Assembly: GCA_027002405.1 (NCBI GenBank) | Contig: JALWZT010000269.1 | Coordinates: 1-44,410 of the forward strand | Length of the DNA stretch: 44,410 nucleotides | Source of the DNA: Anaerolineae bacterium | GTDB lineage: Bacteria > Chloroflexota > Anaerolineae > J102 | Direction of reading: 5' to 3' | Shown here: in pieces, positions 1 through 44,410 of the stretch | Layout: each line of letters begins with the position of its first letter | Numbering within the stretch: position 1 is the first letter of the stretch | Notes under the pieces: model-generated | Seen by the model: the letters and a program-made list of their open reading frames with translations, nothing else | What the model was told of the DNA's origin: nothing | Databases searched by the model: none | Position numbers and translations under genes: made by a program

Positions 1-8
1 GGACCAAA

Positions 9-1484
9 ATGGAACACCTCCCCGATTTAGGCTTTGATAACATCATCCTGGGTTTGTATCCATCCCCCACCAGGCCGAATGCCCTTTATTTGTTCAGCAC
101 CAAAACCCTCTATAAAAGCCTCGATGGGGGCGTCACCTGGCATCTCCATGATTTTACGACCGATCGTCACATGAACACTGTCCTGACCGTAGCCCCCGGG
201 CCCACGGAGGATCTGTTGCTTCTGGGCGCCATCAACCAAGTGATGCAGCCTTTTCCCAACGTATACATCAGCGATGACGGCGGCGTCTCATGGCGTTATT
301 CTGGCGGGGGCCTGCCCGATGGTCAGCGAGTCTATGCCCTGGCGCCCCAGCCCAATAACGCATCCATCCTGTATGCAGGATTGGATACGGGCGTTTACCG
401 ACTGAAAGATAAGGCCTGGGCCCCTATGAATCAAGGCATCGAGCAAATCCCAACCTACGCATTGGCACCGTCCCCCCATCATGCATCCACCCTGCTGGCG
501 GGAACCTCCCAAGGCGTTTTTCGATGTGAATCATGCCCAGGCCGATGGCGAGAGAGCAACAGTGGGATAAGAGCCCGCCCTATCCGAAAAGTGGCTCCCG
601 CACCTTCCCAGCCCACGACCCTCTACGCCTTGGGCGCGACGCCTTTCCGCAGTGATGACAGCGGCGAAAGCTGGACGCGGTTCGATATGGCATTGGAGGG
701 GGACGCCATTCGTATGCTGGCGGTGGATCCCCAAACTGCGCAAAGGGTGTATCTGGCCACTGACCAGGGTGTCTATTTGAGTGAGGATGGCGCAGAAAGC
801 TGGCGTCCTATCACGACGGGATTGACGGTGGTTGACACCTTTTCAATCGCCGTGGACCCTATGCGCCCCGGGGTTTTGTATGCGGGCACGCGCGAAGGGC
901 TGTTTCGCAGCCGGAATGGAGGCGCAACCTGGAGTTATGTGGATACGCAATACACCTTCATTCCTATGAGTTTGGCCGTCGATCCCGCTGCACCCCAGCG
1001 CATTTTTGCCGGTTCCAACGGCTCCGGTCTTTTTCTGAGCGAAGATGATGGCTGGACATGGCGGCATGTGCGCGACGTCAAAGGCGCCGTCAGGGCCATT
1101 GTCATCGACGCCGTCTCGCCCAACCGCATGTATGTGTGTACGTATGATAAAGGCCTGTATCGCAGCGTCGATGGCGGATCGAGGTGGCGTCGCCTGGAAA
1201 CAGGCATCGAGGGGCTTGAGGTGCGCGATCTGGCCATCGATCCCCTCCATCCCCACCTCCTCTATCTTGCCACCGAGGAAGGCGTGTTTCAAAGCGAGGA
1301 TGGCGGCGATTCATGGCGGCACTTCGACGCGAACCTCTCAGCCCGAGACATACAAAGCCTTGCCATGACGCCGCTTGGGGACAGGTTGTACGCCGGGAGC
1401 CTGGATGGCGGAGTATGGGCTTATGACTTTTTCCGTCCTCTCCCCCATCGATACTTTCTTCCATTTGTCTCCGCGTTAAACTGA
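9..1484 (+). CDS. BNR/sialidase-like repeat (beta-propeller) protein, probably secreted; may extend upstream of the window
   Basis: 491 aa ORF with many SxDGGxxWR / YxATxxGVxxSxDGG repeats; frame is open to the window edge; C-terminus PHRYFLPFVSALN. Confidence 0.85.
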   Translation: MEHLPDLGFDNIILGLYPSPTRPNALYLFSTKTLYKSLDGGVTWHLHDFTTDRHMNTVLTVAPGPTEDLLLLGAINQVMQPFPNVYISDDGGVSWRYSGGGLPDGQRVYALAPQPNNASILYAGLDTGVYRLKDKAWAPMNQGIEQIPTYALAPSPHHASTLLAGTSQGVFRCESCPGRWRESNSGIRARPIRKVAPAPSQPTTLYALGATPFRSDDSGESWTRFDMALEGDAIRMLAVDPQTAQRVYLATDQGVYLSEDGAESWRPITTGLTVVDTFSIAVDPMRPGVLYAGTREGLFRSRNGGATWSYVDTQYTFIPMSLAVDPAAPQRIFAGSNGSGLFLSEDDGWTWRHVRDVKGAVRAIVIDAVSPNRMYVCTYDKGLYRSVDGGSRWRRLETGIEGLEVRDLAIDPLHPHLLYLATEEGVFQSEDGGDSWRHFDANLSARDIQSLAMTPLGDRLYAGSLDGGVWAYDFFRPLPHRYFLPFVSALN

Positions 1485-1793
1485 AATCATTTTCAAACAA
1501 CGGTCGCTCAGCATCTAGCGAGCGAAGCGAGCGTCATGCCGTGGTTTTTGCGCTTCGCTAGAACCTGTTATGAACTTATCGCCAATTTCACGCGATTTTG
1601 TGAATGGCGAGCGTTTCAATTCGCCACGAATGACGCTGATGCGACGGATCGACGCGGATTTTTGAGGAAAAAGCATGGCATCTGTTTGAAAAATCCGCGA
1701 AAATCTGCTTTATCCGCGTTATCCGCGGCCAATTCTAACCTCCGATGCGGCGATCCTGAGCTTTGAGGGAAGCAAAGTGCACAACAGCCTCTA

Positions 1794-1977
1794 GCCGACC
1801 GAAGTGGCGTCTGCCACGCCCGCCCGGCGATGAAGTCGCCGGGCTATAAAACGGCGCCGGATAATTCCGGCTAGCCCCGCAACTGATTACTGATGACTGA
1901 TCACTGATTACTCGTACTCGCGCCTAACCTCGGCCTAACAATCCTCAATCCTAATCCTGATCCTATTTACGGAACAG
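1794..1977. repeat. 184-bp composite intergenic repeat, copy 1 (hairpin module + heptamers + GGATTA module)
   Basis: Near-identical to 23841-24024, same length, a handful of substitutions by eye. Confidence 0.9.
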
Positions 1978-2176
1978 TCACCATGAGCAATAGCTCACCA
2001 CATAACGATGAAAATGGGGCGCAAGTGGCAGGTGAGCATGAGACCTCGGAGGGTCTGCGCAGACCTCCGAGGTCTGGGGCCACCACGCCCGCCCGGCGAT
2101 GAAGTCGCCGGGCTATAAAACGGCGCCGGATAATTCCGGCTAGCCCCCCAGGCGCGCTGTTTCTAGCCTCGGCGCT

Positions 2177-2221
2177 ACTGAACACTGAATACTGATTACT
2201 GATGACTGATCACTGATTACT
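2177..2221. repeat. degenerate heptamer tandem array (ACTGATT/ACTGATG/ACTGAAC...)
   Basis: ctactgaacactgaatactgattactgatgactgatcactgattac. Confidence 0.9.
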
Positions 2222-2258
2222 CTATTTACGGAGCAGGATCACTCACGCACCTGAAACG

Positions 2259-3392
2259 TCACCCCTCCGGGTTCTCCTCGCAGGTCTTCAGGCCCGAGAG
2301 CGCGGGTTGGGAATAGGGGTTCAGCTCCAGGGCCTTCTCTAGCCAGGGGATGGCTTTGTCGCACTGGCGGGGCTCGCCGTAGATGTAAGCCAGGCCCAGG
2401 GTGTAGTAGTAGGCTTCGTTGTCCGCGCCCTGGGCGATGGCCCGCTCCAGAGGGCCCACCGCGTCCTCATACCGCTGGCGCCGGTAAAGGGCCATGCCCA
2501 GATGCGCCCAGGCCGCGGTGTTGTTGGGGTTACGCTCCACCGCGTGTTGCAGTTCGATGATGGCCCGCTCCGGATCGTCCATGTAGTAATAGGCCCATCC
2601 CAACGCGTCGTAAGCCTCGTCGTAGTCTGGGTTCAGCTTTAACGCCTGACGGAAACTTTCTATGGCTTTTTCATAGTCCTGTTGAGCCACATAATTTTGG
2701 CCTAATTCGAAATACAACCGGGGCAAATGGGGGTTAATGGCGATGGCCTGTTGGTATTCCTGAATCGCCTTGTCGTATTCACCCCGAATGTTGTACACGT
2801 ACCCCAATGCCCGATGGGTATCTGCACTTTGAGGATTGAGCTGCACCGCTTTCTGGCCTTCTTCCAGGGCTCGGGCCCAGTTCCCCGCGTCCGCGTAGAT
2901 TTCTGCCATATAGGCGCGGGCTTCAGCCAGGTTGGGGTCCAGGTCGATGGCGTGCACCGCGGCCGCGATGGCATCATCGATCTTGCCGTTCCAATCCAGG
3001 GCCCAGGCATAAACCGCGTTGGCCATAGCGTCTTCGGGCGCCAGCGCGATGGCCTTTTGGGCGCTCGCCAGGGCATCTTCCTTGTTCCCTTGCAGGATTT
3101 GCAGCCGGGCCAGGGTTGTCCATATGGTGGCATCCTCGGGAGACAACGCCAGGTACTGCTGATATGCGTCGATGGCATCCTGCAGCCTCCCTTCCGACAC
3201 GGCCAGTTCGGCATCGAGCAGGTACATGCGCGGGGATGTGGTGGGGGTCGGGGTCGGCTCGAAGGGATTAGGGATCCATCCGGGTTCCTGGCGATAAACC
3301 CAAAGGGCGATGACCCCCAGGATCACCACCGTTATCAGGGCCCGCCGTCGGCGTTGGGCTTTTCGCCGTTTGCGACTGTCAGTGATGTACAT
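2259..3392 (-). CDS. TPR-repeat protein with N-terminal membrane anchor
   Basis: N-terminal basic stretch + ALITVVILGVIALWVY; at least 8 TPR units (e.g. AWAHLGMALYRRQRYEDAVGPLERAIA). Confidence 0.9.
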   Translation of the reverse strand: MYITDSRKRRKAQRRRRALITVVILGVIALWVYRQEPGWIPNPFEPTPTPTTSPRMYLLDAELAVSEGRLQDAIDAYQQYLALSPEDATIWTTLARLQILQGNKEDALASAQKAIALAPEDAMANAVYAWALDWNGKIDDAIAAAVHAIDLDPNLAEARAYMAEIYADAGNWARALEEGQKAVQLNPQSADTHRALGYVYNIRGEYDKAIQEYQQAIAINPHLPRLYFELGQNYVAQQDYEKAIESFRQALKLNPDYDEAYDALGWAYYYMDDPERAIIELQHAVERNPNNTAAWAHLGMALYRRQRYEDAVGPLERAIAQGADNEAYYYTLGLAYIYGEPRQCDKAIPWLEKALELNPYSQPALSGLKTCEENPEG

Positions 3393-3395
3393 AAT

Positions 3396-4124
3396 TCAGA
3401 CCGAAGCGTCTTGCGCCAAGACCTGGGCAATGTGTCGGACCACGGGTTTTTTGCCCTGATGGATCAGGCCACCGTTGAGATGCATCATACAGGAGGCGTC
3501 GCAGGTCACGCAGATTTCCGCCCCGCTCTGTTCAATGGTCTCCAGTTTGTGGTTCATCATCGCGGTGGAAACCTCGGGCAGCTTTACCGCGAAGAGCCCT
3601 CCAAACCCGCAACACGCGTCCGCGTCCGGCAGCTCCACCCGGGTCGCGCCGGGGATATTTTCCAAAAGCAGCTCTGGCTGACGCCGCACGCCCAGCTCTC
3701 GGGTAAGATGACAAGAAGGATGGTAAGTATAGGTTCCTGGACGGCCCCCGACCGATTCCAGGCCCAGATCATCCACCAGAAACTGGCTGAATTCTCGGAC
3801 TCGAGCAGCCACTGCCTGGGCCCGGGCCAGGTTCTCGGGGTCTTCGGCAAAGAGTTCCGGGTAATGATGGATCACCATGGCCGCGCAGGAACCGGAAGGC
3901 GCGACAATAGGGCCTTCGGTATCCGCGAAAACGTCCAGAAAATGGAGGGCCATGGCTCGGGCTTCTTCCAGGAACCCTCCGTTGAACGCGGGTTGACCGC
4001 AACAGGTCTGTCCAGGGGGGACCTCCACCTGCACACCAGCCCGCTCCAGCACGGTCACCACATCCTCTCCGATTTCCGGGAAGAGGTTATCCACAAGGCA
4101 GGTGACAAAAAGTTGGACTCGCAT
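3396..4124 (-). CDS. lutA: (Fe-S)-binding CCG-domain protein, LutA/YkgE family
   Basis: MRVQLFVTCLVDNLFPEIG...PPGQTCCGQPAFNGG...ADACCGFGGLFAVK...CVTCDASCMMHL. Confidence 0.85.
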   Translation of the reverse strand: MRVQLFVTCLVDNLFPEIGEDVVTVLERAGVQVEVPPGQTCCGQPAFNGGFLEEARAMALHFLDVFADTEGPIVAPSGSCAAMVIHHYPELFAEDPENLARAQAVAARVREFSQFLVDDLGLESVGGRPGTYTYHPSCHLTRELGVRRQPELLLENIPGATRVELPDADACCGFGGLFAVKLPEVSTAMMNHKLETIEQSGAEICVTCDASCMMHLNGGLIHQGKKPVVRHIAQVLAQDASV

Positions 4125-4127
4125 AGG

Positions 4128-5375
4128 TCAAGGGAGATAGCGTTTGATGATGATGGATGCGTTCTGACCGCCAAAGCCAAAGGCATTGGCCATGCCCGCG
4201 TTCACTTCATGTTCCCGGGCCTGGTTGGGCACGTAGTCCAGGTCGCATTCGGGATCGGGCGTGGTGTAGTTGATGGTAGGGGGGATCCATCCGGTTTCGA
4301 TGGCTTTGACGATGGTGAGGACGCCAAACGCGCCCGAAGCGCCCATGGCATGGCCGATCATGGGCTTGATGGAGGGGGCCGGCACCTGATAAGCCCGTTG
4401 GCCCAAGGCCTTTTTCATGGCGCGGGTTTCGGCCACGTCGTTGAGTTTGGTGCCCGTGCCGTGGGCCGAAATGTAATCGATGGCCTCCGGGGTCAGACCG
4501 GCATCTTGCATGGCCAAAAGCATGGCCCGGGCCGCGCCTTCGCCTTCGGGATGAGGAGCAGCCATGTTATAGGCATCCAGGGTAAAGCCCATGCCGCCGT
4601 ATTCGGCCAGGATGGTGGCCCCTCGGGCCTGCGCGTGTTCCAACGATTCCAGGATGAACACTGCCGCGCCTTCGCCAATGATCATCCCATCCCGGGTGAG
4701 ATCAAAGGGACGGCATGCGGTTTCTGGCTCGTCGTTGCGGGTGGTCATCGCGCCCAAACGGCTGAAGGAGGTCATGATCAAGGGGGTCAGATAAGCATCT
4801 GTGCCCCCAGCGATCATCACATCGGCCTCGCCTCGTTGGATGCGTTGCGCGGCCTGGCCCACGCTGACCACCCCCGTGGCACAAGCCACCACCGGGGAGT
4901 TTACCGGGCCCTGGATCCCGTAGCGGATCCCCAGGTAGCAGGGGGTGGTAGTGATGAGTACCGCGGGCGCTTTGGCAGGGTTGATGGCCCGGGGACCTCG
5001 TTCGTGGATGGCGATCGCGTGCTGTTCCACAAAATCCAGCGCACCAAAGGCACTTCCTATCTCGATGCCTACCCGGGTGCGGTCCTCCTGTTCCAAATCC
5101 AACCCCGAATGGGCCAGGGCTTCTTCCGTGGCAGCCACAGCAAGATGCGTTACTCGCCCCAAACGTCGGACATCACGTCGCCCCAGGTAGCGACTGGGGT
5201 CAAAGCCTCGGATGGTCACCGCAATCTGGGTGGGTAAATCCGAAGGATCGTAATCGGTAATGCGTCCTGCGCCTGTGCGGCCGGCCAACATCCCCTCCCA
5301 GGTGGAAGGGGCGTCCAGGCCCAGGCCGCTGACAGCGCCCATGCCGGTGATAACAACGCGTCGTTGGGAATGCAT
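4128..5375 (-). CDS. fabF: beta-ketoacyl-ACP synthase II
   Basis: RRVVITGMGAVSGLG, active-site VVACATG, SAHGTGT, GHAMGASG motifs. Confidence 0.93.
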   Translation of the reverse strand: MHSQRRVVITGMGAVSGLGLDAPSTWEGMLAGRTGAGRITDYDPSDLPTQIAVTIRGFDPSRYLGRRDVRRLGRVTHLAVAATEEALAHSGLDLEQEDRTRVGIEIGSAFGALDFVEQHAIAIHERGPRAINPAKAPAVLITTTPCYLGIRYGIQGPVNSPVVACATGVVSVGQAAQRIQRGEADVMIAGGTDAYLTPLIMTSFSRLGAMTTRNDEPETACRPFDLTRDGMIIGEGAAVFILESLEHAQARGATILAEYGGMGFTLDAYNMAAPHPEGEGAARAMLLAMQDAGLTPEAIDYISAHGTGTKLNDVAETRAMKKALGQRAYQVPAPSIKPMIGHAMGASGAFGVLTIVKAIETGWIPPTINYTTPDPECDLDYVPNQAREHEVNAGMANAFGFGGQNASIIIKRYLP

Positions 5376-5438
5376 GGAGTCTCCTGAATAATTGGGTTTG
5401 GAAATATAGATGACTTTCCTAAAAAAGCCACGAAGGAA

Positions 5439-5518
5439 GTAATCAGTGATCAGTAATCAGTGTTCAGTATTCAGTTGAAGATGAGAACGCAGATTTGCGC
5501 AGATTCTCACTGATTACT
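5439..5518. repeat. heptamer array followed by GCAGATTTGCGCAGATT-type module
   Basis: agtaatcagtgatcagtaatcagtgttcagtattcagt...gaacgcagatttgcgcagattctcactgattac. Confidence 0.8.
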
Positions 5519-5672
5519 ATTTTCAAGGCAGGTCCTGGGCTCGTTGACCTCGGTATGTTAGCAGTACGATGACGTATCGTCAAGGATAGCACAAGCCCGG
5601 CCACCTTGCCAATGCCTTGGGTATGCTGTGTTCCAGGTGCTAGAATAAATAGACGTTCTTTTGCATTCCGCG

Positions 5673-5854
5673 GTAACTGCTAACGTACTTGATTTTAGGC
5701 CACAAGGAGCCACGAAGTCTCGAAGTTTTTCGACGACACGAAGAAAAAATAAAGACAAATACGTCGTGCCTTCGCCTCTCCCCCGCGTGCGGGGGAGCCG
5801 GAGGGGGCCTTCGTGTCTTCGTGGCAAAAAGTGTGGCAATATCTTAGTCGTTAC
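5673..5854. mobile_element. MITE-like element copy 1, 182 bp, imperfect GTAAC...GTTAC terminal repeats
   Basis: Begins GTAACTGCTAAC and ends TTAGTCGTTAC; flanked by direct repeat ATTCCGCG at 5665-5672 and 5855-5862; second copy at 9524-9705. Confidence 0.9.
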
Positions 5855-5938
5855 ATTCCGCGACCATTGCCTCGCGACCGTGTTTTATTCAGTGACAAAG
5901 CATCTTCGAAAAACGGTCGCGTCTTCATTGATGATACC

Positions 5939-6505
5939 GTGACCGATTACACTGTTCTGACAGACGCTGCCCTGGTGCAACTGGCCAAAGAAGACCCCGA
6001 GGCCTTTGGCGAACTGTACACGCGGCATGTGGAAAAAATCTACAATTACATCTACTATCGGGTTGGCGATCAAGACGAAGCTCAAGACCTCACCGCCCGT
6101 ACCTTTTTCCAGGCGTTACGCAAGATCGATAGCTACGAAGAGCGGGGGCTTCCTTTTTCCGCCTGGCTTTATCGCATTGCCCATAACCTGGTTGCCAACT
6201 GGCATCGCAGCCAGTCCCGCCATCGTTCAGCCCCTTTGGATGAGCTGATGACGGCTGCCCCCGAGCATACCAATCCCAGTGCCATCGTCGAACGCCAGGA
6301 AGCTCACAGCATTTTGTTGGAGGCCATTCGCAATCTACCCGAAGACAGACAGGAGCTGCTGATCCTCAAGTTTGTGGAGCGCTTACCCAATGCCCAGATC
6401 GGCCAAATTATGGGCCGTTCCGAATCCTCCATTAAATCCCTCTATCATCGCACTTTGAAAAACCTGCGTGCAGATTTGCAAGCGCGCGGACTGCTCCGTA
6501 AATAA
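5939..6505 (+). CDS. ECF/sigma-70 family RNA polymerase sigma factor
   Basis: ALVQLAKEDPEAFGELYTRHVEKIYNYIYYRVGD..AQDLTARTFFQALRKID.. and C-terminal region-4 HTH LPNAQIGQIMGRSESSIKSLYHRTLKNLR. The track start (5813) lies inside the MITE, so in-frame GTG at 5939 is preferred. Confidence 0.88.
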   Translation: MTDYTVLTDAALVQLAKEDPEAFGELYTRHVEKIYNYIYYRVGDQDEAQDLTARTFFQALRKIDSYEERGLPFSAWLYRIAHNLVANWHRSQSRHRSAPLDELMTAAPEHTNPSAIVERQEAHSILLEAIRNLPEDRQELLILKFVERLPNAQIGQIMGRSESSIKSLYHRTLKNLRADLQARGLLRK

Positions 6506-7070
6506 AGTAATCAGTAATCAGTTATCAGTAATCAGTAGGAATCAGCGTTCCCCTTTTCCTCGGTATCGGCGCGGGCTGGTCCGCCGTTGGACTGCGACGT
6601 CATTCCGAGGGAGCGAAGCGACCGAGGCATGTCCTGAGCGCAGTCGAAGGAAATCTAGCGAAGCGCAAAAACCACGGCATGGCGCTCGCTTCGCTCGCTA
6701 GATGCCCTTCGATTCCTCAGGGCAGGCTTCGCTCCCTCCGGTCGCTCAGCATGACGAATATCTGCGGCAATCTGCGTTGCGAAGCATCGGCGCAAATCAG
6801 CGTCCCCTCCACCTGCCACTTACCCCCTGCAATGCAACCTGTGTCTTATTTTCGTCGTTATGCGGTGAGCTATGGCTCATGGCGACAGCTTTGAAAATAG
6901 GATTCGGATCAGGATTAGGATTAAGATCGCCAGGCCTACGTTGAACGAGCCTGCAACGGGCGTGATACGTGAAACGTGAAACGTGGGAATCTTACGCATC
7001 ACGCATCACGTTTTACGGTCCGCCAGCTTGGCCGCGAGGCGTTTTCATTCGTATCGGCGCATAGTCGTTC
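6506..7070. repeat. composite repeat block: heptamers, palindromic GTCATTCCGAGGG element (6597-6756), AATCTGCG module, GGATTA/ACGTGAAACGT module
   Basis: Same modules recur at 7.5-8.2 kb, 22.2-24.0 kb and 33.7-34.2 kb. Confidence 0.85.
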
Positions 7071-7103
7071 GTGGCGACTGTTCTGATTATTTTGGAGTCC
7101 CTT

Positions 7104-7472
7104 ATGTCCCAAGATGTTCATCCCGATCGTTTAGAGCAATATACCCGTGGGCTACAAAACGCGGGCGCTGCCAAGGCCCAATTGCTGTGCAACCCCATCC
7201 TTTCCCACGAAGAACCTGTCTTCGCGTTGGTGCGGTGGCTGCATCAGGTTTTGCGGCCCGTGCCCCTGGACCCCGCGTTCAAAGCCACCCTGCGAGAACA
7301 ATTGGTGGAAGCGGCCGCGCGGGAGCATGCTCAGCGACAGTGGCAAAAGAACCCAACCCCTGTACGTTCCCGGCTTCCCTGGATCGCCTCGGCCGCGATG
7401 TTGGGGGCCACAGCCACCCTGGCTGGGGCCTATGCTGTATGGCGATGGGGAGCGACCCGAGAGGCGGCATAG
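7104..7472 (+). CDS. hypothetical small single-TM protein
   Basis: MSQDVHPDRLEQYTRGLQNAG..., C-terminal TM IASAAMLGATATLAGAYAVW; ATG 7104 preferred over track start at 7071. Confidence 0.6.
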   Translation: MSQDVHPDRLEQYTRGLQNAGAAKAQLLCNPILSHEEPVFALVRWLHQVLRPVPLDPAFKATLREQLVEAAAREHAQRQWQKNPTPVRSRLPWIASAAMLGATATLAGAYAVWRWGATREAA

Positions 7473-7526
7473 CGGGCATTGGCCGCGCGAAGGGATTGCT
7501 TTTCCCTTTTCTTTTATGCTACAATC

Positions 7527-8175
7527 GTGCTGCTTTGTAAATAGGATTCGGATCAGGATTAGGATTGAGATCATCAGGACGACGTTGAGCGAGGCACCAA
7601 CGAACGTCAAACGTAAAACGTGAAACGTCAGGTCATGACGCATGACGTTTGACGCTTGACGAAATCGGCTTCCCGCGCCAACGTGGCCGCGAGATGTTTT
7701 CATCCGTATCGGCGAACTGCCGTTCGTGAAGACTGCTATGAAAATAGAATGATCGCTGGTTGCTGAGGAATCGCCAGGCCGACGTTGGGCGAGTCGGCAA
7801 AGGTTCGTATTGCGTATTCCGTATTCCGTCCAGTCGTTACGCAATACGCAATACGGAATACGAGTCACGCCGCCCTGGCCGCGAGGCATTTTCGTCGGTA
7901 TCGGCGCGGGGTGGCCCGCCGTCGGACTGCTTTGTAAATAGAGTAATCAGTGATCAGTTATCAGTAATCAGTAGAGCCGTGCGACGTCATTCCGAGGGAG
8001 CGAAGCGACCGAGGAATCTAGCGAAGCGCAAAAAAACACCGCGTGGCGCTCGCTTCGCTCGCTAGATGCTTCGCTCCCTTCGGTCGCTCAGCATGACGAA
8101 CATCTGCGGAAATCTGCGTTGCATCTGCGGGCAGCTGCGTTCCCATTTTTATCCTTATCGTCGCGGGGCGCGGCC
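7527..8175. repeat. composite repeat block (GGATTA/CGTCAAACGT module, heptamers 7942-7973, palindromic element 7984-8098)
   Basis: Sequence shared with 18334-18525 and 32853-33000 (first part) and with 6597-6756 and 33996-34110 (last part). Confidence 0.85.
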
Positions 8176-8236
8176 GCTGTTGAATTGCTTATCATTTCCT
8201 TTATCCAGTCTGCAATCATTCTGTGAGGTAATCATA

Positions 8237-9448
8237 ATGGCTCCTTATTATGCAAAAATCAGCGGTTGGGGGATGTATGTCCCGGAAAATGTGCTCACCA
8301 ATCATGATCTGGAAAAAATGATGGATACCAGTGACGAGTGGATTGTCACCCGCACAGGTATCCGAGAACGACGGATTATCTCGGAAGGGGAGACCACCGT
8401 ATCCATGTCGGTGGAAGCCAGCAAACGGGCTTTGGCCCAGGCCGGCATTCAGCCCGAAGACCTGGACCTGATCATCCTGGCCACCTCCACGCCCGATTAC
8501 CTGGTTCCACCCGCTTCCAGCATGATCCAAGACCAACTGGGCGCTCAATGTGGGGCTTTTACCCTGGTCGCGGGCTGCTCAGGGTTCGTCTACAGCCTGG
8601 CTACCGCGGCTCAGTTTATTCAAACGGGGGCGTACAAGCACATTCTGGTCATTGGCGCAGAGGTCATCAGCAAAGGCATTGATTGGGAGGACCGCAACAC
8701 CGCTGTGCTTTTTGGGGATGGTGCGGGCGCGGTGGTGGTGAGCCGCACCACCCGGCCTGGGGGCTTGCTCAGCATGAAGCTGGGTTCCGATGGTTCCGGA
8801 TGGGACGCGTTGCTTTTACCGGGCATTGGCATTAAAAATTATCCGAGCCACGAAATTATTGATCGCAAGGACCACAAACTCAAGATGAAAGGCCGCCCGG
8901 TGTTCAAATTTGCCACCCGCGTGATGAGCGATGCCACCACCGAGGTGGTGACCCAGGCCGGCCTGACCATGGATGACATCGATGTCTTGATCCCTCATCA
9001 GGCCAATCAGCGCATTATTGATTTGGCCTTGCGCCGTCTGGGCTTCCCCGCGGAAAAAACCGTTGTCAACCTGGATCGCTATGGCAACACCTCGGCTGCA
9101 TCCATTCCCCTGGCATTGGTGGAGGCCATGGAGGAAGGGCGGATCAAAGAACATGATAAGGTGGTCATGATCGCGTTTGGCGCGGGGCTTACCTACGCCG
9201 CGGTGGTGTGGGAGTTCCAGCCCTGGGAGATCGGGCCGGAGGATGAAGAGGAAGCGATCCTGGTCACCAACTGGCCCGTGGACAACGTTTTCCAGCGAAA
9301 AATGCAGGAAATGCGCCTGGCCGCGTGGAAAATGAAGGTCCAGGCCCGGACCAAAGCTTCCGAGGCCTCCATGGCCATCATGCTCCCCCTTTATTCCTTC
9401 CGCAAGGGCCTGAAAAAACGCATAAATGGAGACAAGAAGGCCAAGTAG
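8237..9448 (+). CDS. fabH: beta-ketoacyl-ACP synthase III with ~75-residue C-terminal extension
   Basis: ISGWGMYVPENVLTNHDLEKMMDTSDEWIVTRTGIRERR, VAGCSGFVYSLATA, IPHQANQRI, DRYGNTSAASIPLAL; start at ATG 8237 after GAGGTAATCATA, not 8066 (which lies in repeats). Confidence 0.93.
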   Translation: MAPYYAKISGWGMYVPENVLTNHDLEKMMDTSDEWIVTRTGIRERRIISEGETTVSMSVEASKRALAQAGIQPEDLDLIILATSTPDYLVPPASSMIQDQLGAQCGAFTLVAGCSGFVYSLATAAQFIQTGAYKHILVIGAEVISKGIDWEDRNTAVLFGDGAGAVVVSRTTRPGGLLSMKLGSDGSGWDALLLPGIGIKNYPSHEIIDRKDHKLKMKGRPVFKFATRVMSDATTEVVTQAGLTMDDIDVLIPHQANQRIIDLALRRLGFPAEKTVVNLDRYGNTSAASIPLALVEAMEEGRIKEHDKVVMIAFGAGLTYAAVVWEFQPWEIGPEDEEEAILVTNWPVDNVFQRKMQEMRLAAWKMKVQARTKASEASMAIMLPLYSFRKGLKKRINGDKKAK

Positions 9449-9523
9449 GGGCATGCATGCATCCACCAGCGAGCCCCACTACCCAATATCCCGTATCGAC
9501 TATCCTGCTGCAAGAGATTCGAG

Positions 9524-9705
9524 GTAACTGCTAACGTACTCGACTTTAGGCCACAAGAAGCCACGAAGTCTCGAAGTTTTTCGACGACACGAAGAAAAAA
9601 TAAAGACAAATACGTCGTGCCTTCGCCTCTCCCCCGCGTGCGGGGGAGCCGGAGGGGGCCTTCGTGTCTTCGTGGCAAAAAGTATGGCGATATCTTACTA
9701 GTTAC
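9524..9705. mobile_element. MITE-like element copy 2, 182 bp
   Basis: Begins GTAACTGCTAAC, ends TTACTAGTTAC; flanked by direct repeat GATTCGAG at 9516-9523 and 9706-9713. Confidence 0.9.
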
Positions 9706-9759
9706 GATTCGAGAGGATGTGTCAAGTCCTCAATGATCAAAGGTGAACCCTATCCAAAA

Positions 9760-9789
9760 ACAACCCCCGGCATGATGCTCGGGGGTTGT
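9760..9789 (-). terminator. Rho-independent terminator of the ferredoxin gene
   Basis: Perfect stem ACAACCCCCG/CGGGGGTTGT followed on the minus strand by TTTTTGG. Confidence 0.8.
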
Positions 9790-9815
9790 CCTTTTGGAGG
9801 GCGGAAATACAAAGG

Positions 9816-10091
9816 TTAAATCTGTTCCAGCGCGGAATAGCCAGGGCCTTCGGAGAAGAACAGGGCATTGAGCTCAATGTCCTTCTCGTATTCCTCGGGC
9901 ACATCTTCTTCCGGGAAGATCGCGTCCACCGGGCATTCGGGAACGCAGGCACCGCAGTCAATGCACGTGTCGGGATCGATGTAGTACAGGGGCCATTCAT
10001 CTTCGGGGATGCCCGGCACAATGCATTCGACAGGGCACACATCGACGCAAGCGCCGTCGCGAACACAAATTTCGGTGATTACGTGCGTCAT
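9816..10091 (-). CDS. 2x[4Fe-4S] ferredoxin
   Basis: MTHVITEICVRDGACVDVCPVECIVPG...CIDCGACVPECPVDAI; start at 10091, shorter than the track ORF. Confidence 0.92.
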   Translation of the reverse strand: MTHVITEICVRDGACVDVCPVECIVPGIPEDEWPLYYIDPDTCIDCGACVPECPVDAIFPEEDVPEEYEKDIELNALFFSEGPGYSALEQI

Positions 10092-10233
10092 AGTCTCAAC
10101 TCCTTTTTGTCGCCTCACGTATCGTCGTCGACCGTGGGCGGAATGGAAATGGATGAAAACGATAGACGGTTGAGAAAAGCCAACTTGGACGAGATTTTTG
10201 TAGCAGATAATGGCGTAAACCGCAAGTTTTATC

Positions 10234-12750
10234 TTAGGCCAGATGCGCCCGAAGAAGCCTCCAGGCACCATCCGAAATGTCTACCTGATTATCTAGCACA
10301 GAATAGGGCTTATCGTCAAATACACACCGGGATATCGAGGCCCCATGGAAGATAACCCGCACGGGCCGTGTTTTGATTCCGCCCAATCCAGAGACCTGCC
10401 GCTCAATTTGTAAATGATTTGAGGTGTATTTCATCTCAAAGCGGGTGAGGCGATAGAATCCCTGGCGGTACGCCAGGGTGTGACCATCATCCTCATAAAG
10501 CCAGGAGACCCCTGAGCCAGGGTAGATATGCCATTCCCAGGGGGCATCAGGCTTTTCGTCCACGAATTGTTGCACCGGCCCCATGGGCAGGACCGCGCCC
10601 GCGCGCACAAACAAGGGGGGCTGGTCCAACGGTGCGGGCCGAGACACCCAATCCGGCCCGCGCAAACGCTCGTCGGTCCAAAAATCGTACCATTCCCCCG
10701 CGGGCAACCACACCCGCCGCTCCTGCCTGCCCGGCTCCAGCACCGGCGCAGCCAGCAGATGATCCCCAAAGAACCACTGGTCGTCCAGGGTCAAAAGACG
10801 TGGATCCCCCGGGTCTTCGAAGAACATGGGCCGCATCAAAGGCAGGCCGTAGGTGACATATTGCCAAAAGGCCGTGTAAATCGCGGGGAGCAACCGGTAT
10901 CGCAGTTCCAGCAGGCGGCGGGACGCGTCCTCCACTTCTGGCCCATAGCGCCAGGGTTCTTGCCAGGGGGTGCCTTTGGCCGTGTGCGTGCGCAGGAAGG
11001 GATGGAAGATGGCCGCGGCCAGCCATCGGGCGTAAAGTTCGGGGGTGGGTTCGCCATGGAACCCGCCTACGTCCGATCCCACAAACCCCATGCCCGAAAG
11101 TCCCAGATTCAAAAGCATGGCAGGGGTCACGCGCAGGTCTTCCCATGCACTGAAATTATCCCCGGTCCAACCGCTGGCATAGCGTTGAGTCCCCGCATAG
11201 GCGGAACGGGTGAGCACCCAGGGACGTTGATTGGGCCGAAGCTTGCTCAAGCCTTCGTACGTGGCCCGCGCCATCTGCATCCCATAAGCCGAATGCACCT
11301 GCCAATGGGCCGCACCCCGACCTTCCCTATGATGTTGCACCTGATGAGGGAAGGTGCTTCCCCCAAAGATGGTGGGCTCATTCATGTCGTTCCAAAACCC
11401 ATCAAAGCCCGCGTCCAATAGCCGCTGATACCACTGCCCCCACCAGGCCCGGACCCTGGGGTCGGTGAAATCAGGGAAGTAGCATTCCCCGGGCCATACA
11501 GGCCCATGAAACAGCCGGCCATCAGGCAGTTTGCAAAACACCTCCTTGGCCACGCCATCCGCGCACACATCGTACGTCATATCCACTTTAATGCCAGGGT
11601 CAATCATGGCCACGGCCTTAAACCCCTGCTCATGGAGCTCCTGCAGCAAGCCCGGCAAATCGGGAAACGCGGTTTTGTCCCAGGTGAAGCACCGAAATCC
11701 ATCCATGTAGTCGATGTCAAAATGGATGGCATCGCATGGGATCCCCCGTTTTCGAAAGTTGTGCGCGATCTCCCGCACCATGGCCCCGTTTTCGTAACTC
11801 CAGCGGGATTGATGATACCCCAACGTCCACAGGGGAGGCATGGCCGCGTGGCCGGTCAGGTCCGCGTAGCGAGCCAGTACCTGGGCCGGTTCAGGCCCGA
11901 AGATGATATCCAGACGGAACTCCGGGCCGGTGATGCGATAATCAAGCCTGCCATCTTCTCCCAAAACAAGCCTGCCATCACTCATGCGGTCCAGCAAGAT
12001 GCCAAAAGCTCGCCCCTGGTGCACGCCCATCAGGAAGGGGATGTTCATATAAAGGGGATCCTCCCCGGGATGATAGCCTTCGGGATCCCGGGTGGTCAAC
12101 GTATACTCGCGACGGGGCAGCGCCAGGGGAAAAGCCCGTTCCCCTAGGCCATACCATAAGGTCCCCTGGGGGAAGGCCTGCCGCCAGTGGGTTTCTGTCC
12201 CTTCCCATGCCAGTACCTGCGTATCCAGGCTTAATGCCGCGGTCGAGGCGTCTTCCCAGCGCAGCCCCCAAGGGGAACGACGGATATGCAGCGCGCCCCC
12301 TTCCACCCGCACGCAGATGCTTTCATCATCCGCCTCCCAATGAAAAGGCACCGCGGGGGAGGTCGAAAAGGTGAGGGGAGCATGGAAAAGGTGTTTGTCC
12401 ACGGGCGTGTACTGGGTGGGGAAGACCGTCGCATAGGAATCATAAGCGGGCAAACGGGTGCCGGGGACCACCCTGACCCGCAATATGGCCGGAGCCACTA
12501 TCTCGACGGACCCTACCCCCCGCTCCATGCCCAGGAACAAGCCGGTTTCGATTTCATGGATGCTCACCACCCGGCCTACGGGTCCATGGATCTCTGGCTT
12601 TTGTGGACCACCGAAGCGCCGGTTATAGACCGCGCGACGGGGGCGATAGAACGCCGTGCGGGCCGCGTTGGCCGCACCCACAGTCTGCGCGCTGCGATAA
12701 AGTTGCCGGAGGATGTGAAAAGGGGATTTGGAGGAGGGCATGGTTTTCAA
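10234..12750 (-). CDS. glycoside hydrolase family 31 alpha-glucosidase
   Basis: PPLWTLGYHQSRWSYENGAMVREIAHNFRKRGIPCDAIHFDIDYMDGFRCFTW, nucleophile region DGFWNDMNEPTIFG. Confidence 0.93.
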   Translation of the reverse strand: MKTMPSSKSPFHILRQLYRSAQTVGAANAARTAFYRPRRAVYNRRFGGPQKPEIHGPVGRVVSIHEIETGLFLGMERGVGSVEIVAPAILRVRVVPGTRLPAYDSYATVFPTQYTPVDKHLFHAPLTFSTSPAVPFHWEADDESICVRVEGGALHIRRSPWGLRWEDASTAALSLDTQVLAWEGTETHWRQAFPQGTLWYGLGERAFPLALPRREYTLTTRDPEGYHPGEDPLYMNIPFLMGVHQGRAFGILLDRMSDGRLVLGEDGRLDYRITGPEFRLDIIFGPEPAQVLARYADLTGHAAMPPLWTLGYHQSRWSYENGAMVREIAHNFRKRGIPCDAIHFDIDYMDGFRCFTWDKTAFPDLPGLLQELHEQGFKAVAMIDPGIKVDMTYDVCADGVAKEVFCKLPDGRLFHGPVWPGECYFPDFTDPRVRAWWGQWYQRLLDAGFDGFWNDMNEPTIFGGSTFPHQVQHHREGRGAAHWQVHSAYGMQMARATYEGLSKLRPNQRPWVLTRSAYAGTQRYASGWTGDNFSAWEDLRVTPAMLLNLGLSGMGFVGSDVGGFHGEPTPELYARWLAAAIFHPFLRTHTAKGTPWQEPWRYGPEVEDASRRLLELRYRLLPAIYTAFWQYVTYGLPLMRPMFFEDPGDPRLLTLDDQWFFGDHLLAAPVLEPGRQERRVWLPAGEWYDFWTDERLRGPDWVSRPAPLDQPPLFVRAGAVLPMGPVQQFVDEKPDAPWEWHIYPGSGVSWLYEDDGHTLAYRQGFYRLTRFEMKYTSNHLQIERQVSGLGGIKTRPVRVIFHGASISRCVFDDKPYSVLDNQVDISDGAWRLLRAHLA

Positions 12751-13961
12751 TCTTCCAAAATAGAGGGCTCACCCGGCCAGCGTTCTGGTTCGTATTCCTG
12801 CAGCCAGCGCACCGCACATTGGGCAAACAGCGCCGCGCCCACGGCCAGAGCCCGTTCATCGATATCAAAAGTGGGGGTGTGCAAAGGGCGGACTTCCGGC
12901 CACTGAGGAGCACGCACCCCTATGCGTACAAAATTCCCCCGGGTATGGCGCATATACCAGGCGAAATCCTCCGCGCCCATGGTCTTCGCGGCTTCTCGCA
13001 CCTGCTCCGCCCCCAACAACTGCTTCCCGATGCGGGCTACAAAGCCTGCCAATTGGCCATCGTTAATGACAGCCGGGTTGCCCCGCATATAGCGGTACTG
13101 ATACCCGCCGCCCAATCGTTCCACTATCGAGACCACTTCCTCCAGTTCCCGTTCTAATTGATCGCGGATGTGAGGATCATAGCTGCGCACGGTCCCGGTC
13201 AGGGTGACGCGGTCGCTGATGATGTTGTCGCGCACGCCTCCGTGGATCTCGCCGAAGGTAATGACCCCTTCTTGCACCGCGGGAATACGGCGGGAGATGA
13301 TGGTTTGGGCGGCCATGATCACCTGTGCGGCCATAACGATCGCGTCCGCGCCCAGATAAGCATACGCGCCATGGGCCTTTTTGCCTAAAATGTCGATGAC
13401 AATCCGATCTGCCGCGGCCATCATAGGCCCGGGCCGCACCCCAATACTCCCCACGGGCAGGGTGGGGTCCACATGAAGCCCGATGATCGCGTCCACATCC
13501 TCTATCACCCCTTCTTCCACCATGAGCTTGGCTCCACTGTAGCCGTCGCCTCCGATGATCTCTTCTGCAGGTTGGAAGATAAGCTTCACCCGGCCCGGCA
13601 ACTGGTCCTCCACCTGCTTGAGCAGCATGGCCGCGCCAAGAAGCATGGTGGTATGGGCATCATGCCCGCACGCATGCATGACCCCTTCGCGACGGGAACG
13701 GTAAGGCACGTCATTCTCTTCCTGAATGGGCAGCGCGTCCATATCCGCGCGCAAGGCCAGGGTGGGGCCATCGCCGTGGCCGAGGATGCCGACCACGCCG
13801 GTGCGCGCGACTTCGGTTTCGTGAGGAATCCCTAAATCGTGCAAGGTTTTGGAAACGAACGCGCTGGTTTCGTATTCCTGAAAAGAAAGTTCGGGCCATT
13901 GATGGAGATGACGACGAATGCGAATAAGATCCGGGAGCAATGCTTGGGCTTGAGAGAACAT
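12747..13961 (-). CDS. M20-family amidohydrolase (N-acyl-amino-acid / hippurate hydrolase type)
   Basis: LIRIRRHLHQWPELSFQEYETS, LRADMDALPIQEEN, MHACGHDAHTTMLLGAA, GAEDFAWYM; overlaps the GH31 start by 4 bp. Confidence 0.92.
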   Translation of the reverse strand: MFSQAQALLPDLIRIRRHLHQWPELSFQEYETSAFVSKTLHDLGIPHETEVARTGVVGILGHGDGPTLALRADMDALPIQEENDVPYRSRREGVMHACGHDAHTTMLLGAAMLLKQVEDQLPGRVKLIFQPAEEIIGGDGYSGAKLMVEEGVIEDVDAIIGLHVDPTLPVGSIGVRPGPMMAAADRIVIDILGKKAHGAYAYLGADAIVMAAQVIMAAQTIISRRIPAVQEGVITFGEIHGGVRDNIISDRVTLTGTVRSYDPHIRDQLERELEEVVSIVERLGGGYQYRYMRGNPAVINDGQLAGFVARIGKQLLGAEQVREAAKTMGAEDFAWYMRHTRGNFVRIGVRAPQWPEVRPLHTPTFDIDERALAVGAALFAQCAVRWLQEYEPERWPGEPSILED

Positions 13962-14009
13962 GGGTCCAGTGGGGGAAGGGAAAGATGGAGGGGTGGTTGT
14001 GGAGGCTAC

Positions 14010-14048
14010 AGTTATCAGTAATCAGTTATCAGTTATCAGTAATCAGTG
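14010..14048. repeat. heptamer array
   Basis: agttatcagtaatcagttatcagttatcagtaatcagt. Confidence 0.9.
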
Positions 14049-14111
14049 GGAATCTGCACTGCGAAGCCTCGGCGCAAATCAGCGTCCTCTGTAACTATAC
14101 AGCTCCTTCTG

Positions 14112-14206
14112 CAAGACGTTTTTACCACGAAGGCACAAAGTCACAGAGACACGAAGAAAATTTTTATTTTCCCCTTTGTGCCTTAGTGTCCTTAGTGGTT
14201 TTTGCC
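14112..14206. repeat. fold-back (hairpin) element
   Basis: ACCACGAAGGCACAAAGTCAC...GAAAATTTTTATTTTC...TTTGTGCCTTAGTGTCCTTAGTGGT, imperfect inverted arms. Confidence 0.65.
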
Positions 14207-14269
14207 TTGCTATGAGAGGGTACGTGTACAGTTACCGTCCTCTTTTTCTTCTGTCTCGGGGCGTTGATC

Positions 14270-15628
14270 CTACGCCACCAGACGACTGCTGGCTTCGATG
14301 ATGGGCAGGTTTTGGTCTGCAAACCGGGCCTGAAAACGCTGGACCGCCACAGTCAGAGCATCAATGGGGAAGAGATGGAGCTCGCGCAACGCGGCTGCGG
14401 TAAGGAGCAAGGCCAGGTTGGTACGGGTGATGCGTACTTTCGCTCGTTTGGGATCCAGGATCACCTTGCGGGCCCGGGTCTCTACCTGCGCGAATTGAGG
14501 GATGGTGAAAAGCACATCCTCTTCGGTCATCCGGGCCAGGTAACGCCCACTCTTCTTCAAGCCGTCTTGAGAGATGAGCACCAACGCGTCGGGCTTGGCC
14601 ACGCCGGTATAACGGATTTCTTCCGGACTGAGGATGATTTCGCTCACGCTGTGGCCTGATTTCACGGTGGTGGGGTAATCATCCCGTTGTGTGGCCCACA
14701 GACCAGAAAGCACCCCGGCATAACCCACCAGCTTGCCCGCGGAACGCACCTTCGCGCCCGCGGACCCGGCCAAAACCAGATGGAATTTGCGATCCACCCA
14801 GTGGGGGAATTCGGGCTCAATGGGCTTCAAGGGCAGGACGGGCTTCTCTGCCATTTCTTTGTTGAGTTTTCGTACATAATGAGAGTATTCCTGGACCTGG
14901 CGATAGTAGAGCAGGCCGGTCTCCAACCCCATGGCATCGACCAGGCCCAGCATCTCCTTGCGCCCGAAATCATTAAAGGGCGAAAAATACGCGGTGCACA
15001 GTTCCCAGATATCCAACAACGCGAAACCGGGGTAACGAATGGCCTCCTCGATGCGCTGAGGCAGGTCTTTATCAAAGGCCGTGCCTCGGTACACAAATCC
15101 CGCGCCGTTCTCTCCCACCGTGGCGCAGATATCCAGGGGATATTCGGGGTTGCCCCGCCGGGTGGTCGAGGTGATGGCCCCATGGGGCGTGGTGACCGAA
15201 TGCTCTCCGCCCGTCATGCCGAAGTTGAAGTTATTGAAGACCAACACCGTGAGCCCCACGTTGCGACGGGCCGCGTTCAGCAGATGGGTGCCTCCGATCC
15301 CCGCGCCCCCATCGCCCATGAGCACGATCACGTTCAATTCCGGGTTGGCCAGCTTGATGCCCGTGGCATAAGCGATGCTCCGACCATGAAGGCCGTGAAA
15401 TGCGTTGGTGACAAAGTACTGATCGCTGAGCCCCACACAGCCGATGTCGGTTACAATAACCGTTTGGGTGGGGGGGATCTGCAAGGAGACCAGGGCTTTG
15501 TCCAGGTGGTTCAAAATCAAGCTGTGACCACAGCCCGGACAAAAAGGAAAGGGCCGTTCATTTTTATAAGTAGGCAAGGATGCCTGTTCGATTTCGAGAG
15601 AGGGAAGCGTAGCCATGGGAAGCTCCAT
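14270..15628 (-). CDS. korB: 2-oxoacid:ferredoxin oxidoreductase, beta (TPP) subunit fused to gamma-like domain
   Basis: FCPGCGHSLILNHLDKAL, VIVLMGDGGAGIGGTHLLNAARRN; C-terminal LVLAGSAGAKVRSAGKLVGYAGVLSGL...KSGHSVSEIILSPEEI. Confidence 0.88.
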   Translation of the reverse strand: MELPMATLPSLEIEQASLPTYKNERPFPFCPGCGHSLILNHLDKALVSLQIPPTQTVIVTDIGCVGLSDQYFVTNAFHGLHGRSIAYATGIKLANPELNVIVLMGDGGAGIGGTHLLNAARRNVGLTVLVFNNFNFGMTGGEHSVTTPHGAITSTTRRGNPEYPLDICATVGENGAGFVYRGTAFDKDLPQRIEEAIRYPGFALLDIWELCTAYFSPFNDFGRKEMLGLVDAMGLETGLLYYRQVQEYSHYVRKLNKEMAEKPVLPLKPIEPEFPHWVDRKFHLVLAGSAGAKVRSAGKLVGYAGVLSGLWATQRDDYPTTVKSGHSVSEIILSPEEIRYTGVAKPDALVLISQDGLKKSGRYLARMTEEDVLFTIPQFAQVETRARKVILDPKRAKVRITRTNLALLLTAAALRELHLFPIDALTVAVQRFQARFADQNLPIIEASSRLVA

Positions 15629-15634
15629 GAAAGA

Positions 15635-16870
15635 TCAGGTGAGGAATTCCAGAAATTGTTCGGGCATGATCAGTTCGCCATCGGCCCGGGTGAGACTGAG
15701 GACCTCGGGGGGAAGCGTTTGGGTTCGCCGGGCTTCGCGATACATCAGCCGTTCAATCTCTCGCACATATTGCCCATGATTCAATTCAGCCACAATCACC
15801 CGCTCATGACCGGCCACGGCTTCCAAAATTAACCGCTCCGGCACAGGCCACAAGGTGTGCAAGGTGAGTCCACTCACGGCCTTCCCCTGAGCCCGGGCCC
15901 GGTCCACGGCCTCGCGCATGGCTCGGGCTGTGGTGCCAAAGCTGAGGAACAGGGTTTCGGCGCCCTCTTGCACGTCCGGGATACCGAACTCCATTTCGTG
16001 GCGATGACGAAGGATTTTCAAACGTAAATGGTCGTTCAGTCGCCTCACCTTTTCCGGATCCTTGGTCAGGAAGCCGTGCTCATCGTGGCTGGAGGTGGTG
16101 AAACGGGTGATGTGCGGCCCGCCAAAGGGGCTGGTCGGTGGCACGGCATCGATGGGGTCCCAATCATAAGGCAGGTAGGTTTCCTCCGGGCGCAGGCGGG
16201 GGTCCGGCTGCCCTGTCACCGCGTTCACTCGAACGCCATCCACCACCGCGGGCTCGGGCACTTGCTGGGGAACCAGAGGGCGTTGCCCCACGGGCACATC
16301 CACATATTCATGGATATCCACGGTGGCCATGGCATAGTTCATTTCCTTATCCACCAGGATGAACACCGGGGTGCGGAACCGTTCCGCCAGGTCAAAGGCA
16401 CGCATGGTCAGGGTATAGCATTCTGCCACCGAAGAGGGGGCCAACGCAATGATGGGATAGCCCCCGCTGGTGCCCCAGCGAATAAACTGGATATCCCCTT
16501 GGGCAGGGGTGGTGGCTCCGCCTGTGGCCGGGCCCATGCGCATCACATCCACGATCACCAGAGGCACCTCTCCCATGATGGCCAGGCCGATATTTTCGGA
16601 ATACAGGGAAATGCCCGGTCCCGACGTGGCGGTCATAGGCCGAGCCCCGGCCATGGCCGCGCCAATGCACATACTAATGGCACCGATTTCATCTTCGGCT
16701 TCGATTCCAACCCCTCCCACTTTGGGCAGTTCATTGAGCATATGTAGCAAAATAGGGGTGGCAGGCGTAATGGGGTAGCCCGCGAAGAAATCGCACCCGG
16801 CCGCGAGCGCGCCTCGGGCGATGGCGGTCGCGCCGTCCACATATTCTTTGGCCATGATCAATTGCTCCAT
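15635..16870 (-). CDS. korA: 2-oxoacid:ferredoxin oxidoreductase, alpha subunit
   Basis: GYPITPATPILLHML, EAEDEIGAISMCIGAAMAGARPMTATSGPGISLYSENIGLAIMGEVPLVIVDVMRMGPATG. Confidence 0.9.
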   Translation of the reverse strand: MEQLIMAKEYVDGATAIARGALAAGCDFFAGYPITPATPILLHMLNELPKVGGVGIEAEDEIGAISMCIGAAMAGARPMTATSGPGISLYSENIGLAIMGEVPLVIVDVMRMGPATGGATTPAQGDIQFIRWGTSGGYPIIALAPSSVAECYTLTMRAFDLAERFRTPVFILVDKEMNYAMATVDIHEYVDVPVGQRPLVPQQVPEPAVVDGVRVNAVTGQPDPRLRPEETYLPYDWDPIDAVPPTSPFGGPHITRFTTSSHDEHGFLTKDPEKVRRLNDHLRLKILRHRHEMEFGIPDVQEGAETLFLSFGTTARAMREAVDRARAQGKAVSGLTLHTLWPVPERLILEAVAGHERVIVAELNHGQYVREIERLMYREARRTQTLPPEVLSLTRADGELIMPEQFLEFLT

Positions 16871-17062
16871 TGCAATAGATTGAGGAAAAGCCTCATGCCA
16901 GCTTGACGGGGTGCACAGAATCTTCTATGATGGATTCCGGCATCTTGCATTGGCAAGATGATCATACACGAAAATGGCCGCGATGACCAGAATCTCTAAG
17001 CCTCTTGACCTGGCTCTCCACAATAAATTCTGTGAACTCTTGTTTTTCCCTGTGTCCTCCGT

Positions 17063-18331
17063 ATGGAATCCGGCACCATCCATCACACCTGGACCTTGCC
17101 CGATGGCCGCTCGGTTCATCTTCGTCTGAATCACGAAGCCCTCACCCTGAGCATAGACATCCATTTGATTTACACCTTTGATCGGGCGGGGCGCTTGTAC
17201 GCGGTCTTTGATCATGGCGTGAATTATCGCCGTGGGCTGGATGGCCGTGTTCTGGCCCGCTGGCGCCAGCAACGGGGTCGGCGGACACGGCGTTGGCTTT
17301 CCCCCAGGGAAGTTGACGCGTTGTTGGTTCGGGCACGAGAAGATACGAGCCAGGTCCTGGATGCGTGGGAATCTTTGGAAACTGTTCCGGAGCCGATGAA
17401 GGGCCAGGTTGGGCAAGGGTTGCAACGGGCCGTGACCTTTGACGTGATTCAGGACGTCCGTCGGTTTCATCAAACCTATCTCCCCATCAGCATTCTGCCT
17501 CCGGACCAATACCAGGCTTTGGTGCTTCAGGCCACCGAAGGATGTTCTTTCAATACCTGCACTTTTTGTGCCCTTTATCGGGACCGCCCTTTTCGCATCA
17601 AATCCTTATCGGCCTTTCAAGCCCATGTGGCCGCGGTTTTGGACTTTTTTGGCCCGGGCGTTTCCATGCGTCGAGGCATCTTTCTAGCTGATGCCAACGC
17701 GTTGATCATCCCCCAACATCGTCTGTTGCCCCTGATGACCTTCATCCATCAGACCTTTTCCCTCTTGCCCGAGCATCTTTCCTCGCGCGAGCGTCGGGCC
17801 CGGATGGCGCAAGACCCTCTGGCCAAAACCGGGGTCTATGCTTTTGTGGATGGCCTCAGCGCGGAGCGCAAAGCGGTGAGCGATTGGGAAGCCTTACGGG
17901 GCTTGGGGCTACGCCGTGTGTACATTGGCCTGGAAAGCGGGCATGAGCCCTTGCTGGCATGGCTGCGTAAGCCCAGCACCGCGGCCGAGATGGTGGATGC
18001 AGTCAGGCGGATGAAGAGAGCGGGTTTGCATGTGGGAGTGATTGTCATGCTGGGGGTAGGGGGCCACCGATTTGACGCGGGGCATGTACGCGACACCGCG
18101 GCCGCATTGAATGCCATGCCTCTGGATGGGGATGACATCATCTACCTCAGCCCGTTCCAGCCTGATCCCATCGCGCCTTACTTAAGCCTGGCCCGGGCTG
18201 AGGGGGTGGATCTCCCTACGGATGCGTTCATGCAAGCCCAACGTCAACGCATCCTGGCCCGGCTCACCCTTCCCCCGCCACCTGCGGGCCCCAAGCGCGT
18301 GCCGTATAATTTGATGGATTTTGTGTATTGA
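17063..18331 (+). CDS. radical SAM protein with CX4CX2C cluster motif
   Basis: LQATEGCSFNTCTFCALYRDRPFRIK; YIGLESGHEPLLAWLRKP. Confidence 0.85.
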   Translation: MESGTIHHTWTLPDGRSVHLRLNHEALTLSIDIHLIYTFDRAGRLYAVFDHGVNYRRGLDGRVLARWRQQRGRRTRRWLSPREVDALLVRAREDTSQVLDAWESLETVPEPMKGQVGQGLQRAVTFDVIQDVRRFHQTYLPISILPPDQYQALVLQATEGCSFNTCTFCALYRDRPFRIKSLSAFQAHVAAVLDFFGPGVSMRRGIFLADANALIIPQHRLLPLMTFIHQTFSLLPEHLSSRERRARMAQDPLAKTGVYAFVDGLSAERKAVSDWEALRGLGLRRVYIGLESGHEPLLAWLRKPSTAAEMVDAVRRMKRAGLHVGVIVMLGVGGHRFDAGHVRDTAAALNAMPLDGDDIIYLSPFQPDPIAPYLSLARAEGVDLPTDAFMQAQRQRILARLTLPPPPAGPKRVPYNLMDFVY

Positions 18332-18333
18332 AG

Positions 18334-18525
18334 CTGCTATGTAAATAGGATTCGGATCAGGATTAGGATTGAGATTCTCAGGACAACGTTGAGCGAGGCG
18401 ACAACGGGCGTCAAACGTAAAACGTGAAACGTCAGCTCATGACGCATGACGTTTGAGGCTTGACGAAATCGGCTTCCCGCGCCAGCCTGGCCGCGAGGCG
18501 TTTTCGTTCATATTGGCGGACAATC
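18334..18525. repeat. GGATTA/CGTCAAACGT composite repeat
   Basis: GTAAATAGGATTCGGATCAGGATTAGGATTGAGATTCTCAGGACAACGTTGAGCGAGGCGAC..., close to 7527-7735. Confidence 0.85.
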
Positions 18526-18536
18526 GCGCGTAAAAC

Positions 18537-20105
18537 CTATCTTCGAAGCAAGCGTCTGAAGCGTTTAGAGAGGGCCGCGATCATCATTTGATCGTCCTCG
18601 CTCCAGCCCATCAGCATAAGCGCGGCCAGGTAAATCCCCGCGATGAGGCCGGTAGCCAGGATGAGAGCAGGCAGGCCCGTGATGGGCGCGTGGCGGGCAA
18701 AGAGCCATCCTACCAGGCCCGCGGGGATGGCCGCGGCCAAGGGGCGTAGGGTATGCCGGTTGTAGGGGTGAATCCCCAGCAAATAGCGCACTTCGCCTAG
18801 ATTGACCAGGTTCACAATCATCATGCTGAGCATGCCCGCGGCCGCGGCGCCTACAATCCCCCATTGCGGGATCAGCAGAAAGTCTAGCCCCAGCGCAATC
18901 AGCAGGGTGAGGAACGCGTTGAAAAGGGCCAGTTGGGAATATCCTGCCATGAGGATCATCACGCCTACCGAGCCGGTGCCCACGTTGACTAATGTGCTGA
19001 AGCTGAGAATGCGTAGCACGTCTACACCGGCCGCGAAATCGTGGCCAAAGAATCCGATGAATTCGGGCGCGTACAGGAAAAGAACCAGGATCAAGGGGAG
19101 GGCGGTCATGGTCACCCAGCGGGTCACCAACTTGAACAGGGCGCCCAGGCGTTCCATCTCGCCCCGATGGTGTAGGTCCGCGATCACGGGAGCGAAGATG
19201 GCGTTGAACGCGGTGAGTACCATCGCGGGCAGGGTGGCGAAACGCATGGCCGCGTTGTAAATGCCCGAGGCATCGGCCTGGTTGTAGATGCCCAATACCA
19301 TGATCTCGGTGCGGCCGTTGAGGTAGACCAGAACGCTGGAAAGCAGCAAGGGAAAGGAGTAAATCATGAGTTCTTTGACCAGGCCCGCTTCCTGGGAGGG
19401 ATGCATGGTGCGAGTGTAATGTCGGGCCAGCCGAAAGAGAAAATAGAGGGCCAGGATCCCCCCTAATATCTGAGCCCCTGCGAAAGCCAGGGTGGGGGTC
19501 AGGGCGCTGACGCCAAAGACCAGGAAAAGGGCCAGCGCGGCCAGGAGTTTGGTAAGGGGGATGAGGGTGCTGGGAATGAGCGCGCGGTAGCGCATGGTGC
19601 GAAAGGCCTGGGTGCCCGCAACCCCGATGCTCACCATGACCATGGCCGGAAGCGCCAGCGCAAAGATGGGGAATAGTTCCAGTAAGTAGGTTTTGTCGGT
19701 CCAACGAAAGAGCTTGAGGAAGAATTGGGGGCGCACGGCCAGGACAATGGCCACCGTGGTACTGACCAGAAGCCCTACGCCAATGGCGGTGAGGATCACC
19801 TGCCAGATGCCACCGCCATCCCCCGCCCGACGTTTGATGCTCACATAGCGGATCGTGCCCCGGTCCAGCCCCATGACCGAGAACCGAGAAAGCAAGGTCA
19901 CCGTGGTGACGCCCAGGGTATAAAAGCCAAAGGCTTTGGCCCCCACCATGCGGGCCACCAACAGGGTGAAGAGAAAGTTGAGGAAGTAGTAGAGTAGATT
20001 GCCACCCAGGCCCAGGCCCGCGCCGCGCGCGATCTGCCCCACTTCGACGGCAATGTCGGAGGGAGATGAGGAGGTTACGGGAGAGGCGGAGGGCTTGGTG
20101 GTCAA
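18537..20105 (-). CDS. polysaccharide biosynthesis flippase (Wzx/MATE-like)
   Basis: 522 aa polytopic; GGNLLYYFLNFLFTLLVARMVGAKAFGFYTLGVTTVTLLSRFSVMGLDRGTIRYVS. Confidence 0.88.
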   Translation of the reverse strand: MTTKPSASPVTSSSPSDIAVEVGQIARGAGLGLGGNLLYYFLNFLFTLLVARMVGAKAFGFYTLGVTTVTLLSRFSVMGLDRGTIRYVSIKRRAGDGGGIWQVILTAIGVGLLVSTTVAIVLAVRPQFFLKLFRWTDKTYLLELFPIFALALPAMVMVSIGVAGTQAFRTMRYRALIPSTLIPLTKLLAALALFLVFGVSALTPTLAFAGAQILGGILALYFLFRLARHYTRTMHPSQEAGLVKELMIYSFPLLLSSVLVYLNGRTEIMVLGIYNQADASGIYNAAMRFATLPAMVLTAFNAIFAPVIADLHHRGEMERLGALFKLVTRWVTMTALPLILVLFLYAPEFIGFFGHDFAAGVDVLRILSFSTLVNVGTGSVGVMILMAGYSQLALFNAFLTLLIALGLDFLLIPQWGIVGAAAAGMLSMMIVNLVNLGEVRYLLGIHPYNRHTLRPLAAAIPAGLVGWLFARHAPITGLPALILATGLIAGIYLAALMLMGWSEDDQMMIAALSKRFRRLLRR

Positions 20106-20944
20106 AGGGCCTGGGGAAGGTAGGGACCAACGACGTTGTGCAAGCGCCCGATGCTCTGGATTTCCACGACGATCTCATCCCCCGGTTTGAGGAATGTCGG
20201 AGGGTCTCGGAAGACACCCACGCCACCTGGTGTGCCTGTGGTGATGATGTCTCCTGGTTCCAGGGTAAACGCCCGGGAACAGAAGGCAATGAGCTTGGGC
20301 ACTGTGTGGATGAGTTGCCGGGTGTTGCTTTCCTGGCGTAGTTCACCATTCACCCAGCAGCGGATATCCAGGGTGTGGGGGTCTGGGATCTCGTCCGGCG
20401 TGACCATGACGGGCCCCATGGGCGCGAAGGTATCCAGGCTTTTGCCCCGAACCCATTGTTTATCCCGGCGTTGCAGGTCTCGGGCGGTGACGTCATTCAG
20501 GCACGTGTAGCCCGCCACATAGGCATAGGCGTCGTCTTCTGATACCCGGTAGGCTCGTTTGCCGATGACCACCGCCAGTTCGGCCTCGTAGTCTACCTTC
20601 GACGTTAGTTCGGGGTCCCAACGGATCGGACCATGGGGGTGGTTGACGGCTGTGGAGAACTTGGTAAATAGGGTGGGTTCAGCAGGGGGGGTGAGCCCTT
20701 GTTCCAGACAATGGTCCAGATAGTTTAGGCCCACGGCCACGATTTTGCCCGGTTTGAGGATGGGCGCGAGGAGCTGGACGTCATCCAGAGGGATGGGATG
20801 CGCCGCGGCCGCGGCTTCGGCGACTTGATCCATGCCGGACTGGATGAGTGCATGGACATCAGGCCAGGGTAAGGGCAGGACTTTGTCTCCTTCCTGCAGT
20901 CCGGCCATGACATCATGTTGGTAACGAAAGGTGAGGAGTCGCAT
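20102..20944 (-). CDS. fumarylacetoacetate hydrolase family protein
   Basis: IVAVGLNYLDHCLEQG, EAELAVVIGKRAYRVSEDDAYAYVAGYTCLNDVTARDLQ, DIITTGTPGGVGVFRDPP; 4-bp overlap with the flippase. Confidence 0.92.
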   Translation of the reverse strand: MRLLTFRYQHDVMAGLQEGDKVLPLPWPDVHALIQSGMDQVAEAAAAAHPIPLDDVQLLAPILKPGKIVAVGLNYLDHCLEQGLTPPAEPTLFTKFSTAVNHPHGPIRWDPELTSKVDYEAELAVVIGKRAYRVSEDDAYAYVAGYTCLNDVTARDLQRRDKQWVRGKSLDTFAPMGPVMVTPDEIPDPHTLDIRCWVNGELRQESNTRQLIHTVPKLIAFCSRAFTLEPGDIITTGTPGGVGVFRDPPTFLKPGDEIVVEIQSIGRLHNVVGPYLPQAL

Positions 20945-20989
20945 GGGCTTGGTAACCGTCTAAAAATTAGTTTCCGTTTTTGTACTCAT

Positions 20990-21115
20990 CGACTGAAGTC
21001 GAACACTTAAGGCCTGCGGCCAATGGACGGCCTCCGCCGTCCACAGTTTTCCGGTCGACGAAGGTCGACCATCGGCGCGAAGCGCCTAAAGAGCTCGAGT
21101 TTACTCGGTCAGTGT
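20990..21115. repeat. cluster of consecutive short perfect hairpins
   Basis: CGACTgaAGTCG; GGCCtgcGGCC; GGACGGcctCCGCCGTCC; GGTCGACgaaGGTCGACC; GGCGCgaaGCGCC; CGAGTttACTCG. Confidence 0.85.
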
Positions 21116-21167
21116 CGAGGCAAAAAAGGAAGTTATTTATGGACGCTCACTTGGTGGGAAAGGTGGT

Positions 21168-22118
21168 TTATCGTTCTCGAACAGGGATGTGCTCCAATTG
21201 GAAACGAGGATCGCGACGGAGGGTTTCGCGCAGGCCCTCTTCCAAAGACCATTGGGGTCGGTACCCCAGCAGTTTTTCCGCTTTTTCGATATCGGCCACC
21301 AGGCGCCGTACACCCCCTGATTGTTCCTGATTATAGAGCACATGGGCCCGACGCCCAATGACCTCTTCCATTAAGGCGATGAGCTCTTCCACGCTGGTTT
21401 CGACGCCCGAACCGATGTTGATCACTTGCCCGTCGATCCCCTCTCGCTCCCCGGCCGTGATAAGGGCATCCACCACATCCTCCACATAGACGTAATCTCG
21501 GGTTTGTTTTCCTGTCCCAAAGACCACGACGGATCCGCCCCGGAGGATGCGATCCAAAAATTGGGGCACCACAGGTGGATAGGCCGGGGGCAAAGCTTGT
21601 CCCGGGCCATAGGCATTGAAGATGCGGAGGGCTACGGCCTCGATGCCATAATGGCGGCCTAGGGTGAAAATATAATGTTCAGAGGCCAGCTTACTGACCG
21701 CATAGGGGGTGCGCAGGTCAGGAAGGACCTGCTCATCGACGGGTTGACGTTTTTGGTCCCCATAAATGGTGCCCGAAGAAGCCAGCACCACTCGCCGAGT
21801 GCCCAGGGAACGCATCGCCTCCATCAGGGTGACGGTTCCCCCCACATTCACATCATTGTATTCTCGCGGATAGAGGATGGATTGCGGCAGGGAGACTTTC
21901 GCGGCCAGGTGATAGACCACATGGATGTCATGGAGCAGGGTCCACAATTTGGGTTGATCTCGCACGTCGCCGCGGGTGAACAGGATGCGAGGGTCCAGGG
22001 CTTCCTTTTCGCCCGCGCTTAGGTCGTCGATCACCCGGACATTATGGCCTTGGGCCACCAGTTTATTAGCCAGATGTCGCCCGAGAAAACCAGCGCCGCC
22101 AGTGATGAGGTAATTCAT
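21168..22118 (-). CDS. NAD-dependent NDP-sugar epimerase/dehydratase
   Basis: MNYLITGGAGFLGRHLANKLVAQGHNVRVIDDLS; YAVSKLASEHYIF; start at 22118. Confidence 0.92.
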   Translation of the reverse strand: MNYLITGGAGFLGRHLANKLVAQGHNVRVIDDLSAGEKEALDPRILFTRGDVRDQPKLWTLLHDIHVVYHLAAKVSLPQSILYPREYNDVNVGGTVTLMEAMRSLGTRRVVLASSGTIYGDQKRQPVDEQVLPDLRTPYAVSKLASEHYIFTLGRHYGIEAVALRIFNAYGPGQALPPAYPPVVPQFLDRILRGGSVVVFGTGKQTRDYVYVEDVVDALITAGEREGIDGQVINIGSGVETSVEELIALMEEVIGRRAHVLYNQEQSGGVRRLVADIEKAEKLLGYRPQWSLEEGLRETLRRDPRFQLEHIPVRER

Positions 22119-22199
22119 AGTCGGGAAATCATGAATATGGAATTCAGATGGGAGCAATGGCCCGCACGGGGTCGGTTCATTATATCATAACTTTGATTA

Positions 22200-22460
22200 C
22201 GTCATGCTGAGCGACTGGAGGGAGCGAAAGCCTGCCCTGAGGAATCGAAGGGCATCTAGCGAGCGAAGCGAGCGCCATGCCGTGGTTTTTGCGCTTCGCT
22301 CCCTCGGAATGACGTCGCACGGCTCTACTGAACACTGAACACTGATTACTGATGACTGATGACTGATCACTGATTACTCCTGCTCGCTCGCGCCTAACCT
22401 CGGCCTCACAATCCTCAATCCTAATCCTAATCCTAATCCTAATCCTGATCCTATTTACGG
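22200..22460. repeat. composite repeat block: palindromic element (22200-22314), heptamers (22327-22379), GGATTA module
   Basis: Reverse-orientation version of modules at 6.5-8.1 kb; four uninterrupted AATCCT units. Confidence 0.85.
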
Positions 22461-22465
22461 AGATT

Positions 22466-23020
22466 CTATGACTCGTCGGGGTGGGACATGAAGATCCGTT
22501 TGCGCGGGCGTTTGGCGCGAGGTTTGCGGCCCCAAAACCACCATCCCATCAACAATACCACCAGGGTGGCGAGAGCAGCCAGGCGGATGTAGGTTTTGTT
22601 GATGGGCGCGGGCTGGATTTCCAACGGGAAGGAGGCCCGGCTTTCCCAACCTGCTTCCTGGACCTGAAGTTCGATGGTCCAGGTCCCTGCATAGGGGATT
22701 TGGAAATCGGTGTCGTAGAAGTAAGGGATGGCCGCGTCTTCATGGGCCATAGGAGCCTGGATTTCATCGCCATGGGGGGACCGGGCGTAGACCGTGATCA
22801 TCGGTTCGGTGACTGGCTCTCCGGTATCGGTGCGGGCCAGCGCGGCTGTGACGTGAAGTTCGCCCACTTGGGGAGGGTCCGGCTGGGTCCAGACCGAAAG
22901 CCAATAGGGGCCCAAGGGCTCATTGACCAGGCGGGGGGTGCCTCCACCATGGGCCCAAGCCACCGGCATCACGAGCAACCAGGCTGCCAGGGTGAAAAGA
23001 AGGAGTCGTCGAGGGTCCAT
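22466..23020 (-). CDS. signal-peptide, C-terminally anchored protein, YtkA/FixH-like
   Basis: Signal peptide LLLFTLAAWLLVMPVAWAHGG; beta-rich ectodomain ...YFYDTDFQIPYAGTWTIELQV...; C-terminal TM LAALATLVVLLMGWWFWGRKPRAKRPRKR. Confidence 0.6.
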   Translation of the reverse strand: MDPRRLLLFTLAAWLLVMPVAWAHGGGTPRLVNEPLGPYWLSVWTQPDPPQVGELHVTAALARTDTGEPVTEPMITVYARSPHGDEIQAPMAHEDAAIPYFYDTDFQIPYAGTWTIELQVQEAGWESRASFPLEIQPAPINKTYIRLAALATLVVLLMGWWFWGRKPRAKRPRKRIFMSHPDES

Positions 23021-23079
23021 GGGCCTTATTATAACGGGAATCGGGGCTTTTGATGAATCGCGAGGGAAATAGAGTACTC

Positions 23080-23960
23080 AGTCACCATGAGCAATGGCTC
23101 ACCACATAACGATGAGAATAGGAACGCAGTTTGCAGGTTTGCAAGTGGCAAGTGGCAGGTGGGGAGAACGCAGATTTGCGCAGATGCTTTTTTTTTGATT
23201 TTATCTGGGTGAATCTGCCTTTATCAGCGTTCATCTGCGTCCTCTATTTTCAAAGCAGTCCAACGGCAGGCTCGCCCGCGCCGATACCGACGAAAATGCC
23301 TCGCGGCCAGGCTGGCGGTCCTGAAACGTGATGCGTAATGCGTGATGCGTAAGCCTCTCAGTTTCACGTTTCACGTTTCACGCATCACGCCCGTTGTCGC
23401 CTCGCTCAACGTTGTCCTGACGATCCTCAATCCTAATCCTGATCCGAATCCTATTTTCATAGCAGGCACCACGCGCGGCGGCGCGCCGATACGGACGAAA
23501 ATGGGAACGCAGATTTGCGCCGATGCTCCGCAACGCAGATTTTCGCAGATATTCGTCATGCTGAGCGACCGAAGGGAGCGAAGCATCTAGCGAGCGAAGC
23601 GAGCGCCATGCCGTGGTTTTTTGCGCTTCGCTAGATTCCTCGGTCGCTGCGCTCCCTCGGAATGACGTCGCACGGCGCTACTGAACACTGATTACTGATC
23701 ACTGATCACTGATTACTCTATTTACGGAACAGTCGAACGGCTGGCTCGCCCGCGCCGATACCGATGAAAATGGGAACGCAGATTGACGCAGATTTCCACT
23801 GATTACTGATAACTGATCACTGATTACTTTTTTCATAGCAGCCGACCGAAGTGGCGTCTGCCACGCCCGCCCGGCGATGAAGTCGCCGGGCTATAGAACG
23901 GCGCCGGATGAATCCGGCTAGCCCCGCAACTGATTACTGATGACTGATCACTGATTACTC
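23080..23960. repeat. large composite repeat block between YtkA-like and glycosyltransferase genes
   Basis: Contains all spacer modules: GGTGAGC, AATCTGCG, GCGCCGATACCGA, ACGTTTCACG/GGATTA, palindromic element 23554-23667, heptamers 23679-23716 and 23799-23828. Confidence 0.85.
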
Positions 23961-24024
23961 GTGCTCGCGCCTAACCTCGGCCTAACAATCCTCAATCCTA
24001 ATCCTGATCCTACTTACGGAACAG
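23841..24024. repeat. 184-bp composite intergenic repeat, copy 2
   Basis: Near-identical to 1794-1977. Confidence 0.9.
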
Positions 24025-25224
24025 CGCCTCCAATTTGGGGATGATCACCGACCAATCGTAGTGCTGGGCCACAAAGGCCCGCCCGCGCCATCCCATGCCC
24101 CGGGCTTTTTGGGGATGTTCCAACAGATGGATAACGGCTCGGGCAAAGCTTTCGGGGGTATCTGCCAGGAGCACATGGGTTTCATGGGCCACAGGGATGC
24201 CATCCGCACCCAAATGGGTGGAAACCACGGGTTTGGCCAGGGCCAGGGCTTCCAGAATTTTGAACCGGGTGCCTCCCCCGGCCAACAGAGGAACCACGTA
24301 GACATCCGCCTGCACGATGTAAGGCCGCACATCGGGCACCTGGCCCGTGATGGTCACATCCTCGCGGTTATGCAGGGATTTCAGTCGTGGGTGGGGGTTA
24401 CGACCCACCACCCAAAAGTGGCCGTGAACCCCAAGCCGACGCAGGATGGGCATGACCTGTTGCGCAAACCACCATACCGCGTCCACATTGGGCCGGAAGT
24501 CCATCTTGCCCGTAAAGACCCAATGCGGCCCGGGCCCCTGGAGCACTCGCGGGAAAGTTTGGTCCGGCTGGTAGGAAGCCATGTCCACCCCATTGCTGAC
24601 CACGGCCATGGGGGTGGCAGGGCCCAAACCATGCAAGAAGGCCGCGTCCGGTTCGCTGACGGCAGCCACCCCGTCCACGGCCCGAATGAGCCGGGTTTCG
24701 TAACGGCGGAGCTTGAGGGTTTGAATCAGGGAATACGCGGCCGCGGGCCAACGCGCGGGGCGGCGGATGTCGGCCAGGGCGGCACGTTTTTGCAACAAGG
24801 TTTCTGCATTGTGCGCATCGTAGATGACCCGGCCCGGAAGGGCCTGGCTTTCCCGCAGGGCAAAAAAATAAGGGGCCATCTCGATCCCTTCAATGAGCAG
24901 CACGTCGGGTTGGATGCGCTGCACACATTGACGCAGGGCTTGAAAACTGACCGGGTGCCACAGGCGCCGGGCCATGTCGGGAAGCGGGGTGGTGAACAGG
25001 TCCCGCAATCGTGCCGCGGTGCTGCGCTGCGGCTGAGGGCCGGTGGTCACCGACGCGGCCCACTTGCTGACTGGGCCTGCTTCTGGATCATCCCCTGGGC
25101 CCAACAAGCTGAACAGATGCACCTGATGGTTTTGGGCCAGGCCGCGCAAGATGTGAAAATTACGCAGGGTGGTCCCCTGGTGCGTGGGCCAGGGGAACTG
25201 GGGGGTGAGCTGCAGGATTCGCAT
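24010..25224 (-). CDS. group 1 / family 4 glycosyltransferase
   Basis: MRILQLTPQFPWPTHQGTTLRNFHILRGLA; VFTGKMDFRPNVDAVWWF; LLAGGGTRFKILEALALAKPVVSTHLGADGI. Confidence 0.9.
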   Translation of the reverse strand: MRILQLTPQFPWPTHQGTTLRNFHILRGLAQNHQVHLFSLLGPGDDPEAGPVSKWAASVTTGPQPQRSTAARLRDLFTTPLPDMARRLWHPVSFQALRQCVQRIQPDVLLIEGIEMAPYFFALRESQALPGRVIYDAHNAETLLQKRAALADIRRPARWPAAAYSLIQTLKLRRYETRLIRAVDGVAAVSEPDAAFLHGLGPATPMAVVSNGVDMASYQPDQTFPRVLQGPGPHWVFTGKMDFRPNVDAVWWFAQQVMPILRRLGVHGHFWVVGRNPHPRLKSLHNREDVTITGQVPDVRPYIVQADVYVVPLLAGGGTRFKILEALALAKPVVSTHLGADGIPVAHETHVLLADTPESFARAVIHLLEHPQKARGMGWRGRAFVAQHYDWSVIIPKLEALFRK

Positions 25225-25316
25225 GGGCGTATCATACGCGAGAAACAAAGGTCCCGTCAACTTGGCGCGGCCAGGCCATTCAAGTATTTGACAAGCCATC
25301 CCCTTTTGCGTACCCT

Positions 25317-27431
25317 ATGGAAGCCCCACGCGTCTTATGGCGTCGTGGTTTCAACCTGGTGCGTCTTATGGCGCATACCGATGATGAAATCGAGGTCTTT
25401 ATGGATCATTCCATGGAACAAATCGCGGTTTTTATTGATTTTGAAAATATCGCCCGATGGGCAGAAGAGGTTTTCCTGGATTTTGAACTAACCCCAGTCA
25501 TCGAGTACCTGCAAAGCCGTGGGGCCCTGGTCATTAAACGGGCGTATGGGGATTGGAGCCGATTCGCCCATTATCGGGATGAGATGATGGATAATGCGTT
25601 TGATCTCATCCAGATGTACAGCATCCGCGCGGGCAAAAACCGGGCGGATATCCGCATGGCCATGGATGCGTTGGAGATCGCGATGACCCGGCCCCACATT
25701 CGCACCTTTGTCATCATCTCGGGCGATAGCGATTTCGGAGCTTTGGCCAGCAAATTGCGGGAATATGGCAAATACACGTTGGGGATCGGCCCGCGCCAGA
25801 TCACCCACCGGCTGCTGGTTAAATCGTGTGATGAATTCATCTATCTGGAAACCCTGCTGGATGAAAACGCGCTGGTCAGCGAACAGGCGGCCATGGATAT
25901 GGAAGTGGGACGCACCTTGTTGCGGCGGGCTTTGCGGGCCCTGGGGCAGCGGGGCGAATCCCCTGTGGAAGCCCCTCGCCTGCGCCAGGTGATGATTTCG
26001 ATGGATCCTACCTTTAATGAGGCCAATTTCGGTTTTGCGCAATTCAAAGATTGGCTGGCCGCGAATACCGATCTGGTGACGCTCCATGAACAGGATTTCC
26101 GGGTCTACGTCGCGCTCAAGGAGCCGATGCCCACATCCCCTTTGAATACCCCGCCGACTCCTGAAAAGGCTGCTGCTGTCACGTCGAGCGTGAGCCAGAC
26201 TCAGGAGTTGGCCCATCAGTACCGGCAGATTTTTTCCCGGCTAAAGATGGCCGCGGCGGATTTCGCCACCCGGCGGGATGTCTTGCGGGATATCTATCGA
26301 GAACTCAGCGAGCATCCCGGGGAATATACCACCGATAGTTTGCTGGAAGCCTTGCGGGAACGCTACGAACGGCAGGGGTTTGGTCGCAGCAAAACCCTGC
26401 TCCGGCACATCTGGCAGATGGGATTTCGGCAGCGTGCCTTTGATTATGGGGATCAATCGGCCTCGGTGCGCGCGCCCGTGTGGCTGGCGCCCGATATCGA
26501 TAGCGAATCCGCGTTTGTGCGTCGGGCCGAGTCTGGGTTCATTTATGCCGTGATCCACGCCGGTCTGGAAATCAACCTGGAAGAATTGGCGGCCATTCTG
26601 GTCAATGATCGGGACCAGGCCGATTACATCCAAACCCTGCTCCATGAACTCGAAGCCCGAGGGCTTATTGTGCAAGAAAACGGGCGGTATCGTCTGCCCG
26701 GCCGCTCTGATATCCCCTTCTGCGATCACCCCGTGCTGCGCCCGATCTGTCAGGAGATCGAGCATGTCCAATTGCCGGAAAACGTGCCCATCAGCCCGGA
26801 AAAGGCCTTCACCCTGGCCAAACGGGCCATGATTCAACGTTCGCAGGATTTCGCGGCCTCCGCGCGTAGCTATCTCTATGCATGCCGCATTCAATGGCAA
26901 TCGGTCCTGAAGCAAATTCCGGGAGCCAATCTGGAGGATTTGCGTTGGCTCATCGCGTCCTACGCGTCGGTGCGGGCGGGGGAGCTTTCGCAGGTGGATA
27001 AGGATTATGAGCGTTCTCGGGCGTATTACCTGGCCTTTTTCCTTTTGGTTCAGGAAGAAGACCCCTTGTGGAGTCGCATGCGTGGCCTTATCAACCCCAT
27101 GTTGGTGTACTATTGGGCCAACGCGGGGCGAGAACTGGGGGTGGACGTGTCTTCCTGGAATTTGAGCGCGGCCCTGCCCGCGCAGGTAGCCATGCACGCG
27201 GTCACCCACGAAAACCCTGAGTTGGTCAAACGGTGGCGGGAACGCACTCGGGCGCTGGCTCAGGTGAACCCGGGGGTGCTCCAGCGGGTGGTGGAACAAA
27301 TTCGCCACAATTACCCCGACCAGCCCGCGTATCTTCTGGCCGCGGATGAAATTCAGCGGCTGCTGCAGGAGACAGGCGAGAGGCACACCAACCTGCCGAC
27401 TGAAGTCAGCCTTTTGAGTCCCTCGGGCTGA
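25317..27431 (+). CDS. NYN (LabA-like PIN) domain protein with OST-HTH/LOTUS-like domain and long C-terminal region; start uncertain (25317, 25368 or 25401)
   Basis: IAVFIDFENIARWAEE, RADIRMAMDALEIAM, FVIISGDSDFGALASKLREYGKYTLGIG; LRQVMISMDPTFNEANFGFAQFKDWLA. Confidence 0.85.
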   Translation: MEAPRVLWRRGFNLVRLMAHTDDEIEVFMDHSMEQIAVFIDFENIARWAEEVFLDFELTPVIEYLQSRGALVIKRAYGDWSRFAHYRDEMMDNAFDLIQMYSIRAGKNRADIRMAMDALEIAMTRPHIRTFVIISGDSDFGALASKLREYGKYTLGIGPRQITHRLLVKSCDEFIYLETLLDENALVSEQAAMDMEVGRTLLRRALRALGQRGESPVEAPRLRQVMISMDPTFNEANFGFAQFKDWLAANTDLVTLHEQDFRVYVALKEPMPTSPLNTPPTPEKAAAVTSSVSQTQELAHQYRQIFSRLKMAAADFATRRDVLRDIYRELSEHPGEYTTDSLLEALRERYERQGFGRSKTLLRHIWQMGFRQRAFDYGDQSASVRAPVWLAPDIDSESAFVRRAESGFIYAVIHAGLEINLEELAAILVNDRDQADYIQTLLHELEARGLIVQENGRYRLPGRSDIPFCDHPVLRPICQEIEHVQLPENVPISPEKAFTLAKRAMIQRSQDFAASARSYLYACRIQWQSVLKQIPGANLEDLRWLIASYASVRAGELSQVDKDYERSRAYYLAFFLLVQEEDPLWSRMRGLINPMLVYYWANAGRELGVDVSSWNLSAALPAQVAMHAVTHENPELVKRWRERTRALAQVNPGVLQRVVEQIRHNYPDQPAYLLAADEIQRLLQETGERHTNLPTEVSLLSPSG

Positions 27432-27458
27432 AAAGCCTTACCCTTTTCAGGAAAGCCA

Positions 27459-28781
27459 ATGATGAATGATCGCCTCACTGAATCTTCGGGGCTGACCATG
27501 ACGCCCGCCGCGGAAGCGCCTGTTCCCTGGGGCGCCCGGGTGTGGCGCGGGTTGAGTTCCTTTTGGTTGGTTCATGGGCTGAGTCTTTTAGGGCTGGCGG
27601 TGTTGGTCGCGCAGTGGGTTTTGCCCCAAAGACCTTTGTCTCTGGGGGATGATCCCCTGGCTGCCGCGGCCTGGTTGCAAGGGGTGACCGCCACCACGGC
27701 CGGGGGGAGATTGTGGCGGGCCCTGGGGCTTTTTGATGTGGCTCATTCAGGATGGATCCGAGGCTTGCTCATCCTATGGGCCGGTGTGTTGATTTTGCAT
27801 GGCATCAATAGCATCCTGCTGGCCTGGCACACACGGCGCCTGGCGCCCCCTTTGCAGTGGTTGCCCGGCTGTCATACCTGGGAGGTGATGTTACCCAAGC
27901 CCGTGCCGGAAACCGCATGGCAGGAGGCTTGTGAGGATCTCTGTGGGGCGTCTCGTTGTGCTGAAAATCAGGAGCATGAGGCCCAGGAGTGGATGTGCGA
28001 TTGTCACCATCGTTGGCAAGGCGCCAGGGTGTTGCTGGATGTGGGGTTGGGATTGATGCTCGTTGCGGTTTTGTTGAATCTGTATGGAGGATGGCAGGTG
28101 GACCCTGTGGTTTTGGACCCGGGCCAGCGGGTTTCTTTGGCGCCCTATGTGGATAAGGACGTGGCTTTGTCGGAAGATGCCCAGGTTTTGACCCTGTGCT
28201 GCCCCGAAACCCGGGCCTCTGTGGCCGCGAAGGGGGTGGCCGAAGGCTCCATCCGGGTATGGGTGCGACGGATAGGGCAGGCCGTGGACCTGACGCTGGA
28301 GAAAGAAGGCGAGCCTGTGCCCATCCAGGCCTTGGAAGAGACGCCTCGTCTGGGCTCTCGGCTGGTGGTGCATTTCCCCGAGGCCCGGAGTGAACGGGCC
28401 GTGGCCGCGCCCGGGGTGAACCTGGCGTTCCGTCTGATTGCCCTGGAAGGAGGGGGCGTGCGGGTGCAGGTTCTGGACCCCCAGGGGCAGACGATGCGCT
28501 CTCAGGATGTGCATGAAGCCATGGATATCCCTATCCAGCCGGGCGTGGTGTTGCATGTGCGACCCACCACCTATGTAGTATTGCGGGCCCAGGGGCGCCC
28601 CTGGACCTGGTTGTTATGGCCTGCGGTGCTGCTATGGGCCCTGGGCGTGGGGGTCCACTGGCGCTGGCCCTATTGCCGCGTGGCGGCCCGTACCCATGGC
28701 ACTGAAACCTGGGTGCGTTGGCAAGCCCCGGCACGGATGCAACCTCTTTTTCAACGTTTTTTGCAGCGGATAAACCCATGA
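27459..28781 (+). CDS. ResB-like cytochrome c biogenesis-associated membrane protein
   Basis: TM helices; GGRLWRALGLFDVAHSGWIRGLLILWAGVLILHGINSI; ectodomain with VDPVVLDPGQRVSL. Confidence 0.6.
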   Translation: MMNDRLTESSGLTMTPAAEAPVPWGARVWRGLSSFWLVHGLSLLGLAVLVAQWVLPQRPLSLGDDPLAAAAWLQGVTATTAGGRLWRALGLFDVAHSGWIRGLLILWAGVLILHGINSILLAWHTRRLAPPLQWLPGCHTWEVMLPKPVPETAWQEACEDLCGASRCAENQEHEAQEWMCDCHHRWQGARVLLDVGLGLMLVAVLLNLYGGWQVDPVVLDPGQRVSLAPYVDKDVALSEDAQVLTLCCPETRASVAAKGVAEGSIRVWVRRIGQAVDLTLEKEGEPVPIQALEETPRLGSRLVVHFPEARSERAVAAPGVNLAFRLIALEGGGVRVQVLDPQGQTMRSQDVHEAMDIPIQPGVVLHVRPTTYVVLRAQGRPWTWLLWPAVLLWALGVGVHWRWPYCRVAARTHGTETWVRWQAPARMQPLFQRFLQRINP

Positions 28782-29419
28782 TGACCCATGTCCTTTCTCC
28801 CATTGTCGTTGGCATTGCCGGTGGAAGCGGTTCTGGCAAGACCACGGTGGTCCATCGCATCCTGGATCAGGTCGGTTGGGACCGGATCGCGTATCTTCCC
28901 CACGACGCGTATTACAAGGATGCTTCCCATCTGCCCTGGAATGAACGCATTCACCTGAATTACGATCATCCCAACGCGCTGGATAACGATTTGCTCATCA
29001 CGCACATCCAGATGCTGCTACGGGGGGAGCCTGTCCAGGTGCCCATTTACGATTTCGCCACCCACACCCGCAAATCCGAAACCCGCTCTGTGTTGCCCAG
29101 TCCGGTGATTTTGGTGGAAGGGATTTTGGTGTTTGTGGACCCCCGTTTGCGGGCGTTGATGGACATCAAAATTTACGTGGATACCCCTGCGGACGAGCGC
29201 TTTATCCGCCGTTTGCTACGGGATATCCGCGAACGTGGCCGCACCGTGGAGGCGGTGGTGGAACAGTATCAAAGCACGGTGCGGCCTATGCATCAAAAGT
29301 TTGTGGAACCTTCCAAGCAATATGCGGATATCATCATTCCAGAAGGGGGGCATAACGACGTGGCCATGGCCATGGTCATCAGCCGGATCGAAGCGCTTCT
29401 GGCCGAGCACGGGGCCTGA
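28778..29419 (+). CDS. udk: uridine kinase
   Basis: MMTHVLSPIVVGIAGGSGSGKTTVVHRIL, YLPHDAYYKD, YDHPNALDNDLLI, VPIYDFATHTR; start overlaps the preceding stop (ATGATGA). Confidence 0.93.
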   Translation: MMTHVLSPIVVGIAGGSGSGKTTVVHRILDQVGWDRIAYLPHDAYYKDASHLPWNERIHLNYDHPNALDNDLLITHIQMLLRGEPVQVPIYDFATHTRKSETRSVLPSPVILVEGILVFVDPRLRALMDIKIYVDTPADERFIRRLLRDIRERGRTVEAVVEQYQSTVRPMHQKFVEPSKQYADIIIPEGGHNDVAMAMVISRIEALLAEHGA

Positions 29420-29536
29420 ACCGGGCCTTCCACCCTTTGGCAAGATCCTTGACTCCGTTCAGAAGAGGTGCCACGCCCGGCCGCGCGCCGATACCGAGGA
29501 AAATGGGGACGCAGATTTGCGCAGATACAAATCGAC

Positions 29537-29773
29537 TCAGAGACCGAGGTTCGCTTTCAGTTCTTCGTGGGAGATCGTTGGGGCATCTTTCTCCGCCTCC
29601 TTGGCCTCACGAAGCATCTGGAGGTCTTCGTAGTCCTCCAAAACTTCCTGGAGCTTCAAAAAATCTTCATAAGTCAGGACGACAAATTCTTTGCGACCTT
29701 CTTTTTCAAGAATTTGGGGCTTGATTTCAATCATATAACGATTTTGGCCTCGCAAAATGGTATTTTTAGCCAC
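29537..29773 (-). CDS. Phd/YefM-type antitoxin-like protein without adjacent toxin
   Basis: MIEIKPQILEKEGRKEFVVLTYEDFLKLQEVLEDYEDLQMLREAKEAEKDAPTISHEELKANLGL. Confidence 0.7.
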   Translation of the reverse strand: MAKNTILRGQNRYMIEIKPQILEKEGRKEFVVLTYEDFLKLQEVLEDYEDLQMLREAKEAEKDAPTISHEELKANLGL

Positions 29774-29810
29774 AGATTACACAGATTGCACGGATTTTTG
29801 ACAGAATTAA

Positions 29811-29861
29811 CTGAACACTGAACACTGAACACTGATTACTGATAACTGATCACTGATTACT
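29811..29861. repeat. heptamer array
   Basis: aactgaacactgaacactgaacactgattactgataactgatcactgattac. Confidence 0.9.
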
Positions 29862-29918
29862 CCCTTCGCGCCTTCGCGTGAGCCAGCGATTTTCAAGCCG
29901 GTGTGGCTGTCAAATGGC

Positions 29919-32837
29919 CTACCTGCTATGAATCGCCCGCCACACCCGCTCGGGGTAGAGGGGCAGTTTGCGCACCCATACGCCCGTGGCGTTGTGCACC
30001 GCGCTGACAATCGCGGGCGCGGCGCCGTCCATGGCCAGTTCGGCCACGGATTTAGCACCAAAGGGCCCGGTTTCCTCGTTGGTTTCCACAAAGACCACAT
30101 CAATGGGCGGGGCTTCATCGGCCAGGAAGGGGTGATAATCCCTGATATTGGCATTGACCAGCTTACCCTTCTCATCGAAGGTCATATCCTCGGCCATGAC
30201 AAAGCCCATGGCCTGAAGCACACCCCCTTCCACCTGGCCCGAGGCCGTCACCGGGTTGATCACCCGCCCGATGTCCGCGGCCACGAAGAACCGGTCCACC
30301 GTCACCTGCCCTGTCCAGGTATCCACCGTGACTTCGGCAAAGGACGCGGCCGCGGGGGGCGGGCTGACATAGCTCATATGGGAGGCTGTGGCCATGATCT
30401 GGCGTTGTTCCATCTGATGGGTGCTGGCCATGCCGATATCCCACAAGCTGAGGGTGCGGCCATCCGGCGCGATGACTTTGCGGTCTTTGAGGACCAATCC
30501 TTCGGAGGAGTCCAGCTCCCACATGAGCGCGGCGAAGTCCAAAATCTGCTGGCGCACCTTGAGCGCGGCCTTGCGCACCGCGCCACCGCTGATGTAGGTG
30601 GTGGAGCTGGCATACGCGCCTGTGTCGTAGGGGGTGAAGTCGGTGTCCGAGGAATAGACAATGACATCTTCCAGGGGGACGCCCAGGACTTCGGCCGCGA
30701 TCTGGGCCAGGATGGTGTCGGAGCCGGTGCCGATGTCGGTGGCGCCCACGGTGAGGAAGAAGGTGCCGTCATCCCACATCTTGATGGTGGCCGCGGCCAT
30801 GTCCAGGCCCGCAATGCCCGACCCATGCATGGTATTGGCAAAGCCGATGCCCTTGCGATAGCGGCCCGTCTGTTTGGCGTAGGCCTTGCGCTTGGCATAG
30901 AAGTCGGTGACCTTCAGCCCGATGCGGGTGCATTCCGCCAGACCGCTGGTGGTCAGGTCCTGAGGATAGCCTTCCCGGCCCTCGCCCAGCTTCTCGGCCA
31001 GATACATGGTCTCGCCCACTTTCAGCACATTCTTGCCCTTGAATTCGACCACGTCGAGGCCGAGCCGCTCCGCGATCTCTTCCATGATCACCTCGAAGCC
31101 ATATTGGGCCTGGGTGGCGCCGTAGCCGCGGAACGCGCCCGTGGGCGGCTGGTTGGTGTAGACCACGTCGGAGATAAAGCGGGCGTTGGGAGGATTGTAG
31201 AGGGAGAGCCCTTTGAGCCCGCCCACCATCTGTACGGTGAGGCCGTGGGTGCCGTACGCGCCCGTATCCCCCACCAGATAGAGCTCGGCCACGGTCACCT
31301 TGTCGCCCTTGACACCCACCTTATAGCGCACGATGTTGGGATGCGCGCTGCGGGTCGAGGTAAATTCTTCGGTGCGAGAAAATTCCATGCGTACCGGCCG
31401 GCCCGTGCGTACCGTGAGCATGGCACACACATCTTCCAGGATCATCTCCTGCTTGTTGCCGAAGCCGCCGCCGATGCGGGGCTTGACCACGCGGATGCGT
31501 TTGGGCTCCACGCCGATGAGGGGCGCGACCATACGCCGCAGGTGAAAGGGGACCTGGGTGGAGGTGTAGATGACCAAACGGTCGTTTTCATCCCACCAGG
31601 TGAGGGTGACATGAGGTTCCAGGTGCACATGCTGCTGTTTGGGGGTGGTGTATTCGCCCTCGTAGATGAAATCAGCCTCCGCGAAGGCTTTGTCCACGTC
31701 GCCCACCTCGGCTTCGATGTGGTGCACGATGTTGCGCTGGGGATCGTAGATGCCTATGGTATCCTCTTCGTCATGGATGACCGGAGCCCCTTCTTGCATG
31801 GCCTCGAGGGGGTCGATGACGTGAGGCAGGATTTCGTATTGGACTCTGATCAGGCGCAGGGCCTTGCGGGCCAGTTCGGGGGTTTCCGCGGCCACCGCGG
31901 CGACCCGATCCCCCACATGCCGCACTTTATTGTCGAACATGACCTGGTCGTAGGGTGGGGGTTGAGGGGGCGTTTGGCCGCCCGAGGCATATTTGACCCG
32001 GGGCACGTTTTTGTAAGTGAGGACCGCGTGGACGCCGGGCAGGGCTTCGGCCGCGCGGGTGTCGATGTCGACGATGCGGGCATGGGCATGGGGGCTGGTG
32101 AGCAGCGCGCCATAGAGCATGCCATCGATGGTTTTATCGAAGGCGTAAACGGGTCGGCCCAGCACCAGTTTACGAGCGTCTTTCTTGATTTCGGCCGCGC
32201 CCACCACCGTGGTTTCAGGCATATCGGGCGGGGTGATGACCACCGGCGGCAGGGGGGCGAGGTCGCCATGGCGGCGATAGTAGGCCTCGGGGAGTTCGAT
32301 ATCCTCCACGGTTTCCCCCTGGTGCAGATAGAAGCGCAGGGGCTGCAAGGGACCGGTTTCCTCGCCTTGCAGCTTGCGCGCGGCCCGCAACACCGCGTCA
32401 TTGGTGCGCACATAGCCGGTGCAGCGACAGAGCACGCCGCTCATGACTTCCCGCACTTCTTCCACGGTAGGATTGGGATTTTCGTCCAGGAAGGCTTTGG
32501 CGGTCATGATCTTGCCGGGCGTGCAGAAACCGCATTGGGCCCCGCCCGTTTCCATGAAGGCTTCCTGGATGGGATGAATCTCGCCATAGGAGGCGAGCCC
32601 TTCGACGGTGAGAATGCTCTTCCCGGCCACATCCACGGCCCGGGTCATGCAACTGCGCACAGGCTGGCCATCCACCAGCACGGTGCAGATGCCGCAGTCG
32701 CCGGTGTCGCAGCCCTGTTTGACGCTAAAGTATTGATGCTCTCGCAGGACGTGCAGCAGCATATCCCGGCTGCCGACCGTCCAGGTTTGGGGTTGACCAT
32801 TGATGGTAAGGGTGATTTGGGTGGGGGTACCGCGCAT
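29919..32837 (-). CDS. xanthine dehydrogenase/aldehyde oxidase family protein: 2Fe-2S subunit fused to molybdopterin-binding subunit
   Basis: N-terminal [21 protein letters not shown] and CGFCTPGKI...CRCTGY; then [23 protein letters not shown]...[14 protein letters not shown]...[16 protein letters not shown]. Confidence 0.92.
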
Positions 32838-32852
32838 GGATGGACTCCTGCT

Positions 32853-33000
32853 ATGTAAATAGGATTCGGATCAGGATTAGGATTAGGATTAGGATTGAGG
32901 ATCGTCAGGACAACGTTGAGCGAGGCGACAACGGGCGTCAAACGTCAGGTCATGACGCATGACGTTTGACGTATGACGAAATCGGCTTCCCGCGCCGGCT
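32853..33000. repeat. GGATTA (expanded) /CGTCAAACGT composite repeat
   Basis: GTAAATAGGATTCGGATCAGGATTAGGATTAGGATTAGGATTGAGGATCGTCAGGACAACG... Confidence 0.85.
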
Positions 33001-33013
33001 TCGATCTCGTCAA

Positions 33014-33691
33014 TCACTGGTTTGATTTCAAACACTTCAGTAGCGCATCTCGGCTCAGCACCTCGGCCATGGCCCGGCGGTATGCGACGGAGCCCAGGTA
33101 ATTGGGCCGGGGGTTTACCTCCTGGGCAATGGCCCGAGCAACATGCTCAATGGCTTCCTGGTTGAGGGGCTGGCCCACCAGTTGGGTTGGTGCCTGGGCC
33201 AGGTCTGCGGTGCGCTTCCACACGCCCGAAAGGGCCACCCGGGCCGTAGTGACTATGTCGCCATCGGTTTCGACCACGGCCACCGCGGCCACGATAGGGG
33301 TATCGCGCTTGGTGCGGGCGACTTCGGCTACGCCCCAACGTCGAGCCGGGTTTTCGGCCGCGATCAAAAGCCCGACCATCCGGCCCTGGCCCCGGGCCTG
33401 GCGATGGAAATAGGCCGCGTAGGGCACGGTGTTGCCGTCTTCGAACAGGGCCTGCGCGTCCCAGGCCATGAGCGCCGCGGCCCACAGTGGCCCGCGGTCG
33501 GGCGAGAGCGCGGCCTGGCGGATGCTGGTGTCGTTCCGTTCCTGCCAGGTGTAACTACGTCGCAGCACCTGCTTGAACAGGGCGGGGGCGTTGTCTGCAT
33601 CTACCATTGTCTGCAATGGTGCACGCCCGTCCAGTTTCAACAGGCCGGTTTCGGTGAGAGGAAGAGAGGAGGTGAGAGTTGAAGTAGGCAT
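33014..33691 (-). CDS. short CoxM-like flavoprotein-subunit homologue (C-terminal domain recognisable; FAD-binding domain not apparent)
   Basis: C-terminal TKRDTPIVAAVAVVETDGDIVTTARVALSGVWKRTADLAQ...NYLGSVAYRRAMAEVLSRDAL. Confidence 0.65.
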   Translation of the reverse strand: MPTSTLTSSLPLTETGLLKLDGRAPLQTMVDADNAPALFKQVLRRSYTWQERNDTSIRQAALSPDRGPLWAAALMAWDAQALFEDGNTVPYAAYFHRQARGQGRMVGLLIAAENPARRWGVAEVARTKRDTPIVAAVAVVETDGDIVTTARVALSGVWKRTADLAQAPTQLVGQPLNQEAIEHVARAIAQEVNPRPNYLGSVAYRRAMAEVLSRDALLKCLKSNQ

Positions 33692-33757
33692 AAGGCTGTC
33701 CCGTAAATAGAGTAATCAGTGAACAGTGATCAGTAATGGCTTTCCTGAAAAAACCTT

Positions 33758-33864
33758 AACCACGGAGACACAGAGAGCACGGAGAGGGAAAAAGACAAGG
33801 TTTGGAGAGGATTTTCTCCGTGAACCCCCTTTATTTTTCTCTGTGTCCTCCGTGTCTCCGTGTT
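33758..33864. repeat. fold-back element with possible target-site duplication
   Basis: AACCACGGAGACACAGAGAGCACGGAG...CTCCGTGTCTCCGTGTT; flanks GAAAAAACCTT (33747-33757) and GAAAAACCTT (33865-33874). Confidence 0.7.
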
Positions 33865-33995
33865 GAAAAACCTTTTTGCAGTGGAGCCAGTAATCAGTGG
33901 GAATCTGCGCTGTATCTGCGCAAATCTGCGTTTTATTTTCGTCGTGATGTGGTGAGCTATTGCTCATGGTGACTGTTCCGAAAATAGAGCCTCGC

Positions 33996-34110
33996 GACGT
34001 CATTCCGAGGGAGCGAAGCGACCGAGGAATCTAGCGAAGCGCAAAAACCACGGCATGGCGCTCGCTTCGCTCGCTAGATGCTTCGCTCCCTCCGGTCGCT
34101 CAGCATGACG
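33996..34110. repeat. palindromic GTCATTCCGAGGGAGCGAAGC...CATGACG intergenic element
   Basis: Same as 6597-6756 (with small internal insertion), 7984-8098 and, inverted, 22200-22314 and 23554-23667. Confidence 0.88.
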
Positions 34111-34221
34111 AACATCCGCCTCGATCTGCGTTGTGAAGCATCTGCGCAAATCTGCGTTCTATTTTCGTCGTGATGCGGTGAGCCATCGCTCATGACGACT
34201 GTTCCGTAGGTAGGATAAGGG

Positions 34222-34401
34222 TTAGGGGGTTGGTTCAAAGAACGCGATGTTCACGGGGTTGGCGAACTGGGCGCGCACGGCCTGCAGCGAGGCCGCTGTA
34301 GTCAGAGCACCCAGGGGCTTCTCCCTTTCCAGCAGCTCGACCTGAAAGCCAGCCTGGCCCAGGAAGTAAGCTGTGGCGCCGCCGAGGAGAATGCGGGCCA
34401 T
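34222..34401 (-). pseudogene. N-terminal remnant of FAD-dependent amine/D-amino-acid oxidase (DAO) family oxidoreductase
   Basis: 59-codon ORF MARILLGGATAYFLGQAGFQVELLEREKPLGALTTAASLQAVRAQFANPVNIAFFEPTP*, not in the supplied track; resembles ...ATAYFLAxAGxxVxLLER..GaT.aSxGGVRAQFsxxxNI. Confidence 0.65.
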
Positions 34402-34681
34402 GGGGGTATCATACCGGTTCGGGCGGGAATGGTCAAGGTGGAGAGGTAGGCGACTTTGGCGCGCTTCATTCAGACCTCGGAGGTCTCATGCCGGGCGCCA
34501 GAGAAGCCGCTACCGCCCTTGACGCGTCATATTGGAATTGCCGTATGGGAAGGAATTGAGGAAAAAAGGTAAACGTTGGGAGTTTGCCGTTATGTCTGGA
34601 AGTGTGTACAATAGGCTTGCAAGGCACTCATGCTCGCTTGTCTCGTTATCGACAAGTTTCCTTCATCATAGGGTAGGACTC

Positions 34682-37018
34682 ATGGCGTCAGATGATCGTT
34701 CAAATCACAATCGCGATGAACAAAATTGGGGCGAAGCAATTGGGGAACGTTATCTTTCGGGATTGGTTAATGGAATAAAGGTGTTCATTTGGGTAGGCGC
34801 GGTATTTTTGGGCGTAGGCGTGTTTGGGTATGGGGTGTGTGCGGTTAGGCCACAGAGCGATCTCATTCAATTGGTGATCGGAATCCTGGCCGTGACGCTG
34901 CTCCTGGGCTATTTTGCCCTGCTGATGCAAATTGGAAATGCCGATCTAATGCCTTACAACTTCGTCGTCCTAGGGAGTGCATTGGCCGTAACGTCGATGT
35001 TGGTTCGCGGCTTCGGCGGGCCTCCGCTGTTCGTTGACATAGGGAACGCTTCCGAAGAGGTGCGGGCGTGTCGGGTGCAGATGACGCAGACATGGTTTGG
35101 GGATTTGGGGCTGGTGTGGGCGGTGGCATCTTTCCTTGTGGGCGGGGCATGGCGATATTTCGAAGAGAAAAAACAACGCAGATATGCAGAAATCAAAGAA
35201 CAGATGAGCAGGATCGAGCAAACGAGCTTGTCTCGCCCACTGTTTGCTGCTACTGAATGGGCTCTCTTTACGGGAAAATTAACTTCAGAAGAACAGAAAA
35301 TGTTTATGGGAATCATTGAGAGAGTCAGAGAACGCTATTTTGAAAACTGGACACACGCGATCTTATCGAGAATTGACTGGTTATTGTTTAGCGGGGCGAG
35401 TTTGGATGAGGGTGAAATCCAGACGTTTGTGGATCTGCTAATCTCGATAAATACACCTGCTTCCATGGGTGCCCAAATGTATGAAGCCCAAGTCGATGCG
35501 GCAGGCAATGAAGCAAGCCGGGCCCAAGGGCACTGGGTAAAAATAAAAACGTTGATGAATTGGCACAAGTTAGAAGGGGACCACCGCGGATCACGACTCG
35601 AAGAAAGTAGGAAATCACGGGAAAAGGTGCTGGAGGGAGTCTTGGATAGCGTTCTTTGGATGTGGCGCGAGTATGATGTATTGGCGCGCGAATGGGTTGT
35701 AGCACTGATAGAAAAATGGCTAACTGACTTTCCGGAAGAACGAGAAGAAACGAAAGACGCCATATCGGATCTTCATCATACTCGTCGTTTGACCAGACAC
35801 ACACAAATTCGTGCACTATTTCCTGATCTCTATATCTCCCCCACGTACGATTTTCAATCACCCTGGCCTGTTCAACCTCCGAATTGTCTATCCAGGAATG
35901 TGCAACGTTGGCTAGAAGAACGTTGGCTAGAAGGGAGGAGGAAGAGGAGGAAGAGGAAGAATCCCTTTGGCATGGCCCGGGCGGAATGGGAGGAGGTTAC
36001 AACGGACGATGTTTATTATCCTGACAACGGGCGTCTCATTGAGCGCATGATGGAAGATGCCATGCTTTGGATTGTTGCTCCTCCAGGCAGTGGTCGCACA
36101 AAGCTGGCACAGATCGCATATTCCCACTTAACGCAATCGGAAAAAACTGTTGTTCCAATTTACATGATGTTGGATATCTCTGAGGAGGCGGCCATATCCC
36201 GATATCTGTTGGAACAACTACTCCATCATTTGGTTGTGATGTGGGGCGGCATATTGTTGCAGCGAATTGAGAAGAAAACGACACAAAATAAACATCCATT
36301 CAACGGTCCCATCGCTTTCCTGGATTTAGATTATCATGAACAACGCAAGGTGGCTCAACTGTTTTTCTGGGAAATGGGTTCGTTGGAGGCCATTTGGACC
36401 TGGCTGACGGCGCTTGGCGTGGATTTGGCTGGAACGATTGAGAGGAAGGCATTAAAGGCCAGATTGGAGTTTCTCTTGAGAGATCCTCCACCACAAACGC
36501 TTCCCGAAAGCTGGATGATGGACCTGGCCTCCGCCCGCCCCGTGGGTTTGTCATCCACGTTTGTGCTGTTAGAATTGAACAATACTATTTCCCAAGATCA
36601 GGCTCTCCGTGTAATGTCAGCTGCCGAAAGGTTGCAACAAGAAAAAATCTATTTGAAAATTATTGCTTCACAACAGTCTCCTGCGGTGTGCCTCCAAACG
36701 CAATTGTTCTGGACAGAAAAGGATCTCAGGGCGATGCTCGACAAGCGTGACATCAGCGGAATTATGGATAGTGGGGCTAAAGAGGCCCTGGCGAAATTCA
36801 TTCACGCCTATGCCAACAGCTCTCCTCGCGAAATGATGCGTTTAGGGAGTATAGCGTTGGCGCTACGAGCCGAAAGGGATGCCGAAAAGGACGATGAAAA
36901 ACCGGACAAAGAGGCTGACCTTCTCCCCATGGCGCCCACTGAGGAAAAGGTACTGACTGAGGAAGACATCAAGGAAGCAATACAAGTATACAAGATTTTT
37001 CGATTCCATAAGCCTTGA
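34682..37018 (+). CDS. multi-TM protein with C-terminal degenerate P-loop NTPase-like domain (start at ATG 34682; track start 34532 is TTG)
   Basis: About four hydrophobic segments (VFIWVGAVFLGVGVFGYGVCAV, LIQLVIGILAVTLLLGYFALLM, YNFVVLGSALAVTSMLV, LVWAVASFLVGGAW); MLWIVAPPGSGRTKLAQIAYSHL. Confidence 0.7.
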   Translation: MASDDRSNHNRDEQNWGEAIGERYLSGLVNGIKVFIWVGAVFLGVGVFGYGVCAVRPQSDLIQLVIGILAVTLLLGYFALLMQIGNADLMPYNFVVLGSALAVTSMLVRGFGGPPLFVDIGNASEEVRACRVQMTQTWFGDLGLVWAVASFLVGGAWRYFEEKKQRRYAEIKEQMSRIEQTSLSRPLFAATEWALFTGKLTSEEQKMFMGIIERVRERYFENWTHAILSRIDWLLFSGASLDEGEIQTFVDLLISINTPASMGAQMYEAQVDAAGNEASRAQGHWVKIKTLMNWHKLEGDHRGSRLEESRKSREKVLEGVLDSVLWMWREYDVLAREWVVALIEKWLTDFPEEREETKDAISDLHHTRRLTRHTQIRALFPDLYISPTYDFQSPWPVQPPNCLSRNVQRWLEERWLEGRRKRRKRKNPFGMARAEWEEVTTDDVYYPDNGRLIERMMEDAMLWIVAPPGSGRTKLAQIAYSHLTQSEKTVVPIYMMLDISEEAAISRYLLEQLLHHLVVMWGGILLQRIEKKTTQNKHPFNGPIAFLDLDYHEQRKVAQLFFWEMGSLEAIWTWLTALGVDLAGTIERKALKARLEFLLRDPPPQTLPESWMMDLASARPVGLSSTFVLLELNNTISQDQALRVMSAAERLQQEKIYLKIIASQQSPAVCLQTQLFWTEKDLRAMLDKRDISGIMDSGAKEALAKFIHAYANSSPREMMRLGSIALALRAERDAEKDDEKPDKEADLLPMAPTEEKVLTEEDIKEAIQVYKIFRFHKP

Positions 37019-37132
37019 GTAACATAGCAACCTTCATTGCCGGAACATGCAAGTGACATGACATCCCATGATGCGCCATTTTCGATTAAAAAAACGGAGT
37101 CACACACCATGCACAGAGAGGAGAAATAAGTA

Positions 37133-38539
37133 ATGGCTGATCATGATCTCCGGATTGAGTCCAACTGGGTTGTGTTGCCCGAGCAATTTGATGAAGCGCT
37201 TTTTGTCGGTCGCAAGAAAGAAGTCAGACGCGTCGGAGAAAAAGTCAAACGCTTACAAAATGGTGAAATTATCAAGACCCGGACCATGCGCATCTCGGGC
37301 GAGCGGGGCGTGGGCAAAACCTGGCTTTCGCTCAGATTACATCATGACTTTCGGAAGAAGAACGGGGTTCGCTCGATTTACATTGATTGCGACCAACCTA
37401 TTGGTTCTTCCCAGCCTCTTTCTGCAGGAAATCTGGAATTCCGGGTGGAAGCATTTAACTATCGAGGCCTGTTGGAACTTCTAGTATCACTATCAAAAAA
37501 AATAGGCGCTCTCGTTCCAGTAGAAACCTCAGTTCAGGAACAATCGGGTTGGCTGATTAACAAGCTCACTGCAAGTGATCAGGTGTTAGTTTTATTCCTG
37601 GATGGACTTTTTTCTGTAAATCCCGACTTCGTGTCCTTATTAGAGAATTATTTGCTCGTTCCCTTGCTCTCCTATCCCAAAACCCTTATCGTCATGACCG
37701 GACGCGGTCGGGCGCCCTCATTTATCAATTATTATCTCAATAATGCCGTTATTGAAATCAAATTGGGGCCATTTGAGAAGAAAGAATTAGAAGAATTTTT
37801 TGATCGATTAGCAAAACAAAGTCAATACCGGAGAATAGGAACCCAAGGACAGACCGAACTCGACGAAATCTATCGCGCCAGCGGCGGTTATCCCCGCACC
37901 GCACTCTTGTTGGCAAAGGAGGGTGTAGCGCAAGGGATTGAAAAGGCCGTGAATGCCCTGTTGGGGTTCATTGAAGACGAAATGCAACGGGATGAAATTC
38001 GCCGGCATCTCGAAGCCTTGGTTTTGTTAAACCGTTGGGATCCTGAGTTGCCAGAGGAGGTTGAGTGGGGCATGCGGGATTCCGATTCCCTACTGTTCCT
38101 CAACGCGTATCATTTCTTTGTTCAAACAAAGAGCGATCTTTTGCAACAGGAGCTTGCTCCAGAACACCTGGAGGCGCTTTATGAGGCATTTCAGGAATGG
38201 AAGGGGAAAAAGAACAAATCCTATTTGCGAAAGGTGCGTCAGGAATTGCAAGAACTGCAACTGCTGCGTTGGGAGACGATTCAGGGAGGGAAGCAAGAAG
38301 TACGCGGTTATTTTATCGACGAGGCCATCCGTTATCCCGTCGCCTACGCGCTCTGGCAAAACAACCGAGGGCTTTGGCAATGGCTCCATTTCATGGGACG
38401 GAAACTGTTTGACAGGTGGGCGGAAGTCGATCCTGATCGCTACAAGCCATTGGCTGAAGCCCATGCTAAAGCGATTCCATGGTCGAGAGAAACCAAGCCA
38501 TCCGAAAACTTTGAGCAACCAGGAAGGAGTTCGTCATGA
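37133..38539 (+). CDS. STAND-like P-loop ATPase
   Basis: EALFVGRKKEVRRVGEKV; Walker A ISGERGVGKTWLSLRL; Walker B VLVLFLDGL; sensor TLIVMTGRGR. Confidence 0.8.
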   Translation: MADHDLRIESNWVVLPEQFDEALFVGRKKEVRRVGEKVKRLQNGEIIKTRTMRISGERGVGKTWLSLRLHHDFRKKNGVRSIYIDCDQPIGSSQPLSAGNLEFRVEAFNYRGLLELLVSLSKKIGALVPVETSVQEQSGWLINKLTASDQVLVLFLDGLFSVNPDFVSLLENYLLVPLLSYPKTLIVMTGRGRAPSFINYYLNNAVIEIKLGPFEKKELEEFFDRLAKQSQYRRIGTQGQTELDEIYRASGGYPRTALLLAKEGVAQGIEKAVNALLGFIEDEMQRDEIRRHLEALVLLNRWDPELPEEVEWGMRDSDSLLFLNAYHFFVQTKSDLLQQELAPEHLEALYEAFQEWKGKKNKSYLRKVRQELQELQLLRWETIQGGKQEVRGYFIDEAIRYPVAYALWQNNRGLWQWLHFMGRKLFDRWAEVDPDRYKPLAEAHAKAIPWSRETKPSENFEQPGRSSS

Positions 38540-41500
38540 TCAAAAGCGATATCACGTCGGGCTTGACCAGCCATTTCACCAGCATGTTCGCTTTGCCCTA
38601 TGTAGTCGGAAGAGATGAGGAGCTTGAGACAATCAAAAAAGCATTTGAAGCAGAGAGCCCCCCGCGAGCCTTTTTTATTCTGGGTGAGGGCGGCGTAGGG
38701 AAGACGCGGCTGTTGAGGGCCGCGTTGAAGGTGTTGCGAGAGGAGTTGTGGGAAGATGCGTATGTGGCGGAGAGGGAGGTTGATCTGTATCACACCTTCA
38801 CTCATACCCCCTACGGACTGGCCGACGCCCTGTATCAGGCTGCTTCCTTTTTGGCAGAAACCCGGCTCCAGGAAGTGATGGCACAATTGCAGGGGTTGTG
38901 GGCTGCAGGGGTCGCGGGCGAAAGCGCCAAATTGAGAGAAGAGCATCTCGCGCTCTTTGAATACATGCTGGCGAAAGCCTGTGAGGACCGCCCGGTCATC
39001 TTCGCCCTGGATACCGCGGAACGGTGGGTGTACACATGGATGGGAGAAAAATTCCCCCTACAGCACGTAGCCGACGCATGGGATTGGCTGGGCGATCTGA
39101 TGGCGAAATACGACAATCTGTACTTCATCATCTCCGGTCGCCCTTCCGCAGAGACGTTATGGGAAGATCTGGCGTCAAGACAGGTGACTCGCGAAAGGCT
39201 GGATCTGGGCCCGCTCAACGAAGATGGGGTTTTGGCGTATTTCGATGCCATTCGGGAGATTGCCAGGGAATATCTCGATGACAAGGATGAAAACAAACGA
39301 AGGGATGCAGAAAGAATCCTTCATCAGCTCGATAACGACAATTTTCCGGAAGAGGAACGCAGAAATATAGCAACATGGACCGGAGGTCGCCCCATCCGGC
39401 TTTCGCTGGTGATCGATTTCCTGCTCATGGGCGGCAGTATAGAGGAAATTCTGCGAATCCAAAGCTCGACTGATCCACGCGATTGGGAAGCGATCTACTT
39501 CGAATATCTCGCCAACCGTCATCCGGTCATTTTCGACACGATCCAGGCCTTGGCCCGGTTGCCCAAGGGAGCGACGCCGGAGTTGCTGGCGCGAATTATG
39601 GAATGCGAGGAGCATGAAGCAAAAGAGAGGCTGGAGGCCGTTGAGCGTTACACCTTCACCAAAAAATTGATAACTCCCCGAGATGAAGTGCGTTACTTCC
39701 ACCACGATGAGCTCTACAACTTGCTGAGCGATATACTCCATGAGGATCCGGGTGAACAAGCCCGCGTTGCAGAGATACTCGAGCGCTATTATAAAGACCG
39801 GATCAAAGCTTTACAGAAAGAAATCACTCACGCATTCTTCCAGGTGGAAGAGGTGGGGGATATCTGGTGTCCCGATAGGGAGGAGATGGGGGAACATTAT
39901 CTCACGCGTCACGCCTTAATGACAGAAGATATCTATTACGTTTTGCGAAATGACGTTGAACGGGGTTTGCGATCTCATTTCCGTTATACTCGCAATGCCG
40001 ACCTGACTGGCGACGTAGCGCTGGATCTCGCCCTGCAAGCCGAGATGCTGAATTTTTTCAATGAACCTGGCGCTCCGAAAGTTGACGAGAATTTGCAGAA
40101 AACCATTTATGGCATGTTGGCCATGCGGCCGGTGGTACGGGCCTGGGTGGAAGAGCAGTATGCAAAAGTCATAGAACTGGCTGAAAAACTTCGAAGCGAA
40201 AAGCAATTCATCGACGATAAACAGAATTGCGCTATCCTGGATGTGTGGGAAGCGTATGCCCATATCATGATTGGGGAGAACCTAGATCAAGCAGCGAAAC
40301 TCCTGGCGCATGCCATCGACGAAACTCAATCATTCGAAAAGCGAGATATCCAGGGGAACTTTACTATTTGGCGCGGTAAAGCCATCCTGGCGTTTGCACT
40401 GCGGGTGCAGGGCTATTTGCGAGACAATCAGGGACAATTGGATGACGCCATCCGGGATTATCGCCGGGCCGTGAAGTTGTGGCGGGAAGTCAACCTGTTG
40501 ATGGAGGTTGCGACAACGACAAAAGACCTGGCTTTCAATCTGGGCCGGATAGGGCGCTACGCGGAAGCGGAAGACCTGGCGAACTATGCCTTGGAAATCT
40601 ACCGCCAATTAGGCGCGCCGGGCTTGAATGCCTTAAGCCTCAGCGCCTTCGCTATGATTTATACCGAGGAGCGGCATTATCAGGCCGCCCGAGAGATGGC
40701 GCAACGGGCGCTGAACATCAACAAATGCATTCAGTTTACGCGCGGCCTCGGGCTGGCCGCCCTGGCGGTTTCCGAGGCGACGCGTCTTCATGCCGCGACC
40801 TCCTCTCTTCTCTCCGATGCCGACAGGTTCCAACGCCTGCAGTTGGCCCAACGCTTCGCCCAGCAGGCATTGGAGAAACTCGAGCAGGTCAATGATCGTT
40901 GGTATCGCATCAAGGCACTCATTGAGATCGGTTGCGTTCTCCGAGACAAGGTTCGATACTGTTGTCCCGAGCCCCACCGCAGACCGTGTGAGTGTGACAC
41001 ACGTAGAGTCATGCAGTTCGGTCGGGAGAGCGAGAAGTGGTTGACAATGGCCGTACAGGAGGCGGAGGCATCCGGCGCTTATCGCGTCCTCCTGGCCGAC
41101 GCCCTTGTCAACATCGCCTGGCTCGGGTATTACGCCCATAATGAGGAACTGATTCGTAAAGCGGAAACATCCTTCCTGGAAAAGTTCGCTGAGTTCTTTC
41201 ATTCAGACGCCGGCGTGCCTAACCTGTCTGACAGTGACATAGTCACTGGCGCCGAGAACAAGTCGATCTGGCAATTCATCGGTAAACTGCATGTCATGAA
41301 GGGCGCACTGGCGTATCGAAAATATGAGACGACGGGGGCGGAAGAAGCTTTGGAGGAAACGGGACGGTTGTATACCCAGGCGCTGCAATACAGCACCGTG
41401 CGAGGGGACAATTACGGCGCCCTTCTGGTGGGCAAGCAGTTCATCTTCAATCAACTAAAAACCCTAAACGTTCCACAATTGAAGTCTGTGAGTCGGGGAG

Positions 41501-41622
41501 TGAAGCATGCTGAACAGGAATTCGGATGGCACAATGAGCAAGGGCAAGGCAGTTCGGTCATGAGGCAATTCCTGGAAGACCGTTCTCTCTGGTACGAGGA
41601 GGATGAAAATGGCGGCGATTGA
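38536..41622 (+). CDS. STAND/NLR-like ATPase with TPR-type C-terminal repeats
   Basis: VVGRDEELETIKKAF; Walker A LGEGGVGKTRLLRAAL; Walker B PVIFALDTAE; LYFIISGRPSAE; TPR-like helices YAEAEDLANYALEIYRQLG, YQAAREMAQRALNIN; 4-bp ATGA overlap with upstream gene. Confidence 0.83.
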   Translation: MIKSDITSGLTSHFTSMFALPYVVGRDEELETIKKAFEAESPPRAFFILGEGGVGKTRLLRAALKVLREELWEDAYVAEREVDLYHTFTHTPYGLADALYQAASFLAETRLQEVMAQLQGLWAAGVAGESAKLREEHLALFEYMLAKACEDRPVIFALDTAERWVYTWMGEKFPLQHVADAWDWLGDLMAKYDNLYFIISGRPSAETLWEDLASRQVTRERLDLGPLNEDGVLAYFDAIREIAREYLDDKDENKRRDAERILHQLDNDNFPEEERRNIATWTGGRPIRLSLVIDFLLMGGSIEEILRIQSSTDPRDWEAIYFEYLANRHPVIFDTIQALARLPKGATPELLARIMECEEHEAKERLEAVERYTFTKKLITPRDEVRYFHHDELYNLLSDILHEDPGEQARVAEILERYYKDRIKALQKEITHAFFQVEEVGDIWCPDREEMGEHYLTRHALMTEDIYYVLRNDVERGLRSHFRYTRNADLTGDVALDLALQAEMLNFFNEPGAPKVDENLQKTIYGMLAMRPVVRAWVEEQYAKVIELAEKLRSEKQFIDDKQNCAILDVWEAYAHIMIGENLDQAAKLLAHAIDETQSFEKRDIQGNFTIWRGKAILAFALRVQGYLRDNQGQLDDAIRDYRRAVKLWREVNLLMEVATTTKDLAFNLGRIGRYAEAEDLANYALEIYRQLGAPGLNALSLSAFAMIYTEERHYQAAREMAQRALNINKCIQFTRGLGLAALAVSEATRLHAATSSLLSDADRFQRLQLAQRFAQQALEKLEQVNDRWYRIKALIEIGCVLRDKVRYCCPEPHRRPCECDTRRVMQFGRESEKWLTMAVQEAEASGAYRVLLADALVNIAWLGYYAHNEELIRKAETSFLEKFAEFFHSDAGVPNLSDSDIVTGAENKSIWQFIGKLHVMKGALAYRKYETTGAEEALEETGRLYTQALQYSTVRGDNYGALLVGKQFIFNQLKTLNVPQLKSVSRGVKHAEQEFGWHNEQGQGSSVMRQFLEDRSLWYEEDENGGD

Positions 41623-43063
41623 GCAACTCCGCATCCTCTACGCCCGGCCCGACCACTGGGCCACCGATCACTGCGCCTGCGCGGTGGATGGGCACGCGTT
41701 CTCGCCCGCGCTGGCCGCGCCGCCGACCGCGCCCTGGCGACAGGCGCCCGGGCTGCATCGCGCCTCCTTGCCCCAAGACCACGCACTGCTTTTCGATCCC
41801 CAGGGGGATGCAGGCGTTGTCGTCCTCAACCGGCCCGCGTTCGACCTCTTCCAGGCCTATCGCCAACCCCAGCCGCTCCGCTCCGCATACGCCCGCCAAC
41901 TGGCCCGGCTCCAACTCCTCCAGCCCGCGGACCATGGATCGCCGCGACCCGCTCCCCACCGCCGTCCCGAAATCCTCACCGCCTGGCTGCACATCACCAA
42001 CGCCTGCAACCTGGCCTGCACCTACTGCTTCGTGCGCAAGGACCAGGCGCACATGAGCGAAGAAGTCGGCCTGGAAGCCGTGGACGCGGTTTTCCGCTCC
42101 GCCCGGGCCGATGGCTTCCGCGCGGTCAAGCTCAAATACGCAGGGGGCGAAGCCACCCTCAACTTCCCCCTCGTGCGCACCCTGCACCAGCGCGCCCGGC
42201 AACTGAGCGAGATGACGGGCGTCGGGCTCCAGGAAGTCCTCCTCAGCAATGGCATCGCCCTCACCCCCGCCATGCTCGACTTCATCCGCGAGGCCGAAAT
42301 GACCCTCTCCATCTCGTTGGATGGCTTGAGCGAAGGGCATAATTCCCAGCGCGTGTTCCTCAACGGCGCGGGCAGCGCCGGGCATGTGCGCAGGGGCATT
42401 GATCGGGCCATTGCCCACGGCGTGCACCCCCATCTTTCCATCACCATCACCGCGCACAATGTGGCCTCCCTGCCCGAGACCGTGGCTTTCGCCCTGGAGC
42501 GCGGGCTCTACTTCAACCTGAATTTCTATCAGGAACACGCGCCCGGGCGCTCTCACGAGGCGTTGAAAGCGGAGAACGACCAACTTATCCAGGGCATCCT
42601 GGCCGCTTTGGCCGTCATCGAAGGGAATTTGCCCCCCTACAACGTGTTCACCTCCCTCCTGGATCGCACGAATCTGGCCGGGGCCCACACCCGGGCCTGC
42701 GGCGCGGGCGATAGCTATCTCGTTATCGACCATCGAGGGCGAGTTGCCCGCTGCCAGATGGAGATGGACAATCCGATCACCGACGTTCGCACTCGCCATC
42801 CCCTGGCGGAAATCCGCCTGTTCCAACCGGGCGAGGGGCAGCCCATCTTTCTGGATGTGGATGAGAAGGCGGCATGCGCGACGTGCCCCTGGCGATACGT
42901 GTGCGGCGGCGGCTGCACCCTGATGACCTATCGCGCGCGCGGGCGGGCCGACGCGAGATCGCCCTACTGCCAGGTATATCAGACCATTCTGCCCGAAATC
43001 GTGCGGCTGGAAGGATTGCGGTTGTTAAAATGGGCGGCAGATCCCACTCCACAGCTTATGTGA
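41603..43063 (+). CDS. radical SAM/SPASM domain protein (peptide-maturase type)
   Basis: TAWLHITNACNLACTYCFVRKDQ; KLKYAGGEATLNFPL; SPASM ACGAGDSYLVIDHRGRVARCQMEMD...CATCPWRYVCGGGCTLMTYRARGRADARSPYCQVY; 20-bp overlap with upstream gene. Confidence 0.92.
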   Translation: MKMAAIEQLRILYARPDHWATDHCACAVDGHAFSPALAAPPTAPWRQAPGLHRASLPQDHALLFDPQGDAGVVVLNRPAFDLFQAYRQPQPLRSAYARQLARLQLLQPADHGSPRPAPHRRPEILTAWLHITNACNLACTYCFVRKDQAHMSEEVGLEAVDAVFRSARADGFRAVKLKYAGGEATLNFPLVRTLHQRARQLSEMTGVGLQEVLLSNGIALTPAMLDFIREAEMTLSISLDGLSEGHNSQRVFLNGAGSAGHVRRGIDRAIAHGVHPHLSITITAHNVASLPETVAFALERGLYFNLNFYQEHAPGRSHEALKAENDQLIQGILAALAVIEGNLPPYNVFTSLLDRTNLAGAHTRACGAGDSYLVIDHRGRVARCQMEMDNPITDVRTRHPLAEIRLFQPGEGQPIFLDVDEKAACATCPWRYVCGGGCTLMTYRARGRADARSPYCQVYQTILPEIVRLEGLRLLKWAADPTPQLM

Positions 43064-43163
43064 GAAAGTCGTGAGCTTTACGTGAGCTCATAATGGCAGG
43101 GATTAAGAGAAATTTTGAGGTTCCACAAGGGATTTTCTAAGTGAAGGGCTGGTGATCTCTGGT

Positions 43164-43169
43164 TATAAT
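43164..43169 (+). promoter_or_regulatory. candidate -10 box (TATAAT) upstream of the Band7-like gene
   Basis: Perfect TATAAT about 40 bp before the start codon; no convincing -35. Confidence 0.35.
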
Positions 43170-43209
43170 GGGGGCGAACAGGATAAAGATACCGCACTTT
43201 TGTGGAGGC

Positions 43210-43926
43210 ATGATGAACCGCTCCCTTTCCCAACATATTTCCCATTATCTTTACGGAATAACCGTTCCTCCTGATTACGTTGTGCTGGTCCTGAACAATG
43301 GCAATCCTCAACGATTGGTTGGACCTGGCCAGGCCCAGTTACGATCGATCTGGGAATCCTTCGGCCCTTTCATCTATGTGGGGCCAAGACCCTTTAGCCT
43401 TTTGTTGGAAAATGTTCGGTCGAAGGATGGTATTCCCTTTCAGGTTCGAGTTAGTGGTTATTTTCGGTTCGATCCTCGGAATGCCGCGAGAAACCAAGCG
43501 TTGATTCTTGCCTACCGTTACGGCTATTTTCCCCCTGCACTCAAGGATCGGGTGGCATTTATTGCAGAAGGAGCGGTGCGCTCTGTATTGGGTCACTACA
43601 ATGCCGAAACATTGTGCAAGGGAGAAATTTATCGCACCGCATACTCCGGCCGCATTGTTTCTGTAACCCATCGAGAAGCCCTGATCGAGGGCATTCGATT
43701 CGAACGGGTGCTCACCGTCGCCCAACCTCCTGCTTCTTATGAAATGTTGATGCAATACACACGACTCAATGAAAAGGCGTTGGCAATCTATAAGGACATG
43801 GAAAAAATCAAGGCTTTGACCAACGCTAACATCCAAATCACCCAACTCTTCATGGATGATGGCGTCAAAGAATTTCTTTCTCAACTTGCGAATTCCCTTT
43901 CTTTTCCTCGAGTTAAACTGAACTGA
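43210..43926 (+). CDS. SPFH/Band 7-like protein (start 43210 or 43213, after GGAGG)
   Basis: YGITVPPDYVVLVLNNGNPQRLVGPGQAQL...SKDGIPFQVRVSGYFRFDPRNAAR...VAFIAEGAVRSVLGHYNAETL. Confidence 0.65.
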   Translation: MMNRSLSQHISHYLYGITVPPDYVVLVLNNGNPQRLVGPGQAQLRSIWESFGPFIYVGPRPFSLLLENVRSKDGIPFQVRVSGYFRFDPRNAARNQALILAYRYGYFPPALKDRVAFIAEGAVRSVLGHYNAETLCKGEIYRTAYSGRIVSVTHREALIEGIRFERVLTVAQPPASYEMLMQYTRLNEKALAIYKDMEKIKALTNANIQITQLFMDDGVKEFLSQLANSLSFPRVKLN

Positions 43927-43955
43927 TCCCACATTTGCGTTTACAGGAGGTACTT

Positions 43956-44030
43956 GTGAAAATTCAATCTTCCTCTACAATGCCCTACACTATTCGTTCT
44001 CCGCCGTTTTTGATCTCACCGCCATATTGA
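43956..44030 (+). CDS. small ORF, 24 codons, candidate peptide precursor
   Basis: GTG start 5 nt after AGGAGG; translation VKIQSSSTMPYTIRSPPFLISPPY*; follows the Band7-like stop by 30 bp on the same strand. Confidence 0.5.
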   Translation: MKIQSSSTMPYTIRSPPFLISPPY

Positions 44031-44039
44031 TCCACGAAT

Positions 44040-44115
44040 CCACGATAATCCCAATCCCAATCCTAATCCTAATCCTAATCCTAATCCTAATCCTGATCCT
44101 AGTCCTAATCCTGTT
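44040..44115. repeat. AATCCT hexamer array (GGATTA on the other strand)
   Basis: aatcccaatcccaatcctaatcctaatcctaatcctaatcctaatcctgatcctagtcctaatcctg. Confidence 0.9.
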
Positions 44116-44410
44116 TCTTCAACATAGGCGCGCCGCTGGCCCGGCGTTCGGCCATCCAGCCTTGACGGCCGCTCCAGTCCACATACCACCAGATCAACCC
44201 ATCGGCCAACGTAGGGCCGTAGAGAACCCTGACCCGGGCCCCTGTCGGCACCAACGCGATGCGATCACTAACCGGTTTGTTCTGGTATCCAGGGGTTTTG
44301 CGTAGATTGACCGGGCCGTCGTTGACGTTGACCGCCATGTCCCCAGGTTGGAAGGTCCATTGCCCGGGCACGGGCGTGGGCAGACCGGGGGGCAGGTTGA
44401 CGGTGGGAGG
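44105..44410 (-). CDS. C-terminal part of an SH3-domain (SH3b-type) protein, truncated by the window end
   Basis: Frame open to the edge: PPTVNLPPGLPTPVPGQWTFQPGDMAVNVNDGPVNLRKTPGYQNKPVSDRIALVPTGARVRVLYGPTLADGLIWWYVDWSGRQGWM. Confidence 0.7.
   Translation of the reverse strand, partial: PPTVNLPPGLPTPVPGQWTFQPGDMAVNVNDGPVNLRKTPGYQNKPVSDRIALVPTGARVRVLYGPTLADGLIWWYVDWSGRQGWMAERRASGAPMLKKQD

What the first reader, a model, noticed from the sequence alone, without database searches (positions are those of the whole stretch)
34682..44030. Candidate NLR-like / radical-SAM peptide-maturation locus
Same-strand run: multi-TM P-loop-like protein, STAND ATPase, STAND-TPR ATPase, radical SAM/SPASM enzyme, Band7/SPFH-like protein, then a 24-codon ORF. 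The middle three genes overlap (ATGA and 20 bp), so they are probably translationally coupled. Established parallel: actinobacterial FxSxx-COOH systems pair a cyclophane-forming rSAM/SPASM enzyme with an NB-ARC/TPR protein and a short precursor. The present set differs in having two or three NTPases, a membrane partner and a Band7 protein. Proposed reading (inference): a membrane-associated signalling or defence system that senses or deploys a modified peptide.
Basis: partly seen in the sequence, partly recalled or inferred. Interest (0 to 1): 0.87.

Follow-up and report, generated by a model that had tools for sequence, protein, structure and literature searches.

The report
NLR-like operon with self-substrate maturase
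A conserved Chloroflexota gene cluster pairs NLR-like sensor ATPases with a radical-SAM peptide-crosslinking enzyme whose own N-terminal tail looks like the peptide it modifies, which would be an undescribed way to link peptide chemistry to an immune-like switch.

Summary
Window 34682-44030 is one same-strand run: TM-P-loop protein, STAND ATPase, STAND-TPR ATPase, radical SAM/SPASM enzyme, Band-7 protein and a 24-codon ORF. The rSAM and STAND-TPR genes are adjacent in 86 of 92 homologous loci across several Chloroflexota families; four of the other six are cut by contig ends. In six loci the pair persists with the STAND genes inverted. The FxSxx parallel is right in kind, but membership is not met. 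No separate precursor ORF is shared by the loci. Instead the maturase carries a precursor-like N-terminal extension: a short hydrophobic strand, then [D/E]-C-A-C-x-[D/E] motifs in 1-5 copies, then an RRE, the rSAM core and a 7-Cys SPASM domain. The motif occurs in 82 of 88 N-termini and resembles the Cys-X3-Asp/Glu logic of PapB; CteB is the closest solved structure. I propose the enzyme modifies its own tail and that the STAND module monitors this tail. Against its one close relative, the operon has conserved ends around a saturated-divergence NTPase centre, suggesting cassette exchange of sensors. Chemistry and defence role are inferred, not shown.

The parts
34584..34612 (+). promoter-like TTGCCG-N17-TACAAT, conserved in sequence in the relative G013
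   Evidence: the region upstream of P1 aligns closely with L004 1-185
34682..37018 (+). P1: N-terminal TM region (about residues 30-155) plus cytosolic P-loop NTPase with Arg in place of the Walker A Lys (PGSGRT)
   Evidence: residues 26-150 are 64-100% identical to G013 per 25-residue block, the rest 12-64%
37133..38539 (+). P2: STAND-type ATPase (GERGVGKTW Walker A, GGxP motif)
   Evidence: P2-like ORF before P3 in most loci, full-length homologue in 13 other loci (alignment A3)
38536..41622 (+). P3: STAND-TPR ATPase, 1028 aa; ATGA overlap with P2
41609..43063 (+). P4: RRE-rSAM-SPASM maturase with precursor-like N-terminal extension (upstream ATG at 41603)
41633..41641 (+). leader-like strand ILY (residues 9-11 of the maturase)
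   Evidence: AF2 strand E9-11, pLDDT of block 1-10 = 79 when full N-termini are aligned
41669..41689 (+). core-like motif H-C-A-C-A-V-D (residues 21-27), the window's version of [D/E]CACx[D/E]
41735..41926 (+). RRE-like winged-helix domain (residues 43-106)
43213..43926 (+). P5: Band-7/SPFH protein (longer ORF from 43168)
43956..44030 (+). mini-ORF VKIQSSSTMPYTIRSPPFLISPPY with AGGAGG; G013 has MKMHASSVMPYTIRSPPF
   Evidence: homology to G013 ends about 11 bp after its stop

Best explanation
A Chloroflexota NLR-like (STAND) signalling module built round an RRE-rSAM-SPASM maturase that carries its own substrate. Shown from sequence: near-obligate pairing with a STAND-TPR ATPase, usually a further STAND ATPase and often more P-loop proteins; an N-terminal extension with a leader-like strand and tandem [D/E]-C-A-C-x-[D/E] motifs; membrane-associated partners; mosaic divergence of the NTPase genes. 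Inferred: the N-terminal strand docks on the RRE in cis (or on a neighbouring copy) and presents the motifs to the active site, which installs Cys-to-Asp/Glu (PapB/CteB-like) thioether or other Cys-based crosslinks. The modified tail, still attached or released, is the ligand or the guarded state that the STAND-TPR protein reads. When the state changes, the STAND proteins assemble and act through the membrane partners (TM-P1 and Band-7 in the window), probably as a defence or stress response.
For: Pairing: 86/92 loci, including inverted arrangements in L123-L128; converse 17/18 genomes. Maturase: invariant CX3CX2C and all seven SPASM Cys in the 40-row alignment; best NCBIfam PapB; top solved match CteB by fold (E 1.2e-19, 469 columns) and by profile (E 6e-43). 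Tail: [DEN]C motif in 82/88 N-extensions against 2/69 and 4/82 N-termini of the neighbouring STAND proteins; Cys 5.7% against 0.7% in the TPR proteins; acid at -1 of the first Cys in 129 of 180 against 26.8 +/- 4.8 in shuffles, at +4 in 59 against 22.4 +/- 4.1; copy number varies 1-5, with clear tandem repeats, e.g. L052 GENDCYAPDAPVRF / GEDDCFAPDAPVQF. In 64 genomes scanned for DCACx[DE], among hits returned as loci nearly every one in a credible gene was the maturase's own N-terminus. With full N-termini aligned, AF2 confidence of residues 1-10 rose from 46 to 79, with a strand at ILY; in CteB the leader binds the RRE as a beta-strand (PMC8326336). PapB links Cys to Asp/Glu in CX3D and tolerates n = 0-6 (PMC9413430). 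Sensor exchange.
Against: No chemistry was observed. The window copy has only one motif, with His before the Cys, and its acid is spaced Cx2D/Cx4D rather than CX3D. Many motif copies lack a +4 acid. One Cys is invariant in the aligned set (a set chosen to contain Cys), which would also fit a metal ligand. The AF2 gain at the N-terminus may partly reflect alignment depth, and the partner of the strand was not read from coordinates. Some Chloroflexia members have sparse motifs (DCR, ECR) and L041 and L140 have none. No protease common to the loci was identified. The defence role rests on analogy.
Confidence: 0.5

Rival explanations
1. The N-terminal Cys motif is an extra metal site or redox switch of the maturase (Fe-S or Zn ligand), not a substrate; the real substrate lies elsewhere.
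For: At least one Cys is conserved in almost all members; SPASM-type enzymes bind several clusters.
Against: Cys number varies from 1 to 8 with variable spacing and tandem repetition; the acid-Cys context is far above shuffled expectation; the motif segment is the least confident part of the N-terminus in AF2 (block 21-30 at 62).
Confidence: 0.22
2. The enzyme modifies a separate peptide in trans: in the window the 24-codon ORF, elsewhere the various small (often membrane) proteins beside the rSAM gene; the STAND proteins sense or control that peptide.
For: Mini-ORF has a perfect Shine-Dalgarno and is conserved with G013 while the rSAM-Band7 spacer is not; its last ten shared codons MPYTIRSPPF show only two synonymous changes. 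Small TM ORFs with Shine-Dalgarno recur near the rSAM in many loci.
Against: Mini-ORF found in 2 of 396 genomes; outside the ten-codon core most codon differences are replacements, and its C-terminus is shifted by a 1-nt indel, so coding selection is not proven; no motif shared among the small ORFs, and several loci have none.
Confidence: 0.17
3. A RiPP natural-product cluster whose STAND-TPR protein is a pathway regulator (AfsR/MalT-like), unrelated to defence or conflict.
For: The TPR region matches AfsR by profile; one P-loop protein in many loci ends in an OmpR-type winged helix (L035_4); a GNAT gene sits between TPR and rSAM in several loci.
Against: Multiple tandem STAND/P-loop genes, caspase and Band-7 partners and recurrent exchange of the sensor genes fit conflict systems better; no transporter or export module was seen among the recurrent neighbour clusters.
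Confidence: 0.15

Closest known systems
Actinobacterial FxSxx-COOH / FxsB peptide-processing systems with AP-ATPase-TPR (Kaur et al. 2020, PMC7159879)
   Same: rSAM-SPASM peptide maturase linked to a STAND-type ATPase with TPRs; proposed conflict function
   Different: the FxSxx type described there is tied to VMAP/vWA-MoxR ternary systems, a zincin peptidase and a separate FxSxx precursor; none was identified here, and the rSAM scores 55 bits against the 370-bit FxsB cut-off
PapB ranthipeptide maturase (NF047865)
   Same: best NCBIfam hit over the rSAM-SPASM part; Cys-X3-Asp/Glu substrate logic resembles the tail motifs
   Different: 118 bits against a cut-off of 340; PapA is a separate precursor, here the candidate substrate is fused to the enzyme
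CteB SCIFF maturase (PDB 5wgg)
   Same: closest solved structure, with N-terminal RRE, rSAM and SPASM; leader binds the RRE as a strand
   Different: 18-19% identity; CteA is a separate precursor
Borosins (precursor fused to its methyltransferase; general knowledge)
   Same: principle of a modifying enzyme carrying its own core peptide
   Different: different enzyme class and chemistry; core at the C-terminus
HaaT-type cyclophane RiPP TPR protein (NF041717)
   Same: TPR partner of a RiPP rSAM; weak hit of P3
   Different: 19.8 bits against a cut-off of 1125

Membership tests
FxSxx-COOH / FxsB system | FxsB-family maturase above curated cut-off | tested here: not met
   TIGR04269 55.4 bits against 370
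FxSxx-COOH / FxsB system | STAND/AP-ATPase with TPR next to the maturase | tested here: met
FxSxx-COOH / FxsB system | separate precursor ending in FxSxx | tested here: not met
   window short ORFs inspected; mini-ORF ends SPPY
FxSxx-COOH / FxsB system | VMAP/vWA-MoxR components and zincin peptidase in the cluster | tested here: not met
   no such domain among the window genes scanned; the rest of the genome was not searched for them
PapB ranthipeptide maturase | score above NF047865 cut-off | tested here: not met
   118.2 against 340 bits
PapB ranthipeptide maturase | Cys-to-Asp/Glu thioether formation | not testable with these tools
   only motif enrichment available
RiPP-type rSAM/SPASM maturase | CX3CX2C plus 7-Cys SPASM and RRE | tested here: met
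   invariant residues; N-terminal winged-helix secondary structure and CteB match across 469 columns
STAND NTPases (P2, P3) | Walker A and STAND-type profile match | tested here: met
   P3 AAA_16 above cut-off; P2 only sub-threshold AAA_16/NACHT hits but invariant Walker residues in A3
STAND NTPases (P1) | canonical Walker A | tested here: not met
   PGSGRT, Lys replaced by Arg, also in G013
SPFH/Band-7 | Band_7 profile above cut-off | tested here: met
   31.5 against 23.6 bits
Known anti-phage systems (PADLOC) | match to a defence-system model | tested here: not met
   only weak generic P-loop/TPR and viperin-like rSAM hits

The most novel reading that the evidence does not exclude
A bacterial NLR-like system in which a radical-SAM maturase crosslinks its own N-terminal Cys/Asp tail, the crosslink state is what the STAND-TPR receptor reads, and lineages exchange the STAND sensor cassette between conserved operon ends (promoter-TM segment and maturase-Band7).
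Probability: 0.3. Interest if true: 0.93.

Novelty: new variant of a known kind. Interest (0 to 1): 0.82.

Why it matters
If the maturase modifies itself, it would be a cis-acting radical-SAM RiPP architecture (none was found in the papers searched), and would explain why no precursor gene is found beside it. Coupled to STAND-TPR receptors it makes a concrete, testable link between peptide crosslinking and NLR-type sensing in bacteria, in a phylum with few studied immune systems. The conserved-ends, variable-centre pattern offers a natural experiment on how bacterial sensors diversify.

Tried and rejected
Separate precursor shared by loci: Shine-Dalgarno-supported short ORFs were listed and compared between related loci; only small TM proteins, a 73-82 aa family (L036, L042, L045), SWIM-like and GNAT genes recur, none universal. 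SPPF/SPPY tail motif in other loci: scattered, no pattern. WWxxxIxAPxP peptides: only L036, L045, L082. Small ORFs upstream in L047/L048 look like HTH regulators, and tandem ORFs in L128 look like repeat DNA. Phage or plasmid carriage: no phage match, only 28% generic plasmid rSAM; viral contigs give only 22-31% generic rSAM. FxsB or PapB membership: below cut-offs. Outlying DCAC DNA matches among loci returned: mostly out-of-frame fragments. First rpoB comparison failed through a wrong frame and was redone; the first P5 dS was also misframed and replaced.

Full report
What is there. The window is contig C269 of a 4.3-Mb genome; its close relative is titled an Anaerolineae MAG. The finding's genes are all present in order on the + strand: P1 34682-37018, P2 37133-38539, P3 38536-41622, P4 (rSAM) 41603/41609-43063, P5 (Band-7) 43213-43926 and a 24-codon ORF 43956-44030. 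Pfam and NCBIfam support P-loop ATPase domains in P2 and P3, TPRs in P3, a radical SAM core in P4 and Band-7 in P5. The rest of the window scanned is ordinary metabolism, not a defence island.

The association is conserved. rSAM homologues (E<=1e-25) occur in 72 of 396 genomes of the class, in 48 of 222 genera, but in only one of the eight other genomes of the same genus, a patchy pattern. I fetched 60 neighbourhoods from the class and 31 from the rest of the phylum. Iterated profiles place a P3-type protein next to the rSAM in 55 of 61 (with the window) and 31 of 31. Of the six without, four end at a contig edge close upstream, one (L042) has a 1103-aa STAND protein that scores as P2, and L050 is a true exception. 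In L123-L128 the STAND genes lie on the opposite strand, so the link is not only operon polarity. Conversely, 17 of 18 genomes with the STAND-TPR family at E<=1e-60 also have the rSAM. Further tandem P-loop proteins, one with an OmpR-type winged helix, precede P2 in many loci; one locus has a caspase domain. Downstream there are Band-7 proteins (window, L043, L045), TM/coiled-coil proteins or small TM proteins.

The maturase. In 40 aligned homologues CX3CX2C and the seven SPASM cysteines are invariant. The model (pLDDT 88.7, later 91.4) resembles CteB best. The region before the rSAM core forms a winged-helix domain with RRE-like order of elements.

The tail. Before the RRE, almost every member has an extension of about 40-100 residues: a hydrophobic strand (P-x-[IV]-[IL]-[LYW]) close to the start, then E-x-D-C-A-C-x-[D/E]. 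A [DEN]C motif was found in 82 of 88 extensions, in one to five copies. Acid precedes the first Cys in 129 of 180 cases against 26.8 +/- 4.8 in shuffles, and lies at +4 in 59 against 22.4 +/- 4.1. Neighbouring STAND N-termini show [DEN]C in 2/69 and 4/82. When full N-termini were supplied, the confidence of residues 1-10 rose from 46 to 79, with a strand at residues 9-11. In CteB the leader binds the RRE as a strand (PMC8326336), and PapB joins Cys to Asp/Glu in CX3D (PMC9413430). I infer that leader and core are fused to the maturase. This also explains the failure to find a shared precursor gene. In the window the tail is MAAIEQLRILYARPDHWATDHCACAVDGH.

Mosaic evolution. Against G013, rpoB has dS 0.84. 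The rSAM has dS 0.14 (93% aa), Band-7 0.47 and the mini-ORF 0.28, while P2 (44% aa) and P3 (55% aa) are saturated or nearly so. P1 is conserved over most of residues 26-150, then drops abruptly. G013 has two further NTPase genes missing from the window. The rSAM-Band7 spacer is unalignable, whereas homology runs through Band-7 to about 11 bp beyond the mini-ORF stop. Similar contrasts, rSAM dS below 1 with TPR dS above 2 or saturated, occur for L070/L071, L043 and L089 against L053, and L035 against L040 and L091. In the Chloroflexia-type pairs tested the genes mostly co-diverge. This fits exchange of sensor cassettes between conserved ends. Rates alone do not prove direction, and the conserved ends may have moved instead.

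Mechanism and status. Shown: pairing, domain make-up, tail motifs, mosaic divergence. Inferred: self-modification, sensing of the tail by STAND-TPR, membrane execution, defence. The FxSxx systems are the closest described kind (PMC7159879) but their defining parts are not met. In the papers searched I found neither this system nor a precursor-fused radical SAM maturase; subscription literature was not covered.

Noticed in passing
L123-L128: STAND-TPR and STAND genes convergent to the rSAM instead of upstream; a divergent 58-75 aa TM protein lies upstream of the rSAM in L123, L124 and L126.
   Followed up: partly
L046, L077, L079, L082, L084, L092: A GNAT acetyltransferase-type gene lies between the STAND-TPR and rSAM genes (Pfam run on L077 only).
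   Followed up: partly
L078 oriented start of locus: Caspase (Peptidase_C14) domain at the N-terminus of the protein in the P1 position.
   Followed up: partly
L036, L045, L082 downstream of the rSAM: Small proteins (TM in two) sharing W-[WF]-x3-I-x-A-P-x-P; L036, L042 and L045 also share a 73-82 aa protein of unknown family.
   Followed up: no
L052: Two STAND-TPR genes flank one rSAM whose tail has four repeats.
   Followed up: no
window 33756-34110: Interspersed inverted repeats (40- and 39-nt arms) and a 74-nt direct repeat just upstream of the operon; a similar sequence occurs in G013 near its locus.
   Followed up: partly
window 44046-44118: Hexanucleotide (TAATCC)n array directly after the mini-ORF.
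   Followed up: no
window 17063-18331: A second radical SAM gene, apparently unrelated to the operon.
   Followed up: no
window 25317-27431: NYN-domain protein of 704 aa; an NYN gene also lies downstream of the rSAM in L076.
   Followed up: no
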